DNA of 64,000 nucleotides from positions 896,501 to 960,500 of the forward strand of contig NZ_CP014229.1 of the NCBI RefSeq assembly GCF_001553605.1, written 5' to 3'. The position numbers and the translations under genes are program-made. Each line of letters starts with the position of its first letter. The first letter of the stretch is position 1. The notes beneath the pieces were generated by a model, which worked only from the letters and a program-made list of their open reading frames with translations, did not search any database and had not been told where the DNA came from. Shown here one piece after another: positions 1 through 64,000 of this stretch. This DNA is from Desulfovibrio fairfieldensis. Its GTDB lineage: Bacteria > Desulfobacterota > Desulfovibrionia > Desulfovibrionales > Desulfovibrionaceae.

Positions 1-875
1 GCATCGCGGAACTGATGAAAGTCTCGGATCTGGTGGTGGCCACAGGCAGCGGGGCCGTGGTGCGGGCGGCTTATTCCAGCGGCACCCCGGCTTACGGCGT
101 GGGCCAGGGCAACGCGGTGGCCATTGTGGCCGAGGACGCGGATCTTGTGGAAGCCGCAGAAATGATCTGTGCCAGCAAATTCTTTGACTACGCCACGTCC
201 TGCTCCTCCGAAAATGCGGTCATTGCCGTGGCGGACGTCTACGAGCGGTTCATGGAGGAAATGCCGGCCCACGGCTGCCACCTGGTGAGCGGCGCGGACC
301 GGGAAACACTCCGGAACCATATGTGGAAGGTCAATGCCAAGGGCAAGTTGGCCCTCAACCCGGGCGTCATTGCCAAGTCCGCCCAGGTCATTGCCGACGG
401 CGCGGGCATCAGTATCCCCGACGGCACGGATATTCTGCTGGTGGAAGGCCGGGAGCCCATTGCCGACGACAAGTTCCACGACGAGAAAATCTCGCCGGTG
501 CTCACCATCTACAAGGCCGCTGACTTCCAGGACGCCTACCGCATTCTCACGGAATTGACCAGCAGGGTGGGGCGCGGCCATTCCTGCGGCATTCATACCT
601 GGAGGCGGGATTACATCGACTATCTCGGCACGCACATGAAAACCTCGCGGGTGACCGTGCGCCAGCCCATGAGCGCGGGCAACGGCGGGCATCCCTTCAA
701 CCGCATGCCGTCCACGGCCACGCTGGGCTGCGGCACCTGGGGCGGCAACATCACCACGGAAAACGTCCACTGGAAGCAGTTTATCAATGTGACCTGGGTC
801 AATGAGCCGGTATCTCCCTGGGGATTCATGGACGAGGAAATGTGGGGCGAATTCTGGAAGAAGCACGGCAAATAA
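1..875 (+). CDS. CoA-acylating aldehyde dehydrogenase, C-terminal part (possibly sulfoacetaldehyde dehydrogenase)
   Basis: The reading frame is open to the left edge, so this is the C-terminal part of a longer protein; the first ATG at 15 is internal. Seen: AAYSSGTPAYGVGQGN, a candidate catalytic Cys in ATSCSSENAV (about 63 residues after that ATG), and a closing block TLGCGTWGGN. These belong to the EutE/AdhE/SauS class of CoA-acylating aldehyde dehydrogenases, which interconvert an aldehyde plus CoA with an acyl-CoA using NAD(P). An ADP-forming acyl-CoA synthetase pair follows after 42 bases, suggesting an acid-acyl-CoA-aldehyde route. Sulfoacetaldehyde is an attractive substrate in this bacterial group, but acetaldehyde or propionaldehyde cannot be excluded from sequence alone. 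Confidence 0.85.
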   Translation, partial: IAELMKVSDLVVATGSGAVVRAAYSSGTPAYGVGQGNAVAIVAEDADLVEAAEMICASKFFDYATSCSSENAVIAVADVYERFMEEMPAHGCHLVSGADRETLRNHMWKVNAKGKLALNPGVIAKSAQVIADGAGISIPDGTDILLVEGREPIADDKFHDEKISPVLTIYKAADFQDAYRILTELTSRVGRGHSCGIHTWRRDYIDYLGTHMKTSRVTVRQPMSAGNGGHPFNRMPSTATLGCGTWGGNITTENVHWKQFINVTWVNEPVSPWGFMDEEMWGEFWKKHGK

Positions 876-917
876 GCCCGAGCATGCCGGATTGGATTTT
901 CTGAAAAAGGAGCGGTT

Positions 918-2039
918 ATGAATCTTTTTGAATACCAAGCCAAGGAAGCCTTCCGGGAATGCGGCATAACCACGCCCAGGGGAGTGCTTGTACGGTCCGT
1001 GGAAGAACTGGACGCGGCTTTTGCTGAAACGGGTTTTCCCTGCGTGCTCAAATCCCAGGTGTTACGGGGCGGGCGCGGCAAGGCCGGGCTGATCAGGGTG
1101 GCCGGTGATGCGGAAACGGGCAAAAAGGAAGCCGGGGAACTGTTCGCTTCCGGGCACAACGTGCGCATGCTTCTGGTGGAGCAGGCCGTGGATATCGCCC
1201 GCGAAATTTACCTGTCCATGACCGTGGACCCGGTCAGTGGCACGGCGCTGCTCATGGGCTGCGCCGAGGGCGGCGTGGATATCGAAAGCCTTGCCGCCAC
1301 GCAGCCGGAAAAGATCGTCCGCGTGCATGTGGACATGGCCGAGGGGCTCGGCGGTTATCATGTGAACAATCTGATCTACGGCATGGGGCTTTCAGGCGAG
1401 GAAGCCAAACAGGTCGGCGCGGCGGCGCGCGGTCTGTACAAGGTTTTTCGCGCCCGTGACGCCCAACTGGCCGAAATCAATCCGCTCTTCATCACCAAGG
1501 ACGGACAGGCCGTGGCCGGGGACGGCAAATTGATCATCGACGATAATTCCCTGTCCCGGCAGCCGCGTTATCCCCTGAGCCGCGATTATTTCGATTCGGA
1601 CGTGGAGTTCGAGGCGGCCCAAGAAGGTATCCCCTATCTGCGCTTCGAAGGCGACATTGCGCTGATGTGCGCTGGTTCCGGCCTGACAACCACGGTTTTC
1701 GACCTTATCCACGACGCGGGCGGCAGCGTGGCCACTTATGTGGACTTCGGCGGGGCCAACTACACACGGGCCGTGCGGGCCATGGAGCTCTGCCTTGAAA
1801 CGCCCAGCAAGGTGATTCTGGTGGTCACCTTCGGCACCATCGCGCGGGCCGACGTCATGGCCGAGGGCGTGGTGGAGGCCATCAAAAAGCTGCATCCCAA
1901 GGTGCCCGTGGTGCTGCGCATTCGCGGCACCAATGAGGCGGAGGCGTTTGAAACCCTGAAACAGGCCGGTCTCGCCAATCTGTACGATACTGAGGAAGCC
2001 GTGCGCAAAGCCGTGGATCTGGCGGCGGGGAGGGCATAA
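918..2039 (+). CDS. ADP-forming acyl-CoA synthetase, beta (SucC-like) subunit
   Basis: This 373-residue protein has the usual length and layout of succinyl-CoA synthetase beta: an N-terminal ATP-grasp domain opening MNLFEYQAKEAF, LKSQVLRGGRGKAG for nucleotide binding, LAEINPLF near residue 190, and a C-terminal CoA-ligase domain with YVDFGGANYTRAV. It should pair with the alpha subunit whose ATG overlaps its TAA by one base. A purine-rich AAAGGAG precedes the start. No other TCA-cycle gene is nearby; the neighbour is an acylating aldehyde dehydrogenase. The substrate is therefore probably not succinate but the acid matching that aldehyde. Sulfoacetate-CoA ligase of the SauCD type is one candidate, and this is inference. 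Confidence 0.85.
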   Translation: MNLFEYQAKEAFRECGITTPRGVLVRSVEELDAAFAETGFPCVLKSQVLRGGRGKAGLIRVAGDAETGKKEAGELFASGHNVRMLLVEQAVDIAREIYLSMTVDPVSGTALLMGCAEGGVDIESLAATQPEKIVRVHVDMAEGLGGYHVNNLIYGMGLSGEEAKQVGAAARGLYKVFRARDAQLAEINPLFITKDGQAVAGDGKLIIDDNSLSRQPRYPLSRDYFDSDVEFEAAQEGIPYLRFEGDIALMCAGSGLTTTVFDLIHDAGGSVATYVDFGGANYTRAVRAMELCLETPSKVILVVTFGTIARADVMAEGVVEAIKKLHPKVPVVLRIRGTNEAEAFETLKQAGLANLYDTEEAVRKAVDLAAGRA

Positions 2040-2929
2040 TGAGCATTTTCGTCAATAAGGACAGCCGAGTGGCGGTCCAGGGCGTTACGGGCAAGGAAGG
2101 TTCGTTCTGGACCAGGCACATGAAGGAAATGGGCACCCAGGTGGTCTTCGGGGTCACGCCGGGCAAGGAAGGGCAGGATGTGGCCGGAGTGCCGGTATAC
2201 CACAGCGTGCGCCGGGGCATGCGGGAGCATCCCGCCGATGTGGCCATGCTCTTCGTGCCGCCGCGTTTCACCAAGGACGCCATTTTCGAGGCTCTGGACG
2301 CGGGCATCCGCAAAATCTGCGCCACGGCCGACGGCATTCCCCTGCACGAAAGCGTGCAGATCCGCAAAGCGGCCCTTTCCTGCGGGGCCATGGTGGTGGG
2401 GGGCAATACCACGGGCATTATTTCCGTGGGCGAGGCCCTGCTGGGGATCATCCCCTACTGGATCGACAGCGTGTATAAAAAAGGCCATGTGGGGGTCATG
2501 ACCCGCAGCGGTTCCCTGACCAATGAAGTGACCGCCGAGATCATCAAGGGCGGCTTCGGGGTCACCACCCTGGTGGGCGTGGGCGGCGACCCGGTGCCCG
2601 GCACCCGCTTCGCCGAGCTGTTGCCCATGTACCAGGAAGATCCGGACACGCATGCTCTGGTGGTCATCGGCGAGCTGGGCGGCAGCATGGAAGAGGAGGT
2701 GGCCGAGGCCGTGGAAGCCGGGGTGTTCAGCAAACCCCTGGTCGTCTTCATGGGCGGGCGCACCGCGCCCGAGGGCAAGCGCATGGGGCATGCCGGGGCC
2801 ATTGCCAGCCACGGGCACGGCACAGTGAAGGGTAAAACGGCCGCTCTGCTCAGGGCCGGGGCCGGGGTGGCCGCAAAGCCCGGCGAAGTGGGGCCGTTGC
2901 TGCGGGAAATGTTGGGCTGCGCAACGTAA
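2039..2929 (+). CDS. ADP-forming acyl-CoA synthetase, alpha (SucD-like) subunit
   Basis: This is a 296-residue partner of the preceding beta subunit, translationally coupled through a TAATG overlap. The N-terminal CoA-binding fold has VAVQGVTGKEGSFWTRHM and VVGGNTTGI. The phosphohistidine loop is MGHAGAIASHG near residue 245, whose His carries phosphate between the nucleotide and CoA sites. The substrate loop reads RSGSLTNEV where SucD of succinyl-CoA synthetase normally has SGTLTYE. The Tyr-to-Asn change supports a different carboxylic acid substrate, though this comparison is from memory and not an alignment. Confidence 0.85.
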   Translation: MSIFVNKDSRVAVQGVTGKEGSFWTRHMKEMGTQVVFGVTPGKEGQDVAGVPVYHSVRRGMREHPADVAMLFVPPRFTKDAIFEALDAGIRKICATADGIPLHESVQIRKAALSCGAMVVGGNTTGIISVGEALLGIIPYWIDSVYKKGHVGVMTRSGSLTNEVTAEIIKGGFGVTTLVGVGGDPVPGTRFAELLPMYQEDPDTHALVVIGELGGSMEEEVAEAVEAGVFSKPLVVFMGGRTAPEGKRMGHAGAIASHGHGTVKGKTAALLRAGAGVAAKPGEVGPLLREMLGCAT

Positions 2930-3000
2930 GCAGAGCGGGGCGTCGCGTTATTCCGCATTGAATGTTTTGCGGAAGGCGGCGCGGCCTTTCCGACAGGGAT

Positions 3001-3046
3001 GCAACGCCATCACCGGCGGCGGCTTTATCGCCGGTGATGGCGTTGC
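3001..3046. repeat. Perfect 18-bp inverted repeat in a 345-bp gene-free gap
   Basis: Arms 3001-3018 and 3029-3046 are exact reverse complements around a 10-base spacer. No T-run follows on either strand, so this is not a classic intrinsic terminator, although it sits between the convergent synthetase operon and recJ and could still stop transcription or protect 3' ends. The rest of the gap (2930-3274) is relatively AT-rich and shows no coding signal I trust. Confidence 0.75.
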
Positions 3047-3274
3047 ATGCCCCAGCGGGCCGGATGGGAGATTATGTGCTCTTTTGGGGAAAAAACATCA
3101 CATTTGGAGAATCAGAGGGTAAATGCATCGCGATAAATGTTTCACGGACGCACGGATCTTTAGCGGCTGAAGAGAAGTATTTATATAATAAAGACATTGC
3201 TGCGCGGCTGTTGATATGATTCAGCGCCGGGCTTTGCCCGTGTTCAGCTTTCAGTGAGTCATTCCGCCGCCGTG

Positions 3275-4999
3275 TTACGCGGGCCGCCAGTCCTTGACGC
3301 CCAGATCCACGGAGACGATGCCGTTATAGGTATCCAGGCGGGGCGTGTAGGCCAGGCGGATGGTCTGACCCACCAGGGAAGGCGGCAGAGCCTCGGCCAT
3401 GCGCCAGGCTTTGGCCGACAGGGTGACGCCGCTTTTCTGGTCCTGAACGCGCAGCAGCACATGCTCGCGGCTGTGTCCCAGAAAGGAGCGTTCCTTGACC
3501 AGCAGGGGCGGCGAGGCGAATACCGGTTCGGCATTGCCCGGTCCGAAGGGTTGCAGAAGCTCCAGCTCTTTTAAAAAGCACTGTTCACCGGCACGGGCGA
3601 AATCCAGCTCGCATTCCAGGGTCAGGGTGGGGCGGAGCGGCTCCGGCCCCAGCGCTTCGGCGGCCACGGCGTCGAAACGCTCGCGGAATTCTTCCAGGCG
3701 TTGCGGCTCCAGGCGCACTCCGGCGGCCAAGCGGTGCCCGCCGAAGCCCAGCAGGCAGGGGGCCGTGGCCGCGAGGCCCGAATGCAGGTCGAATTCGCGC
3801 ACCGAGCGGCCCGAGCCCTTGAGGTTGCCCTGATCCTCACAGAGAATGATGGTGGGGCGGTAAAATTCATCCACAATGCGCGAAGCCACAATGCCCACAA
3901 TGCCGGGGTGCCAGTCCTGGCCGTAGAGCACAAGGCTTGCGCGCGGTCCGCGCGAAAGCTGCTCCTCGGCCTGGACGCGGGCCGCGGCGTGGATGCGCTC
4001 CTCCTCGGCCCGGCGTTCGGTGTTCAGGGCGTCCAGTTGCGCGGCCAGGCGCGCGGCGGCCGCGTAATCCTTTTCGCGCAGCAGCTGCAGGGCCAGCTCC
4101 GCCTGTCCCATGCGCCCGGCGGCGTTGATGCGCGGGGCCAGACGAAAAACGACCTGCCCGCTGCTCAGGGAGGCGGCCGCGTCAAAACCGCTGACCACCT
4201 TGAGGGCCGCCATGCCGGGGCGTGCGGCTTTGGCCAGTTTGCCCAGGCCGCCGCGTACCAGAATGCGGTTCTCGCCGGTCAGGCGCATGACGTCGGCCAG
4301 GGTGCCCAGAGCCACCAGATCCAGGGCCTCGTCCATTTTGTAGCGTTTGCCCGTATGCGGGGCCAGAGCCGCGTTGACGGCGGCCATGAGATAAAAAGCC
4401 ACGCCCACCCCGGCCAGATGCGGGCAGGGCGAAGCCTCGGCCTCGTCCAGGCGGGGGTTGCAGATGGCCTGGGCCGGGGGCAGTTCCGCCGGGGGCAGGT
4501 GGTGGTCGGAAATGACCACGGTCATGCCCAGCTCCCGCGCGCGGCGCACGGCTTCCAGGTCCGAAATACCGCAGTCCACGGTCAGCAGAATGCCGTAGCC
4601 TTGCGCGGCCAGGACTTCGATCTCGGGGACGTTCAGGCCGTAACCCTCGCTGCGGCGGTCGGGCAGATGGTGCCCGGCCATGATGCCGTGGGCTTCCAGG
4701 ACATCCAGGGTCAGGGTGGAGGCCGTGATGCCGTCCACGTCGTAGTCGCCCCAGACAGCCAGCTTTTTGCCGGACAACAGTTCCTGGGCCAGCAGTTCGG
4801 CGGCCTGCGGAATCTGGGGCCAGCAGGAGGGCGGCGTGAGCGCGTTCAGACGCGCCGACAGAAAATCCTCCATGGCCTCGGCCTCTGTCAGGCCTCGCTT
4901 CCAGAGGATTTCCAGCAGGAGCGGCGAAATGGAAAGCTGCTCGGCCCAGCCGGAGGGCGGCGTGCCGGACGGCCCTTCGCGAAACTGCCAGTTTTTCAC
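3275..4999 (-). CDS. recJ: Single-stranded-DNA-specific exonuclease RecJ
   Basis: This 574-residue protein is a 5'-3' single-strand exonuclease of the DHH family, acting in recombination and repair. Metal-binding motifs are visible in order: DYDVDG at residues 85-90, the DHH triad of [10 protein letters not shown] at 165-167, and the DHHA1-domain motif [10 protein letters not shown] in the C-terminal half, followed by the OB-fold region. Length matches bacterial RecJ (about 570-580). Its ATG overlaps the stop of the TPR gene by four bases (ATGA), making it the last gene of the yicC-to-recJ run. Confidence 0.95.
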
Positions 5000-5895
5000 G
5001 AAGCCTGGTCCTGCGCCGGAGCGGCCTGGGCCGCCTGGGCCACGGCGCGCAAAGCCTCACGCACGGCTTCCTGACGCTCTTCCGGCACCAGATTTTTTTG
5101 AATCATCCAGGCCAGGAATTTCAGCGAAGGTTCATGTTTGGGAGCGATTTCCAGGGCTTTGAGCAGATTGTCGATGCAGCCGTTGATATCCTTGGTTTCC
5201 AGGAGCGCGCGGGCCATGTTCATGTACAGATTTTCGTCGCTCTGCGAGAGTTGCAGGGCGCGCTCGTAATACTCCACGGACTGTTGCAGCATCTTGTTCT
5301 TGCGCAGATTAATGCCGAATTCATTGAAAAGATGCTTGTGCTCGGGCTCGAACGCGCCGTCCAGCTTGACCAGGCGCTCGAAAATATCCTGGGCCTTTTC
5401 CGCGTCGCCGCGTTCCATATAGGTCAGGCCGATGCCGAAGTTGGCCCGCACATTTTCCTCGTCCACCTTGAGCGCACGGGAATATTCGTATTCGGCGGCG
5501 AAATTTTCGCCTTTTTCGCGGTGGTTGTCCCCGTTGTCCACGGAACGCTGCAATTCCTGCATCTTGGGATAGACGGAATTGAGGTAGAACTCCGGTTCCG
5601 GCGCGAACTTGCTGATCAGCTCGTCCATGGTGATCTTGCGCTTGGGACCGCTGGGCACGTAGTTGGGGTTGAGCGGCTGGCATTCGATGACGTCGCCGTG
5701 CTGCTCAATGAACCAGAAGGTTTTCTGCACGGTTTTGCGGGTGGTGGTGCCTGTGCCCACCCGGCGGATTTCCTGGGTGGAAAACACCCCGCGCACCTCG
5801 GCCTTGTTGGTTTCGGCAACGGCAGCTCTGGAGGCGGCGGGCCGGGGGGCGCTGAGCGCCGGGTTTTGAGGGGCGGAGGCTTGTTCTTCGGGCAT
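4996..5895 (-). CDS. Tetratricopeptide-repeat protein
   Basis: This 299-residue soluble protein has no signal peptide. The first 45 residues are Ala/Pro-rich and low in complexity. From about residue 125 come TPR-like helix pairs ([77 protein letters not shown]). TPRs are scaffolds for protein contacts, so no enzymatic role is implied. AAGGAAA precedes the ATG. It is translationally coupled to recJ and lies downstream of pyrF across a hairpin cluster. A similar protein next to recJ is, to my recollection, common in Desulfovibrio, but its function is unknown. Confidence 0.85.
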
Positions 5896-5915
5896 AATGT
5901 TTCCTTACGGATCTG

Positions 5916-6005
5916 CGCGGTAAATTTTTACATTTTACCGCGAAATCACCTGTGGCGGTGCATCGGCCGCAAGGCCGATGGTGACTGATTTCCATAGAAA
6001 TCAGT
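5916..6005. repeat. Cluster of tight hairpins between pyrF and the TPR gene
   Basis: Three strong inverted repeats stand in a row: 5916-5924/5934-5942 (9 bp), 5961-5968/5973-5980 (8 bp with a GCAA tetraloop), and 5984-5992/5997-6005 (9 bp with a 4-base loop). A weaker 4-bp stem lies at 5947-5960. They fill the 113-bp gap inside an otherwise tightly packed operon. A processing/stability element or a REP-like repeat is likely. Confidence 0.7.
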
Positions 6006-6008
6006 ATA

Positions 6009-6707
6009 TTACCCGGCGTCGTCCATTTCCGCCAGGATGCGCCGCGCGGCCTCGGCCGGGGACGGCGCTTCAAGAATGGGCCTGCCGACCACCAGAAAGT
6101 CCGCTCCGGCGGCAACGGCCCTGGCCGGGGTCATGACCCGGCGCTGATCGCCGGCGGCGGCCCCGGCCGGGCGGATGCCGGGGCAGAGGCAAAGCAGGCC
6201 GGGCGAGGCCGTTTTGATCCGCGCGGCTTCCAGGCCGGAACAGACCACGCCGTCCAGGCCCCAGGCGGCGGCCCCGGCCGCCAGGCTCAAGGCAAAATCC
6301 GCCGGGGCGGCGGCAATGCCGGGCATTTCGCCTTCAGCAAAGCTGGTCAGCACCGTGACGCCGAAAAGCAGGGGGCGCGCGGGGCTGTCCGCCGCCAGGC
6401 CGTCCACGGCCGCGCGGGCCTCGCGGCACATGCGCTCGCCGCCCTGGCAGTGCAGGGTCAGCAGATCCACGCCCACCGCGGCGGCGGCCTTGACGGCCTG
6501 GCCCACGGTATGCGGGATGTCGTAAAATTTCAGATCAAGAAAAACCCGGAAGCCCAGGCTCTTGAGCGATTCCAGCAGGGAAGGCCCGGCCAGGGTGAAC
6601 AATTCCATGCCCACCTTGCACCAGGGCGCCAGGCCTTGCAGATCACGGGCCAGGGAGAGGGCCGCATCCTTGCGGGGCAGATCCAGAGCGACGATAAGCT
6701 GGGCCAT
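6009..6707 (-). CDS. pyrF: Orotidine-5'-phosphate decarboxylase
   Basis: The protein is 232 residues, the usual size for the short PyrF class, and catalyses the last step of UMP synthesis. Seen: MAQLIVALDLP at the N-terminus, the catalytic block FLDLKFYDIPHTVGQA (Asp-Lys-Asp network) near residue 60, and the phosphate-binding C-terminal GADFLVVGRPI. AAGGAAG lies 5 bases before the ATG. It follows gmk, linking pyrimidine and purine nucleotide metabolism in one run. Confidence 0.95.
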   Translation of the reverse strand: MAQLIVALDLPRKDAALSLARDLQGLAPWCKVGMELFTLAGPSLLESLKSLGFRVFLDLKFYDIPHTVGQAVKAAAAVGVDLLTLHCQGGERMCREARAAVDGLAADSPARPLLFGVTVLTSFAEGEMPGIAAAPADFALSLAAGAAAWGLDGVVCSGLEAARIKTASPGLLCLCPGIRPAGAAAGDQRRVMTPARAVAAGADFLVVGRPILEAPSPAEAARRILAEMDDAG

Positions 6708-6741
6708 TGTCTTCCTTGTCGTGACGGGGCGTTTGCGGGAT

Positions 6742-7350
6742 TCAGCGCGCGAGCATTTCTTCCACCAGCCGGGGATTGCGGGCCGGAGCCATGGTGGCGG
6801 CCAGATAGACAGCCCGCAGGGCGTCGTAGGCCGCGTCCAGGTCGTCGTTGACCACCAGGGCGTCGTACCAGCGGGCCTCGAGAATCTCCCGGCGGGCGTT
6901 GTTCAGGCGGCGTTCAATAGTGGCCTCGTCGTCCAGGCCGCGTCCGCGCAGGCGGCGTTCCAGTTCCGCCATGCTCGGCGGCAGGATGAAGACAAAGACG
7001 GCCTCGTCGAGCGTCAGCTTGAGCTGGGCCGCGCCCTGCACGTCAATGTCGAAAAGTACGTCCTGGCCCTGGCGCAGCATGTCCTTCACCGGTTCCAGAG
7101 GCGTACCGTAGAAATTGCCGTGCACCTCGGCCCATTCCGCGAAATAGTTCCGCGCCCGGCGGCTTTCAAAATCCTCCCGGCTCAGAAAAAGATAATCCTT
7201 GCCGTGCGCTTCCCCCTGGCGCGGCTGACGCGTGGTGCAGGATACCGAGTAGCCGAAATGAGGAAATTCCGCCAGAAGCCGCTTGATCAAGGTGGTTTTG
7301 CCCGCTCCGGACGGAGCGCTCAGAACCAGGGCAATGCCTTCACGCCGCAT
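6742..7350 (-). CDS. gmk: Guanylate kinase
   Basis: This 202-residue enzyme phosphorylates GMP to GDP with ATP. The P-loop is SAPSGAGKTTLIKRLL near residue 15, the GMP-binding segment is VSCTTRQPRQGEAHGKDY, and DIDVQGAAQLK is the third conserved block. Its ATG overlaps the TGA of remA by one base, so the two are translationally coupled. This remA-gmk pair is widely conserved in bacteria. Confidence 0.96.
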   Translation of the reverse strand: MRREGIALVLSAPSGAGKTTLIKRLLAEFPHFGYSVSCTTRQPRQGEAHGKDYLFLSREDFESRRARNYFAEWAEVHGNFYGTPLEPVKDMLRQGQDVLFDIDVQGAAQLKLTLDEAVFVFILPPSMAELERRLRGRGLDDEATIERRLNNARREILEARWYDALVVNDDLDAAYDALRAVYLAATMAPARNPRLVEEMLAR

Positions 7351-7604
7351 CAGGCCCCTTCCTCCTGCGTAAAACGCTGGCTGATGGTTTCGGGCTGGAT
7401 GGATGAGAGGATCACATGGTTGGAATCCGTCACCAGAATGGAGCGCGTCTTGCGCCCCTGGGTGGCGTCAATGAGCCGCCCCTCGGCCCGCGCGTCCTCG
7501 CGCAGGCGCTTCATGGGCGACGAGGACGGGCTGACAATGCCCACCACCCGTCCGGCCAGCACGTAATTGCCGAAACCTATGTTAATGAGTCTGTCGCCGG
7601 GCAT
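7350..7604 (-). CDS. remA: RemA/DUF370 family DNA-binding regulator
   Basis: This 84-residue protein opens [30 protein letters not shown], the signature of the RemA (DUF370) family, with the conserved segment [14 protein letters not shown] near its C-terminus. RemA activates matrix genes in Bacillus by binding DNA as an oligomer. Outside Firmicutes it usually sits between yicC and gmk, as here, with an unproved role. It starts 4 bases after yicC. Confidence 0.9.
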
Positions 7605-7608
7605 GGGA

Positions 7609-8490
7609 TCATTCCAGGTTCTGGACCTGCTCGCGGCATTTTTCCAGTTCGTTTTTGAAATCCACCACCAGGCGGGAAAGTTGCACGTCCGGCAGCTTGT
7701 TGCCGCAGGTGTTGATCTCGCGGAAGCATTCCTGCAGGGTGAAATCCAACCTCCGCCCGGCGTCGCCGCCGCTTTGCAGCAGATTGCCCAGGCGTTCCAG
7801 ATGGGTGTTCAGGCGGGTCAGCTCCTCGCTGACGTCCAGACGGTCGGCCAGAATGACCACTTCCTGAAGCAGGCGGGTTTCCTCCAGCTCCTGTCCGCTC
7901 TGGGCCAGAACCTCGCCCAGGCGCTCACGCAGCGTATTGGCCCGCTCCTCCTTGATGGCCGGGGCCCGTTCGGCGATAAGGCCGGTCCATTCCTGCATGC
8001 GCAGAATGCGGGAGTGCATGTCTGTGGCCAGGGCCCGGCCTTCGGTGGCGCGGGCTTCATTCCAGTCCTCCAGGGCCAGGGCCAGACCTTCCTCCAGCAG
8101 GGCGACGACGTTTTCATCCAGCTCTTCGCCGGTGTCGCCCCACAGAGAGGAAATCTGCAGCAGGGCGTTGTAGTCGGGCGCGAAGTCCTCACCGCGCGAG
8201 GCGGCCAGGGCGTGCAGGCTCTCCAGCATGGCCGCGGCCTGCAGGCTGTCGAAGCGCGGGCTGGGCGCGGAACCGGCCGCGTATTGCAGAATCAGGCTGA
8301 TGTCCACCCGGCCGCGCGAGGCAAAGCGCCGGACCACTTTTTCCAGGCGCGGCTCCAGACTGCGCACGGCCACGGGTAAACGCCACTTGAGATCCAGGTG
8401 GCGGCCATTGACGCTTTTAACCTCCCATTGCTGGGTGAGGTTGGCGTTTTCCACCAGACAGCGTCCGAATCCGGTCATACTGCGAAGCAT
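7609..8490 (-). CDS. yicC: YicC family endoribonuclease
   Basis: The start chosen at 8490 gives 293 residues opening [10 protein letters not shown], the family hallmark, behind an AGGAG site; a longer frame to 8595 adds 35 residues unlike the family. The N-terminal YicC domain contains [16 protein letters not shown]. The C-terminal DUF1732 part ends [22 protein letters not shown] with conserved Glu and Asp residues. E. coli YicC is reported as an endoribonuclease acting on RyhB. First gene of the yicC-remA-gmk-pyrF-TPR-recJ run. Confidence 0.9.
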
Positions 8491-8550
8491 GGCTTCTCCT
8501 GCTACAAAAGATATTCGGGAAGTGTAGAGCAAGGGCCGGGGGAATGCAAG

Positions 8551-8578
8551 AAAGGCCCCCGCGTGTGCGAGGGCCTTT
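8551..8578 (-). terminator. Hairpin terminator after the FmdB gene
   Basis: Arms 8551-8558 and 8571-8578 (AAAGGCCC/GGGCCTTT) pair, with an inner CGC/GCG stem. Read on the minus strand the hairpin ends in a short T-rich stretch, 36 bases past the FmdB stop and before yicC. Confidence 0.6.
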
Positions 8579-8613
8579 GTACGAAGCAATCTCACGGATT
8601 GTGGTCAGCTGCC

Positions 8614-8868
8614 TCAGGAAAAACCGCCGCTGCCGCCGCAGCCGCCCGCTCCGGCGGACGCGCCGCAGGAGGGCATGCCCCCGCCCATGGGGCGCACCGG
8701 GCCGGGTTTGAAGGGAAAAGCCCCGGTTTTCAGGGGGCTCGGAACGCTCATTTGGCGCTCGGTGGCATGGGAGCCGCACTTGGGGCAGGCAGGCGACGCG
8801 CCGTCTCCGGCGACCAGTTCCTCGAATTTTTCTCCGCAGGCTGTGCAGAGAAAGTCGTACATGGGCAT
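8614..8868 (-). CDS. FmdB family zinc-ribbon protein
   Basis: This small protein of 84 residues starts at the ATG behind GGAGG (8868), giving MPMYDFLCTACGEKFEEL. Two CxxC pairs (CTAC at 8-11 and CPKC further on) form the zinc ribbon typical of the FmdB/CxxC regulatory family. The tail is Gly/Ser/Cys-rich (GASAGAGGCGGSGGFS). The family was first tied to formamidase and amide regulation, but its real role is unknown. It is a single gene with its own terminator. Confidence 0.85.
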   Translation of the reverse strand: MPMYDFLCTACGEKFEELVAGDGASPACPKCGSHATERQMSVPSPLKTGAFPFKPGPVRPMGGGMPSCGASAGAGGCGGSGGFS

Positions 8869-8920
8869 GAGAAGCCTCCAGCAGCAGGAATTTCCGCCCG
8901 TGGACCCCCGCGGAGGGGGC

Positions 8921-8948
8921 TTGCCGACGGGCTTTGCCTGCATATATA
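8921..8948 (+). promoter_or_regulatory. Possible sigma-70 promoter of the PfpI-family gene
   Basis: TTGCCG at 8921-8926 and TATATA at 8943-8948 are separated by 16 bases, about 120 bases ahead of the plus-strand gene. The -35 is a weak match. Confidence 0.35.
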
Positions 8949-9069
8949 AGAATGCGTATCGGCAAGGCAAGGGCGGCATATTCCTTCCGTTGCCGCGAAC
9001 CCGTCAACCGGGCCCCGGTGGGGCCATGCGGGGCGGCCCCTGCCGGGGCATGCCCAAGGAGTAAAGACA

Positions 9070-9651
9070 ATGAAAAAGATTCTGTTGCTGGCCGGAGATT
9101 TTGTGGAAGATTACGAGGTTATGGTGCCCTTTCAGATGCTTCAGATGGTAGGCTATGAAGTGCACGCCGTCTGCCCCGGCAAAAAGCCCGGCGACACGGT
9201 GAAGACCGCTATCCATGACTTTGAGGGCGACCAGACCTACACTGAAAAGCGCGGCCACAACTTCGTCATCAACTACGACTTCGACAAGGTCAACACCGCC
9301 GACTACGCGGGCCTGGTGGTGCCCGGCGGCCGCGCGCCGGAATACCTGCGCCTGAACCCCAGGCTGCTGGAAATCGTGCGCGAATTCAACGCGGCTGAAA
9401 AACCCATCGCGGCGGTCTGCCACGGCCCGCAGATCCTGGTTTCCGCCGGAATTCTGAAAAACTGCACCTGCACTGCGTACCCGGCGGTCAAGCCGGATGT
9501 GGTGGATGCCGGAGCCACCTGGGCCGACACCAACGAAACCTTCACCAACGCGGTGGTGGACGGCAATTTGGTCACGGCTCCGGCCTGGCCCGCGCATCCG
9601 GCCTGGATCGCGGCCTTCATCAAGTTGCTGGGCGGCAAGATCAGCGTGTAG
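9070..9651 (+). CDS. DJ-1/PfpI family protein
   Basis: This 193-residue, single-domain protein of the DJ-1/PfpI superfamily has the nucleophile-elbow Cys in [12 protein letters not shown] near residue 117, preceded by [15 protein letters not shown], and an opening strand [16 protein letters not shown]. Members act as small-molecule hydratases/deglycases or intracellular peptidases, and the exact substrate cannot be read from sequence. AAGGAG lies 7 bases before the ATG. A strong hairpin follows, so it is monocistronic. Confidence 0.88.
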
Positions 9652-9669
9652 GCACGCAACGCGTATTGT

Positions 9670-9703
9670 CATGAAAAGGGGACCACACGGTCCCCTTTTC
9701 ATG
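9670..9703 (+). terminator. Strong hairpin after the PfpI-family gene
   Basis: A perfect 15-bp stem (9670-9684 with 9689-9703) carries the 4-base loop ACAC, starting 18 bases past the stop codon. Only a loose T-rich tail follows (ATTGTTCTGCTTCT). Confidence 0.8.
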
Positions 9704-9715
9704 ATTGTTCTGCTT

Positions 9716-9809
9716 CTAGTGTCTGATTATAAAAATTTCGAATTAGGTATGCTCTCAAATTTCTCTGACTTACGGCGGCTATGCCGCCCCTAATGTGAAA
9801 AATCAGACA
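9716..9809. repeat. Short CTAG-edged inverted-repeat element overlapping the mtaB 3' end
   Basis: It begins with CTAG (9716-9719), followed by TGTCTGATT (9720-9728), whose reverse complement AATCAGACA lies at 9801-9809. Inside are AT-rich sequence and a GGCGGC/GCCGCC hairpin at 9774-9788. The last codons and the TAG stop of mtaB lie within it. The layout resembles the other hairpin elements in the window. Confidence 0.5.
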
Positions 9810-11205
9810 TCAGTTCCACCAGCAGGCCTTTTTCCGTGGCCCGCACGGGCCGCGCGGCCAGCAGGCCGGAGAGGACCTCGGGACTGACCGTTCCGTTTGC
9901 CGGAGCCCGGAAAAAGCAGGGGGCGTAAAACTCGTTGACGCCCTTGCACAGGCCGCTGAGGCCGTCGGTTTCCGGCATTCCGACATCCGCTCCCGCCGTG
10001 GCGTGTTTCAGAATGTCGGCGGCCACCAACATGCGCGGCAGGGCGAGCTGGTCGCGCAGAAAGTCCTGGTGGCGACGCGCCACGGCCGCGCGCACCTCGG
10101 CCGCGCGTCGGAGTTTGAGGGCCTGGGGCAAATGCCCGGCAAAGGCCTCCGCCGCCGTGCCAGGCCTCCGTGAGTAGGGGAAGACGTGAGCGTAGCTCAA
10201 GGGCAGGCGCTGGACCAGTTCCAGCAACAGTCTCAAATCCTCGTCTGTTTCGCCGGGAAAACCCACCAGAATGTCCGCGCCCAGACCCATGCGCGGCCAG
10301 TGGGCCGCCAGGGCGGCCACGCCTTCTTCCAGCATGCCCGCCGTGTAGTGGCCGCGCCCCATGCGTTTGAGCACCGCCGGACTGGCGTGCTGGAGCGAGA
10401 TGTGCAGATGCGGGCAGAGCATGCGGCAGGCCGTCAGGGTTTCCAGGCCGCGCCGGTCCAACTGCGAAGGTTCCAGGGAGCTGATCCGCAAGCGGGCCCG
10501 GTCCGCGAATTCCGGGGCCAGATGTCCGTCCAGAAAGCGCAGCAGATCCCAGAAATCCCCGTAATCCGGCACGTCGCGGCCGTACTGGCGCAGATTGACG
10601 CCGGAAAGCATGAGTTCGGCGTGCCCGGCGCGCAGCAGACGGCGGGCTTCATCCAGAACCTCTTGCGGGGCGCGGCTGCGCGGCCTGCCGCGTGTGAGCG
10701 GCACGATGCAGTAGGTGCAGCGGTGCGCGCAACCGTCCTGCACTTTGAGGACGGGCCGGGCGCGCCGGAAACTGCTGATCCGGAAGGGAGGGAAATTTGC
10801 CGGCGCTTCAGCCCGGATGCTCTCCGCCGCCGGAAGGCCGGGCGCGTTCCCCTCCGGCCAGGGGCCGCGCAGCAGGCGGCTCTTGTCCTCTTGCGGCACC
10901 AGCAGGTCCGGTTCGGCCCAGGCCGCGCCGGGCCGGGGGCGGAACTCCGTGAACAGGCGGGCCGCGCAGCCGGTAAGGATCAGGCGTGCCGCCGGGGCTT
11001 CGCGCCGCAGGCGGAAGACCGCATTGCGCGCGTCGCGTTCGCCTTTGGCGGTGATGGCGCAACTGTTGACGCAGAGCACATCGGCCTCGCCCGGCACGTC
11101 GCACTCCTCGCCGCCCAGCTTTTGCCAGGCTTCGCGCAGGGATTGGCTTTCGTACTGATTGACCTTGCAGCCGAAGGTCGCAATGAAAAATTTCCAGGCA
11201 GGCAT
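9790..11205 (-). CDS. mtaB: tRNA methylthiotransferase MtaB
   Basis: The start at 11205 gives 471 residues opening MPAWKFFIATFGCKVNQYESQ, where MtaB/MiaB proteins begin; the frame extends 22 residues further but with unrelated sequence. The N-terminal UPF0004 domain has three cluster Cys (FGCKVN, VNSCAIT, LTGCAA). The radical-SAM motif is CAHRCTYC, followed by a C-terminal TRAM-like region. MtaB converts t6A37 to ms2t6A37 in tRNAs. No clear Shine-Dalgarno precedes the start. The final residues MSDFSH derive from a short repeat element. Confidence 0.9.
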   Translation of the reverse strand: MPAWKFFIATFGCKVNQYESQSLREAWQKLGGEECDVPGEADVLCVNSCAITAKGERDARNAVFRLRREAPAARLILTGCAARLFTEFRPRPGAAWAEPDLLVPQEDKSRLLRGPWPEGNAPGLPAAESIRAEAPANFPPFRISSFRRARPVLKVQDGCAHRCTYCIVPLTRGRPRSRAPQEVLDEARRLLRAGHAELMLSGVNLRQYGRDVPDYGDFWDLLRFLDGHLAPEFADRARLRISSLEPSQLDRRGLETLTACRMLCPHLHISLQHASPAVLKRMGRGHYTAGMLEEGVAALAAHWPRMGLGADILVGFPGETDEDLRLLLELVQRLPLSYAHVFPYSRRPGTAAEAFAGHLPQALKLRRAAEVRAAVARRHQDFLRDQLALPRMLVAADILKHATAGADVGMPETDGLSGLCKGVNEFYAPCFFRAPANGTVSPEVLSGLLAARPVRATEKGLLVELMSDFSH

Positions 11206-11269
11206 GGCCGCTGATGTACGCAAAAGCGCCCGCCTTGACAAGCGCGGGCGGGCCGGGTCAGGCTGGCGC

Positions 11270-12148
11270 ATGCGCTGTTTCTTCCTTTTTTGTTGCTGTC
11301 TGTTCTGCTGCGCGCCGCGCGCCGCCTGGGGCGGGCCGCCGGTTCAGGAGGCATCCGCCGAGGATGCGGTCAATCTCTATTGTCTGCGCCTGGCCTACCC
11401 GGTTGTGCGCGCCTTGGAGCCTGACGGCGACGGCGGGCAATGGCTGGTGCTGGCCGACGGCCGCCGCGTGCTGTACAGCCGGGCGCGGGGTGAGGGCGAG
11501 GGCCGGGAATTTCCGGCGGACCCATGGGATGTGGACGTGCGCGCCAGCATGGCCGATCTCTACCCGCTGGAACCGGAACGCCCGGCCACGCCGGAAGGCG
11601 TGGCGCCGGGACGGCGGCGCTCCTATGCTCTGCTGGCGGCTTTATATGGCTCAGACGCCCGACAGGTGGGCAAGGGGCTGCGCACGGCGCATGTGCTGGG
11701 GCAGCCTGTCCGTCTGGCGGCAACCGCGGCGCGAGCCCTGCAAAAGGTGGAGCCGCGTCTGGCCGAGTCCGTGCGCGAACAACCGGAACTGCGTGCCCTG
11801 CTCAAGCCGGACGGCGGCTTTCTGTGGCGGCGCGTGGCCGGGGAACAGCGTCTGAGCCCGCATGCCTACGGCGTGGCTCTGGATCTGAGCGCCCGGCGCG
11901 CGCCTTACTGGCGCTGGAGCCGCCTGCGGCCGCATCCCATGCAGCAGAGTTACCCTTCGGCCATTGTGGCCGCTTTTGAAGCGGAGGGTTTCATCTGGGG
12001 CGGCAAATGGCACGAGTATGACCTCATGCATTTTGAATACCGCCCGGAACTGATCTGCAAGGCGCGCATTCTGCGGGGCCTTGAGAAAATGAACGCCGCC
12101 GATGCAACAACCGGCGGCGCAATGATGAAAGAGGGAATACGCCCCTGA
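11270..12148 (+). CDS. M15 family peptidase (D-Ala-D-Ala carboxypeptidase/endopeptidase-like), exported
   Basis: The start at 11270 yields a signal peptide (MRCFFLFCCCLFCCAPRAAWG); a longer frame from 11159 would bury it and overlap mtaB. The mature part carries zinc-ligand motifs near the C-terminus: LSPHAYGVALDLS (His and Asp) and KWHEYDLMHFEYRPEL (second His). This fits the VanY/CwlK-type M15 metallopeptidases that trim peptidoglycan stems in the periplasm. It is 292 residues and divergent from mtaB with 64 bases between them. The lipoprotein-like Cys cluster in the leader is unusual, and a lipobox cannot be ruled out. Confidence 0.8.
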   Translation: MRCFFLFCCCLFCCAPRAAWGGPPVQEASAEDAVNLYCLRLAYPVVRALEPDGDGGQWLVLADGRRVLYSRARGEGEGREFPADPWDVDVRASMADLYPLEPERPATPEGVAPGRRRSYALLAALYGSDARQVGKGLRTAHVLGQPVRLAATAARALQKVEPRLAESVREQPELRALLKPDGGFLWRRVAGEQRLSPHAYGVALDLSARRAPYWRWSRLRPHPMQQSYPSAIVAAFEAEGFIWGGKWHEYDLMHFEYRPELICKARILRGLEKMNAADATTGGAMMKEGIRP

Positions 12149-12193
12149 GGGGCAGCGTCTAGAACCGTTCCCGCATGAAATGCGTCAACTGCC

Positions 12194-12940
12194 CTATTTG
12201 CCGGTGGCCGCGGCTTCGTCCACCACCCAGATCAGATCGCCGATGCCGGGACGCACCATCTGGGCGGGCAGGGTGGGTTCGGCCAGCAGGTTGAGGGCGC
12301 GGGAGAGCACGTCGTGCTTTTCCGCGCCGGTGACCAGAAACATGCAGCAACGGGCATTGTTGATGACCGGCAGGGTCAGGGTCAGGCGGTCGGCCTTGCG
12401 CTCGGGCACGTACTGGTCGATGACCAGGCGCTTCTTTTCAGCCAGGGCCGGAGAATTGGGGAAGATGGAGCCGGTGTGCCCGTCCTCGCCCATGCCCAGA
12501 AGCATGAAGTCAAAACGCGGCAGTTCCTGCGGACCGAGATTGAAGTCATGGCGGATCTGCTGTTCATACTTGACGGCGGCCTCCACCGGGTCCGCTTCGC
12601 CGCGCATGCGGAAAAAGTGCGTGGCCGGCACCTGGCCGAGCAGTTCGCGCCGGGCCAGGCCGTAATTGCTTTCGGGATGTTCCGGGCCCACGCAACGCTC
12701 GTCCACCCAGAAAAAGGTCATTTTGTCCCAAGGCAGGCGGTCGGCCCAGTCGCTGGCGACCAGCAGGCGGAAGAGGGGGATGGGGGTCTGGCCGCCGGAA
12801 AGGGCGATCTTGAACACGCCGCGCTCGGCCACGGCCTCTTCGCAGGCCGCCGCCAGAATGTGGGCGGCTCGCTCGGCCATGGCGGCGGGGTCTTTGTGAA
12901 TATGCACGGAAAGATGGATGGAACGGCTGCGGCCCTGCAT
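12194..12940 (-). CDS. pgl: 6-phosphogluconolactonase
   Basis: This 248-residue enzyme of the oxidative pentose phosphate pathway starts at 12940 behind AAGGAG. Characteristic blocks are FKIALSGGQTPIPLF, TFFWVDERCVGPEHPESNYGLA, and MLLGMGEDGHTGSIFPNSPAL, which contains the substrate phosphate loop. It converges with the M15 peptidase gene. No zwf or gnd partner lies in the window. Confidence 0.92.
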   Translation of the reverse strand: MQGRSRSIHLSVHIHKDPAAMAERAAHILAAACEEAVAERGVFKIALSGGQTPIPLFRLLVASDWADRLPWDKMTFFWVDERCVGPEHPESNYGLARRELLGQVPATHFFRMRGEADPVEAAVKYEQQIRHDFNLGPQELPRFDFMLLGMGEDGHTGSIFPNSPALAEKKRLVIDQYVPERKADRLTLTLPVINNARCCMFLVTGAEKHDVLSRALNLLAEPTLPAQMVRPGIGDLIWVVDEAAATGK

Positions 12941-13212
12941 GTGCGGCTCCTTGCGTAAATGAGGCCGGTCTTGCACCGGCGAATACTTTTAGGCTCTGAT
13001 CCGGTGAACTATGGCACAGATGCCCTGGAGAGAAAAGTCATATTTTTTCACTTTGCCGGGTAAGCTGCTGAAATATTCCCCTATTCCACTTCCAGGCAAG
13101 CGTTTTGAACTTTTTTATCCGGAAGTGGAAAGCGCGACCGGATGGCGACAGCGGAGACAGGCGTCAGCGTAATTTATTTGCGCTGTTGCATGCCGATGCG
13201 GGCGTCTCCAAC

Positions 13213-13238
13213 ACGTTGAGATTGTACAATCTCAACGT
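13213..13238. repeat. Perfect 26-bp palindrome in the pgl/DUF2939 gap
   Basis: Bases 13213-13238 read identically on both strands, centred on GTAC, with half-site ACGTTGAGATTGT. A second small dyad (ATCCA/TGGAT, 13241-13257) adjoins it, just past the stop of the minus-strand gene at 13262. The rest of 12941-13261 holds only a short GCCGGT/ACCGGC hairpin (12964-12980) and no trusted gene. Confidence 0.75.
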
Positions 13239-13261
13239 TAATCCACTCTGGTTGGATGGAA

Positions 13262-14386
13262 TCAGTTCTGAAAGATGGGAGAGAGACAGAAGCCCAGGAA
13301 GTGATGGTGCCCCGGCTTGTTGCAGGCCTTCAGGATGTCGGGCACATCGACGATATGCAGCACTTCGGCATTGCTCAGCCCCAGTGTGCGCCAGGACGCC
13401 GTGCAGGTCAACGGCCCGGCGGCCAGCAGACTCCGGCCCTGCGGACTCTGTCCGTCCAGCTCAATGCTCCAGCGTTGGTCGAAATCCTCGCCCGGCGCGA
13501 CGGGCCGGGCCGCGTTGAGAAAGCGGCGCAACAGCTTCGTGCCGTCCGGGCCGCTGAAGGTGGCGTCCAGATCCAGATTGTTCACTGAAACGTCGCCCGT
13601 ATTGCGGGCCAGCACATGCGCCACCAGGACCAGGGTTTTGCCGTCTGAAAGCAGGCCCGCGCTGGCCGTGCAGGATTGCAGGGGCAGGATGCCGTCCATG
13701 CGTTTGTTGGTGGCGGCGTTTTTACGGATCAGCACATCGTGGCGGGCGGTCAGGCGCGCCTGCAGCGCGTCGCGGAACTGCCTGGTCAACTCGTCGGCGT
13801 TGACCAGATCGCGGACGATCCAGCCGTCCGGGCCTTTTTCCATGCTCAAGACCAGGGGAAAGGTCTGGTTCAGCAGGGGATGGCGGATGCTGGAAGAAAG
13901 CAGAACCGTGCCGTTTTCAGCAGGGCGCATGCCGAGATTGGCGATGAACTGGGTCAGAAAATCGGGCGGCAGCAAGGTCAGCGGCTGTTGGAGCAGTTTT
14001 TCGGGGTTTTCCTCTTTCTCCACGTGGCCCTTGGCTGGTTCCTCCTTGCTCAGAAATTTTTTGAGCAGGCCGGTCTGAATAATGTCTTTCAGGCTGCGGA
14101 TCTGGTCCGGCCCCTGTTTGAAAAAGGCAAAGTTCCGCGCCACGGCCGCGGCCAAATGTCCGGAGAGGGTGTTGAAGTCCACGCGCAGAGCCAGTTCTTC
14201 CGGCTTGGGCGGCGAGAGGGCCGCTTGCAGACGGACAAAGGCGTACTCGCTGCTCTGGCGATACTGGTAATAGCGCCAGCCGTAAAAGCCGCCCGCCGCC
14301 AGGGCCGCTACCAGCAGGGCCACGGTCAGGGCCAGGACGTGTTCGCGCGCCAGCGCGGCCAGGGTCGAGAGCAGGGGCAGTTTCAT
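13262..14386 (-). CDS. Membrane-anchored DUF2939-like protein
   Basis: This 374-residue protein has one transmembrane helix near the N-terminus (residues about 16-37, LALTVALLVAALAAGGFYGW), followed by YYQYRQSSEYAFVRLQAAL and LALRVDFNTLSGHLAAAV. These resemble the DUF2939 pattern of membrane-anchored proteins with a YxxY start and a conserved VDF motif. The rest is predicted periplasmic and unassigned. Function is unknown. No good ribosome site is visible, and it could be co-transcribed with the methyltransferase upstream across the family A repeat. Confidence 0.6.
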   Translation of the reverse strand: MKLPLLSTLAALAREHVLALTVALLVAALAAGGFYGWRYYQYRQSSEYAFVRLQAALSPPKPEELALRVDFNTLSGHLAAAVARNFAFFKQGPDQIRSLKDIIQTGLLKKFLSKEEPAKGHVEKEENPEKLLQQPLTLLPPDFLTQFIANLGMRPAENGTVLLSSSIRHPLLNQTFPLVLSMEKGPDGWIVRDLVNADELTRQFRDALQARLTARHDVLIRKNAATNKRMDGILPLQSCTASAGLLSDGKTLVLVAHVLARNTGDVSVNNLDLDATFSGPDGTKLLRRFLNAARPVAPGEDFDQRWSIELDGQSPQGRSLLAAGPLTCTASWRTLGLSNAEVLHIVDVPDILKACNKPGHHHFLGFCLSPIFQN

Positions 14387-14420
14387 GCGCTTTTCCCGCG
14401 TTTTTTGAGGGGAGAGATCA

Positions 14421-14558
14421 GTGTCGCGTCAGCGACACATGCCGCAAACCCGCAAGGGTTTGCGCGCCGCCGCAGGCGGCGTAAGCACAGCAAAAACCAT
14501 GTTTTTTGCTGTGCGATCTTCACGCCGAACCGACAGGTGAGGCGTGACATCTCACTAG
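14421..14558 (-). mobile_element. Hairpin-rich dispersed repeat, family A, copy 1
   Basis: The reverse complement of this segment matches 43947-44086 along its whole length at roughly 85-90% identity by eye. In order it contains GTGTCGCGTCAGCGACAC, a GCAAACCC/GGGTTTGC stem, a CGCCGCC/GGCGGCG stem, and CACAGCAAAAA/TTTTTTGCTGTG, ending at CTAG (14555-14558). It overlaps the last codons of the methyltransferase gene. No transposase is encoded, so it is a MITE- or REP-like element. Confidence 0.75.
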
Positions 14559-15287
14559 ATTTTTCTGACCGCATTCCAGTACCGGCTCGGGGCGGCGCAG
14601 ACGTCCCCGCCCCAGACGCAGGGGCAGCGGCGTCACCGGTTTGAGCGGCACCAGATCCAGACGGATGGCGCCCCAGGCGCCCACGGGCAGGCCGCGCAGC
14701 CAGGCATTGCAGGGCGCGGCGGCGCATTGTCTGTTCCAGGTGCGGATCGGACCGGCCAGAGTGCTCAGGCCGGTCAGGCGACCGGCCTTGAACGCCTTGA
14801 GCAGCCGCCAGATTCCCCACCAGCAGTAGGCCGGTTCGGGCCAGACTGTTTTGTGGCCGCTCAGGCGTCGGCAGAGCCAGGGCAGGGACGCGGCATTCCA
14901 GAAGGTGACGGTAAGGCCCCGCGCCGCCACCCGCAAGGCCTCGCGCGCGCTGGCCGCGAGGCCGTCGCCGTCGGCGGCCGTCACATGCAGAACGACCCAG
15001 TCAAAGGCATTGTCCTCAAAGGGAAGATGGTCATCCGCAGCCGCTTCCACTTCGGTTCCGGCGGGGGCATTGGCCGCGGCCCGCGTCCGCAGGGCGGGCG
15101 TCAGCTCCGTGCCGGTCACGTCAAAGCCGCATTCCCAGAGCAGGGACAGGAACAGGCCTTCGCCGCAGTTGACTTCCAAAAGGCTTTTGCCCCGCCTCGG
15201 CCACGCCGCCAGGCATTGTTGCAGCAGGCGCATTTGCAGGCTCAGGGCAAAACGCCCCGCCCGGCTTTCAGACCATTCTTTTTCCAT
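14520..15287 (-). CDS. Class I SAM-dependent methyltransferase
   Basis: This 255-residue protein has a Rossmann methyltransferase core: motif I LLEVNCGEGLFLSLLW (residues about 37-52), an acidic motif II after VTGTELTP, and DDHLPFEDNAFDWVVLHV as motif III/IV. A Tyr/Trp-rich C-terminal part follows. The substrate is unknown. The last about 13 residues (VRCHASPVGSA) are encoded by the family A repeat, so the native C-terminus has probably been replaced. AAGGTC precedes the ATG. Confidence 0.75.
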   Translation of the reverse strand: MEKEWSESRAGRFALSLQMRLLQQCLAAWPRRGKSLLEVNCGEGLFLSLLWECGFDVTGTELTPALRTRAAANAPAGTEVEAAADDHLPFEDNAFDWVVLHVTAADGDGLAASAREALRVAARGLTVTFWNAASLPWLCRRLSGHKTVWPEPAYCWWGIWRLLKAFKAGRLTGLSTLAGPIRTWNRQCAAAPCNAWLRGLPVGAWGAIRLDLVPLKPVTPLPLRLGRGRLRRPEPVLECGQKNLVRCHASPVGSA

Positions 15288-15398
15288 CTGCGTGACCTTT
15301 TCCCGTTTTCAGCCGGAAGCGAACATAACTCACTATTTTGCAAAGACCGGAAAATGGCAAGGGGGATGTACGCCGGTTCCCGTATGCTTTCAGGGAGA

Positions 15399-16538
15399 TT
15401 ATCCGTTCTTTCCGCTGCGCAGCGTGATTTCCGTGATTTCCGAGGGCACGAACAGGCGCAGGGGAAAGCCCGTCCACAGGCCGCTGCCGGGGCTCACATA
15501 CAGCAAAGTGCGTCCCGCATGATAGGTTCCCGCGAGAAAGCCGTCGTTGAACCAGCCGACAATTTGGTTGACCCCGAATAACTGCCCGCCGTGGGTATGG
15601 CCGGAAAGCTGAAGATCCACGTTTTCCTGAGCGCTCTGCTCCACCAGGCGGGGCCGGTGGGCCAGCATGATGCGCGCGGCGTTTCGGGGCGCGCCTTCCA
15701 GGGCCCGCCGCATGTCCGGGCCGGGGAGGCCGAAGGCCGGGGCGGCCTGGTCGGTGACGCCCGCCAGCACCAACTTTTGGCCCCGAGTTTCCAGAACCAC
15801 ATGGGCATTCTCCAGGGGCCTGATGCCCTGCTCGCGGCTTTTCGTCATCCAGCCTTGGTAGCCCCAGTAATATTCATGATTGCCCGTACAGGAAAACACG
15901 CCCAGCGGCGCGCGCAAGTCCGCCAGCGGTGCGAGATCACCGCTTCGCCAGGCGGGCGGGCCGTCGGCCAGATCGCCGGTGATCACGATCAGATCCGGCT
16001 TGAGCGCGTTGGTTTTGTCCACCACGGCTTGGACCCAGTCCCGTGGAAATCCGGAACTGATGTGCGGATCCGAAAGCTGGACGATACGAAGGCCGTTCAG
16101 GGTTTGCGGCAGCCGGGGCAGGGTCAGGCTGAGCTTGTGGATGTCCGGCACGCGCAATGCCTGCCAGACGGCCACGGCGCTCAGAAGCAGGGAAAGCGCC
16201 AGCAGAGCCGAGGCCCATTCACCGTTGGAAAACGGCAGCGTCGGCACATGCGGCAGAGCTTTGCGCGCCATCCACAGGGCCAGCAGCAGGGCGTCGCGCA
16301 ATGCGCAGAGGATGATCAGCAGGATCAGCGAGCCGTGCAGCACGCCCGTGGCGGCCGTCAGCCAGCGCGGCAGCTCCGGCATCATGGTGCCGAAGGCCAT
16401 GCGGAAAAAGTAGAGCTTCAGCGCGACAAGCACCACCAGCAGGCTGAGAACGAGCTTGAGCCAGAGCGGCAGGCGCAGCGGCAGAATCAGGCGGACAATG
16501 ACGTAAAGCGAGAGGCTGGTGGCGAGGATATGCAGCAT
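15399..16538 (-). CDS. Membrane metallophosphoesterase (YkuE/YaeI-like)
   Basis: The 379-residue protein has about four N-terminal transmembrane segments in residues 1-130, then a calcineurin-like phosphoesterase domain. Its metal motifs are IVQLSDPHIS (D-x-H), VITGDLADG (GD), CTGNHEYY (GNH), MLAHRP, and SGHTHGGQLFG (GHTH). Relatives act on phospholipid headgroups or UDP-diacylglucosamine-like lipids at the inner membrane. The substrate here is not determinable. The gap to the methyltransferase (15288-15398) shows nothing notable. Confidence 0.85.
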   Translation of the reverse strand: MLHILATSLSLYVIVRLILPLRLPLWLKLVLSLLVVLVALKLYFFRMAFGTMMPELPRWLTAATGVLHGSLILLIILCALRDALLLALWMARKALPHVPTLPFSNGEWASALLALSLLLSAVAVWQALRVPDIHKLSLTLPRLPQTLNGLRIVQLSDPHISSGFPRDWVQAVVDKTNALKPDLIVITGDLADGPPAWRSGDLAPLADLRAPLGVFSCTGNHEYYWGYQGWMTKSREQGIRPLENAHVVLETRGQKLVLAGVTDQAAPAFGLPGPDMRRALEGAPRNAARIMLAHRPRLVEQSAQENVDLQLSGHTHGGQLFGVNQIVGWFNDGFLAGTYHAGRTLLYVSPGSGLWTGFPLRLFVPSEITEITLRSGKNG

Positions 16539-16623
16539 GGGAAAGAAGCGGGCATGAGGGAAGAGGTGAGGGCCGCGTCGGCGTAAATGTATCCGATTTC
16601 AACGCGAAGCCGCGCTGGCACGG

Positions 16624-16659
16624 AGCGGGCGGAAAAGCGCAACGGCTCTTCCGCCCGCT
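16624..16659 (-). terminator. Hairpin after ridA
   Basis: Arms AGCGGGCGGAA (16624-16634) and TTCCGCCCGCT (16649-16659) form an 11-bp stem. It lies 38 bases past the ridA stop and before the phosphoesterase gene, with no strong T-run. Confidence 0.55.
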
Positions 16660-16696
16660 GGAAAACCGGGTTTGAGGTCAGTCGGCTGGGCGGAAT

Positions 16697-17077
16697 TTAC
16701 GCCACGGCGATGGCTTCAATTTCCACCTGCACGCCCAGAGGCAGGGCGCTGACTTCCACGCAGGAACGGGCCGGGCAGGGAGCCTTGAAGTGTTGCTTGT
16801 AGACTTCGTTGACCAGCGGGAATTTGCTGATGTCGGTGAGGAAGACCGTGGTTTTGACCACATTGTCCAGGCTGAGGCCCTGGGATTCCAGGACGGCGGC
16901 CAGATTTTTGCAGGCTCGCGCGGCCTGTTCCTCAATGCCGCCTTCCACCAGCTTGCCCGTGGCCGGATCAAGAGGCACCTGGCCGGAAAGGAAAAGCATG
17001 TCCCCCGCGCGAATGGCCTGGCTGTAGGGGCCAACGGCGGCGGGCGCTTTATCGGTGCTGACGACTTCCTTTTTCAT
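16697..17077 (-). CDS. ridA: RidA family reactive-intermediate deaminase
   Basis: This 126-residue protein is the canonical RidA length. It contains APAAVGPYSQAIRAG, LFLSGQVPLDPATG, and the substrate-binding Arg in CPARSCVEVSALP. RidA hydrolyses 2-aminoacrylate and related imines made by PLP enzymes. It is the third gene after a BASS transporter and an aromatic amino acid permease (12-base gap), suggesting the operon handles amino-acid-derived compounds. Confidence 0.92.
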   Translation of the reverse strand: MKKEVVSTDKAPAAVGPYSQAIRAGDMLFLSGQVPLDPATGKLVEGGIEEQAARACKNLAAVLESQGLSLDNVVKTTVFLTDISKFPLVNEVYKQHFKAPCPARSCVEVSALPLGVQVEIEAIAVA

Positions 17078-17088
17078 GACCTTCTCCT

Positions 17089-18315
17089 TTACTGATACAT
17101 GGGTAAGAGTTTGAAGACAAAAAGCGTATGACAGACGGCCACAAGAATGCCGTACAACAGCAGCAGAGGCACAAGCAGCGCGCCGCCCGGCGCGGCATAG
17201 CCGTGCGCGGCGAACCGTCGTCTCCCGGCCCTCAGGAGCAGGGCGGGCACGATTACGGACCAGATGGAGGCCGCCAGCCCGGCCCAGCCGATGGCCGGCA
17301 AAAAGCCGTCCGGCCAGATCAGGCCGCAGAGCATGGGCGGCGCAAAGGTGATCAACAGGGTTTTGGTGCGTCCCAGGCGGCTGTCGTCAAAATTGCACAG
17401 ATCCGCCATGTAGTCAAAAAGGCCCAGGCCCGCGCCCAGAAAGGACGTGGCCACGGCCAACAGGGAAAAGGCTTCCAGCAGGCGCAGGACGACGCTGTTC
17501 AGATTGTTCCCGGCGGCGGCCACCAGATCGCCCACATTGCCCCCGGCGGCGATGACGGCCTTGAAGTGCTCGCGGGGGATGTTGCCGTCCGCCGCCACGA
17601 TCCAGGAAAGATAGCAGACCAGGGCGATGAGCGTGCCGTAACGCAGGCAGGCGTTGATGGTGCGGGGTTCCTTGCCCAGGTATTTGACCAGGCTCGGCAC
17701 AGAGGCGTGGAAACAGAACGAGGTCAGATAGGTGGACACAGCTCCCCAGATGAAGATGGCCCGGCCGCCGCCGCCCTTGGCGTCCAGCAGGGTGTCCAGG
17801 CGGATATGGCCGATCATGCCGCTGATGGAGAGCAGAAAGGACAGGGCCATGCCGCCCATGAGCAGCACGGAAAGGCGGTCCACCATCTTGGAGCTCCACC
17901 AGACGCAGACTGTGAGCAACAGGGCGAAGAGCAGGCTGGAGAGCAGGCGGGGCGGCGTGCTGCCCAGTATGGGCGCGAGGCTCTGCTGGACCACGGAACC
18001 GCCGCCGCTGACGTAGGCGTATACCAGGGTGTAGAGCACAAAAGCCACGGCCAGGCCGTTGAGCGTGCTCCAGAACGGGCCCAGCAGCTCACGCACCAGG
18101 GTGTGGAAGCTGTCTCCGGGTTCAAAATGCAGATTGACTTCCAGAATGGCCTGGCTGGAGCGGAACATGCAGAACCAGGAGACCAGCAGCAGGCCCACGG
18201 ACCAGTAAAACCACATGCCCGCCGAAATCATGGGCAGGGCCAGCATGCCCGCGCCGATGGCCGTACCGGCCACAATCATGGTGCCGCCCAGAATGGGGAG
18301 GAAGCGGCTGTTCAT
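17089..18315 (-). CDS. Aromatic amino acid permease (HAAAP family, TyrP/Mtr-like)
   Basis: This 408-residue protein has about 11 hydrophobic segments. It opens FLPILGGTMIVAGTAIGAGMLALPM, the glycine-rich first helix typical of tyrosine/tryptophan-specific transporters, and contains SFCFHASVPSLVKYLG in the middle. It is an inner-membrane proton symporter importing Trp, Tyr or related compounds; specificity is not readable. Its ATG overlaps the BASS stop by four bases and AAGGAG precedes it, so it is translationally coupled. Confidence 0.85.
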   Translation of the reverse strand: MNSRFLPILGGTMIVAGTAIGAGMLALPMISAGMWFYWSVGLLLVSWFCMFRSSQAILEVNLHFEPGDSFHTLVRELLGPFWSTLNGLAVAFVLYTLVYAYVSGGGSVVQQSLAPILGSTPPRLLSSLLFALLLTVCVWWSSKMVDRLSVLLMGGMALSFLLSISGMIGHIRLDTLLDAKGGGGRAIFIWGAVSTYLTSFCFHASVPSLVKYLGKEPRTINACLRYGTLIALVCYLSWIVAADGNIPREHFKAVIAAGGNVGDLVAAAGNNLNSVVLRLLEAFSLLAVATSFLGAGLGLFDYMADLCNFDDSRLGRTKTLLITFAPPMLCGLIWPDGFLPAIGWAGLAASIWSVIVPALLLRAGRRRFAAHGYAAPGGALLVPLLLLYGILVAVCHTLFVFKLLPMYQ

Positions 18316-19328
18316 GCCTGCTCCTTTGTTGTTGCCGCGCCGAGCGGGCGGGTGTGAAAATAGTTGGAAAGCAGCGCCCCGGAAATGTTCTGCCAGACGC
18401 TGAACAGGGCTCCGGCAATGGCCGAGGTCGGTGAAAAATGCGTCAGGGCCAGCGCCGTGGCCAGACCTGAATTCTGTGTGCCCACTTCCAGGCAGAGGGC
18501 CCGGCCGCGGCTTTCGCCTAGGTTCCAGGCGCGGGCCAGGATGTAGCCCAGGGCCAGGCCCAGCAGATTATGAACAATAACCACCAGAAACACGGAGGCT
18601 TCGGCGTGCAGGATGCGCTCCGCGTTGACGGCGATGATCCCGGCCACCACCAGGGTGATGACCAGGGACGAGAGCAGGGGCAGGAAGGGCAGAGCCTTTT
18701 GCGTCAGGGGGCGGCAGAAACGGTGGGCGGTCAGGCCCAGCAGCACCGGCAGCAAAACGATATTGACGATGGAAAGAAACAGTCCCCACACATCCACCGG
18801 CACCCAGACGCCGCCCAGCAGCCAGGTCAGCAGCGGCATGAGGCCCAGAGACAGGAAGGTGGCTACGGCGGTGAGCGCCACGGAATAGGGCACGTCGCCG
18901 CGGGCGATGAAGGTCAGTACATTGGAGGCCGTGCCGCCCGGCGCGGCGCCCACCAGAATGACGCCCATGGCCAGATCCGGCGGCAAGCGGAAGAGGCGGC
19001 AGAGCAGAAAGGCCAGCAGAGGCATGCAGCCGAACTGGGCCGCGAGACCCAGAACAATGTCGCGCGGCCGTAGAAAAACATGGCTGAAATCTTCCCAGCG
19101 CAAGGTCATGCCCATGCCGAACATGATCACCCCCAGCAGCGGGGCCACATGTGGGGCCACCCAGGCGAACAGTCCGGGCCTCCAGAGGGCCAGGGCCGAG
19201 CAGGCGATGATGATGGCGCCCATGAAACGGGTGACAAGGGCGCTGAACCTGTGTGCGAGGCGCGGCAAAAGAGCCCTCCGGCTGCTTGGGGAAAGGGGGG
19301 AGAACGCGCAAAAAAACGTGCTCCGCAT
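18312..19328 (-). CDS. Bile acid:sodium symporter (BASS) family transporter
   Basis: About 9-10 hydrophobic helices are present. Family features are GVIMFGMGMTLRWEDF, LVGAAPGGTASNVLTFIARGDV, and LEVGTQNSGLATALAL. BASS proteins import bile acids, pantoate, pyruvate or other organic anions with sodium. The start is uncertain: 19328 (MRSTFF, 338 residues) is chosen, 19223 (MGAIII) is possible, and the frame extends to 19454. It is the first gene of the BASS-permease-ridA operon. Confidence 0.85.
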   Translation of the reverse strand: MRSTFFCAFSPLSPSSRRALLPRLAHRFSALVTRFMGAIIIACSALALWRPGLFAWVAPHVAPLLGVIMFGMGMTLRWEDFSHVFLRPRDIVLGLAAQFGCMPLLAFLLCRLFRLPPDLAMGVILVGAAPGGTASNVLTFIARGDVPYSVALTAVATFLSLGLMPLLTWLLGGVWVPVDVWGLFLSIVNIVLLPVLLGLTAHRFCRPLTQKALPFLPLLSSLVITLVVAGIIAVNAERILHAEASVFLVVIVHNLLGLALGYILARAWNLGESRGRALCLEVGTQNSGLATALALTHFSPTSAIAGALFSVWQNISGALLSNYFHTRPLGAATTKEQA

Positions 19329-19469
19329 ACTGGCAGAGAGCGCGAATGATGGCAAGAGCGGGCGGGAAAAAGGCCGTCGGGTCCGGCAAAATTGCCGTCC
19401 TCGCGCGGGTTTTCCGGCGCGGGCGATACGGCCCGGCGGCATCGAGCCGCCCATGTCCGGGCGGTCGGC

Positions 19470-19498
19470 TTGAAAATCGTTCTGGTCCCGGCTATCAT
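19470..19498 (+). promoter_or_regulatory. Sigma-70-type promoter of ettA
   Basis: TTGAAA (19470-19475) and TATCAT (19493-19498) have an ideal 17-base spacer, about 80 bases upstream of the ettA ATG in the divergent gap with the BASS gene. Confidence 0.6.
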
Positions 19499-19579
19499 GA
19501 TTCTTTACATCCGGGCCAGACGGACGCGCCGTAAGCTATTACCCGCCCGCGCGCCGTGGTCCCAGACTCTGAGGAGCCT

Positions 19580-21262
19580 ATGAGCAACGAACCGGACAAG
19601 ATTATTTATTCCATGATCCGCGTGTCCAAGCGCCACGGCCAGAAGGAAGTGCTGAAAGACATTTCGCTTTCCTATTTTTACGGGGCCAAGATCGGCGTGC
19701 TGGGCCTCAACGGCGCGGGCAAGTCCAGCCTGTTGAAAATTCTGGCCGGTGTGGACCAGGCCTTTGACGGCAAAACCGTGCTGGCCCCCGGCTATACCAT
19801 CGGTTATCTGGAGCAGGAGCCCCTGGCCGGTGAAACGCGCACTGTGCGCGAAGTGGTGGAGGAGGGCGTCAGCGACCTCGCGGCCATCGCCAGGGAGTTT
19901 GAGGAAATCAACGCCAAATTCGCCGAGCCCATGGAGCCGGAGGAGATGGACGCCCTCATCGCCAGGCAGGCCGAAGTGCAGGAGCAGATGGACGCCAAGG
20001 GCGTCTGGGATCTGGAATCCCGCCTGGAAATGGCCATGGACGCCCTGCGCTGCCCGCCGGGCGACATGCCGGTGGAGCAGATTTCCGGCGGCGAACGCCG
20101 CCGCGTGGCCCTTTGCCGCCTGCTGCTCCAGAATCCCGACATTCTGCTCCTGGACGAACCCACCAACCACCTGGACGCCGAGTCCGTGGCCTGGCTGGAG
20201 CGCTATTTGTCCACCTTCCCGGGCACGGTCATCGCCGTGACCCACGACCGTTATTTTCTGGACAATGTGGCGGGCTGGATTCTGGAACTGGACCGGGGCC
20301 GGGGCATCCCCTGGAAGGGCAATTATTCCTCCTGGCTGGAGCAGAAGCAGAAACGTCTGGCCGGTGAGGAAAAGACCGAGGCCGAGCGCCAGAAAACCCT
20401 GTCCCGCGAGTTGGAGTGGATCCGCATGTCGCCCAAGGGCCGTCATGCCAAGGGCAAGGCCAGAATCAACGCCTACGAGGCCATGCTTTCGCATGAGAGC
20501 GAAAAGCGCGCCCCTGATCTGGAAATCTACATTCCGCCGGGACCGCGCCTGGGCAAGAGCGTCATCGAGCTCAAGGACGTGAGCAAGAGCATGGGCGACC
20601 GGCTGCTCATGGACAAAGCCGAGGCCCTGATTCCGGCGGGCGCCATTGTGGGCATCATCGGCCCCAACGGCGCGGGCAAGACCACCTTGTTCAAGATGCT
20701 GGTGGGGCAGGAGAAGCCGGATTCCGGCAGCCTGAGCGTGGGCGAAACCGTGGAGTTCGCCTATGTGGACCAGGGGCGTGAATCGCTTACGCCCGGCAAG
20801 ACCGTCTATGAGCTGATCAGCGACGGGCAGGAGACCATCCGGCTCGGCGGGCGCGAAGTCAACGCGCGGGCCTATTGCACACGCTTCAATTTTCACGGCG
20901 CTGATCAACAGAAAAAGGTGGACATGCTCTCCGGCGGCGAACGCAATCGCCTGCATCTGGCCCGCATGCTCAAGTCCGGGGCCAATGTGCTGCTGCTGGA
21001 CGAACCCACCAACGACATTGACGTGAACACCATGCGCGCCCTGGAAGACGCCCTGGACAACTTCGCGGGCTGCGTGCTGGTTATCAGCCATGACCGCTGG
21101 TTTCTGGACCGTGTGGCGACCCACATCATGGCCTTTGAAGGCGATTCCAGCGTAGCTTTTTTTGAAGGCAATTTCACGGAGTATGAGGAAGACCGCAAAA
21201 AGCGCCTGGGCAAGGATGCCGAGACGCCGCATCGACTCAAATTCCGCAAACTGACACGATGA
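19580..21262 (+). CDS. ettA: Energy-dependent translational throttle protein EttA (ABC-F)
   Basis: The ATG behind GAGGAG at 19580 gives 560 residues (E. coli EttA about 555). It holds two ABC ATPase domains without membrane segments: Walker A GLNGAGKSSLLK and GPNGAGKTTLFK, signatures ISGGERRRVALCRLL and LSGGERNRLHLARML, and Walker B LLLDEPTNHLD and LLLDEPTNDID. The charged arm/linker between them includes the KQKRLAGEEK region. EttA binds the ribosomal E site and gates the first peptide bond by ADP/ATP ratio. Confidence 0.93.
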   Translation: MSNEPDKIIYSMIRVSKRHGQKEVLKDISLSYFYGAKIGVLGLNGAGKSSLLKILAGVDQAFDGKTVLAPGYTIGYLEQEPLAGETRTVREVVEEGVSDLAAIAREFEEINAKFAEPMEPEEMDALIARQAEVQEQMDAKGVWDLESRLEMAMDALRCPPGDMPVEQISGGERRRVALCRLLLQNPDILLLDEPTNHLDAESVAWLERYLSTFPGTVIAVTHDRYFLDNVAGWILELDRGRGIPWKGNYSSWLEQKQKRLAGEEKTEAERQKTLSRELEWIRMSPKGRHAKGKARINAYEAMLSHESEKRAPDLEIYIPPGPRLGKSVIELKDVSKSMGDRLLMDKAEALIPAGAIVGIIGPNGAGKTTLFKMLVGQEKPDSGSLSVGETVEFAYVDQGRESLTPGKTVYELISDGQETIRLGGREVNARAYCTRFNFHGADQQKKVDMLSGGERNRLHLARMLKSGANVLLLDEPTNDIDVNTMRALEDALDNFAGCVLVISHDRWFLDRVATHIMAFEGDSSVAFFEGNFTEYEEDRKKRLGKDAETPHRLKFRKLTR

Positions 21263-21323
21263 CGGCCCGTTCGGCGTCTGGCTGTAAAAGGCCGGGCGCG
21301 GCGGCGGAAGCCGTGGAGGATCA

Positions 21324-22937
21324 ATGTATACGACTATGACAATGGTATGGCGGCGGCCCGGCATTTTGTCCCGGGGCCTGCTGTCAGGCCTTCTTTTGGG
21401 CCAGCTGTTTTGCCTGTTCCTTGCCGGGCAGGCCGCGGCCGCCGAAAACGCCCCGGAGGTTCAAAACGCCCCGGCCGCGTTGGCCAATCCGGTTTCAGCC
21501 CTGCTGTCGCCCGGCGGCGGACTGCTTGACGTGGAGGAAAACGCGCCGGTCACGACCAAAGACGGCGTGAGCGTGCTGCAGTTTGTGATTCCCGGCGACG
21601 CGGAGAACCTGCAACTGGCCGTGCCCGGCCAGAGCGTGGCCCGCTGGAGCGCCGCGCCGCAGCCCCTGGAACAGGACGGCGGCCTGGCCCGGCTGCGCGA
21701 GGATCTGTTGACCAAACGCGCCCGCCTGGCCGGGCAGCTGACCGCCGTGAGCGCGCGACTGGCGCTCTGGCAGGCCAAGCCGGAAACCATCACCCTGCAG
21801 GAGCTGGAACAGCGCGAAAGAAAAATGCAGGATGTGATTCCCGCCTTGGGCCGGGAACAGGCGGATCTGGAACGCCGCCTGAAGCTCTTGCAGCAGGAAC
21901 TGGAACGTCTGCCCGCCAGCCCGGAGCTGGGGCAGCGGATCAGCGTCACCCTGCAAAAGGCCGTATCCGGCGTGGAGAAACTGCCCGTCCGCTACAGCTA
22001 TACCTTGAGCAATTGCGGCTGGCAGCCGATCTATAATTTCAATGCCCAGCCGGAAAAGGGCGACGGCGATATCATCGACGTGCGGCTCATGGCCGAGGTC
22101 TGGCAGTTCACGGGCATGGACTGGCATAATACCAAGCTGACCCTGGCGACGCGCGGCAACGGCCCGCGCGAGCCCGCCCCCCTGCCGCGCTGGGTGGTGG
22201 ATTCCTCCCCCAAGCCGGAGCCCAAGCCCGTGCCCATGGTTATGATGGCCCCGCGCAAAGCCGCTACCATGGATCTGGCCGCTGAAGACGGTCCCGCGCA
22301 GGCCAACGCGCCGGTGGACCTGGACGCCAGCGGCGTGTATGCCACCTGGACCTTGGCCGCGCGTGGCCTGCCCGAAGGCCGTTCGCGCCTGTTGATCACC
22401 GCCGACGCCTGGAAGGCCCCCCTGCAATGGCTGGCCCGGCCCAGCGTGGGCGACAGCCGCGTCTGGCTGATGGCTAAATATGTTCTGCCGCCGCAGCAGG
22501 CCTGGCCGGAAGGTCAGGCGGAATACAGCGTGGACGGCCAGAGCGTGGGCCAGGGCCTGTTCCGCCCGCGCGGCGGCGAGGCCACCCTTTTCTTCGGCGC
22601 GGACCCGCGCGTCAGCGTAACCACCACGGCGGACAGCAGAAAGCGCGGCGAAAGCGGCTTTATCGACAAAAGCAAGAACTGGACCTGGGCCTGGACCTAC
22701 ACTCTGACCAACAGCCACTCCAAGGCCCTGACCGTGCGTCTGGAGCGTCCGGCTCCCATGATCGTGGACCAGAGCGTCAGTGTGAGCTATGACGATACCC
22801 CGCCCTCCCAGAAGGACGAGAAGAAGCATATGCTCTTCTGGGAAGTGAAGGTGCCCGCCGACGGCAAGGCCAGCGTGCATCACAGCGTGACCATTTCGTC
22901 GCCGACCAAGCTGCCGTTGTTGCCTGACGCCCCTTAG
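21324..22937 (+). CDS. DUF4139 domain protein, exported
   Basis: This 537-residue protein has an N-terminal signal peptide (hydrophobic LLSGLLLGQLFCLFLAG, cleavage near AAAA). A coiled-coil segment at about residues 110-215 (LARLREDLLTKRARLAGQL) is followed by a C-terminal DUF4139 beta-rich domain opening VRYSYTLSNCGWQPIYNFN and ending VHHSVTISSPTKLP. The family is known as mucoidy-inhibitor MuiA-like, without a proven biochemical role. GTGGAGG stands ahead of the ATG. It lies 61 bases after ettA and may be co-transcribed. Confidence 0.8.
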   Translation: MYTTMTMVWRRPGILSRGLLSGLLLGQLFCLFLAGQAAAAENAPEVQNAPAALANPVSALLSPGGGLLDVEENAPVTTKDGVSVLQFVIPGDAENLQLAVPGQSVARWSAAPQPLEQDGGLARLREDLLTKRARLAGQLTAVSARLALWQAKPETITLQELEQRERKMQDVIPALGREQADLERRLKLLQQELERLPASPELGQRISVTLQKAVSGVEKLPVRYSYTLSNCGWQPIYNFNAQPEKGDGDIIDVRLMAEVWQFTGMDWHNTKLTLATRGNGPREPAPLPRWVVDSSPKPEPKPVPMVMMAPRKAATMDLAAEDGPAQANAPVDLDASGVYATWTLAARGLPEGRSRLLITADAWKAPLQWLARPSVGDSRVWLMAKYVLPPQQAWPEGQAEYSVDGQSVGQGLFRPRGGEATLFFGADPRVSVTTTADSRKRGESGFIDKSKNWTWAWTYTLTNSHSKALTVRLERPAPMIVDQSVSVSYDDTPPSQKDEKKHMLFWEVKVPADGKASVHHSVTISSPTKLPLLPDAP

Positions 22938-22959
22938 GGGGTTGTGCCTGAATGCGGCA

Positions 22960-23120
22960 GCGTTTCAAAGGCAATCTGCATTTAGAGCATTTCAACTTTG
23001 AAATGCTCCAACGCCGAACACGGTGAGGCGCGCCGCAACGCGGCGTGGATTCCGGAAAAAACCGCGTTTTTTGCCGGAATGATTCCTTTGAAACGTATAG
23101 CGTTTCAAAGGCAATCTGCT
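22960..23120 (+). mobile_element. Hairpin-rich dispersed repeat, family B, copy 1
   Basis: The segment from about 22982 matches 33784-33995 in the same orientation: AGAGCATTTCAACTTTGAAA..., then AACGCCGAACACGGTGAGG, a CGCCGC/GCGGCG stem, an ATTCCGG-AAAAAA/TTTTTT-GCCGGAAT stem, and CCTTTGAAACG. The 20-mer at 22960-22979 recurs exactly at 23100-23119, 140 bases on, as if the tail of a first unit precedes a full second unit. It has no coding potential. Confidence 0.75.
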
Positions 23121-23152
23121 TAGACCGATCAGCTTTCTCATTCTGTTTCCCG

Positions 23153-23183
23153 ACGCGCGTCGTCCCTTGTGGGCGACGCGCGT
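23153..23183 (+). terminator. GC-rich hairpin before the kdp control region
   Basis: Arms 23153-23166 and 23171-23183 (ACGCGCGTCGTCCC / GGGCGACGCGCGT, one bulge) are followed by TTTGCGTTTTC. It probably stops read-through from ettA/DUF4139 into kdp. Confidence 0.65.
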
Positions 23184-23244
23184 TTTGCGTTTTCAATAGT
23201 GCCGGATCTTTTCCTTCGTCTCCCCCGTGACGCTTCCAACCGCC

Positions 23245-23288
23245 TTACATTTTGTAATCCAGACTTCATCGGAGGTTACAAAATGTAA
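23245..23288. promoter_or_regulatory. Paired TTACA-N3-TGTAA dyads, likely activator sites for kdp
   Basis: Site 1 (23245-23257, TTACATTTTGTAA) and site 2 (23276-23288, TTACAAAATGTAA) are perfect 5-3-5 dyads. Their centres are 31 bases apart (about three helical turns), and they lie 56 and 87 bases ahead of the -24/-12 promoter, the usual place for sigma-54 enhancer sites. The obvious candidate ligand is the NtrC-type regulator at 31296-32648. The two arms could also pair as a weak hairpin followed by ATTTTT, so a terminator role is the alternative. Confidence 0.65.
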
Positions 23289-23343
23289 GATTTTTCCACG
23301 CCGGAGAAATTATATCTATTTGAAATACAACATAAATTATGTT

Positions 23344-23359
23344 TGGTACAAGCCTTGCT
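23344..23359 (+). promoter_or_regulatory. Sigma-54 (-24/-12) promoter of the kdp operon
   Basis: TGGTACAAGCCTTGCT matches TGGCACG-N4-TTGCW, with GG (23345-23346) and GC (23357-23358) exactly 10 bases apart. It lies 58 bases before the first small ORF. The locus itself encodes a sigma-54 activator with GAFTGA, which supports the call. Confidence 0.75.
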
Positions 23360-23416
23360 CAGAGTGGAGACGCGCCGGGCCGACGCCGGGCGCGATCACT
23401 GACGTAAGGAGGAATC

Positions 23417-23497
23417 ATGTTTGTCATCTGTTTAGCGCTGGGGCTGACCGTCTTCGCCGGTATGGCCCTGCTGACCCTGGCCTGTGCCAAATTGTAA
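23417..23497 (+). CDS. 26-residue membrane peptide at the head of the kdp operon
   Basis: This reads M-FVICLALGLTVFAGMALLTLACAKL, one hydrophobic helix with a CAKL tail. A textbook TAAGGAGGA lies just upstream, and a stop precedes kdpF by 19 bases. It is too short for most gene callers. Similar tiny single-helix peptides are, as far as I recall, found ahead of kdpF in other bacteria. It may be an extra accessory subunit of the Kdp pump. The ribosome site and position make translation likely; the function is inference. Confidence 0.6.
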   Translation: MFVICLALGLTVFAGMALLTLACAKL

Positions 23498-23516
23498 GAA
23501 GAAAATGGAGAGCATC

Positions 23517-23597
23517 ATGTTGTATGTTTCGGGGCTGGCATTGCTGTTCTGCATTGCCTATCTCGTCTGGGTCATTCTGAATACGGAAAAACTGTAG
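23517..23597 (+). CDS. kdpF: KdpF-like small subunit of the potassium pump
   Basis: This is a 26-residue single-helix peptide, MLYVSGLALLFCIAYLVWVI plus LNTEKL, with the YLV(W/Y)xILxxEx ending typical of KdpF. KdpF stabilises the KdpABC complex in E. coli. ATGGAGAGC forms the ribosome site, and kdpA starts 12 bases after its stop. Confidence 0.8.
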   Translation: MLYVSGLALLFCIAYLVWVILNTEKL

Positions 23598-23609
23598 GAG
23601 AAGGCGGCC

Positions 23610-25274
23610 ATGCTGTATGTGTTTCTGCTGGTGGCGCTCTGCGTCGTCGTGTCCTGGCCCATCGGCAAGATGGCGACCTGGGCCATGAGCGATCCGGTTT
23701 CGGATCGCGGCTTCCGGCGTGCCGTCGAAAACCTGTTTGTGAAGTGCGGCGGCAATGTTGTCAGAGGGCAACAGAATTGGAAGCAGTATGCTTTGTCGAT
23801 GTTGCTGTTCAACGCCTTGATTTTTACGTTCATTTACCTGGTGTTGGGCACGCAGCAGTGGTTGCCGCTCAATCCCGACGGCAAGGGCGCTCTGGAGGGC
23901 AGCCTGATCTTCAACACCACGGCTTCCTTCACCTCCAACACCAATTTGCAGCACTATTCCGGCGAACAGGCGCTCAGTTATATCGGACAGTTCGCCCTGA
24001 TGTTTCTGCAATACCTGACTCCGGCCACGGGTTTGGCCTGCTTGGCGGCCCTGGCGCGCGGCCTGTCCGGCAAGGTGCTGATGGGCAATTTTTACGCCGA
24101 CGTGATGCGGGCCACCTTTCTGGTGCTGCTGCCCCTCTGCCTGGTCACGGCCGGCATGCTGGTGCTGGGCGGCGTGATCATGACGTTTGACGGCTCCGTG
24201 GTCGCCCAGACCCTGGAGGGGGCCAAGCAGATTATTGCCCGTGGCCCGGTAGCGGCTTTTGTGACGATTAAGCAACTGGGCACCAACGGCGGCGGCTTTT
24301 TCGGGCCAAACTCCACGCATCCTTTTGAAAACGCGAGCTTTTTCACAAACTTCATCGAGACCATGTCCATCATCGTCATCCCCATGGCCTGTGTCTGGAT
24401 GTTCGGGCGGCTTACGGGCCGCATGAAGCATGCGGCCGTGATTTTCGCGGTGATGCTGAGCCTGCTCTGCGTCAAGCTGGGTTGCGCCGTATATTTTGAA
24501 AGCGTGCCGTCCGCCGCCTTCCATGGCCTGGATATTGAGAACAGCTCCAATCTGGAAGGCAAGGAACTGCGTTACGGCACCAGCGGGGGACCGGCCTGGA
24601 GCATCATCACCACGGCCACCAGCAACGGTTCGGTCAACGCCATGCACGACAGCCTGAACCCGCTGGCCGGGCTCATGCCCATGATCGGCATGTGGCTCAA
24701 CGTGGTCTTCGGCGGCGTGGGCGTGGGCTTCATCAATATGTTCCTTTACATCATCGTAGGCGTGTTCATCAGCGGCATGATGGTGGGGCGCACGCCGGAA
24801 TACTTGGGCCGCAAAGTGGAAACACGCGAGATGAAGCTGGCTCTGCTGGCTATTCTGGCCCATCCCTTCTTCATCCTGGGCGGCACAGCCCTGTTCGCGG
24901 CCACGTCCTGGGGCGCGGATACCGTGGCCAACGCGGGCTTCCACGGTTTTTCCGAAATTCTGTACGAATTCACCTCCTCGGCAGCCAATAACGGCTCCGG
25001 CTTCGAGGGCCTGGGCGACAACACCGTGCCCTGGAATATCGCCACCGGCCTGGTCATGCTGCTGGCCCGCTATATTCCGATCATTCTGCCCCTGGCCATG
25101 GTCGGCTCCCTGGCGGCCAAGACGCCCGCGCCCGAAACCGCGGGCACGCTGCGCACCGACACGCTGCTCTTCGGCGGCGTGCTGCTGGGATGCGTGCTCA
25201 TCGTGGGCGCGCTGCTCTTCATGCCCGTGGCCGTGCTGGGGCCCATCGCCGATCATTTGTCCGTCATGCGTTAG
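23610..25274 (+). CDS. kdpA: Potassium-transporting ATPase subunit KdpA
   Basis: At 554 residues it has the usual KdpA length, with about ten transmembrane segments and four selectivity-filter-like repeats, including TNGGGFFGPNSTHPFENA, TASFTSNTNLQHYSGE and SAANNGSGFEGLG. KdpA is the channel-like potassium-binding subunit. AGGAGAAGG precedes the ATG. It opens the KdpABC block under a sigma-54-type promoter. Confidence 0.96.
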   Translation: MLYVFLLVALCVVVSWPIGKMATWAMSDPVSDRGFRRAVENLFVKCGGNVVRGQQNWKQYALSMLLFNALIFTFIYLVLGTQQWLPLNPDGKGALEGSLIFNTTASFTSNTNLQHYSGEQALSYIGQFALMFLQYLTPATGLACLAALARGLSGKVLMGNFYADVMRATFLVLLPLCLVTAGMLVLGGVIMTFDGSVVAQTLEGAKQIIARGPVAAFVTIKQLGTNGGGFFGPNSTHPFENASFFTNFIETMSIIVIPMACVWMFGRLTGRMKHAAVIFAVMLSLLCVKLGCAVYFESVPSAAFHGLDIENSSNLEGKELRYGTSGGPAWSIITTATSNGSVNAMHDSLNPLAGLMPMIGMWLNVVFGGVGVGFINMFLYIIVGVFISGMMVGRTPEYLGRKVETREMKLALLAILAHPFFILGGTALFAATSWGADTVANAGFHGFSEILYEFTSSAANNGSGFEGLGDNTVPWNIATGLVMLLARYIPIILPLAMVGSLAAKTPAPETAGTLRTDTLLFGGVLLGCVLIVGALLFMPVAVLGPIADHLSVMR

Positions 25275-25307
25275 GCGCTGAGAATAGCTACTGTGGAGAA
25301 AGACATA

Positions 25308-27407
<2,100 letters not shown>

Positions 27408-27434
27408 TGTCCGACAATGATTGAGGAGAATGTC

Positions 27435-28064
27435 ATGACGACTGAACTTACGGGAAATTGGGGCGCGCAGTTCGCGGCCTGCCTGCGCCTGATGCTGGTA
27501 TCCGCTGTGATCCTCTGCGTGCTGTATCCTCTGGTCATCCTGGCCGTGGGGCGGACGTTCACGCCCTGGACCGCCGCAGGCTCCCTGCTGCTCAATGAGC
27601 GGGGTCAGGTGGTGGGCAGCGCGCAGATCGCCCAGGCTTTCACCAGGCCGGAATATTTCTGGCCGCGCCCCTCGGCCGTGGACTATGCCGCCAATGCCAC
27701 GGGCGGCAGCAATCTCTCTCCGGCGGGCGACGCCCTGCGGGAACGCGCGTTGGAAAGCCTGAAAAGCCTGGAGGCCACGCCGCAACGCAAGGTTCCGGCG
27801 GACCTGGTCACGGCCTCGGGCAGCGGCATGGATCCGCACATTACCCTGAAAGCCGCGCACTGGCAGGCGGAGCGCGTGGCCCGCGCGCGCGGCCTGGAAC
27901 CTTCGGACGTGGTGGAATTGGCGGACAGCCTGGCCGAAACGCCCGGCGGCGTGCTGAACAGCGCGCCCCTGGTCAATGTGCTCAAGCTGAATATGGCTCT
28001 GGACCATCTAAGCGGCACGATTGACGCCGGGAGCATGTCCGCTCCGCTGGAGCAGGGACGGTAA
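27435..28064 (+). CDS. kdpC: Potassium-transporting ATPase subunit KdpC
   Basis: The ATG at 27435 follows GAGGAG, giving 209 residues; a frame start at 27417 would place that site inside the gene. There is one N-terminal membrane helix (LMLVSAVILCVLYPLVILAVG), then a periplasmic domain with the family blocks RPEYFWPRPSAVDYAANATGGSNL, LVTASGSGMDPHITLKAAHWQ, and GVLNSAPLVNVLKLNMAL. KdpC completes the KdpFABC complex. Confidence 0.95.
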   Translation: MTTELTGNWGAQFAACLRLMLVSAVILCVLYPLVILAVGRTFTPWTAAGSLLLNERGQVVGSAQIAQAFTRPEYFWPRPSAVDYAANATGGSNLSPAGDALRERALESLKSLEATPQRKVPADLVTASGSGMDPHITLKAAHWQAERVARARGLEPSDVVELADSLAETPGGVLNSAPLVNVLKLNMALDHLSGTIDAGSMSAPLEQGR

Positions 28065-28242
28065 GCAGCCTTGTCCGGGGTCGGGAGGTCGGATAGACTG
28101 AAATCCGGCCCGGAAGGTTTCCTTTCCGACCCGGCCGTTGATGCGGCATCTCAACGCTGATCTGCTCTGGACATGAAGACCGGAGGGACGGGCCGGCACC
28201 CGCCCCTCCGCGGTAGTGAAACTCGGAATATCCGGGGGCGCT

Positions 28243-29367
28243 ATGCGGGAATTTTCGGACGTGCTGGCGCGCAAGCGCGAAGGTTCGCTCAAAATATATC
28301 TGGGCTATGCGGCGGGCGTGGGCAAGACCTGCGCCATGCTTCAGGAGGCCCACAATCTGTTGCGGCAGGGCTTTGACGTGGTGGCCGCCTATGTTGAGCC
28401 GCACGAGCGGCCCGACACCCTGGCCCTTCTGGAAGGCATCGAAACCCTGCCGCCCCTGCGCGTCAGTCAGGGCGGAGCGGCTTTTCCCGAAATGGATGTG
28501 GAAGCCCTGATCCGTCGCGCTCCCCAGATCGCCCTGGTGGACGAACTGGCGCACACCAACGCGCCCGGCTCTCAAAGGGAAAAACGCTACCAGGACGTTC
28601 TGGAAATCCTCTCCCACGGCATCAACGTCATCGGCACCCTCAACGTGCAGCATTTGGAATCCGTGGCCGAAAGGGTGCAGGAAGCCACGGGCGTGGCCGT
28701 GCGCGAGCGCCTGCCCGACGCTTTTCTGGCCCGCGCGGACCAGGTGGTTACGGTGGACGTTTCCAAGGAGGATTTGCGCGAGCGCCTGCGCCAGGGCAAG
28801 ATATACAAGCCTGAACAGGCCGAACGGGCTTTGCGGAATTTTTTCAGTTACGAAAACCTTTCCTTTTTGCGCGAACTCTGCCTGCGCGAAGCCTCGGGCG
28901 ACCAGATGCGCAAAATCGAGGCCCAGGCCCTGCTTTCGCCGGAGGCGGAAGGCCATGCCGCCGAGGCTGTGATGGTGGCCATCAGCTCCAACCCCACGGA
29001 CGCGGAAACCCTGATCCGCAAGGCCATGCGCCTGGCGAGCCAGATGGGATCGCGCTGCTATGTTGTCTATGTGCAGCGGCAGCGGGAGAGCCCAGAGCGG
29101 ATCAATGCCGCCGTGCAGCGGGGCCTGCAGAACAACCTGCAACTGGCCGTGCGTCTGGGGGCCGAGGTGGTGGAGCTGGAGGGCGAGGACGTGGCCGAAA
29201 CTCTGGTCAATTTTGCCAGCGCCCGCAATGTGCGGCATGCCTTTTTCGGCAAGTCCCGCCTGACGCCGTTGCGCGAACGCCTGCGCGGATCCTTTATCCT
29301 CAATTTTTTGTATGACGCGGTGGGAGTGGACGTGCATATCGTCAATCTGACTCCCAGAGAGGTTTGA
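28243..29367 (+). CDS. kdpD: Short KdpD (N-terminal domain plus Usp only), lacking the kinase
   Basis: This 374-residue protein corresponds only to the cytoplasmic N-terminal half of KdpD: P-loop LGYAAGVGKTCAMLQEA, YVEPHERPDTLALLEG, DELAHTNAPGSQREKRYQDV, LNVQHLESVAERV, then a universal-stress-like domain (MVAISSNPTDAETLIRKA). The four-helix sensor, histidine-kinase and ATPase domains of full KdpD are absent, and the frame ends cleanly. A separate kinase follows 84 bases later, so the sensor has been split. The ATG at 28243 is preferred to a GTG at 28216. Confidence 0.88.
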   Translation: MREFSDVLARKREGSLKIYLGYAAGVGKTCAMLQEAHNLLRQGFDVVAAYVEPHERPDTLALLEGIETLPPLRVSQGGAAFPEMDVEALIRRAPQIALVDELAHTNAPGSQREKRYQDVLEILSHGINVIGTLNVQHLESVAERVQEATGVAVRERLPDAFLARADQVVTVDVSKEDLRERLRQGKIYKPEQAERALRNFFSYENLSFLRELCLREASGDQMRKIEAQALLSPEAEGHAAEAVMVAISSNPTDAETLIRKAMRLASQMGSRCYVVYVQRQRESPERINAAVQRGLQNNLQLAVRLGAEVVELEGEDVAETLVNFASARNVRHAFFGKSRLTPLRERLRGSFILNFLYDAVGVDVHIVNLTPREV

Positions 29368-29451
29368 TGCGGAAAAGTCGGATCTTCCTGTGTGAATTAT
29401 GTCCCCAGGCGGAAATGTAAAGCATAAAAAGCATCTAACCAGTTGACGGCA

Positions 29452-31299
29452 ATGGATATAACAGTTCTACCCACTTTGCACCGGCGCATCAGCCAGGCCA
29501 CCCTCAAACTGGTATTGGCTTTTGGTCTGGTGGGCGTGCTGCTTTGCACGGGCTTTTTCTTTGCCGGGCGCGCGCCCGACTCGCTGGTGAGCCGGAATTA
29601 CGATTCCGTGGCCCTGGCCAGGCAGATGTCCACGGCTCTGGCCGGTTGGCGTTTTCCGGAACTCTATGTCGGGAAGGACCGCGCTGCCTGGCAGACCGAG
29701 TTTGAACTGGCTCTGGCCGGAGCGCGGGCCAATGTGACCGAAACGGGTGAACAGGCGGCGGTGGACGCCGTGGCCCGGAGCTGGAGCGAACTGTTGCTTG
29801 CCGGGCCGGAAGACGCGGATATGGGCTACAATCACGTGCGCATGCAGCTCAACGCTCTGGTGGCCCTCAATGAGGATGGCATCCGGCAAAGGATCGCCGA
29901 GGGGCGCTGGTGGCGCGACATCGTGTTCACGGTGGGCGTTGCCCTGTTTCTGGCATGCACGCTCTGGGCCTTTTTTCAGACCGACGCCACTGCCGCGCGC
30001 ATTGCCCATCCACTGCGCCGCGCGGCCGAAGTGCTTCAGGCCCGTCCTCCCCTGCGCAAACCTCTGCGCCTGCCCGCGCCGCAGACCTTGGAAGTGCGTA
30101 TTCTGTTCGAGGAATTCACACGGCTTTGGGCGCGGCTCAGCCAGCTTGACGCCGTGAATCTGAGCCGCCTGATTGCGGAAAAAAACAAGTTGGCCGTGCT
30201 GCTGGACGCCGCTGAAGACGCTGTGCTGATGCTTGGCTCCGGCGGCGCGGTGGAGCATGCCAGCAGCCGCATGTTGGCGCTGCTCGGGCTCACGTCCAAG
30301 GATGTGCTGGGTAAAGTCTGGGCGGATCTTTCAAGCACGGCTCCCAACTATCTGGCCCTGCGCGCCGTTCTGCACAGTGGTCTGACCGGCAGCCGGGACA
30401 TCGCCCTCGCCGATCCGGAGCAGCCGGGCGACGCGCGCGGCACGGGGAGCGAGCGCTGGTTCTCGGCCCGGAGGCGGGTGGTGGAGGAGTCGGGCCGGGG
30501 GGCGCGTGCCGTGGCCGGGCCGAAGCAGACCCTGGGGCAGGTTTTTCTGCTCACTGAAATCACGGAAAAGAAGCGGCGCGACGCCCTGCGCGCGGAAATG
30601 ATGGATTGGATTTCCCACGAATTGAAAACGCCGGTGCAATCTTTGGGGCTGGCCGCTGATTTGCTGGCCCGACGGCCTGAAAGCGCGGCGGACCCTGATC
30701 TGTCCGCCCTGGTGGCGACCGTGCGGGAGGATGCCGCGCGTCTGCGCACTGTGGCGGCCCAGTTTCTGGATATCGCCCGCATGAGCCCGCACGCTCTGGA
30801 GCTGCGACCCGCGCCGCTGGATCTGCGGGACTGCCTGCCGCGCTGGCTGCAACCCTTTGAACCGGCGGCCCGCGAGGCGGGCGTGGCCTTGCGTTGCGAC
30901 GTTGCGCCGGGTCTTCCGCCTGTGTTCCTGGATCAGGAGCGTTTTGCCTGGGTGCTTTCCAACCTTGTGTCCAATGCCTTGCGCGCCGTGCCTGAGGGCG
31001 GCGCGGTCACGGTAAGCGCGGAGCTGGAAGAGGAGGGCCTTCTGGCCTTGCGGGTGGCGGACAACGGGCCGGGCATCGACGCGGAGCTGGCCGGACGCCT
31101 TTTCGAACCCTTCTCGCATCGACGCGCTGCCGGGCGGCGATTGAGCATCGCCGGTCTCGGTCTGGCCATCAGCCGGGCCATTGTGGAAGGGCACGGCGGT
31201 ACATTGCACTACACACCCGCTCCGGAAGGCGGTTCCATTTTTACGGTATGCCTGCCTCTGCCGGAGCAGGAGGCCGAAACCGGCGGAGGACGGGCATGA
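29452..31299 (+). CDS. Membrane sensor histidine kinase of the kdp locus
   Basis: This 615-residue protein has TM1 at about residues 18-40, a periplasmic loop, TM2 near 160-180 (IVFTVGVALFLACTLWAFF), and a PAS-like domain (LLDAAEDAVLMLGSGGAVEHAS). HisKA has phospho-acceptor His389 in WISHELKTPVQ, followed by an ATPase domain with NLVSNALRAV, ADNGPGID and GLGLAISRA. The C-terminal half of KdpD thus seems replaced by an unrelated kinase, partnered with the NtrC-type regulator whose ATG overlaps its stop. Stimulus probably potassium or turgor (inference). Confidence 0.85.
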   Translation: MDITVLPTLHRRISQATLKLVLAFGLVGVLLCTGFFFAGRAPDSLVSRNYDSVALARQMSTALAGWRFPELYVGKDRAAWQTEFELALAGARANVTETGEQAAVDAVARSWSELLLAGPEDADMGYNHVRMQLNALVALNEDGIRQRIAEGRWWRDIVFTVGVALFLACTLWAFFQTDATAARIAHPLRRAAEVLQARPPLRKPLRLPAPQTLEVRILFEEFTRLWARLSQLDAVNLSRLIAEKNKLAVLLDAAEDAVLMLGSGGAVEHASSRMLALLGLTSKDVLGKVWADLSSTAPNYLALRAVLHSGLTGSRDIALADPEQPGDARGTGSERWFSARRRVVEESGRGARAVAGPKQTLGQVFLLTEITEKKRRDALRAEMMDWISHELKTPVQSLGLAADLLARRPESAADPDLSALVATVREDAARLRTVAAQFLDIARMSPHALELRPAPLDLRDCLPRWLQPFEPAAREAGVALRCDVAPGLPPVFLDQERFAWVLSNLVSNALRAVPEGGAVTVSAELEEEGLLALRVADNGPGIDAELAGRLFEPFSHRRAAGRRLSIAGLGLAISRAIVEGHGGTLHYTPAPEGGSIFTVCLPLPEQEAETGGGRA

Positions 31300-32648
31300 C
31301 CGGAGATGACTCGGAACTGAGCGTCCTGGTGGTGGACGACGATGCGGCCATCCTGCGCACTCTGCTGCTGACCCTGAAAAGCCTGGGTTGTCGGGCCGTG
31401 GGCGAAAGCGGAGGCGAAGCGGCGCTGGCCGCTGTCGAGAAGCAGGCGCCCGACCTGCTGCTGACCGATATGCGCATGGAAGGCATGAGCGGGGTGGAGC
31501 TGACCGCCGCCGCGCTGGAGCGTCGCCCGGATTTGATCTGCGTGCTGATGACGGCCTTCGCCTCCTATGAAAATGCGGTGGAAGCCATCAAGGCCGGGGC
31601 ATATGACTATCTGCCCAAACCCTTTTCCGCCGGAGAGCTGGAGCATCTGCTGCGTCGGGTCCGGGATCTGGTGCGCCTGCGGCGGGAAAACACCCGCCTG
31701 AGGCAGGCGCGGCACGGCTGGTTTGAGGGATTGACCTCTCCCGCCGCGCTGGACTTGCAGCGTTTGATGGACAAGCTGGCGCAAAGTGACGTTTCCGTGC
31801 TTTTTCAGGGCGAAACGGGCACCGGCAAAACTTCGCTGGCCCGCGAGTTGCACCGCTGTTCAGCCAGAAGCGACAAGCCCTTTGTGGAAGTGGTCTGTTC
31901 GGCTATCGCCGAACCCCTGTTCGAGTCCGAGGTCTTCGGGCATGTGCGCGGGGCCTTTACCGGCGCGGTGCGCGACCGGGCGGGCAAATTCGAGGCCGCC
32001 GAGGAGGGCACGCTCTTTCTGGACGAGGTGGGCGAGCTCTCGCCTTCCAGCCAGGCCAAGCTGCTGCGTTTTCTGGAAGACCGGGTCATTGAGCGGGTGG
32101 GGGACAACAAGCCCCTGCGCCTGGACGTGCGGGTGCTGGCGGCCACCAACCGGGATTTGCGAAGTCTGGTGGCTGAAGGGCGCTTCCGTGAGGATCTCTA
32201 TTACCGCCTGAACATTTTTGAATGCCGCCTGCCGCCTCTGCGGGAACGCCGGGAGGACATTCTGCCTCTGGCGCAACGTTTTTTGCGGCAGGCCGCCGGA
32301 GAAAAGGCGGTTCCCGTGCTTTCCGGCGAAGCGCGCGACGCCCTGCTGGCCCACGCCTGGCCCGGCAATGCCCGCGAACTGCGCAATGTCATGGAGCGCG
32401 CACTGCTGCTGGCCGAAGGTTCTGCGGTGCGGCGTGACGACCTGCCCCCGGCCCTGCAGGGCGTAGGCGGCGCGGCGAGCGGGGGCGCAACGGCGGATGA
32501 GGGACGCATCCTGACGCTGGCCGAGGTGGAGGAGGCCCAGATCCGCAAGGTGCTGGGCCTGGGCGTGAGCATGGACAAGGCCGCGGCCCTGCTCGGCATC
32601 ACCACGGTCACGCTCTGGCGCAAACGCAAGGAGTTGGGCCTGGATTGA
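31296..32648 (+). CDS. NtrC-type sigma-54 response regulator, probable activator of kdp
   Basis: This 450-residue protein overlaps the kinase stop by ATGA. The receiver domain has phospho-acceptor Asp58 (LLLTDMRM). The AAA+ domain has Walker A GETGTGKTSLAREL, the sigma-54 loop GAFTGA at 219-224, and Walker B LFLDEVGELS. The C-terminal Fis-type helix-turn-helix ends MDKAAALLGITTVTLWRKRKEL. In E. coli kdp is driven by the OmpR-type KdpE and sigma-70. Here a sigma-54 activator takes that place, consistent with the -24/-12 promoter ahead of kdp. A like arrangement is, I believe, present in D. vulgaris. Confidence 0.9.
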   Translation: MTGDDSELSVLVVDDDAAILRTLLLTLKSLGCRAVGESGGEAALAAVEKQAPDLLLTDMRMEGMSGVELTAAALERRPDLICVLMTAFASYENAVEAIKAGAYDYLPKPFSAGELEHLLRRVRDLVRLRRENTRLRQARHGWFEGLTSPAALDLQRLMDKLAQSDVSVLFQGETGTGKTSLARELHRCSARSDKPFVEVVCSAIAEPLFESEVFGHVRGAFTGAVRDRAGKFEAAEEGTLFLDEVGELSPSSQAKLLRFLEDRVIERVGDNKPLRLDVRVLAATNRDLRSLVAEGRFREDLYYRLNIFECRLPPLRERREDILPLAQRFLRQAAGEKAVPVLSGEARDALLAHAWPGNARELRNVMERALLLAEGSAVRRDDLPPALQGVGGAASGGATADEGRILTLAEVEEAQIRKVLGLGVSMDKAAALLGITTVTLWRKRKELGLD

Positions 32649-32662
32649 GCCGGCCTGAACGG

Positions 32663-32703
32663 AGCGGGGCGGAAACACGTTTCTCACGCGCTTCCGCCCC
32701 GCT
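32663..32703. terminator. 12-bp hairpin between convergent genes
   Basis: AGCGGGGCGGAA (32663-32674) pairs with TTCCGCCCCGCT (32692-32703). It sits between the response regulator and the minus-strand binding-protein gene, and may serve both directions; no clear T-run. Confidence 0.6.
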
Positions 32704-32727
32704 TCAAAGCCTTGTGGGGAGATACGG

Positions 32728-33750
32728 TTAAGCCTGTTTGGCGGCGGCCAGCTCGGCTTTAAGCTCCCTGGTCCGCAGGGCCACCTGCTTTTTCAGCTCA
32801 TTCTGCCAGAGCCAGTTCAAGGCCAGGCAGAGCAGAATGGATTCCACCACAAAGAAGAATATCCACTGAAGATGGCGTTCCTGTCCGGCGGGCCGTTCCT
32901 GCTGGAGCCACTTTTGGGCCAGCATCTTCTGTTCAGCGGGGGTGATCCGGGCCAGGGCCGTGGAAATCACGCTGAACAGTTCCGGCCAGTCCTTGCGTAC
33001 GGCAATGGCGTGGCCATAGGAGGAATCCACCTTGCCGGCGGGCTGAATCTGCATGATGCCGCCGGTCTGGATTTTTTCCAGCAGGTTGAATTCATAGTCG
33101 ATGACGGCATCGGCTTCGCCGCTGGCGACCCGTTGCAGGGCCTCCAGGGTGTTGGTTACCGGCACGGCGATGATTTCAGGATGGAATTCCTTCAGGAAGT
33201 CATGCCAGGAATAGTTGTTGACCACCGCCACTTTTTTGCCCTTGAGATCCTCAAGGCCGATCTTGTCCAGGCCGCTGCCGCGACGGGTCATGATGATGCC
33301 CGGCATGTTGATGTAAGGCGTGGTGAACAGCATGTATTCGCTGCGGCGTCCCGTTTTGGCCGCGGCCATGAAGACGTCGATGAGCTTCTGGCGGGCCTGC
33401 TCTTCCGTGCTGGCCCAGTCCGTCAGCCTGCGCACCCGGAAGTCAAGGCCGGTCAGCTTGCTCAGCAGACGCAGGTAATCCCCGCCAAGGCCGGTGTAGC
33501 GGCCCCGCTCGTCGAACATTTCCAGCGGGTAGAAGTTGGGGTCCACACCCACGACAATGGCGGGATGTTCGGTGACCCAAGCCAGCTCCACCGGGGGAAT
33601 CTGGTCCAGTATGGATTTTTTCTGCTCCATCAAGGCGTCCACCACGTCGGTCTTGTCGGCATAGGCGTCGGGAAAGAAAGCCTTTACCCCCAGAACGACC
33701 TGAATGGCGATGATGCACAGACCCAGGCAAAGTGTGAGCAGCAGACGCAT
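32728..33750 (-). CDS. Solute-binding (SBP_bac_3) sensor protein with C-terminal membrane helix and no output domain
   Basis: This 340-residue protein has an N-terminal signal/anchor helix (1-24) and a periplasmic type-3 solute-binding domain (VVGVDPNFYPLEMFDERGRYTGLGGDYLRLL, DLKGKKVAVVNNYSW). A second transmembrane helix follows near 300-318 (WIFFFVVESILLCLALNWLW), then about 20 residues of coiled coil (VALRTRELKAELAAAKQA) before the stop. This is how BvgS-type sensors begin, except the kinase or cyclase output domain is missing. It may be a truncated sensor or a stand-alone signalling subunit. Nothing downstream restores the frame before kdp. Confidence 0.75.
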   Translation of the reverse strand: MRLLLTLCLGLCIIAIQVVLGVKAFFPDAYADKTDVVDALMEQKKSILDQIPPVELAWVTEHPAIVVGVDPNFYPLEMFDERGRYTGLGGDYLRLLSKLTGLDFRVRRLTDWASTEEQARQKLIDVFMAAAKTGRRSEYMLFTTPYINMPGIIMTRRGSGLDKIGLEDLKGKKVAVVNNYSWHDFLKEFHPEIIAVPVTNTLEALQRVASGEADAVIDYEFNLLEKIQTGGIMQIQPAGKVDSSYGHAIAVRKDWPELFSVISTALARITPAEQKMLAQKWLQQERPAGQERHLQWIFFFVVESILLCLALNWLWQNELKKQVALRTRELKAELAAAKQA

Positions 33751-33783
33751 ATGGCTCTCCGCTTTTCTTTAGAGCATTTAACA

Positions 33784-33995
33784 CTCTAGAACATTTCAAC
33801 TTTGAAATGCTCTAACGCCGAACACGGTGAGGCGCGCCGCGAAGCGGCGTAGATTCGGGCAAAGCGACCGAAGGCAGCCCGAAGGGCTGTCCCCGTTGGC
33901 GACAACGGAAGCGTACGGGGATCGACAGCAGCGATAACCGCGTTTTTTGCCGGAATGACCCCTTTGAAACGCCACACGTTTCAAAGGTAATCTGT
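33784..33995 (+). mobile_element. Hairpin-rich dispersed repeat, family B, copy 2 with inserted cassette
   Basis: It matches the copy at 22982-23120 at both ends. In the middle, 82 bases (33855-33936) replace the 10 bases found in copy 1 (23051-23060). The extra piece has its own stems: CAGCCC/GGGCTG, CCGTTG-GCGA-CAACGG, and TCCCCGT/ACGGGGA. It fills most of the 331-bp gap between two minus-strand genes; a partial repeat of the left end stands at 33768-33780. Confidence 0.75.
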
Positions 33996-34081
33996 TCTTG
34001 TTCGGGCGCGTGCCCCCGGCAGGGACAACCCCGCCGGAGTACGTTTCGCGCGAAAACACGGTTATGCCCTGAGGCGTTTGG

Positions 34082-35161
34082 CTACTGCTTGGTCACGGCT
34101 TGCGGCGTGACCATGTCGATATACTTGGACGTCACATAGGAACTGCCCTGAATTTCTTTGAGATTCTTCTCCGTGATAAGGCCCACGGAAGCGAAGAATT
34201 CGGCCAGTTCGCTCTGCCACTGCTGTACCTGGCTGGGGCCGGCCGACGTGCTGAACAGCTTTTTCTGGGCTTCAAGGTTGAAGAATTCATAGGTGTCGAA
34301 GTTGAGGTTGATCAGGTCCGTGCTGTAATCCTGACCGGCCCAGTCCAGATAGAATTTCTGGAACTGCTTGACGACCTCCTCGCGCGGGGCGGTCTGCAAC
34401 CAGTTGACGCCGCGCAGATAAAGGGCAAGGAAGTTCGCGGTCACGTCGGGATACTGCGTGGCGTAGGCGGTATTCGCCACCAGCACGATGGGCAGATGCT
34501 TGCCCAGGTCCTTGGGAGTGCCCACGGTTTTCCAGCCGCGCTTGTCGCCCACGAAGGTGAAGGGCGCCCAGAGCACCACGGCGTCGCCGATGTTGTAGTC
34601 AAAGGCGGTCATGGCCGGAGCCTGTTCCAGATTCTTGAGGACGATGTCCGATTCCTTGAGGCCCAGGGCGTTCAGCCAGAGGTGCAGGGCATAGTCGGCG
34701 GACGTCACGCGGGTGCAGAGGATGGTCTTGCCGCGCACGCTTTCAGGGCTGCCGTAGATATTGGGATATTCCTTGTTGTAGCCTTTGGTTTTCAAGATGG
34801 GGCTGTCCGCGCGCACCATGACCGCATTGGCCATGGCTTCGTCGTTGCCCAGGCCGATGACGCTCATATTGTAGCGCAACGCGCCCAGCATGGCGGGCAC
34901 GGCACCGAGGCCGCCGAAAATCCAGCTTTTGGCCGGGAAGGCGCGCAGGGCATCGGCGCCGGAATCAAAAGCGTAGATCTGCAGGTCGATGCCCGCGGCC
35001 TTGTCCCAGCCCTGCTGCTTGGCGTACCAGATGGGGAAGGCTTCCTGACCGGGCAACCAGGCCGTGGGAACCTTGACCAGGTCGGCGGCTGCGGCGGGCA
35101 GGGCCGCGCCCAGACAGAAGAGGGACATCAGGACCAAGCTGAGACATTTTTTCAACCGCAT
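34082..35161 (-). CDS. ABC-type substrate-binding protein, TauA/SsuA-like
   Basis: This 359-residue protein has a signal peptide (LSLVLMSLFCLGAALPAAAA) and a NitT/TauT-type fold: VPTAWLPGQEAFPIWYAKQQGWDKAAGIDLQIYAFDSGADALRAF, SVRGKTILCTRVTSADYALH. Such proteins deliver taurine, sulfonates, nitrate or thiamin precursors to an ABC importer. No permease or ATPase gene is adjacent; the neighbour is an APC-type secondary permease. It may serve a distant ABC system. A sulfonate ligand would suit the organism but is not shown by the sequence. Confidence 0.8.
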   Translation of the reverse strand: MRLKKCLSLVLMSLFCLGAALPAAAADLVKVPTAWLPGQEAFPIWYAKQQGWDKAAGIDLQIYAFDSGADALRAFPAKSWIFGGLGAVPAMLGALRYNMSVIGLGNDEAMANAVMVRADSPILKTKGYNKEYPNIYGSPESVRGKTILCTRVTSADYALHLWLNALGLKESDIVLKNLEQAPAMTAFDYNIGDAVVLWAPFTFVGDKRGWKTVGTPKDLGKHLPIVLVANTAYATQYPDVTANFLALYLRGVNWLQTAPREEVVKQFQKFYLDWAGQDYSTDLINLNFDTYEFFNLEAQKKLFSTSAGPSQVQQWQSELAEFFASVGLITEKNLKEIQGSSYVTSKYIDMVTPQAVTKQ

Positions 35162-35199
35162 AGACGTCTCCGTGTGGTAAAATGTTTTGCGGAAGTCGG

Positions 35200-36711
35200 T
35201 TATTGAACGGAGGCGGAAGGTTCCGACTCTTCTTCGTCAGCTTCCTTGAACAGCACCGGATAATCGCTTTTGCCGAACAGCAGGTAGCGCAGCCGGGAAT
35301 GGGGAATATGCAGTAACTCCTCACGTCTGTTCAGATAGAACAGGCCGCCCAGACCCACCCAGATAAAGAGCATGATCCACGACGGCACGCTGATGGCCGC
35401 CGGAGAACTGGGGAAGACCAACAGGATAAAGCAGATAATGGAAGTGGCCGCGCCGATCAGGCAGACGGGCTTGCCCCAGCGGGCTTCGGGGATGTCAGGA
35501 TTCTGGGCCAGATATTTGAAGGCGGTCAGGCTGGTGAACAAGTAGGCCAGCGCCGTGCCGATGGCGGACATGTCCACGATCCAGATCAGGGCGGCGCGTC
35601 CGAACCACGGCACGATGAGGCAGAGCGCCAAGGTGAAGATCACGCTCTTCCAGGGCGTATTGTAGCGGGGATGCACAGAGGCAAAGAAGTTGGGCAGGAA
35701 TTTGCTGCGTCCCATGCTGAACAGCAGACGGGTGGTGGCCATGAAAAAGCCGTTCATGCCCGTCAGAATGCCCGCCAGCACCGGCACAGTCAAGGCCACG
35801 CCGCCCCAGCGCCCGAAGACCTGATCCGCTACCCAGCCGGTGGCCCAGGCGTGATTCTGGGCCAAAAGCTCCTTGTAAGGGATGAGCCCGGCCACGCACA
35901 GGGTTACAAGGGCGTAGATAATGGCGCCGCAAATGATCGAAAGCAGCATCAGATCCCGTGCCTTGTGCGGGGAAAAGGTGAATTCCTCGGCGGTCTGGGG
36001 GATGGTGTCGAAGCCCACGTAGAGCCAGGGGGTCAGGGCCAGCACCATCAGCACGCAGGCCAGGGGAGAGCGGTCTTCGGCGAAGAACGGCTCAAGATTG
36101 CTCCAGATGGAGGTCTCGGCCTGGATGGTGCCGAAGGTCAACACCAGCACACCAATGGTCAGGGCAAAGGCCAGAAAGACCTGGATGGCGCTGGCTGCGC
36201 TCATACCCCTGAAATTCATCCAGCCGAACAGCAACAGCACCGCGGAAACAAAGGCCAGCTCTCCCGCGTTGATGTCCCAGCCCGCGATAGTATAGAGGTA
36301 ACCCACGTCGAAAACGCCGGGCAGGAGATAGCGTGTCAGGAGGATCATGGCCATGGCGTTGGCCGCGATGACGCAGATATAGCTGAGCACCAGGGCCCAG
36401 CCGCAGATGAAGGCGCCCTTGGTGCCGAAGCCCGCGTAGGCGTACGCGAACGCGCCGCCGGCCACGGGGTAGGGTTTGATCAGAAAACTGTAGCTCAGAG
36501 CCACAATGCACTGGAACAACGCGCCAACAAAGAAAGCGATGATTGTTCCGATGGGACCGGCATCGGGCAGAAAGCGTATCCCCGGCAACACAAAACAGCC
36601 CCAGCCCACAATGGCACCCAAAGCCAGGGCCAGCACTTCGACGGGGCGAAGCGTTTTTTCAAGTTCTTCACGCCGCTCGCCCGCATGACAGTGCTTTTCT
36701 GAATCACCCAT
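35200..36711 (-). CDS. APC superfamily amino acid permease
   Basis: The start at 36711 is set by a strong AGGAGG, giving 503 residues, although the frame runs to 36933. About 12 transmembrane segments are present. The first helix block LALGAIVGWGCFVLPGI and the PVAGGAFAYAYAGFGTKGAF motif are typical of the APC family. It imports an amino acid or amine in exchange or with a proton. It sits 38 bases ahead of the TauA-like gene, suggesting co-transcription and a shared substrate class. Ligand unknown. Confidence 0.85.
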   Translation of the reverse strand: MGDSEKHCHAGERREELEKTLRPVEVLALALGAIVGWGCFVLPGIRFLPDAGPIGTIIAFFVGALFQCIVALSYSFLIKPYPVAGGAFAYAYAGFGTKGAFICGWALVLSYICVIAANAMAMILLTRYLLPGVFDVGYLYTIAGWDINAGELAFVSAVLLLFGWMNFRGMSAASAIQVFLAFALTIGVLVLTFGTIQAETSIWSNLEPFFAEDRSPLACVLMVLALTPWLYVGFDTIPQTAEEFTFSPHKARDLMLLSIICGAIIYALVTLCVAGLIPYKELLAQNHAWATGWVADQVFGRWGGVALTVPVLAGILTGMNGFFMATTRLLFSMGRSKFLPNFFASVHPRYNTPWKSVIFTLALCLIVPWFGRAALIWIVDMSAIGTALAYLFTSLTAFKYLAQNPDIPEARWGKPVCLIGAATSIICFILLVFPSSPAAISVPSWIMLFIWVGLGGLFYLNRREELLHIPHSRLRYLLFGKSDYPVLFKEADEEESEPSASVQ

Positions 36712-37909
36712 GCGCTTCCTCCTGCTCATTGTCTGGTTTTTAGGGCCAGTGTTTTTTCCGGCGCGGACGGGGCCGTAAAGCCCGGCCAAGCGCCGGAATA
36801 CGCTGCGGACGCCGCGACACGCTTTCAGCGTGGGCGTCGGCAACGCCGTTTTGCCATCTGGAACTACGCTCCATCCTGTAGGTTTATAACTATCTATTCT
36901 TCTATCTGGACGATCCGCCTTTGAAAACGGCAAATCGCTCTGCGCGGACTTTCGAAAACAGCGCTGTAACTTGTCCCCAGACGAATCCGCTTCGGCCGTT
37001 GCAATGAAGCAAAGGCAGCCGCAGGGCTTGCAAGCCGTATGGGCAAAGACGGCATGGCTTCACGGCGGCTGAAGGCCGCACGACCTCGTCGCCGTTGAAC
37101 AGTGATTTTCAGCGCGGCATACTTTCAAGTGCTGCGACGCCGTATTCTCTTTGAAGGCAGCGCCGGGATTCTGGGGAAAACGGATACGTGCCAAGCGCGG
37201 CCATTGATAATCTATATAAGCAATCCTTGTGCCAAATTGGACATGGCCCGGATGCCGTGCAATGGCGGCGGGTTATTCCGCCGGGCCTGTGAGGCGAGCG
37301 GATTTCCCGCGTCAAGAGTTGAGTTGATTTTGACTTATTTCCTTTCAAAGCCGTATTTTGCTGCGAGTCTATATTGACTTGTGATGCATAATCGACTTGT
37401 CCGTGCGGGCTGTTGTTGGCCGGATGCCCGCAAACGCGCCCAGCAAGCTGCCACGGATACTTTTTTTCTTTCTATGTACCCTCATAGCTGCTTTCCGGGC
37501 AAACAGCAATGCCGACGCCGATTCGTCCTGGACATGTCCGTATGCATGTATGTCCCGACAGGGAGATTGCCTTCCGGTCATTTCTTGGGGGGATGATCGT
37601 CGCCCGGCTTGCGCCACAAGGCACTCGCCTTTTTGCAGGAACAGCATCAATGGAAATGTTCAGAACCGGCTGTGGCCATATGGCGCCGGTCGGAACAGCT
37701 CTGCGGGGATGTGGGACGCGGCCGCGCAAGAGCAGCCCAAGTGTTAAATGCTTGCATCGGATGCGGCGCGAATGAAAAAAAGAACATAATGGGCCGGAAT
37801 TCCGACAGCCGCGCTACGGACTTTTTGCGGCAGGCATGCAAGTCGCGCGGGGAGGCGTTCCCCAAGAATACGGGCCGCGCATGCCGGTGAGCCGTCCACA
37901 GGGCGCGGC
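36712..37909. other. 1.2-kb region without a confident gene
   Basis: Open frames here are short, lack ribosome sites and lie in all frames. GC drops in places. Small hairpin-prone stretches occur near 36810-36870 and 36970-37100, and the latter shares short similarity with the cassette of repeat family B (GCAAAGGCAGCC-like). It may be a decayed gene or a regulatory region upstream of the APC permease; I see no tRNA or known riboswitch. Confidence 0.5.
37424..37747 (+). CDS. Possible small secreted Cys-rich protein (weak)
   Basis: This is a 107-residue frame with a signal-peptide-like start (PRILFFFLCTLIAAFRANSNADA), then SSWTCPYACMSRQGDC and CATRHSPFC. The Cys spacing and export signal are the only arguments for it. 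No ribosome site is evident, and a frame of this size can occur by chance in 1.2 kb of gap. Confidence 0.22.
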   Translation: MPANAPSKLPRILFFFLCTLIAAFRANSNADADSSWTCPYACMSRQGDCLPVISWGDDRRPACATRHSPFCRNSINGNVQNRLWPYGAGRNSSAGMWDAAAQEQPKC

Positions 37910-38749
37910 TCAACCCATGCGCAGAATCATGGCCCCGCCCATGACCAGCAGGATGGCCAGCACGCGGACGGCGGAAAGCTTTTCGCCCAGAAACAGCACA
38001 GCCATGATCATGCCGAAAATGACTGACGTTTCGCGCAAGGCGGCCACCAGGGCGATGGGGGCCACGGTCATGGCCCAGATGGCGATGCCGTAGGAGCCCA
38101 GTCCGGCCAGACCGCCGCTGATGCCCACCACGGCCCGCTTGCGCAGGTAGCGCAGGTATTCCGTGCCGTAGCGGGACAGCACGTAGAGGTGCAGGGGAAA
38201 GATGTTCAGGAAGAATATCCAGCAGGTGTAGCTCACGCCGTTGCCGCTGGCGCGCGCGCCGTAGCCGTCGGCAAGGGTGTAGCCCATGATGACGAAAGAC
38301 GTGCGCAGGGAGTAAAGAATGCCTTTGAGGCTGGCTTTATGGCTGAATTTCTGTTCCAGGGCCAACGCCAGAATGCCCGAGCAGAGCAGCAACACGCCGC
38401 CCCAGCCGGTGAGGCTCAGCGGAACCCCCATAAAGCAGAGCACCAGGGCCGTGAGCATGGGCGCGCTGCCGCGCATGATGGTGTAGCCCAGGGAAAGGTC
38501 CGTCACCTTGTAGGCTTCGGCAATGCAGATGTAATACGTCAGGTGGCAGCAGCAGGAAAGCGCCAGGAGGCCCCAGGCGCTTTTGTCCGGCACGGGCAGG
38601 AAAGGCAGAATGCAGAGCGCGCCCAGACCGCCGCCCAGGGCGTTCATGGCGGATTCAAAAAGCTTGTTGTCCCCGCCTTTGACGATGATGTTCCAGGATG
38701 CGTGCAGTAGGGCCGCGCCGAGCACAAGAAGGATGATCTGGCCGGACAT
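37910..38749 (-). CDS. EamA/DMT family transporter
   Basis: The start at 38749 is preceded by GGAG at a spacing of 8 bases (279 residues). A longer frame to 39094 runs through repeat elements and is rejected. About ten short transmembrane helices form the two EamA repeats. N-terminal LLVLGAALLHASWNIIVKGG and C-terminal PIALVAALRETSVIFGMIMAVLFLGEKLS are the recognisable repeat motifs. It is a drug/metabolite exporter or importer of the inner membrane with unknown substrate. Confidence 0.85.
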   Translation of the reverse strand: MSGQIILLVLGAALLHASWNIIVKGGDNKLFESAMNALGGGLGALCILPFLPVPDKSAWGLLALSCCCHLTYYICIAEAYKVTDLSLGYTIMRGSAPMLTALVLCFMGVPLSLTGWGGVLLLCSGILALALEQKFSHKASLKGILYSLRTSFVIMGYTLADGYGARASGNGVSYTCWIFFLNIFPLHLYVLSRYGTEYLRYLRKRAVVGISGGLAGLGSYGIAIWAMTVAPIALVAALRETSVIFGMIMAVLFLGEKLSAVRVLAILLVMGGAMILRMG

Positions 38750-38828
38750 GGGAGGCGCTCCAGTAGGGGGATGGAACAAAAAACAGCGGCGGGCCGGACA
38801 AGACCCGCCGCCGGCAGCGTGTTGCCGT

Positions 38829-38968
38829 CTAGGGCCTGTTAACGCTATGCCTTTTTGCCCTCCTGCCGCGTCAGATTTCACCTGCCTTTTCGGAAGAGTA
38901 CACTCCCTCAAAGCAGGTTTATCTTCCTTGCAGGCGAACAAAAATTCTATAGTGTTAACAGACCCTAG
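38829..38968. mobile_element. 140-bp MITE with CTAG ends and 20-bp inverted termini
   Basis: Ends CTAGGGCCTGTTAACGCTAT (38829-38848) and ATAGTGTTAACAGACCCTAG (38949-38968) are inverted repeats with 2 mismatches in 20. CTAG on both sides fits the YTAR target duplication of IS5-type elements, and the GGGYCTGTTAAC tip looks like an IS5-family terminus. No transposase frame is present. It lies 80 bases upstream of the DMT permease start. Confidence 0.75.
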
Positions 38969-39117
38969 TACCATGTACCACTTAAAACTTCGTTTTAAGT
39001 GGTAAGATCGCTTCGCTGAAAACGCGGTTTTCAGCTCGCTCACGGCGGCTTCGCCGCCGCGCCGGGCTTGCGCCCGGCGGTTAGTACCGTGCAACTTTAA
39101 GCGTTACACGGTACTAG
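38965..39117. mobile_element. Second CTAG-flanked inverted-repeat element, abutting the first
   Basis: It starts at the CTAG that ends the previous element and finishes at CTAG 39114-39117. Termini TACCATGTACCACTTAAA and (reverse complement) TACCGTGTAACGCTTAAA match 14 of 18. Inside are four stacked hairpins: CCACTTAAAAC/GTTTTAAGTGG, GCTGAAAAC/GTTTTCAGC, CGGCGG/CCGCCG, and CCGGGC/GCCCGG. The last codon and TAG stop of the DUF362 gene fall on its right edge. Confidence 0.7.
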
Positions 39118-40208
39118 ATTTTTTCCAGCTTGTATTTGCGGCTGCCCATGCCGAGTTCCTCGCCGTAACTCAGCTGGACGTCGCCACGGGTGTTGGGCCA
39201 GCGGGCCGTGAACTTGTCGGGCGCGTCGCCGTCCAGTTTCGGGTCCAGGCTGGGGGCCTTGTTCACGAGGTCGAAACAGGCCTGATCCAGCGCCACGGGG
39301 TCAGTGGAGGCCAGAATGCCCAGATCCGGCACCAGGGGGGCGTCGCTCCAGGCCACGCAGTCGCAGTCCGGGGTGACGTTGAGCACGAAGTTGATGTAGC
39401 AGATCCGCTTCTGGCGGCCTTTGACCACGCCGTAAGCGTATTCGGTCAGGCGTTCCATGAACGGGGTCATTTCCGTGGCCCAGTCAAGGCTGATGGCCTT
39501 GACCGGGCAAACCGTGATGCACTCGAAACAGCCGATGCAGCGGTTCACGTCCACCTGGCTTTTTTTCTTGCGCAGGCTCAGGGCCTTTTGCGGACAGGCT
39601 TTGACGCACTTGCCGCAGCCCACACAGGTTTTTTCGTCCACCTGCACGTGGGTGGCGTGCTGGTCCTTTTTGCCGGGTACCGAAGCGCCGCCCATAGCCA
39701 GATTTTTGATGGCGCCGCCGAAACCGGCCATCTCATGGCCCTTGAAGTGCGAAAGCACCACCATGGAGGGCGCGCGACGGATTTCAGTGGCGATGTGAAC
39801 GTCCTTGAAATGCTTGGCCTTGATACGCACGGGCACGTCGTTCTCGCCGTACAGGCCGTCGGCTATGATGACCGGGGCGCGCACCACCGAAGGGGCGAAA
39901 CCGTGCAGATAGGCGGTCTGAAGATGATCCACGGCATTGTGGCGGCTGCCGGAATACAGGGTGGTGGTGTCCGTCAGAAAGGGCTTGCCCCCGGCGTCCA
40001 TGACCTTGTCCACCACCTGGCGCACCAGGGAGGGATTGAGATGGGTGTCGTTGCCGTATTCGCCGAAATGGAGTTTGATGGCCGTGAGGTCATTTTTTTT
40101 GATGATTTTTTTCAGGCCCACGGCGTCGCAGAGGCGGGCCACCTTGGCGATTTTGCTGTCCTCAAGTGAACGGCTGTGCATATCCGCATAATAGACGGTG
40201 GCTGGCAT
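39114..40208 (-). CDS. DUF362 domain protein with two 4Fe-4S clusters
   Basis: This 364-residue cytoplasmic protein has an N-terminal DUF362 region (AIKLHFGEYGNDTHLNP, VVLSHFKGHEMAGFGGAIKNLAMG), then a 2[4Fe-4S] ferredoxin insert CVGCGKCVKACPQKAL and CIGCFECITVCPVKAI at about residues 195-245, then the rest of DUF362. Such proteins are common in anaerobes and are presumed electron carriers or cluster proteins; no reaction is established. The stop codon is supplied by the adjoining repeat. Confidence 0.88.
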   Translation of the reverse strand: MPATVYYADMHSRSLEDSKIAKVARLCDAVGLKKIIKKNDLTAIKLHFGEYGNDTHLNPSLVRQVVDKVMDAGGKPFLTDTTTLYSGSRHNAVDHLQTAYLHGFAPSVVRAPVIIADGLYGENDVPVRIKAKHFKDVHIATEIRRAPSMVVLSHFKGHEMAGFGGAIKNLAMGGASVPGKKDQHATHVQVDEKTCVGCGKCVKACPQKALSLRKKKSQVDVNRCIGCFECITVCPVKAISLDWATEMTPFMERLTEYAYGVVKGRQKRICYINFVLNVTPDCDCVAWSDAPLVPDLGILASTDPVALDQACFDLVNKAPSLDPKLDGDAPDKFTARWPNTRGDVQLSYGEELGMGSRKYKLEKI

Positions 40209-40302
40209 ACTATCCTCCCTCCATTGTTTTGTTTGTTATTCTGGCATGATCGCCTGTTCCAGGCAAGCGAAGCGGAGAGGCGCGACGTGCCCCGGCGCGG
40301 GA

Positions 40303-41427
40303 TCACCAGCCCCGGCAGCGGGGCCAGACAGCCGTGATTTCCTGCCCCCGGCAAACGTGGTAGGCGTCAAAAGCGGCGGCCGTGGCACAGGCGTGCACGG
40401 GCAGAACGCGCAGCAGGGTGCCCACAGGCAGGGGCGGGCACAGGCCCTCGCACGCGGCGATGATGCCGTGTTCCTGATTGGTTTCCGCCACGCGCAGTCC
40501 GGGCAGCGGCTTGCCGTCGGCATCGCAGACCAGACCGTAACCCTCCCGGGCGAAGCGCCCCGGCAGGCCCGTATCGCGCGACAGAGCCATCCAGCCCGCG
40601 TCCACCACCAGATTGCCGCTGTCTTTCCGGCGGCCGATGACCGTGCAGAGCACGGACAGGGCGATGTCTTCCGGGCGGCAGACGCCCAGACCGGCCATGA
40701 CCAGATCCTGAAACATATAGACCCCGGCCCGCACTTCGCTGACGCCCGTGAAATTCTCGCCGTAAAAAGCCGTGGGCGTGGAGCCCACGCTGACCACCGG
40801 GCAGGCGTGCCCTGCCTCGCGCAGGCGTTGCGCCGCGCGCACGGCCGCGCCGCGCTCCTGCTCGGCCAGGGCCGCGAAAACCTCAGGACCGGGATTGGGC
40901 AGATCGTAGGCTGAACCGGCGTGTGTCAGCACGCCCATCAGGTTCTGCCCGGCCCCGGCCAGCAGGGCCGCGGTCTCCGTCAGCTCCGGGTCGTCCGGGC
41001 GCAGGCCGGAACGGTGGCCGTCGCAGTCGATTTCCAGCAGCAGATCAAAAATGTGTTTGCGCTCCCGGGCAAAGGCGGCCAGTTGGCGGGCGCTCTCCGC
41101 GCTGTCCAGCAGCAGGGAGAGGCGTATGCCCCGCTGACGCAGAGCCAGAGCGCGCGCCAGCTTGCCCGGCGTGACGCCCACGGCGTAGCAGATGTCCGTG
41201 ACGCCGTGTTCCGCGAAATATTCGGCCTCCGCCAGGGTGGAGACGGTGATGGGTCCCTGCGGGGAGACCATGCAGAGCCGCGCCACGTCCATGCTTTTGC
41301 AGGTTTTGCAGTGCGGGCGCAACGCCACGCCCGGAGCGCGCAGACGCTCGTCCAGGCGGGCGATGTTGCGGCGCAGACGGGCTTCATCCAGGAGCAGGGA
41401 AGGGGTGGGCAGATGATGTCGTCGCAC
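40303..41427 (-). CDS. D-threonine aldolase-like PLP enzyme (DSD1 family)
   Basis: A GTG at 41427 behind AAGGAG gives 374 residues opening RRHHLPTPSLLLDEARLRRNI; the frame runs to 41643 without a better site. The fold-III PLP domain has the Schiff-base Lys in LRPHCKTCKSMDVARL and SVGSTPTAFY as phosphate loop. The C-terminal metal site is VHACATAAAFDAYHVCRG (His and Cys). Family members cleave D-threonine or dehydrate D-serine. Substrate not readable. Confidence 0.82.
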   Translation of the reverse strand: MRRHHLPTPSLLLDEARLRRNIARLDERLRAPGVALRPHCKTCKSMDVARLCMVSPQGPITVSTLAEAEYFAEHGVTDICYAVGVTPGKLARALALRQRGIRLSLLLDSAESARQLAAFARERKHIFDLLLEIDCDGHRSGLRPDDPELTETAALLAGAGQNLMGVLTHAGSAYDLPNPGPEVFAALAEQERGAAVRAAQRLREAGHACPVVSVGSTPTAFYGENFTGVSEVRAGVYMFQDLVMAGLGVCRPEDIALSVLCTVIGRRKDSGNLVVDAGWMALSRDTGLPGRFAREGYGLVCDADGKPLPGLRVAETNQEHGIIAACEGLCPPLPVGTLLRVLPVHACATAAAFDAYHVCRGQEITAVWPRCRGW

Positions 41428-41636
41428 AGGCGCTCCTTCGGGAAATCCGTTTTGAGAGACTGCGGATGCTCTGAGTGCGCTTTGCTCGTCAGGCGTCGGG
41501 CAGCGTGAATGATCGGGGTTTTTACCTGGCGGGAGTTTTGAAACAGCCCCGGCGTAAACGGCTATCGCAAAAGTCCGCGCCTGTAAACCGGGACGGGGAA
41601 CCGTAGAAAAGAAGGGAAGTTCCGCGTCGTGCGGGC

Positions 41637-41665
41637 TTGACACGCTTTCACTGACGGCATAGGCT
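41637..41665 (+). promoter_or_regulatory. Sigma-70 promoter of upp
   Basis: TTGACA (41637-41642), a 17-base spacer and TAGGCT (41660-41665) stand about 70 bases before the upp ATG. A small dyad CTTAAC-AA-GTTAAG (41664-41677) overlaps the -10 end and start region and could be an operator. The rest of 41428-41733 shows nothing else. Confidence 0.65.
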
Positions 41666-41733
41666 TAACAAGTTAAGAATTATAGTAAAAACAATCCATT
41701 ATCATCACTTCAACCTCTTGACAGGAGATCTGC

Positions 41734-42360
41734 ATGGCCGTCTACGTGGTTGATCATCCTCTCGTGCGCCATAAGCTGGGCATCCTGCGCATGGAGTCCA
41801 CCTCCACCCGCGAATTCCGCACCGTAGCCAATGAAGTGGCCCGCCTGCTGATCTATGAAGCCACCAAGAATTTCCGTACGGAAAAGCACGTGGTGCGGGG
41901 CTGGGCCGGGCCGGTGGAAGTGGAGGCCATTTCGGGCAAAAAAGTGACCGTGGTGCCCATTCTGCGGGCGGGGCTCGGGCTCATGGACGGCGTGCTGGAC
42001 ATGATCCCCGGCGCGAAGATCAGCGTGGTGGGCCTGTACCGCAATGAAAGCACGCTGGAGCCGGTGGAATACTACGTCAAGCTGGCCAAGGACCTGGAGC
42101 AGCGCCTGGCCATCATCCTGGACCCCATGCTGGCGACGGGCGGCTCGCTGATCGCCGCCATCGACCTGCTGAAAAAGCACGGCTGCCGCCGGATATGCAG
42201 TCTCAATCTGGTCTGCGCGCCCGAGGGCATTGCCAGGGTCGAGGCCGCGCACCCGGATGTGGATATCTACACCGCCGCCATCGATGACCATCTCAATGAA
42301 AACGGTTACATTATTCCGGGCTTGGGCGACGCCGGGGACCGCATTTTCGGCACCAAGTAG
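41734..42360 (+). CDS. upp: Uracil phosphoribosyltransferase
   Basis: This 208-residue enzyme makes UMP from uracil and PRPP in the salvage pathway. Seen: [15 protein letters not shown] at the N-terminus, [25 protein letters not shown] loop [20 protein letters not shown], and the uracil-binding ending [25 protein letters not shown] precedes the ATG. A uracil permease follows 58 bases later, so import and salvage are coupled. Confidence 0.96.
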
Positions 42361-42418
42361 AGCGGAGCGGCTTTCCCAGGCCGGGCCGTTGCGGCGAACC
42401 ATAACCGGGAGCGGGCGC

Positions 42419-43678
42419 ATGCATGCGGACAGCGGGCAACACGGCGGCATGGACACGACCTATAATCTGCGCCTGCGGGATTGCCTGCTGGGCGCGCAAA
42501 TGCTTTTTGTGGCCTTCGGCTCTCTGGTGCTGGTGCCGCTGCTCACCGGCCTGAACAGCAATGTGGCCCTGTTCACCGCCGGTGTGGGCACCCTGATCTT
42601 TCAGATCTGCACGCGCGGCAAGGTACCCATTTTTCTGGCCTCGTCCTTTGCCTTCATCGCGCCCATCATTTACGGCGCGCAGACCTGGGGCATGGCCCTG
42701 ACGCTGGGCGGGCTGTTCTGCTCCGGTCTGGTCTACGTCCTTCTGAGCCTGCTGATCCGCTGGCGGGGCATGGGCATCATTCTGCGCCTGCTGCCGCCCG
42801 TCGTCACCGGTCCGGTGATTGTGGTCATCGGCCTTGTGCTCGCGCCCGTGGCCGTGAACATGGCCCTGGGCAAGAGCGGCGACGGCGCGCAGCAGCTCGT
42901 GCCGGAAAATACGGCCATGATCATCTCCATGGCCTCCCTGGCGGCCACGGTGCTGGTTTCTCTACTGGGTCGGGGCTTTTTGCGCCTGGTGCCCATTCTC
43001 TGCGGCATTACCGTGGGTTTCGGCACGGCCCTCTGGCTGGGCGTGGGCGGCTGGGACAAAGTGCTGGCCGCGCCCTGGCTGGCCCTGCCCGCCTTCACCT
43101 TTCCGGAATTTTCCCTGGAACCCATCCTTTTCATTATTCCCATCACCCTGGCCCCGGCCATTGAGCATTTCGGCGACATCATCGCCATCAGCTCGGTCAC
43201 GGGCCGGGATTATCTCAAGGACCCGGGCATCAAAAATACCATGCTCGGCGACGGCCTGGCGACCATGGCCGCCTGCGCCGTGGGCGGACCGCCCAATACC
43301 ACCTATTCCGAAGTCACCGGCGCGGTGACCCTGACCCGCGCCTTCAATCCCGCCGTGATGACCTGGGCCGCGCTCTGCGCCATTCTGCTCTCCTGCGTTT
43401 CCAAGCTGGGGGCCTTTTTGGCCTCCATTCCCACGCCGGTCATGGGCGGAATCATGATTCTGCTTTTCGGCGCCATCATGGTGGTGGGCCTGAACACCCT
43501 GGTGCGGGCCCGCGAGGATCTCATGGAAGCGCGCAATATGGTTATTGTGGCGCTGATCATCATTTTCGGCGTGGGCGGCATGCAGTTCAGCATCGGCAGC
43601 TTCAAGCTGGGCGGCATCGGCCTGGCCGCCGTGACCGGCGTGCTGCTCAACCTGTTTCTGCCCCGGCGTCGGGAATGA
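42419..43678 (+). CDS. uraA: Uracil/xanthine permease (NCS2 family), probably UraA
   Basis: The start at 42419 (419 residues) follows GGGAGCGG; MDTTYN at 42449 is an alternative. About 12-14 hydrophobic segments are present. NCS2 motifs include VPLLTGLNSNVALFTAGVGTLIFQ, ITLAPAIEHFGDIIAISSVTG (His/Glu substrate site) and GGPPNTTYSEVTGAVTLTRAFNP. The neighbouring upp makes uracil the best-supported substrate. Proton symporter in the inner membrane. Confidence 0.9.
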   Translation: MHADSGQHGGMDTTYNLRLRDCLLGAQMLFVAFGSLVLVPLLTGLNSNVALFTAGVGTLIFQICTRGKVPIFLASSFAFIAPIIYGAQTWGMALTLGGLFCSGLVYVLLSLLIRWRGMGIILRLLPPVVTGPVIVVIGLVLAPVAVNMALGKSGDGAQQLVPENTAMIISMASLAATVLVSLLGRGFLRLVPILCGITVGFGTALWLGVGGWDKVLAAPWLALPAFTFPEFSLEPILFIIPITLAPAIEHFGDIIAISSVTGRDYLKDPGIKNTMLGDGLATMAACAVGGPPNTTYSEVTGAVTLTRAFNPAVMTWAALCAILLSCVSKLGAFLASIPTPVMGGIMILLFGAIMVVGLNTLVRAREDLMEARNMVIVALIIIFGVGGMQFSIGSFKLGGIGLAAVTGVLLNLFLPRRRE

Positions 43679-43788
43679 CGAGCGGCAGGCGGCGTCGGCC
43701 TGAAATCAGGGCTATGTCTTTTCCGTCAAGCGTGCTAGACTTCTTCCAACGCTGATTCGCAGCGTGCATATATACGGAGGTACGCACC

Positions 43789-43950
43789 ATGACGGAAAAA
43801 AAAGATGATGGATACACCACCTGCCCGGTTTGCCACGGCAGCGGCAAGAATAACGACGGTTCCGCCTGCTATGAATGCGGCGGCAGCGGCCAGCGGCAGA
43901 ATGCCTGCCAGGTTCCCGAAGGGCCGGAGCACACCGGCGTGTGCGATTAG
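43789..43950 (+). CDS. 53-residue DnaJ-type zinc-ribbon protein
   Basis: This small gene has a clear GGAGG 9 bases before the ATG. The protein begins MTEKKDDGYTT, then CPVCHGSGK and CYECGGSG, two CxxCxGxG motifs like the DnaJ zinc-binding repeats, with three further Cys or His near the end. It probably binds one zinc. No partner domain is present. Its TAG stop coincides with the first bases of repeat family A copy 2. It might be a redox or RNA/protein-binding adaptor; function unknown. Confidence 0.7.
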   Translation: MTEKKDDGYTTCPVCHGSGKNNDGSACYECGGSGQRQNACQVPEGPEHTGVCD

Positions 43951-44086
43951 TGGGATGTCACGCTTCATCTGTCGGTTCAGCGTGAAGATCGCACAGCAAA
44001 AACCGCGTTTTTTTGCTGTGCGTACGCCGCCTGTGGCGGCGCGCACCCCCTTGCGGGTTTGCGACATGTGTCGCTTGACGCGACAC
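43947..44086 (+). mobile_element. Hairpin-rich dispersed repeat, family A, copy 2
   Basis: This copy is in opposite orientation to 14421-14558. It begins TTAGTGGGATGTCACGC, with the first four bases giving the stop of the small zinc-ribbon gene. It carries the CACAGCAAAAA-CCGCG-TTTTTTTGCTGTG stem, the GCCGCC/GGCGGC stem, and GTGTCGC...GCGACAC. Confidence 0.75.
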
Positions 44087-44129
44087 GAGAGCATTTTCAT
44101 GCTGATTTGACGGAATACGAATGCCAGAA

Positions 44130-44159
44130 AAAAAGCGGCGGGGAAACCCGCCGCTTTTT
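44130..44159. terminator. Bidirectional intrinsic terminator with GAAA loop
   Basis: The stem AAAAAGCGGCGGG/CCCGCCGCTTTTT (44130-44142 with 44147-44159) has a GAAA tetraloop, with A- and T-runs forming the base. It can stop the TRAP operon on the minus strand and the upp-uraA side on the plus strand. Confidence 0.85.
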
Positions 44160-44218
44160 GTGTCGCAGGCTTCCCCCACTGATGTGGAGGAAGCCTGTCT
44201 GTTCCGGCCGACGCTTCG

Positions 44219-45496
44219 TCAGCGCAGCAGATCGGGCAGGAAGGTGATGATGGACGGGAAGTAGGTCAGCAGCACCAGGTCCACCAGCAGCATGATCAGA
44301 TAGGGCATGACCTTGGCCGTGACCTTGTCGATGGACAGGCCGGTGATGGAGGCCACCACAAAGAGGTCCAGGCCCACGGGCGGGGTGATGCAGCCGATGG
44401 CCAGGTTCACCACCATGAGCACCCCGAAGAACATGGGGTCGATGCCCATGCCCGTGGCCACGGGCAACAGAATGGGCGTGAGAATGACCACCGCGGCCGA
44501 GGCGTTGATCAGCGTGCCGATAAAGAGCAGCAGCACGTTGACCAGCATGAGGAAAACAATGGGGCTGTCGGTGAGGGTGGCGAAGCTCTGGGCCAGCATG
44601 TGCGGCACTTGGGCGTTGGTCAGAATCCAGCCGAACAGGTTGGCCGCGCCCACCACGAACATGATCATCGTAGTGTTGTAGGCCGCGCTGAGCAGGGTTT
44701 TGGGCAGATGGGCCAGGGTCAGCTCCCTGTAGATGAAAAAGCCCACCAGGGCTCCGTACACGGCGGCCACGGCGGCGGCCTCCGTGGGCGTGAAAATGCC
44801 CGTGTAAATGCCGCCGAGAATGATCACCGGCATCATCAGCGCCCAGAAGCATTCCCTGAAGGAGCGCAGAATGCGCATGACCGAGAAATGCCCCTCGCCC
44901 TGATAGCCGTTTCTTTTGGAAATGACCCAGCTCACCACGCACATGCTCACGCCCATGAGAATGCCGGGCGCGAAACCCGCGATGAACAGGTCGGCAATGG
45001 AAGTGTTGGCAATGGAACCGTAGACCACCATGGTGATGGACGGCGGAATGACGATGCCCACGGTGCCGCCGCTGGCCACCACGGCCGCCGCGAAGGAACG
45101 GGGATAACCGCGCCGCTCCATTTCATCGATCATGGACGCGCCGATGGCCGCTGTGGTGGCGGCCGAGGAGCCCGAGAGAGCCGCGAAGAACATGCCCGCC
45201 ACGGCCACCACCAGGGCGAGGCCGCCGGCCAGCGCGCCCACCAGGGCCATGGAAAAGTCAACGATGCGGCGGGTCACGCCGCCGTCGGACATGAAGGCCC
45301 CGGCCAGCATAAAGAAGGGCACGGCCATGAAGGAAAAGGAATCCACCGAGGTGAACATGCGCTGCACCACCACGATGAGCGGCATATCCAGCACGGCGTA
45401 GAGCACAATGGCCGAAGAAAGGCCCAAAGCCACGCCGATGGAAGCGCCGGTGGCCAGAATCAGCACAAAGGACGTCAGAATAACCCACAATGTCAT
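44219..45496 (-). CDS. dctM: TRAP transporter large permease, DctM family
   Basis: This 425-residue protein has about 12 transmembrane helices. DctM blocks are MAVPFFMLAGAFMSDGGVTRRIVDF, ALSGSSAATTAAIGASMIDEM, GTVGIVIPPSITMVVYG, and NLAIGCITPPVGLDLFV. It carries the sodium-driven transport path of a tripartite importer of carboxylates or sulfonates. DctQ lies 9 bases upstream and DctP before that, giving operon order PQM on the minus strand. Confidence 0.93.
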   Translation of the reverse strand: MTLWVILTSFVLILATGASIGVALGLSSAIVLYAVLDMPLIVVVQRMFTSVDSFSFMAVPFFMLAGAFMSDGGVTRRIVDFSMALVGALAGGLALVVAVAGMFFAALSGSSAATTAAIGASMIDEMERRGYPRSFAAAVVASGGTVGIVIPPSITMVVYGSIANTSIADLFIAGFAPGILMGVSMCVVSWVISKRNGYQGEGHFSVMRILRSFRECFWALMMPVIILGGIYTGIFTPTEAAAVAAVYGALVGFFIYRELTLAHLPKTLLSAAYNTTMIMFVVGAANLFGWILTNAQVPHMLAQSFATLTDSPIVFLMLVNVLLLFIGTLINASAAVVILTPILLPVATGMGIDPMFFGVLMVVNLAIGCITPPVGLDLFVVASITGLSIDKVTAKVMPYLIMLLVDLVLLTYFPSIITFLPDLLR

Positions 45497-45505
45497 GGCG
45501 GCCTC

Positions 45506-45985
45506 CTACTTCAGTTCCGCGGCGGGCGTTTTGAGGACGCGCACGAGGTTGCCGAGAACATACAACAGCATGACGCCGCAGCCGAACGGAATGACCACAT
45601 ACACCCAGGACATGGGGATCATCATGGCCGGCGAGGTCTGGAAATCGGCCAGCATGACCATGCGCACGCCGTTCCAGACCATGATGGACAAAAAGGCGAT
45701 GGAGAAAATGTCGGCAAGGATATTCAGCGTCTTGAGCGTAGCGCCCTTGACGCGGCTGGTCAGGGTTTCGATGCACATATGCCCGCCGTAACGGGCCACC
45801 AGGGGCAACGAAAGAAAAACCACCCAGACGAAGAGATAACGCGCAAGCTCTTCCCCGAAATGCGGGGTCCAGCCGAACACATAACGCGTGATGACCTGCC
45901 CGAACACCAGCAGCAACATGGCCGCATTGGCGACAATCACCAGGGCCTTGAGCATCTTTTCTAAAAATCTGGACAATGCGATCAT
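45506..45985 (-). CDS. dctQ: TRAP transporter small permease, DctQ family
   Basis: This 159-residue, four-helix membrane protein (LKALVIVANAAMLLLVFGQVITRYV; WTPHFGEELARYLFVWVVFLS; VPLVARYGGHMCIE) matches DctQ size and motif. It links the binding protein to the DctM channel. A long hairpin separates it from the dctP gene upstream. Confidence 0.9.
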   Translation of the reverse strand: MIALSRFLEKMLKALVIVANAAMLLLVFGQVITRYVFGWTPHFGEELARYLFVWVVFLSLPLVARYGGHMCIETLTSRVKGATLKTLNILADIFSIAFLSIMVWNGVRMVMLADFQTSPAMMIPMSWVYVVIPFGCGVMLLYVLGNLVRVLKTPAAELK

Positions 45986-46079
45986 GGAAACCCTCCGGCT
46001 GCCGATACGCCGCGTCCTTCACCCGTCCGGCGACAGCCGACGCCGGTGAAGAGACGGCGGGCGTCCGCTTTCGCAACCT

Positions 46080-46117
46080 CCGGAGCAAAGTAACTTTTCA
46101 AAGTTACTTTGCTTCGG
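46080..46117 (-). promoter_or_regulatory. Long hairpin between dctP and dctQ
   Basis: Arms GCAAAGTAACTT (46085-46096) and AAGTTACTTTGC (46101-46112) pair perfectly round a TTCA loop, with extra pairs outside to about 46080/46117. It has no T-run. Placed between the binding-protein gene and the membrane genes, it could stabilise dctP mRNA or reduce read-through. Confidence 0.65.
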
Positions 46118-46149
46118 GGAAGCCCGCCGCAAAAACGAGGAATGTCCGC

Positions 46150-47121
46150 TTACTTCACGGCCAGAACGGCCTTGATGTTGTCGTCGCCGAAGCGCTTGGT
46201 GTAGATGTCCCACACGCCGCGCGTGGCCTTGGCAAAGGCTTCCTTGTCCACATCCTCGTTGACCCGGCACTTGCCGCTGTCCTGGATGGTCTTCAGGAAT
46301 TTGCCTTCCAGGTCGCGGCAGAGCTGGCGCTGCCAGTCGCGGGTGTCCTCGGCGGCCTTGCGCACGATCCGCTGCTGTTCGGGGCTGAGTTTTTTCCAGG
46401 CGATGGTGCTGATCAGCACGGGCTCGGAGGCATAGGTATGCCCGGTAAGGGAGAGATATTTCTGCACCTCGTAGAAGTGCTTGGTGGCGATGTGGGCCAG
46501 GGGATTTTCCTGCCCGTCGATGACGCCCTTCTGCAAGGCGGTGTACAGCTCGCTCATGGCCATGGGGGTGGGGCTCGCGCCCAGGGCCTTCATCATTTCA
46601 ATGTACACGGGCTGTTCCATGACGCGGAATTTGAGGCCCTTCATGTCTTCGGGGGTCTTGATGGGGCGGACGTTGTTGGTCATGTGGCGCACGCCGTTTT
46701 CCCAGATGGCCAGGGTGATCATGCCCCGGGCCTCGCCCTTTTTGCACAGATCCATGCCCACGGTGTCCAGGGCCTTGTAGGCGTGCTGCACGTCGCGGAA
46801 AATGAAGGGCAGGTCAAAGACCGCCACTTCGGGCACGAAATTGCCCAGCACGGCGGTGCCGGTGAGGGTCATGTCCACCGTGCCGAAGGTCAGGCCTTCA
46901 ACAAGGTCGCGCTGATTGCCCAGCTGGCTGGAGGGGTAGACCTTGATTTCCACTTCGCCGTTGGTGCGCTCTTTCACCAGTTTGGCGAAATGGTCCGCGC
47001 CCTGGCCGTAGGGATTTTCAGGCTCGGCAATGTGCCCCAGTTTCAGGGTGACGGGCGCGGCCAGAGCCAGGGATGCGCCGAACAGCAGAATGGCGGCGGC
47101 GGACATGATGGTGCGGAACAT
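46150..47121 (-). CDS. dctP: TRAP transporter substrate-binding protein, DctP family
   Basis: GGGAG before the ATG at 47121 sets 323 residues, with a signal peptide (MSAAAILLFGASLALAAP). The mature DctP fold is KLGHIAEPENPYGQGADHFAKLVKERTNGEVEIKVYPSSQLGNQRDLVEGLTFGTVDMT, with a conserved Arg-region block KGLKFRVMEQPVYIEMMKALGASPTPM that binds the ligand carboxylate or sulfonate. The ligand cannot be named from sequence. Confidence 0.93.
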   Translation of the reverse strand: MFRTIMSAAAILLFGASLALAAPVTLKLGHIAEPENPYGQGADHFAKLVKERTNGEVEIKVYPSSQLGNQRDLVEGLTFGTVDMTLTGTAVLGNFVPEVAVFDLPFIFRDVQHAYKALDTVGMDLCKKGEARGMITLAIWENGVRHMTNNVRPIKTPEDMKGLKFRVMEQPVYIEMMKALGASPTPMAMSELYTALQKGVIDGQENPLAHIATKHFYEVQKYLSLTGHTYASEPVLISTIAWKKLSPEQQRIVRKAAEDTRDWQRQLCRDLEGKFLKTIQDSGKCRVNEDVDKEAFAKATRGVWDIYTKRFGDDNIKAVLAVK

Positions 47122-47531
47122 ACACAACTCCCTTGTAAGAATACGAATTATGAATCCGAAGCCGGGCTTGCGCACGCATTTCGAGAGTCACCGCGGCCCC
47201 CGCGACGGTTCCTCCGCGTGTGAAGAAAGCCACGCTCCATGCCATTTATATACTTATCTATGTAGCCTTGCTCCCGGTATCTGGCAAGAAAATTCCCTGT
47301 ATATTGTTTGCATGCTCAATGAATATCCCCGCTACATGCTGATGGATTTCTTTTACTGTGTGGAATAATAGTCTTTTTGCCCGCCACGGCGCCAGGGCCT
47401 GTTTGCGCCGCTTCCGACGGCCGGTGCGGGGGAAAAGCCGCCTCTGTCGGGGCAAAAGAAAATTGTGTAGGCTGGCGTTGACGCCATGGGGATCGTTGCC
47501 CCACATATCCCATGTCGCCGGAGGTATGCTT
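47122..47531. other. Divergent control region between dctP and the dGTPase gene
   Basis: The 410-bp gap is AT-rich around 47240-47370, which suits promoters in both directions, but no -35/-10 pair stands out. No gene, tRNA or strong repeat was seen. Confidence 0.4.
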
Positions 47532-48869
47532 ATGACTGTGCATGCGGAACAATGGCAAAAACTGCTCGCCCCGCACCGGATAACCGGTACGGGAACCCGC
47601 TGTTATGAGCTGTCGGACGACAGGAACCCCTTTCTACAGGATTACGACAGAATCGTATTTTCCAGTTCGTTCCGCAGGCTTGCGAAAAAGACGCAGGTGC
47701 ATCCCCTGAGCCGGAACGATCATATTCACAACCGATTGACTCATTCCCTGGAAGTCAGTTGCGTGGGGCGCTCGCTGGGCATTCTGGCGGGGCAGGCGGT
47801 AGCCGGGCGGGGAGACATGCCCCAAGGTTTCACGCCGGTCCATTTCGGGCAGATCGTGCAGGCCGCCTGCCTGGCCCATGATATCGGCAACCCGCCGTTC
47901 GGGCATGCCGGGGAATCCGCCATCCAGGACTGGTTCAAGGACGAGCAGAACGGCGGCAACTATCTGAAGGAACTCAGGGAATACGAAAAAACCGACTTCA
48001 AGACCTTTGACGGCAACGCCCAGGGCTTCCGGCTGATCAACCGGATTGAAAACAATAAGGATCGCGGCGGGTTCCGCCTGACCTTTCCGGTCATTGCCGC
48101 TCTGGTCAAATATCCGAACTCTTCCTATGAGGCTGTGGGGAGCGATTCAAAAAAATTCAACTATTATGCGGCGGAAAAAAATATCTTCTGTCAGGTGTTT
48201 GAAACGCTGGGCCTCAGTTGCGGCGGGTTCCGCCGCCATCCGCTTTCCTATCTGCTGGAGGCCGCCGACGATGTCTGCTACCGCATTATTGACATGGAAG
48301 ACGCGCGGGAGCTGCGGATCATCTCGTATGAGGACATCCTCGACGTGCTGGAGCCGTTGAAAGCGGCCCTGAACATTGACGAGGAAAAACAGAAGGTTAT
48401 GGATTCCGACAGGCGGCGGGCGGGCTTTCTCCGCGCGCAGCTGATTTCGCATATCGTGCGCTCGCTGGGCCGGACCTTTGAGGACAAGTACGCGGAGATC
48501 ATGGAGGGCCGCCTGGAAGGGAGCCTGCTCAAGCACGCGGAAAGCGACGTCGCCGACTATCTGGAGCGGGCGAAAAGGATTTTTACTGAAAAGATCCTGA
48601 ACAATAACCAGAAGATTTCCCTGGAGGTGGGCGCGTACAATCTGTACCGGCGGCTTCTGGACGTCTTTATTCCGGCCTGCTTCAAGGTCAAGATGAACCG
48701 CAGTCTCACCTATCAGGAGGAACGGGCGCTGCATCTCATGGGCGTGAACGCTCCGACGCACGACGACGATCTCTATCAATCATATCTGCGCGTCCTTGAT
48801 TTCATTTCCGGCATGACGGACGATTATGCCACGTTCATTTCCAGGCAGTTTTCCGGCACGGCCGGTTGA
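47532..48869 (+). CDS. dgt: Deoxyguanosinetriphosphate triphosphohydrolase (dGTPase-like)
   Basis: The second ATG (47532), 7 bases after GGAGG, gives 445 residues; 47526 is too close and the frame extends to 47358. HD-domain metal motifs are NRLTHSLEVSCVGRSLG (His), LAHDIGNPPFGHAGESAI (HD pair), and LEAADDVCYRIIDMEDA (Asp). The opening ELSDDRNPFLQDYDRIVFSSSFRRLAKKTQV is typical of Dgt. It cleaves dGTP to deoxyguanosine and triphosphate, affecting dNTP balance and phage defence in some bacteria. Confidence 0.92.
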   Translation: MTVHAEQWQKLLAPHRITGTGTRCYELSDDRNPFLQDYDRIVFSSSFRRLAKKTQVHPLSRNDHIHNRLTHSLEVSCVGRSLGILAGQAVAGRGDMPQGFTPVHFGQIVQAACLAHDIGNPPFGHAGESAIQDWFKDEQNGGNYLKELREYEKTDFKTFDGNAQGFRLINRIENNKDRGGFRLTFPVIAALVKYPNSSYEAVGSDSKKFNYYAAEKNIFCQVFETLGLSCGGFRRHPLSYLLEAADDVCYRIIDMEDARELRIISYEDILDVLEPLKAALNIDEEKQKVMDSDRRRAGFLRAQLISHIVRSLGRTFEDKYAEIMEGRLEGSLLKHAESDVADYLERAKRIFTEKILNNNQKISLEVGAYNLYRRLLDVFIPACFKVKMNRSLTYQEERALHLMGVNAPTHDDDLYQSYLRVLDFISGMTDDYATFISRQFSGTAG

Positions 48870-48956
48870 CGCGCAAGCGCGGCGGGAAAGAGAGCGGGCC
48901 TTTTCCCGTTCCGAGCGGGCTTGACCTTTGATTCTTAGTGTGCTTTTTTCCCAAAA

Positions 48957-49120
48957 GGTGCTCAAAACACCTTCCAGTGACGGTTTCCCACCCCGAAAGT
49001 TTGTGGGTTTTCTTGTGCCCTTTTGGGGCCTGCTTCCTGCATTGATGTTCCGGGTGTGGGCGAAATACAAGACCGGCTTGCCGGGAAATAGCCCGCCGCT
49101 CACTGGCGGTTTTGAGCACC
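48957..49120. repeat. 164-bp segment bounded by inverted GGTGCTCAAAAC ends
   Basis: GGTGCTCAAAAC (48957-48968) and GTTTTGAGCACC (49109-49120) are exact reverse complements. Adjoining bases (CCAGTGACGG / CCGCTCACTGG) extend the pairing imperfectly to about 25 bases. It fills the leader of the orphan gene at 49171 and could be a MITE-like insertion or a long stem-loop leader; no coding frame with a ribosome site is seen here. Confidence 0.5.
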
Positions 49121-49170
49121 CGGAGCTTTTCGTTCTGAGGGCTCAAATCAAAAAACCAGTGAGGTGCCTT

Positions 49171-49626
49171 ATGTCCCAATCTCTCTCGACTCCCGTTCCT
49201 TCCCCACGCCCAAGTCTTCCGGATTTCAGCGCGCTGGCCGCAAAGCTGCAAGAAACCGCCCAGGCCCTGCTGGCCTTTTGCCCGGCAGGCCGGGACGGCG
49301 GCAATGCGGCGGACACGTCTTCCCCCACGCCGGGAGCGGCGTCCGGCGAGACCCGTACCTACCTTCTTCCGGACTTCGCCGTGAAAGAGGAAAAGTGCCT
49401 GTTGGAGGAGTGCGGCGCCGGAGACTGGCAGGAAGCCCTGCATATGGTGCGCGGCAAACTTGAAGTTCTTTCCTGCCTCATGCGCCACTTTGATGAGGAG
49501 GAAGAGGTGGACGGCTTTTTTCTCAACCAGATTGTTGAAAACCTGATGTCCCAGCCCTTGGACATGCTGAACCGGCTTTGTTCGCTGGTGGCGGATTTCC
49601 AGGAGCCGGAACCGGAAGACAAGTAG
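49171..49626 (+). CDS. Orphan acidic helical protein, unknown function
   Basis: The ATG at 49171 follows GAGGTGCCTT and gives 151 residues (MSQSLSTPVPSPRPSLPDF). The first third is Ser/Pro/Ala-rich and probably flexible. From residue 60 come LLPDFAVKEEKCLLEECGAGDWQEALHMV and a helical acidic region (MRHFDEEEEVDGFFLNQIVENLM). It has no signal peptide, membrane helix or recognised motif. The gene carries its own terminator and an unusual leader repeat. I do not recognise a family. Confidence 0.6.
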   Translation: MSQSLSTPVPSPRPSLPDFSALAAKLQETAQALLAFCPAGRDGGNAADTSSPTPGAASGETRTYLLPDFAVKEEKCLLEECGAGDWQEALHMVRGKLEVLSCLMRHFDEEEEVDGFFLNQIVENLMSQPLDMLNRLCSLVADFQEPEPEDK

Positions 49627-49653
49627 AGCACTCAGCCGGCGGCGGTAAGGACC

Positions 49654-49688
49654 AAGAGCGCCGGGATGTTTTGAATCCCGGCGCTCTT
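49654..49688. terminator. Bidirectional hairpin between the orphan gene and tatA
   Basis: The 14-bp perfect stem AAGAGCGCCGGGAT/ATCCCGGCGCTCTT (49654-49667 with 49675-49688) has a 7-base loop. It lies between two convergent genes. Confidence 0.8.
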
Positions 49689-49697
49689 CGCATGCGT

Positions 49698-49892
49698 TTA
49701 GCTGTCCGACTTGTTCGTATCGCTTTTTTTGTGGCTGATATCTATTTCATCCGGTTCGTTGACGGCCTGTTTGAAGTTTTTGATGGCCTTGCCGAGCCCG
49801 GCACTGATTTCAGGCAGCTTTTTCGTGCCGAACAACAGCATTACAACCAGCAGAACCATGAGCAGATGCGGTATACTGAATAAATCCAACAT
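49698..49892 (-). CDS. tatA: Twin-arginine translocase subunit TatA/TatE
   Basis: The start at 49892 behind AAGGAAG gives 64 residues. There is one short N-terminal helix ([16 protein letters not shown]), the FGTKKLPEI hinge, and the amphipathic helix [15 protein letters not shown], then a charged tail. This is the canonical TatA layout; it forms the pore for folded exported proteins. No tatC is adjacent. The RR-signal protein at 54317-55033 is a possible client. Confidence 0.9.
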
Positions 49893-50231
49893 AGCGGGAC
49901 TTCCTTTTTGGGATGCAATCAATGCGGGGCCGGAACCGGTCCGGCTTTTTACCTATCCTGCCTTACCATACCCGCCTTCATTGTAAAAGCAAGCTGTCTG
50001 GCAGAAGACCCCGTGGCCGGGAAGAACGGCGTGCCGCCCTTGTTCAAGGATTTTGCGCGCGAAAGGTTCGGGAGAGGCGGCCGGGAAATCTCCCGGCGCA
50101 ATGCGAGCCGTGTCGTGCCCGAAGCTGAGAAAAACCGCTCCATGAAAAATGGCCGCGCGCTGTTGTCAGCGATCACGGCCATGGACAGTTCTGAAATTGC
50201 TTCCGGAAAATGAATGCAGCGTGTTGTGGAA
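49893..50231. other. Gap upstream of tatA without a supported gene
   Basis: It holds the tatA ribosome site and presumably its promoter. Frames here are short and lack initiation signals. Nothing else was recognised. Confidence 0.4.
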
Positions 50232-50268
50232 TCAAAGGCCGCCCTCCTTTGGGGAGAGCGGCCTTTGA
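50232..50268 (-). terminator. Hairpin terminator of the DUF1269 gene
   Basis: TCAAAGGCCGC (50232-50242) pairs with GCGGCCTTTGA (50258-50268), with an inner CTCC/GGAG stem and TTTG-type loop, 10 bases past the stop. Confidence 0.75.
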
Positions 50269-50278
50269 CGGGAACGTT

Positions 50279-50806
50279 CTACTTGTTTTCCTGGGCCGGT
50301 TCGGCGTCTTGCTGAGCCGTGCGGGCGCTGTCCAGAACGGCCTGCAATTTGGCCTGGTCTTCATGCGAAAGCGAAGATTGCAGGATAGTGCCGCCGGTGC
50401 CGCGCAGTTCGTCGAGCACCTTGTCCGTCAGGGTGGAATCGACCAGCACAAACAGGGCGGACGTGCCGGGGGTCAGCTTTTCCGCAAGCTGTTTCATGAA
50501 GTTGTCATTGATGCCCACGTCGCTCAAGGCCCCGGCAACCGCGCCGGCCCCGGCGCCGACCACAAGGCCGAGCAGGGGATTCATAAAGATCAGGCCGATG
50601 AGCGTTCCCCAGAAGCCGCCGCCGACCGCGCCGCTCGCCGTCAAATTGTACATCTGGTGCAATTTGATTTTGCCGTTCGGCTTCTTTTCAGCAATGACGG
50701 CATCCTCAAGCGAAACAAGGTAGGATTTCTGCATCTTAATGAAGTCGAGACGAACTTCCTCGGCCTTGAATTCCGTGTCGTAAACCACGACGATTAGATT
50801 ACGCAT
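50279..50806 (-). CDS. DUF1269 domain protein
   Basis: This 175-residue protein opens MRNLIVVVYDTEFKAEEV and contains DAVIAEKKPNGKIKLHQM, a glycine-rich hydrophobic stretch GAVGGGFWGTLIGLIFMNPLLGLVVGAGAGAVAGAL (residues 60-95), and SALFVLVDSTLTDKVLDEL, all typical of DUF1269. The family is membrane-associated and often stress-linked, without a defined function. AGGAG precedes the ATG. Its leader shares a motif with the dehydrogenase operon at 55.0 kb. Confidence 0.85.
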   Translation of the reverse strand: MRNLIVVVYDTEFKAEEVRLDFIKMQKSYLVSLEDAVIAEKKPNGKIKLHQMYNLTASGAVGGGFWGTLIGLIFMNPLLGLVVGAGAGAVAGALSDVGINDNFMKQLAEKLTPGTSALFVLVDSTLTDKVLDELRGTGGTILQSSLSHEDQAKLQAVLDSARTAQQDAEPAQENK

Positions 50807-50832
50807 ATCAAACTCCTATATGAAATTGGGCT

Positions 50833-50856
50833 ATATATTCGGGTGTAACGTCAACC
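50833..50856 (-). promoter_or_regulatory. Shared leader motif, copy 1 (DUF1269 gene)
   Basis: On the minus strand it reads GGTTGACGTTACACCCGAAT then ATAT, 27 bases ahead of the DUF1269 ATG. Nearly the same sequence stands before the gluconate-dehydrogenase-like operon at 55044-55066. Confidence 0.45.
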
Positions 50857-51244
50857 TGGTCCGAATCTACGCATTGATGCACGGTTTGCGCTCTTCCGGG
50901 CAAACATTTCGCCCGTGGGCGGGCGCGGGATCACCCGTGCTGATTTCTTATAAACGGATTCGTCTCTCCCGGCAATGTCTGCGCGAGGGCAGCACCGTGC
51001 CCGGCCGGAATTATTTTCGCGCCTGCCAGCGGCAGGGCGGTTTACAGAGCCCTGCTCCGGCGGTGCGGGCGCCTGTAAGCCGCTGACGCGGCAAGGGCCG
51101 GCGCCTTCGGCAGAGAACGAAAATCCTATTTAGAGACAAGCCCGGGTCAACAGGTTGAAAACCCGCTGGGGGCGAAGTATCGCGGCCTGACCGCCGGGTA
51201 CGGCTCCATGAAACGCGCACCCGGCGGTCAGCCTGTTGTTTTGC
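50857..51244. other. Gap between the DUF1269 gene and the cytochrome c gene
   Basis: No convincing gene. A small CTGCC-AGC-GGCAG hairpin occurs near 51025. The stretch after the cytochrome stop may hold its terminator, but no clean stem was found. Confidence 0.4.
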
Positions 51245-52525
51245 TTACGGTTGGGTATTCAGCAGCTTGTCCACGCTGCTGTTTCCGAAAACGCGCGGGT
51301 CCGGGAAAAGGGACTTGTCCTCACGAACTTTGCGCACGTCTTCAGCGCTTACAGCGGGAGCATGATTCCCCCAGCTGCCGCGGATAAATGTCACCACATC
51401 GGCAAGCTGTTGGTCATCAAGCCGCCAGCCGAAGGGCGGCATGGTTATGGAGGAAGGGGCGGCCTTGAAACCGGGCAGCGTTTGCCCCTGAAGAACAATG
51501 TGAATGAGCGAGACGGGATCTCCGCTCAGCAGAACCGGGTTGCCGCGCAGTTCCGGGAAGAAACGGGCATAGCCGCTTCCATCGGTTCTATGGCAGCTTG
51601 CGCAGCTGTCCACATAGGCGGCTGCCCCTGGCTTGCTGTCATCGCCTTTCCACAATTGCCGGGCGACCGTCTTGTCTTCCCTGAAAGGCGCTTGGGACGG
51701 ATCCTTGGCGGGAAGGGATTTCAGAAAACGCGCCATGGCAACGGCATCGTCGCGGGTCAGATAGCGCGTGCTGGTTTCAACCACCTCGATCATCTTGCCG
51801 AAGGCGGCTGTAGGATCATTGCGCCCGGTCAGGAAGAACTCCGTCAGGTCCCCCACGCTGCGTCCGGCCAGCCCGTCCTGATTGTCTCCCCGCAGATTGA
51901 TGGCTATCCAACCGGCATAATTGCCGCCGCCGGACAAAAAGTCCTTGCCCTGACTCGCCCATTGGGCCTTTTCGACCCCCTGCGCATTTCTGGGCGTATG
52001 GCAGAAGCCGCAGTGGCCCAATCCTTCCACCAGGTAGCGGCCACGCGCCACCACCGGGTTTTCTCCGGGGGCGGGGGCGAAGGGCCTGACCTCTCGTGGA
52101 GCCGCTTCGCTCACCGGCTTGTCGGGCTGACTGACCTTATTGTCGATGGGCTGAACGCCGTGCATGAAGAAGTTATACAGGTCATGCACGTCTTCATCGG
52201 TCATGATCGCATACGAGGGAGGCATCATGACCGACATGGGGCCTCTTGGCGAGATGCCCTGCCGCACCGCCTTGTCAAAGGCGGCGAAGTCGAATCTGCC
52301 GATGCCTGTTTCCTTGTCCGGGGTAATATTGGGGCTGTTGACGATGCCGAAAGGAACGCCTCCGGCATAAGGGCCCTTGTGGTAGGTGTGACAGGCAATG
52401 CAGTTTGACGCGCGGGCGACATATTCGCCGCGCCTGACGCTCTGCTCAAGATCGCTTGTGGCTGCCCGCGCCGTTGCGGCCACGGCAAAAACACCCAACG
52501 TCAGAACGATAAGTAGTTTTTTCAT
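51245..52525 (-). CDS. Triheme cytochrome c subunit of a membrane gluconate/alcohol dehydrogenase
   Basis: This 426-residue protein has a signal peptide (LLIVLTLGVFAVAATARA) and three CxxCH heme sites, CIACH, CGFCH and CASCH, each starting a cytochrome c domain. Length and triheme layout match the cytochrome subunit of acetic-acid-type gluconate, sorbitol or alcohol dehydrogenases, which pass electrons from the flavoprotein to quinone in the periplasm. AAGGAG precedes the ATG, 9 bases after the flavoprotein gene. Confidence 0.88.
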   Translation of the reverse strand: MKKLLIVLTLGVFAVAATARAATSDLEQSVRRGEYVARASNCIACHTYHKGPYAGGVPFGIVNSPNITPDKETGIGRFDFAAFDKAVRQGISPRGPMSVMMPPSYAIMTDEDVHDLYNFFMHGVQPIDNKVSQPDKPVSEAAPREVRPFAPAPGENPVVARGRYLVEGLGHCGFCHTPRNAQGVEKAQWASQGKDFLSGGGNYAGWIAINLRGDNQDGLAGRSVGDLTEFFLTGRNDPTAAFGKMIEVVETSTRYLTRDDAVAMARFLKSLPAKDPSQAPFREDKTVARQLWKGDDSKPGAAAYVDSCASCHRTDGSGYARFFPELRGNPVLLSGDPVSLIHIVLQGQTLPGFKAAPSSITMPPFGWRLDDQQLADVVTFIRGSWGNHAPAVSAEDVRKVREDKSLFPDPRVFGNSSVDKLLNTQP

Positions 52526-52534
52526 GGTTGCTCC

Positions 52535-54313
52535 TTACGCCAACGGTCCGGGCTTTTTGAGATAATTTTCGCGAATGGCTTTGGCGGACCAGTAGGTCAG
52601 GGCCGCCACCAGCCCGGTGGGATTATAGCCCAGGCCCTGCGGAAAAGCGGATGCGCCGGGAACGAAAACATTGTGCACATCCCAGTTCTGCAGAAAGCGG
52701 TTGACGGCGCTGGTATTCGGATCAGTGCCCATGACGGCTCCGCCGTTCAAATGCGTCGTCTGGTATGTGCCGAGATTGAAATGTTCTCCGGGATGTTTGG
52801 GGCTGCCGGTAATGAATTTGGGATGCAGCGCCCTGGCAATGATTTCCAGCTTCTTGAACATGAACTGGTTCATTTTGATGTCGTTGTCCTGCCAGTCAAA
52901 GGTCATGCGCAGGAGAGGCTGGCCATGGACCGATTTGTACGTCGGGTCCAGATCCAGATAGTTGACCCTGTAGGACTGATGCGCGCCGTGCACGTCCATG
53001 GAAAGATGGTGGGTATAGTTTTCCGCCACGTCGGCTTTCCATTTGCTGCCCCAGTTGGGAGTGCCCGGCGCTGTGGGCAGGCCGGAGATCGGCTTTGTTC
53101 CGGCCTGGTTTACCCAGAACGGCGCGCCGCCCACAAAGCCGTACGGGGCGTGGTCGAAGTTGTCGGCGTTGAAGTCGTCTATGGCGACACCCGCGCCGCC
53201 CGCGCCGATAAAGGGATTGGTATGAACATTCTTGTCAAAGAAGGCTTTTATGGTGGTCATGTTCTGATACGAAAAGTTCCGGCCCACGACGCCCGTATTG
53301 GTGGCGGGATCATACGGCTTGCCGATGCCGGACAACAGCATCAGGTGCACGTTATGGAACTGGAAAGCCGAAATGACGACGATATCCGCGGGCTGTTCGA
53401 CCTCGTTGCCCTGTGAGTCCACATAGGTGACGCCCGTGGCCGTTTTTTTGTCTTTGCTGAGGTTGACCTTGAGAACCCAGGAGTCGTTGCGCAGCTCGAA
53501 CCCCGGTTCCCGGCGCAACGCGGGCAGGATGTTCACATTGGGAGACGCCTTGGAGTACATGTAACAGGCGTACCCGCTGCAAAAGCCGCAGAAATTGCAC
53601 GGCCCCATCTGGGCGCCGTAGGTATTGGTATAGGTTTGCGAGGTGTTGGCCGAAGGCAGGTCATAGGGGTGAAAGCCGGCGGATTCAGCCGCCTTGTAAT
53701 AGAGCCGGGCCGAATAGGTGCGCTTTTGCGCCGGGAGCGGAAAGGGATTTGAGCGATCCGGAGCGAAGAAGTTGCCGCCCTTGCCCTTGCCGACGATTTT
53801 ACCGTTGACGCTCCAGGCTGTGCCGGATGTTCCGAAGACCTTTTCCGCCTTGTCGAAAAAAGGCTCCAGTTCGTCGTAGGTGACGCCGAAATCCTGAATG
53901 GTCATTCCTTCAGGGATGAAGTCTTTGCCGTAGCGTTCCTCATAATGGCTGCGCATGCGCAATTCCATGGGAGCGACGCGAAAATGGACGCCCGACCAGT
54001 GCAGCCCCGCGCCGCCGGTGCCTGTCCCGGGCAAAAATGCCGCGAGTTTGCGGTACGGCACGGCTGTCTGATCCTTGGCATGCCTGAATGTTACTGTACT
54101 CTTGGAAAGGTTCTGAAATATTTTATGACGAGTGTTGTAGGTCAGCTCGTCAATGCTCTGGGGGTAGGAACCCAGGGGATAGGTATCATGGGCCGGTCCC
54201 CGCTCAAGGGCGACCACGCTCAGTCCGGCTTCGATCAGCTCTTTGGACATAATGGCTCCGGTCCAGCCAAAGCCGATCACAACAGCATCCACTTTTTTCA
54301 TTACTTTTGCCAT
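52535..54313 (-). CDS. GMC oxidoreductase, flavoprotein subunit of a gluconate/fructose-dehydrogenase-like complex
   Basis: This 592-residue FAD enzyme has the dinucleotide loop VVIGFGWTGAIMSKELIEAG, a GTGTGGAGLHWSG block, and C-terminal GGAVMGTDPNTSAVNRFLQ with VPGASAFPQGLGYNPTGLVAALT (GMC active-site region). A Cys motif GPCNFCGFCSGYAC resembles the 3Fe-4S site of fructose and gluconate dehydrogenase large subunits. It starts 3 bases after the small-subunit stop. It oxidises a sugar, sugar acid or alcohol in the periplasm; the substrate is not assignable. Confidence 0.88.
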   Translation of the reverse strand: MAKVMKKVDAVVIGFGWTGAIMSKELIEAGLSVVALERGPAHDTYPLGSYPQSIDELTYNTRHKIFQNLSKSTVTFRHAKDQTAVPYRKLAAFLPGTGTGGAGLHWSGVHFRVAPMELRMRSHYEERYGKDFIPEGMTIQDFGVTYDELEPFFDKAEKVFGTSGTAWSVNGKIVGKGKGGNFFAPDRSNPFPLPAQKRTYSARLYYKAAESAGFHPYDLPSANTSQTYTNTYGAQMGPCNFCGFCSGYACYMYSKASPNVNILPALRREPGFELRNDSWVLKVNLSKDKKTATGVTYVDSQGNEVEQPADIVVISAFQFHNVHLMLLSGIGKPYDPATNTGVVGRNFSYQNMTTIKAFFDKNVHTNPFIGAGGAGVAIDDFNADNFDHAPYGFVGGAPFWVNQAGTKPISGLPTAPGTPNWGSKWKADVAENYTHHLSMDVHGAHQSYRVNYLDLDPTYKSVHGQPLLRMTFDWQDNDIKMNQFMFKKLEIIARALHPKFITGSPKHPGEHFNLGTYQTTHLNGGAVMGTDPNTSAVNRFLQNWDVHNVFVPGASAFPQGLGYNPTGLVAALTYWSAKAIRENYLKKPGPLA

Positions 54314-54316
54314 AAC

Positions 54317-55033
54317 CTACCCCCTTTCTCCGCTGATGGACACCGGCGGGAAAGGATATTTCTCGTTTCTTTCCACCCAATCCATAAAGTCGGCCCTTGC
54401 CCCGGGAAAACCGATGAGCTTCCAGCCGGTCAACCGCTGATTGCCCCCATGAACGGGATCGCTGAAGAAACCTTCGCGGGTGTTCTGGAGCAGGGCGGCA
54501 AAAAAGACGTTGGAAGGCAGTTTTTCAAACTCCGCCTTTCCTGATTCCATCTGCTCAAGCAGGGCATCCTGCTGCGCGGCTGACAGCTTGTTGAAGGGGG
54601 CATTGTGCCTTTTGCGGGCGAAATTGTTCGCTTCCGCAATGCCGAGGCGGTAAATCTCCTGTGGCGTGAGCGGCAGCTGGTAGCCGAGATCCGGGGATGC
54701 ATCCGGCCGGAAGGGGCCCTGCATATACATTTTGGCGCCGACGCCATACGGCGTCTGCATCTGGCGGTCAATAAATTCCGGAACACCGGCTTCCAGCGCG
54801 CCGGGGCCCAGCGTGTCCTCGGGTATAAGCCGAGCGACAGCCGCCTTGATGAATTCAAATTCCTCTTGGTTAAAGAACGTCGGCTGATAGCCGCCCGCGC
54901 TCTCAGCCACGGCCTGCGATGAGGACGCGGCCCTGGCGTCAAGCGCAATGCCGCCAAGCGCCAGAACGGGAGCAACGGCTATGCTCTTTATCAGAAAATC
55001 TCTGCGCGATCTTTCAAGCGTATCTTTCGACAT
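54317..55033 (-). CDS. Gluconate 2-dehydrogenase subunit 3 family protein (Tat-exported)
   Basis: GGAG precedes the ATG at 55033; 238 residues. A twin-arginine signal (RSRRDFLIKSIAVAPVLALGG) leads into the subunit-3 domain (FFNQEEFEFIKAAVARLIPEDTLGPGALEAGVPEFIDRQM, RREGFFSDPVHGGNQRLTGWKLIGFPG-like ending). This small subunit carries the flavoprotein through the Tat route. It is the first gene of the three-gene complex, with a tatA gene 5 kb away. Confidence 0.9.
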   Translation of the reverse strand: MSKDTLERSRRDFLIKSIAVAPVLALGGIALDARAASSSQAVAESAGGYQPTFFNQEEFEFIKAAVARLIPEDTLGPGALEAGVPEFIDRQMQTPYGVGAKMYMQGPFRPDASPDLGYQLPLTPQEIYRLGIAEANNFARKRHNAPFNKLSAAQQDALLEQMESGKAEFEKLPSNVFFAALLQNTREGFFSDPVHGGNQRLTGWKLIGFPGARADFMDWVERNEKYPFPPVSISGERG

Positions 55034-55043
55034 ACATGACTCC

Positions 55044-55066
55044 ATATATTGGGGTTAACGTCACCC
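55044..55066 (-). promoter_or_regulatory. Shared leader motif, copy 2 (dehydrogenase operon)
   Basis: On the minus strand it reads GGGTGACGTTAACCCCAATA then TAT, directly upstream of the ribosome site. It contains a GGGGT/ACCCC dyad (55051-55067). It matches copy 1 at 50833-50856 apart from a few bases and one gap. The rest of the 483-bp divergent gap to 55516 is AT-rich without a supported gene. Confidence 0.45.
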
Positions 55067-55445
55067 CTCGAAAAACAAACCACCTTGCAACAACTCGGAA
55101 CTACGCAATAGAGTTGCGGAGACAGCGCCGCAACCGCGAAGGGCCGGACGCGCATTCTCCTGTCTCTTGCTGATTTTTGGTAGGGAAGGCGTTGAACTTT
55201 AGGCTTGGGGAAATCCGAACAGAGGCTTTTGGAAGGCGTGCCGAGGGATTTTTGAAGTGTGAAGTCCAGACGCTGTAACTACCATAGTACAGCAGCAACG
55301 TATATCGGCTTATGCCTATTCTCTTCATGGTGTCAATCTGGCAACTGATTTTTTTACTAAGATTAAATCCCGTCCGAAGGCGGTAGATATCTTCAAAAAG
55401 CTGCGCAAAAGGGAAAGAACTTTTTACCGTTCCCATCAGGGATGC

Positions 55446-55474
55446 TTGCGTATCGGTCCCATAGAGTATAGAAT
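55446..55474 (+). promoter_or_regulatory. Candidate promoter of the type I secretion operon
   Basis: TTGCGT (55446-55451), 17 bases, then TAGAAT (55469-55474), with about 42 bases to the ATG at 55517. Confidence 0.4.
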
Positions 55475-55516
55475 TTCCTAATGGGGTAGAGGGCAGGGTG
55501 TTTCTATTGAGCGCGC

Positions 55517-57739
55517 ATGAGCCAGACAACAAGTCTCTTGGCTGGGGCTGATCAGGACATCCTGCCCGAAACTATTCCTGAACGCGCGGACCATGTCCCG
55601 CCGTTCGCCCGTTCCTTGGGCACATTGCTGCGTCTTTTGGGCCGTCCCGTCTCCATGCCCTTGCTGCTGAGCGGCATTCTGGGCGGTCCCAGCGTCAACT
55701 CGCCGGAAGCCTGCCTGCGCGCGGCCCGGCGCTGGGGGCTGGACGGCCGCATTGTTCACCGCAAATCCCTGAGTGATATTTCCTCTCTGGTGCTGCCCTG
55801 CATTCTGCTGCTGGCCGGCGGCCGCAGTTGCGTGCTTCTGAGCCGCGACGCGGAGACGGCGGAAGTGGTCCTGCCCGAAGAGGGCGAACATGCCAAGCGC
55901 GTGCCCTTGGCCGACCTTGAGGCGGAATATACGGGCTACACGGCCTTCGGCAGCCTCGCCGGGCGGCTGGACGCCCGCGCCAATCTGCGCCTTCCCGTGA
56001 CCAGGCGCTGGTTCTGGGACGTCATCGCCCATTACCTGCCCCTGTATAAGCACGTCATCATCGCCACCGTGATTATCAACCTGCTGGGCGTGGCCAGTTC
56101 CCTGTTCGCCATGAACGTCTATGACCGGGTGGTGCCCAACCAGGCCGAGGAAACGCTCTGGGTTCTGGCCACGGGCGTACTGTTCGCCTACCTGGTGGAC
56201 TTCATCCTGCGCAATGTGCGCGGCTATTTCGTGGATATGGCGGGACGCAACGCGGACGTGGTGCTTTCCAGCAAGCTGATGAGCAAAGTGCTCAGCCTGC
56301 GCATGGAGGCCAAACCCGATTCCACGGGCGGGCTCGTCAACAATCTGAGCGGGTTCGAGGCCCTGCGGGAATTTTTCAGCTCCGGCAGCCTGGTGGCCCT
56401 CGCGGACATGCCGTTTCTGATCATTTTTCTTTGGCTCATCGCCTTCATCGGAGGGCCGCTTGCCATCGTGCCTCTGGCGGCCGTACCCCTGATGATCGGC
56501 CTCGGGCTGCTGCTGCAACTGGCGGCCCGGCGTTCGGCGGCACAGAATTATCTCTTGAATATGCAGAAGCACGCGCTTCTGGTGGAGATCGTCCACGGCC
56601 TGGAAACCGTCAAGATCACCGGTGCGGAAAGCCGCCTGCTGTATCTCTGGGAGCAGCTTTCGGACATGTCCGCCGAAACCACGCGCCAGTCCCGCCGCTA
56701 TGCCACGCTGACGCTGAGCGTGTCCGGCGGCATCAGCCAGCTGGTTTCCGTGGGGGTCATCGTCTGGGGCGTGTATCTGATTATAGCCGGTTCCCTGACC
56801 ATGGGCGGGCTCATCGCCTGTAATATCCTCGCGGGCAGGGCCATGGCTCCGCTCATGCAGCTGGCGGGCATGATTTCGCGCCTGCAGCAGTCGCGCCTGT
56901 CCCTGAGCGCCCTGAATGCCATCATGGAACTGCCCACTGAGGACGACGGGGACGAGGAGCATGTGGACTTCGGCCTGTTGCAGCCTGCCTTTTCCTTTGA
57001 AAACGCGGAATTCAGCTATCCCAACGCCAAGAAAAAGGCGCTTGAGGGTATTTCCTTCAGCATCCGGCCCCACGAGAAGGTGGGCATTGTCGGCAGAATG
57101 GGGTCGGGCAAGTCCACCCTGGGCCGCCTCATGGCCGGGCTCTACGCGCCCCAGGCCGGAACGGTGCGTTACGGCGGCGTGGACATCCGCCAGATGGACC
57201 CGGCCAACCTGCGGGGGCGCATCGGTTTTCTGCCCCAGGATGTGACGCTTTTTTACGGCAATATCCGCGATAATATCGCCCTCGACGATCCCGGCATTGA
57301 GGATCAGATGGTGCTGCGGGCCGCGTATCTGGCCGGAGCTTCGGATTTCATCCGCGCCCTGCCCGGCGGCCTGGGGGCCCAGGTCGGGGAACGGGGCATG
57401 TCCCTTTCCGGCGGGCAGCGCCAGTCCGTGGCTCTGGCCAGGGCCCTGCTGCATGATCCGGAAGTGCTGATTCTCGACGAGCCCACCAGCAATATGGACA
57501 AGGGCACGGAACGGCTGATCCGGGACCGCCTGGCGAAAATCACAGCCAACAAGACCCTGGTGCTCATTACCCACCGGCCCGGCCTGTTGGACCTGGTGGA
57601 CAGGCTGATCGTCGTTGAAGACGGCAAAATTATCGCCGACGGGCCCCGGGAGGCTGTTTTGCGCGCCCTGAACGGGCCGCCGTCCGTCCCGAAGCCGGAA
57701 AGCGGGCAGCTTTCCCCGGCCGCCGGAGGCCAGGCATGA
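55517..57739 (+). CDS. Type I secretion ABC transporter, LapB-like
   Basis: This 740-residue protein has an N-terminal C39-like domain (residues about 30-150) that lacks the catalytic Cys of true C39 peptidases, as in RTX/LapB transporters. A six-helix ABC membrane domain (IIINLLGVASSLFAMNVYDRVVPN) and a C-terminal ATPase follow: Walker A GRMGSGKSTLGRL, signature LSGGQRQSVALARALL, Walker B VLILDEPTSNMD. It should export the adhesin encoded two genes downstream. The ribosome site is weak (TTGAG). Confidence 0.92.
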   Translation: MSQTTSLLAGADQDILPETIPERADHVPPFARSLGTLLRLLGRPVSMPLLLSGILGGPSVNSPEACLRAARRWGLDGRIVHRKSLSDISSLVLPCILLLAGGRSCVLLSRDAETAEVVLPEEGEHAKRVPLADLEAEYTGYTAFGSLAGRLDARANLRLPVTRRWFWDVIAHYLPLYKHVIIATVIINLLGVASSLFAMNVYDRVVPNQAEETLWVLATGVLFAYLVDFILRNVRGYFVDMAGRNADVVLSSKLMSKVLSLRMEAKPDSTGGLVNNLSGFEALREFFSSGSLVALADMPFLIIFLWLIAFIGGPLAIVPLAAVPLMIGLGLLLQLAARRSAAQNYLLNMQKHALLVEIVHGLETVKITGAESRLLYLWEQLSDMSAETTRQSRRYATLTLSVSGGISQLVSVGVIVWGVYLIIAGSLTMGGLIACNILAGRAMAPLMQLAGMISRLQQSRLSLSALNAIMELPTEDDGDEEHVDFGLLQPAFSFENAEFSYPNAKKKALEGISFSIRPHEKVGIVGRMGSGKSTLGRLMAGLYAPQAGTVRYGGVDIRQMDPANLRGRIGFLPQDVTLFYGNIRDNIALDDPGIEDQMVLRAAYLAGASDFIRALPGGLGAQVGERGMSLSGGQRQSVALARALLHDPEVLILDEPTSNMDKGTERLIRDRLAKITANKTLVLITHRPGLLDLVDRLIVVEDGKIIADGPREAVLRALNGPPSVPKPESGQLSPAAGGQA

Positions 57740-59094
57740 AAAAACTCCTGCACTCTTTCCGAAGCCGGACGGACCAGGGCGGCAAACAGGAAGACCTGCC
57801 CTATATGAACCGGGTGGACGCGGCCCTGCAGCGCCGGGGCGGAATCGGAGCGGTTTTTCTTTCGCTGGGCACTGTGGGTTTGGTTGCGCTTCTGGTTGCC
57901 TGGGCGGCCTGGGCGGAACTGGACGAGGTGACGCACGGCCAGGGGCAGGTGGTGGCAGCGCAGCGCACCCAGGTCATTCAGAACCTGGAAGGCGGCATCC
58001 TGCGCGAGATACTGGTCAGGGAAGGCGATGTGGTGGAGAAAAACCAGCTCCTGGCCCGTCTGGACAACCTGGGCGCGGCCAGCCAGTACCGCGACGCCAT
58101 GAACAAAGCCCTTGAAAATCAGGTGGCCCTGGTCCGTCTGGAAGCTGAAAAAAACGGAACAGAACCTGTGTTCAGCGCGGAACTGAGGGAAAAAGCGCCG
58201 CAGATTGTGACCGACCAGGAAGAAATGTTCCAGACCCGCCGCGACAAGTCCACTTCGGAAACGCAATTGCTCGAGTCACAGTACAAGCAGCGCCTGGAAG
58301 ACGTGGATGAGCAGCAGGGCCGCAAGGTGCAATTGGAGAAAACCCTGGCTCTGGCCGAAGAGCGCCGCGACATCGCCAAGCCTCTGGTGGATCGTAAGCT
58401 CTTTTCCAAGGTGGATTATCTGGACCTGGAACAGAGGGTGGTGACCTTGGGCGGGGATATCGAAGCTCTTTCCTCCACCATGTCCAAAGCGAAAGAAGCG
58501 GCCGAGGAGGCCCGGCGCAAGCTCGCCCTGCGCAAGGCCGAGATGGAGGCGCAGATTTCCGAGGAAATCAACAAACGCCGCACGGAGCTGACCTCCCTGC
58601 AGGAAGTGCTTTCCGCCGGAGGCGACCGGGTAACGCGCACGGAGCTGCGCTCGCCGGTACGCGGCACGGTCAAGCGGGTGGTTGTCAATACTCTGGGCGG
58701 CGTGGTGCGCCCCGGCGATCCGGTCATGGAAGTGGTGCCTCTGGACGACACGCTGCTGGTGGAGGCGCGCATCCGTCCTGCGGATATTGCCTTTATTCAT
58801 GCCGATCAGAAAGCCATGGTCAAAATTTCGGCCTATGATTTTTCCATTTACGGCGGCCTTGAAGCGCGTGTGGAGCAGATCAGCGCCGACACCATCGAAG
58901 ACAGGAAAGGCGAGTATTACTATCTCGTCAAATTGCGCACGCAAAAGAACGCCATCAACTACCGCAACGAACAGTTGCCGATTATTCCCGGCATGGTGGC
59001 GAGCGTGGATATTATCTCGGGCAAGAAATCCATCCTCGATTATTTGCTGAAACCCATCCTCAAGGCACGTCAGAATGCCCTGAGAGAACGTTAA
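57736..59094 (+). CDS. Type I secretion adaptor (HlyD/LapC family)
   Basis: This 452-residue protein overlaps the ABC gene by ATGA. One N-terminal membrane helix (GAVFLSLGTVGLVALLVAWAAWAEL), a lipoyl half-motif (VIQNLEGGILREILVREGDVVEKNQ), a long coiled coil (residues 120-290), the second lipoyl half (ELRSPVRGTVKRVVVNTLGG), and a beta-barrel C-terminus give the standard HlyD layout. It links the ABC protein to an outer-membrane TolC partner, which is not in this window. Confidence 0.92.
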   Translation: MKKLLHSFRSRTDQGGKQEDLPYMNRVDAALQRRGGIGAVFLSLGTVGLVALLVAWAAWAELDEVTHGQGQVVAAQRTQVIQNLEGGILREILVREGDVVEKNQLLARLDNLGAASQYRDAMNKALENQVALVRLEAEKNGTEPVFSAELREKAPQIVTDQEEMFQTRRDKSTSETQLLESQYKQRLEDVDEQQGRKVQLEKTLALAEERRDIAKPLVDRKLFSKVDYLDLEQRVVTLGGDIEALSSTMSKAKEAAEEARRKLALRKAEMEAQISEEINKRRTELTSLQEVLSAGGDRVTRTELRSPVRGTVKRVVVNTLGGVVRPGDPVMEVVPLDDTLLVEARIRPADIAFIHADQKAMVKISAYDFSIYGGLEARVEQISADTIEDRKGEYYYLVKLRTQKNAINYRNEQLPIIPGMVASVDIISGKKSILDYLLKPILKARQNALRER

Positions 59095-59117
59095 TAATTT
59101 TACCATAAGGCGCTGTC

Positions 59118-62100
59118 ATGCCTACAACACATATATTGCATCTGCCGTCGGCAGGACGTGAAACGGTTCTCGCGGGACTTTCCCCGCAGTCGCGGCTGGT
59201 GCTGGATTTTCCAGCACGCGGGGTTTTCGTGGGCAGGGAAAACAACGATCTGGTTTTCTCCCGTATTGACGGAACCCGGCTCGTGCTCAAGGACTATCAT
59301 GCGCCCCGGAACATGCCCGAGGATGTGCCGCAGAATGCTCCGGCGGACGGCGCGCCGCGCGACGAAGGCCCGCCCGCCGTTGTGGTGGGTGGCCGGGAAA
59401 TGACCCATCAGGCCTTTTTCGACGCGCTGGGCGAGGACGACATGCCGCAAGCTGGCGTGGTCCAGGCCAGAAACAGCGCGTATCACGAATATTCCGAGAG
59501 CGAGCTGAGCAAGGGAATTTCCGAACTCAGCGCCCTCGACAAGCGTGAGGGTGAATCCGACGCGGACAAGACCTTGGGCGGCAGGGAAAACAGGCAGGAC
59601 GAGCTTGCGGCGGAGCGGGCCGGACGGCTTGGCGGCGTGGATGCCCTGGGCAGCGGCTCAAACGGGAGCGGCAGCGTCAGCCCCGGCGGCGGCCAGGGCT
59701 CGGGCGGCAGCGGCAGCGGCGGTTCCGGTAGTGGGGGCGGCAGCGGCGGCACCGGCGGCGGTAACGGTTCAGGCGGAACAGGAGGAAACGGCGGGAGCGG
59801 CAACAGCAATCCCGTCGTGGCCGCAGCTACGGCAAGCATTGCCGAGGATACGGCCAGCGTCAGCGGTAATTTGCCCTCACCCACGGACCCGGATGCCGGG
59901 GATGTCCTGTCGTTCGCTGCCCGGACCAATGCGGCGGGCGTGTATGGTACGCTCAGCCTGGACGCTTCCGGGCACTATACCTACATCCTGAACAATGCCC
60001 TGTCCGCGGTGCAGGGCCTGGGAGTGGGGGAAAGCCTCACCGACACTTTCACCTTTACGGTGTCCGACGGGCACGGCGGCACGGCCGCCAACACCCTGAC
60101 CGTGACCATCAACGGCGCCAATGACGCGCCGGTGCTGGCCGCCACAATCGTGAACGTCGCCGAAGGCAGCGTTACCACCAGCGGCAGCCTGCCCATGCCC
60201 ACGGACGTGGATGCGCACGATGTGGTCAGCTTCACGCCTCTGAGCAATGTGCCCGGCACATACGGCACGTTCAGTGTGGACGCCGACGGTCACTATACCT
60301 ACGTGCAGAATACGTCCCTGCCCGCACTGCAGGGCCTGGGCGCCGGGGAAAGCCTTACCGACAGCTTTACCGTCACAGTATCCGACAATCACGGCGGCTC
60401 TTCTTCCACGGTCATAACCGTGAGAATCAACGGGGCCAATGACGCGCCCATTGTGACTGCCGCCACAGCCGCCATTGTTGAAGATACGGCCGGCGTCAGC
60501 GGCACGCTGCCCGCGCCCGTGGACCCGGATCTGCACGATGTCGCGAGTTTTGTGCCGCAGACAGGCTCGGCCGGGCTCTACGGCACGCTCACGCTGGATG
60601 CCTCGGGCAATTATACCTATACCCTCAATAATGCGCTGCCCGTGGTGCAAGGCCTGGGCGTGGGCGAAAGCCTCACTGATACCTTTACGTTCACGGCGTC
60701 CGACGGTCACGGCGGCACGGCCTCCAGCACCCTGACCGTGACCATCAACGGCAGCAACGACGCGCCTGTGCTGGCCGCCACGGTAGTAGGCGTTGATAAA
60801 GATACTACCGTCACCAACGGCACCTTGCCCATGCCCACGGATGCGGATGTGCACGATACGGTCAGCTTCACGCCATTGACCAATGCGCCGGGCAGCTACG
60901 GCACATTCAGCGTGGACGCCGACGGCAACTATACCTATGTGCTGGACACCTCCCTGCCCGCAGTGCGGGCTTTGGGCCCTGCGGACAGCCTGACCGACAG
61001 CTTTACTGTTACAGTGTCCGACAATCACGGCGGCTCGTCTTCCACTGTTATAACCGTGAGCGTCAACGGCGGCGGCAATGACGCGCCCAGCGTGACCGCC
61101 GCGCTGGCTTCCATTGGCGAAGATACGGCCAGCGTCAGCGGTGTATTGCCCGCGCCCGTGGACCCGGACCTGCATGACGTTGTGACTTTCGTTCCGCAAG
61201 CAAACACGGCCGGGCTTTACGGCACACTCACGCTGGATGCCAGCGGCAACTATACCTACACGCTGAACAATGCGCTGCCCGCGGTGCAGGGCCTGGGCGC
61301 GGGCGAAAGCCTCACCGAGACCTTTACCTTCACGGTATCCGACGGGCGCGGCGGCACGGGCTCCAACACCCTGACCGTGACCATCGACGGCAGTAACGAC
61401 GCGCCTGTCGTCACCGCGGCCACGGCTTCCATTGTTGAGGATACGGCCGGCGTCAGCGGCACGTTGCCCCCGGCGGTTGATCCGGATCTGCACGATGCCG
61501 CGAGCTTTGTGCCGCAGACAAACTCGGCGGGCAGCTACGGCACGCTCACGCTGGATGCCAGCGGCAACTATACCTACACGCTGAACAATGCGCTGCCCGC
61601 GGTGCAGGGCCTGGGCGTGGGAGAAAGTCTCACCGATACATTTACCTTCACGGCATCCGACGGCCACGGCGGCACGGCCTCCAGCACCCTGACCGTGACC
61701 ATCAACGGCAGCAACGACGCGCCGGTGCTGGCCGCCACAACCGTGAACGTCGCCGAAGGCAGCGCCACCACCAGCGGCACACTGCCCATGCCCACGGATG
61801 CGGATGTGCACGATGTGGTCAGCTTCCTGCCTTTGAGCAATGTACCGGGCAACTACGGCACATTCAGCGTGGACGCCGACGGTCATTATACCTATGTGCA
61901 GAATACTTCTCTGCCCGCGCTGCAAGGTCTGGGAGCCGGGGAAAATCTGACCGACACGTTCACGGTCACGGTTTCGGACAATCACGGCGGCTCGTCTTAT
62001 ACTGTTGTGACCGTGAGCATCAACGGCAGCAATGATGCGCCTGTTGTAAGCGCGGCCACGGCCGATATTGCCGAAGATGCGGTCGGCGTCAGCGGTGCGT

Positions 62101-64000
62101 TGCCCCCGGCGGTTGACCCGGATCTGCATGATGTTGCGAGTTTCATTCCGCAGACAGACTCGGCCGGGCTCTATGGCACGCTCACGCTGGATGCCTCGGG
62201 CAATTACACCTATATCCTGAATAATGCGCTGCCCGCGGTGCAGGGCCTGGGCGTGGGGGAAAGCCTCACTGATACCTTTACGTTCACGGCATCCGACGGC
62301 CACGGCGGCACGGCCTCCAGCATCCTGACCGTGACCATCAACGGGACAAACGACGCGCCCACCGTGACGGCGGCAGCGGACGACATCGCCGAGGATACGG
62401 TTGACATCAGCGGCACGCTGCCCGCGCCCGTGGATGCGGATACCCATGATACAGTGACATTCCTCCCTCAGACCAATACCGCCGGTCAGTACGGCACGCT
62501 CAACGTGGACGCCGACGGCAACTATACCTATACCCTGAACAATGCCTCGCCCGCAGTGCAGGGCCTGGGCGTGGGCGAAAGCCTCACCGACACTTTCTCC
62601 TTTACAGTGTCCGACGGACACGGCGGCACGGCCACCAATACCCTGACCGTGACCATCAACGGGACAAACGACGCGCCCATCGTGGCCGCTGCCACAACCG
62701 CCATTGCCGAGGATACGGCCGGCGTCAGCGGCATCTTGCCCATGCCCACGGATGTGGATGTTCATGATACGGTCAGCTTCACGCCTCAGACAAATGCATC
62801 GGGCAGTTACGGCACGTTCACGCTGGATGCTTCGGGCAATTACACCTATATCCTGAATAATGCCTCGCCCGCAGTGCAGGGCCTGGGCGTGGGGGAAAGC
62901 CTCACCGACACCTTTACGTTCACGGTGTCCGATAACCATGGCGGCACGGCCACCAATACCCTGACTGTGATCGTCAACGGGACAAACGACGCGCCCACCG
63001 TGACCGCTGCCACGGCTTCCATTGCCGAAGACACGGTTGACATCAGCGGCACGCTGCCCGCGCCTGTGGATGCGGATGTTCATGATCTGGTCAGCTTCAC
63101 GCCTCAGACCAATGCGCCGGGCAGCTACGGCACGCTCACGCTGGATGCCTCGGGCAATTATACCTATACCCTGAACAATGCGCTGTCCGTGGTGCAGGGC
63201 CTGGGCGTGGGAGAAAGCCTCACCGATACATTTACCTTCACGGCGTCCGACGGCCACGGCGGCACGGCCTCCAGCACCCTGACCGTGACCATCAACGGCA
63301 GCAATGACGCGCCGGTGCTGGCCGCCACGGTAGTGGGCGTTGACAAAGACACTGCCGTCACCAGCGGCGCCTTGCCCATGCCCACGGACGTGGATGTGCA
63401 TGATACGGTCAGCTTCACGCCATTGACCAATGCGCCGGGCAGTTACGGCACGTTCAGCGTGGATGCCGACGGCAACTATACCTATGTGCTGGACACCTCC
63501 CTGCCCGCAGTGCGGGCTTTGGGCCCCACGGACAGCCTGAGCGACACGTTCACGGTCACGGTGACCGACAATCACGGCGGCTCGTCTTCCACGGTCGTGA
63601 CCATGAGCGTCAACGGCGGCGGCAATGACGCGCCCACCGTGACCGCTGCCACGGCTTCCATTGGTGAAGATACGGCCGGCGTCAGCGGCACGCTGCCCGC
63701 GCCCGTGGACCCGGACCTGCATGATGTTGTGAATTTCGTTCCGCAAACCGGCACGGCCGGTCTGTACGGCACATTTACCGTGGATGCCGACGGCCACTAT
63801 ACCTATACGCTGAACAATGCGCTGCCTGCGGTGCAGGGCCTGGGTGCGGGCGAAAGCCTCACTGATACCTTTACCTTCACGGTATCCGACGGGCGCGGGG
63901 GCACGGGCTCCAATACCCTGACCGTAACCATCAACGGCAGCAACGACGCGCCTGTCGTCACCGCCGCCGCGGCTTCCATTGTTGAGGATACGGCCAACAT
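59118..64000 (+). CDS. Giant VCBS-repeat adhesin, probable type I secretion substrate (incomplete at right edge)
   Basis: The frame opens at ATG 59118 (MPTTHILHLPSAGRETVLAG, AAGG upstream) and stays open to the window end, at least 1627 residues. The N-terminus (about 1-180) has GVFVGRENNDLVFSRIDGTRLVLKDYH, resembling the prefix of BapA/LapA-type adhesins. A Gly/Ser/Asn-rich linker covers about residues 180-232. Then at least 13 VCBS-type repeats of 106-107 residues follow, with GxYTYxLNN, VQGLGxGESLTDTF and TLTVTINGSNDAP. The C-terminal secretion signal must lie beyond the window. Its position after LapB/LapC-like genes makes it their cargo and a surface or biofilm adhesin. Confidence 0.9.
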   Translation, partial: MPTTHILHLPSAGRETVLAGLSPQSRLVLDFPARGVFVGRENNDLVFSRIDGTRLVLKDYHAPRNMPEDVPQNAPADGAPRDEGPPAVVVGGREMTHQAFFDALGEDDMPQAGVVQARNSAYHEYSESELSKGISELSALDKREGESDADKTLGGRENRQDELAAERAGRLGGVDALGSGSNGSGSVSPGGGQGSGGSGSGGSGSGGGSGGTGGGNGSGGTGGNGGSGNSNPVVAAATASIAEDTASVSGNLPSPTDPDAGDVLSFAARTNAAGVYGTLSLDASGHYTYILNNALSAVQGLGVGESLTDTFTFTVSDGHGGTAANTLTVTINGANDAPVLAATIVNVAEGSVTTSGSLPMPTDVDAHDVVSFTPLSNVPGTYGTFSVDADGHYTYVQNTSLPALQGLGAGESLTDSFTVTVSDNHGGSSSTVITVRINGANDAPIVTAATAAIVEDTAGVSGTLPAPVDPDLHDVASFVPQTGSAGLYGTLTLDASGNYTYTLNNALPVVQGLGVGESLTDTFTFTASDGHGGTASSTLTVTINGSNDAPVLAATVVGVDKDTTVTNGTLPMPTDADVHDTVSFTPLTNAPGSYGTFSVDADGNYTYVLDTSLPAVRALGPADSLTDSFTVTVSDNHGGSSSTVITVSVNGGGNDAPSVTAALASIGEDTASVSGVLPAPVDPDLHDVVTFVPQANTAGLYGTLTLDASGNYTYTLNNALPAVQGLGAGESLTETFTFTVSDGRGGTGSNTLTVTIDGSNDAPVVTAATASIVEDTAGVSGTLPPAVDPDLHDAASFVPQTNSAGSYGTLTLDASGNYTYTLNNALPAVQGLGVGESLTDTFTFTASDGHGGTASSTLTVTINGSNDAPVLAATTVNVAEGSATTSGTLPMPTDADVHDVVSFLPLSNVPGNYGTFSVDADGHYTYVQNTSLPALQGLGAGENLTDTFTVTVSDNHGGSSYTVVTVSINGSNDAPVVSAATADIAEDAVGVSGALPPAVDPDLHDVASFIPQTDSAGLYGTLTLDASGNYTYILNNALPAVQGLGVGESLTDTFTFTASDGHGGTASSILTVTINGTNDAPTVTAAADDIAEDTVDISGTLPAPVDADTHDTVTFLPQTNTAGQYGTLNVDADGNYTYTLNNASPAVQGLGVGESLTDTFSFTVSDGHGGTATNTLTVTINGTNDAPIVAAATTAIAEDTAGVSGILPMPTDVDVHDTVSFTPQTNASGSYGTFTLDASGNYTYILNNASPAVQGLGVGESLTDTFTFTVSDNHGGTATNTLTVIVNGTNDAPTVTAATASIAEDTVDISGTLPAPVDADVHDLVSFTPQTNAPGSYGTLTLDASGNYTYTLNNALSVVQGLGVGESLTDTFTFTASDGHGGTASSTLTVTINGSNDAPVLAATVVGVDKDTAVTSGALPMPTDVDVHDTVSFTPLTNAPGSYGTFSVDADGNYTYVLDTSLPAVRALGPTDSLSDTFTVTVTDNHGGSSSTVVTMSVNGGGNDAPTVTAATASIGEDTAGVSGTLPAPVDPDLHDVVNFVPQTGTAGLYGTFTVDADGHYTYTLNNALPAVQGLGAGESLTDTFTFTVSDGRGGTGSNTLTVTINGSNDAPVVTAAAASIVEDTAN
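59815..64000 (+). repeat. Tandem 318-bp repeats within the adhesin gene
   Basis: The anchor CAGGGCCTGG-like site (coding QGLG or RALG) occurs at 60012, 60330, 60648, 60966, 61287, 61605, 61923, 62241, 62559, 62877, 63195, 63513 and 63834. Spacing is 318 bases, except 321 after the units at 60966 and 63513, where NGSNDAP becomes NGGGNDAP. These two odd units are exactly 2547 bases apart. Confidence 0.92.

Follow-up and report, generated by a model that had tools for sequence, protein, structure and literature searches.

The kdp locus and its upstream region

The stretch of DNA analysed here (the window) comprises 64,000 bases of the Desulfovibrio fairfieldensis contig NZ_CP014229.1 and carries a kdp operon together with genes for sensor proteins and a regulator. 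Its features are given below with the positions identical in G113, the nearest relative with the same system, whose regulator is 89% identical to that of the window.

23245–23257, no strand: dyad 1, TTACA-TTT-TGTAA, TTACATTTTGTAA; proposed activator (UAS) site; 13/13 identical in G113
23276–23288, no strand: dyad 2, TTACA-AAA-TGTAA, TTACAAAATGTAA; 12/13 identical in G113
23306–23343, no strand: AT-rich stretch with the IHF-like match TATCTATTTGAAA; 30/38 identical in G113
23343–23359, plus strand: putative sigma-54 -24/-12 element TTGGTACAAGCCTTGCT, GG-N10-GC; 16/17 identical in G113
23417–23497, plus strand: additional tiny membrane ORF MFVICLALGLTVFAGMALLTLACAKL preceding the kdpF-like one; similar ORF in other kdp loci
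23518–23598, plus strand: presumably kdpF-like tiny ORF MLYVSGLALLFCIAYLVWVILNTEKL, from its position
23610–25274, plus strand: kdpA (Pfam KdpA, E 3.2e-206)
25293–27407, plus strand: kdpB (Pfam E1-E2_ATPase and Hydrolase); the true start may be a few codons downstream
27417–28064, plus strand: kdpC (Pfam KdpC, E 6.5e-58)
28216–29367, plus strand: KdpD N-terminal sensor and Usp domain without kinase (Pfam KdpD, Usp)
29443–31299, plus strand: separate histidine kinase (Pfam HisKA, HATPase_c)
31248–32648, plus strand: NtrC-type response regulator (start at 31296 in a preliminary description); Pfam receiver, AAA+ with GAFTGA, Fis-type HTH ending TLWRKRKELGLD

Direct reading of the sequence bore out the claim of the preliminary description that two perfect 13-bp dyads lie 31 bp apart, centre to centre; each is the exact reverse complement of the other. 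The exact GG-N10-GC element claimed to precede kdp was likewise found, with the GG at 23345–23346 and the GC at 23357–23358, in the TGGYA...TTGCW-like context of a sigma-54 promoter. The GG lies 63 bp from the centre of the second dyad, and 57 bases separate position 23359 from the ATG of the first small ORF at 23417. A start of the kdp transcript at about 23369–23371, roughly 12 bp past the GC of the -12 part, is predicted. RpoN itself is encoded in the genome (PF04552, E 4.5e-60, one match). The AT-rich stretch, conserved in G113 and containing a weak IHF-like match, had been missed in the preliminary description. This match, at 23313–23325, has two mismatches and is no better than matches in shuffled sequence. 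Scanning 27 modules (dyad pairs with promoters, as defined below) gave a mean best mismatch of 2.04 compared with 2.54 for shuffled sequences, and the best matches started 30–33 bp before the GG in 15 of the 27; two best matches were perfect. The scan is no more than suggestive of an IHF site in the modules. No known RNA, riboswitches included, matched positions 22900–23700 at the Rfam gathering score.

The operon does not begin with kdpF; a second tiny ORF (23417–23497) comes first. This ORF may encode an unnamed small Kdp subunit or a regulator. The following one we take to be kdpF-like by its likeness to KdpF; neither matched NCBIfam. As claimed before, the last gene of the operon encodes an NtrC-type activator: Pfam and an alignment of the HTH identified the receiver, the AAA+ domain with GAFTGA and the Fis-type HTH. 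All matches of this protein to the NCBIfam models AtoC, NtrC and ZraR were well under the cut-offs, and the sensor protein reached 325 bits with KdpD_non_kinase, below the cut-off of 550. The window has the layout of the DVU3334 type, a regulator within the kdp operon together with KdpD-N and a separate kinase. A one-piece KdpD with an OmpR-type KdpE was not found beside kdp; the KdpD domain and the kinase are encoded by separate ORFs and the regulator contains a sigma-54 domain.

To judge how often such motifs occur by chance, we counted them in the window and in the genome. The exact dyad pattern TTACANNNTGTAA has two sites in the 64-kb window, both of them the kdp dyads, and three in the 3,699,310-base genome, two of them at kdp. 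The third (2527042) was discounted as a further target; by eye, it lies at the 3′ end of an apparent coding frame. A reversed control pattern matched the genome eight times, so single dyad sites are not rare and it is the pair that is rare. With two mismatches allowed, the dyad was not enriched in the window (8 found, 4.8 expected), and the -24/-12 consensus alone, at up to two mismatches, was not significant there (19 found, 44.7 expected). The case for a control region rests on the combination of the elements, their geometry and their conservation.

Some further observations were made in this part of the window and in comparable loci. Two copies of the 20-base sequence GCGTTTCAAAGGCAATCTGC (22960–22979 and 23100–23119), next to hairpin-like repeats, lie upstream of the kdp control region, between it and the preceding gene. 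A perfect TGGCAC-N5-TTGCW sigma-54 consensus is located at 37219–37234 on the minus strand, upstream of the minus-strand ORF 36933–35200, presumably an amino-acid permease gene. Tiny membrane ORFs ahead of a kdpF-like ORF are also present in L089, L100, L004, L005, L006, L007, L008, L014 and L043, and such ORFs often end in CDKI, CDKL or CAKL.

Conservation of the module and its association with the regulator class

Comparison with G113 revealed a footprint. The dyads (13/13 and 12/13), the promoter (16/17) and the AT-rich stretch (30/38) are kept, whereas the sequence between the dyads (7/18, 39%) and the 200 bp upstream (104/200) have diverged. That the dyads and the -24/-12 element should recur in related kdp promoters, as the preliminary description proposed, was confirmed: apart from G113, the other promoters read from clade 1 of the activator tree (see below) have diverged pairs at 20, 21 or 31 bp, i.e. 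at near-integral turns, with the exception of G236. The spacing is 31 bp in G113 and G071, 20 bp in G076 and G015, and 21 bp in six kdp loci of genus g12. In G071, the kdp genes and the KdpD-N, kinase and activator genes are on separate contigs. Its kdp unit has a 31-bp dyad pair and GG-N10-GC (12/13 promoter match), and its regulator unit a 20-bp pair followed, by eye, by a weaker promoter, GG-N10-GA.

Clear orthologues of the regulator (approximately 60% identity or more) occur in 11 of the 348 genomes of the order, including that of the window, and the next match has 49%; the match of G084 covers 331 of 466 residues. By best-domain bit scores, KdpA of the window is nearer to KdpA of G113 and G071 than to that of genus g12.

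The kdp operon of G236 (L102) includes full-length KdpD and has no module. The activator operon, adjacent on the other strand, has a module with a 4-mismatch pair at 31 bp and a 13/13 promoter match. The order at this locus (4072–4623 and 8998 onward) is module, a 183-residue protein, kinase and activator, beside kdpFABC with full-length KdpD. The 183-residue protein is matched by part of KdpD-N at 128 bits and belongs to no Pfam family. This arrangement looks like a regulator swap caught halfway.

For a systematic comparison, kdp loci were grouped by their regulator class. Of the 348 genomes searched in the order, 58 gave a KdpA match, 55 of them above the family cut-off, and 51 kdp or regulator stretches were read from KdpA-bearing genomes; most of the other kdp loci read encode KdpD at full length, as a rule with a receiver protein after it. 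A KdpA scan of named genomes added 80 stretches, retained from 118 that were confirmed. To count as a module, a sequence had to contain two TTRCA-N3-TGYAA dyads, with no more than four mismatches in total and a spacing of 20–22 or 30–33, and a GG-N10-GC element matching at least 10 of 13 consensus positions 25–150 bp downstream of the dyads. Modules were sought up to 4.5 kb upstream of kdpA at 128 loci, classed as activator-type if an activator matched strongly or an orthologue was present elsewhere, as full-length-KdpD if a KdpD ORF exceeded 700 residues, and as others if neither applied. Dropped before counting were L001–L003, L084–L088 and L093 (part of L102), as well as L090 and L092, which are without KdpA. 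L100, L101 and L114 were placed manually among the activator-type loci, because the locus was incomplete or the orthologue lay on a different contig; in G080/L114, the activator itself was not seen. The incomplete loci L127 and L135 were counted as others.

The module was detected at 19 of 26 activator-type loci, a figure to be read as a contrast and not as an unbiased estimate or as 19 independent cases, since the motif was relaxed and the spacing set chosen after some of the counted loci were known and the six g12 loci are near-copies. It was present at 0 of 91 full-length-KdpD loci and at 3 of 11 others, and dinucleotide-shuffled controls contained it in 1/520 and 1/1820 cases. Seven activator-type loci failed the test (L004–L007, L019, L027 and L102). 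Degenerate dyad pairs were recognized by eye in L004–L007 and L027, the promoter of L027 being about 160 bp away, and in L102 a module precedes the regulator genes; for L019, we found no explanation. It is new that the module co-occurs with this activator type and was not found at the 91 loci with full-length KdpD. The conservation in relatives and the absence of the module at the 91 loci support, at the level of sequence, the wiring from activator through dyads to RpoN put forward in the preliminary description.

The activator family and other potassium-uptake operons

The activators encoded beside modules have TLWRKRK or TLWRRRK as their terminal helix, with the variants TLWHKRK (L007) and TLWRKRR (G236). 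Among 17 near paralogues, 13 have TLHxK and none has TLW. AlgB of Pseudomonas has a similar helix, so a helix of the TLWRKRK type alone need not mean potassium. In a tree of 54 rows, the 19 other activators, which lack the TLWRKRK/TLWRRRK end, form one side of a branch (100/99). On the opposite side are 34 kdp-, Trk- or Ktr-linked activators and G338, a 3.9-kb contig with an activator followed by a kinase. The activator of the window groups with 10 others on one side of a branch supported at 100/100 in this tree, which does not include DVU3334. Long branches were flagged, and clades 1 and 2 make up one clade only if the root is placed on the paralogue side.

A sequence-only profile (R1) was built from 19 modules and searched in the 348 genomes of the order, scoring 10 candidates per genome with strict filters, so that weaker full-length matches may exist. 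At E up to 0.05, some match was found in 256 of the 348 genomes; most of the low ones listed, and most matches under about 32 bits, cover the promoter half only. Among the matches listed, at least 14 with at least 26 bits were full-length, beginning at model position 6 or earlier and reaching position 118 or beyond. Six of them are from the training set (G000, G113, G071, G236, G313 and G075), and G313 has a Trk arrangement. The other eight (G299, G305, G337, G003, G004, G008, G014 and G015) all have an activator gene directly before the site and a kinase and Trk or Ktr potassium-uptake genes after it, although these activators are related to one another and to that of G313 and do not represent eight independent inventions. 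In G299, G305 and G337, the downstream order is kinase, receiver/TPR protein, two TrkA-like proteins and TrkH; in G003, G004, G008, G014 and G015, it is kinase, an unassigned protein, a TrkH-family (Ktr-like) transporter and a TrkA-type protein. These assignments are by Pfam for G003, G337 and G299 and by phmmer for the rest.

Seven of the eight modules have dyads 31–32 bp apart with one or two mismatches and the GG exactly 60 bp past the second centre; the promoters of G003 and G014, with matches at 9 of 13 positions, fall short of what the module test required. The G337 module is poor (four mismatches, 30-bp spacing, 73 bp to the GG). In the genome of the window, R1 at E up to 0.05 gave only the kdp site; the one TrkH match of this genome is thus without an R1 match. 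Two further matches, G310 (27.0 bits) and G174 (31.3 bits, nearly full-length), were rejected: the nearby activators have another HTH type and fall among the paralogues, and no good dyad pair was found. The unassigned protein between the kinase and the TrkH-family gene has 194 residues in L199 (3497–4078) and no Pfam match there, and counterparts occur in the Ktr-type module operons L197, L198, L200, L201 and L008.

Outside the order, an activator scoring more than 250 bits is encoded at 13 of the 80 loci of the named-genome scan. Twelve of them have the activator gene first, then the kinase gene and kdpABC; where the locus is long enough to show it, a gene for a KdpD-like protein follows kdpC. 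L019 is arranged differently, starting with the kinase and ending with the activator. Modules, or degenerate dyad pairs, with a spacing of about 31–32 bp and a promoter about 60 bp further on were found in records named Chlorobiaceae, Hydrogenedentota, Verrucomicrobia, Lentisphaeria, Victivallis, Desulfobacteraceae, Desulfobacula and Desulfurivibrio; most of these records are metagenome bins, so that single names may be wrong. A Thermoguttaceae record has a weaker module, with a spacing of 30 and the promoter about 50 bp on. For L036, L042 and L043, the stretch read shows a truncated activator gene or none. In Desulfurivibrio (L008), a module precedes kinase-kdp and a second site with a promoter precedes kinase-receiver-TrkH (sites 7814 and 15604), which suggests one activator for both potassium systems. 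Victivallis (L043) has two modules, one preceding a glycine-betaine ABC operon and the other kdpA. For the potassium-linked activators of clade 2, no published description was found among the literature matches listed.

Control of kdp, alternative explanations and known systems

Most probably (we estimate roughly 0.86), the region 23245–23359 controls a kdp operon that depends on sigma-54 and is driven by its own activator. Observed are the anatomy, its conservation, the joint occurrence of module and activator, and the fact that the two are also paired at Trk and Ktr operons; to these we add an inferred course of events, from signal and phosphorylation through activator binding and DNA bending to the transcription start. 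Upon potassium limitation, the KdpD-like N-terminal/Usp protein and the separate kinase would phosphorylate the NtrC-type regulator of the operon, which would then occupy both TTACA-N3-TGTAA dyads, one dimer next to the other and, at a spacing of 31 bp or about three turns, on the same side of the helix. The bound regulator would oligomerise and contact the RpoN-polymerase at the -24/-12 element some 60 bp downstream, perhaps assisted by an IHF-type bend. Transcription from near 23370 would drive kdpFABC, the sensor genes and the regulator itself.

The dyads might instead be bound by another regulator, e.g. a counterpart of DVU3305 or a repressor, the activator acting elsewhere and the co-occurrence reflecting shared operon history. 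DVU3334 is not alone at kdp in D. vulgaris: DVU3305 and DVU0596 bind there too, the DVU3305 site overlaps that of DVU3334, and a LytR-type regulator is among those binding upstream of kdp (PMC3333781). The dyads of the window may therefore not serve one protein alone. Yet the dyad pair accompanies this activator type at Trk and Ktr operons and at the unlinked units of G071, and was not found at the 91 full-length-KdpD kdp loci, which makes another binding protein improbable. KdpE-like control, with an OmpR-type regulator at a sigma-70 promoter as in E. coli, would suit the KdpD-like sensor protein of the window and the other kdp operons of the genus, in which full-length KdpD is accompanied by a downstream receiver protein. 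However, the sole regulator within the kdp operon of the window is the sigma-54 activator and no DNA module turned up at the loci with full-length KdpD, and we regard this kind of control as very unlikely. Hardly credible is a coincidence of chance palindromes in AT-rich intergenic DNA with a chance GG-N10-GC, a sigma-70 promoter driving kdp: single motifs are not rare at two mismatches and matches to the sigma-54 consensus are common by chance, but the elements are selectively conserved against diverged flanks in G113, and the module occurred in 0/91 controls and 2/2340 shuffles.

Beyond this locus, it appears reasonably probable that a dedicated family of TLWRKRK/TLWRRRK sigma-54 activators controls potassium uptake in general, across several phyla, through a fixed enhancer before Kdp, Trk or Ktr operons (two TTRCA-N3-TGYAA-type dyads, mostly 30–33 bp apart, about 60 bp from the -24/-12 element), forming a potassium/osmotic regulon parallel to KdpD/KdpE. 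This reading includes Desulfurivibrio, with Kdp and a TrkH-type gene, and Victivallis, with a glycine-betaine transporter and kdp. The distribution of modules suggests a widespread, little-noticed mode of potassium-uptake control, and that regulator and enhancer can move between unrelated transporters serving the same need. Profile R1 could predict potassium-responsive genes from DNA alone in organisms whose potassium regulation has been little studied.

The wiring of kdp through sigma-54 and its own activator is itself not new. The preliminary description had set it apart from the sigma-70/KdpE scheme of E. coli; this difference stands, its novelty does not, because the wiring was already reported for DVU3334 of Desulfovibrio vulgaris (PMC3333781). 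In that study, DVU3334 was mapped to its own kdpFABC operon (Rajeev 2011), its motif was reported as conserved in D. vulgaris Miyazaki and Syntrophobacter fumaroxidans, and kinase and sensor are split at kdp, as in the window. DVU3334 is also listed as a GAFTGA regulator of the kdp operon (Kazakov 2015, PMC4641369). A sigma-54 regulator gene near kdp is recorded for Acidihalobacter (PMC9062700), Geobacter kdp is treated as KdpD/KdpE-controlled (PMC10599522), sigma-54 and kdp are not linked in the available part of PMC3543383, and a 2025 survey of sigma-54 regulons makes no mention of kdp or potassium in its main text, as far as available (PMC12316311). No further paper linking sigma-54 to the control of kdp, Trk or Ktr was found among the literature matches listed. 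Within the literature searched, three things go beyond print: that the enhancer has a fixed geometry, that it also occurs with other potassium transporters and in other phyla, and that profile R1 detects it. The D. vulgaris Hildenborough system, as far as described, shares with the window a sigma-54-dependent GAFTGA response regulator in its own kdp operon, a KdpD-N/Usp protein with a separate kinase, and a conserved upstream motif. The window is a clear new member of a wiring reported in one Desulfovibrio species.

Control of kdp is usually described as KdpD/KdpE; here, a sigma-54 activator and its putative enhancer stand before three kinds of potassium transporter. In E. coli, kdpFABC is controlled by a one-piece KdpD kinase and the OmpR-type KdpE at a sigma-70 promoter. 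The window has the same pump and a KdpD-like sensor domain, but differs in its split sensor, NtrC-type activator and predicted sigma-54 promoter. Enhancer-dependent promoters of the NtrC/ZraR/AtoC type combine paired upstream palindromes with a -24/-12 promoter, as does the window, and their target genes differ. The clade-2 activators (G313, G299, G305, G003, G004, G008, G014, G015, G075 and named records) share with the window the dyad type and a TLWRKRK- or TLWRRRK-like end, and their modules, mostly with a spacing of 30–33 bp and about 60 bp from the promoter, are next to kdp, Trk or Ktr operons. Unlike in the window, the order there is usually activator, module, kinase and transporter, and these activators occupy another part of the tree, with G337 beside clade 2.
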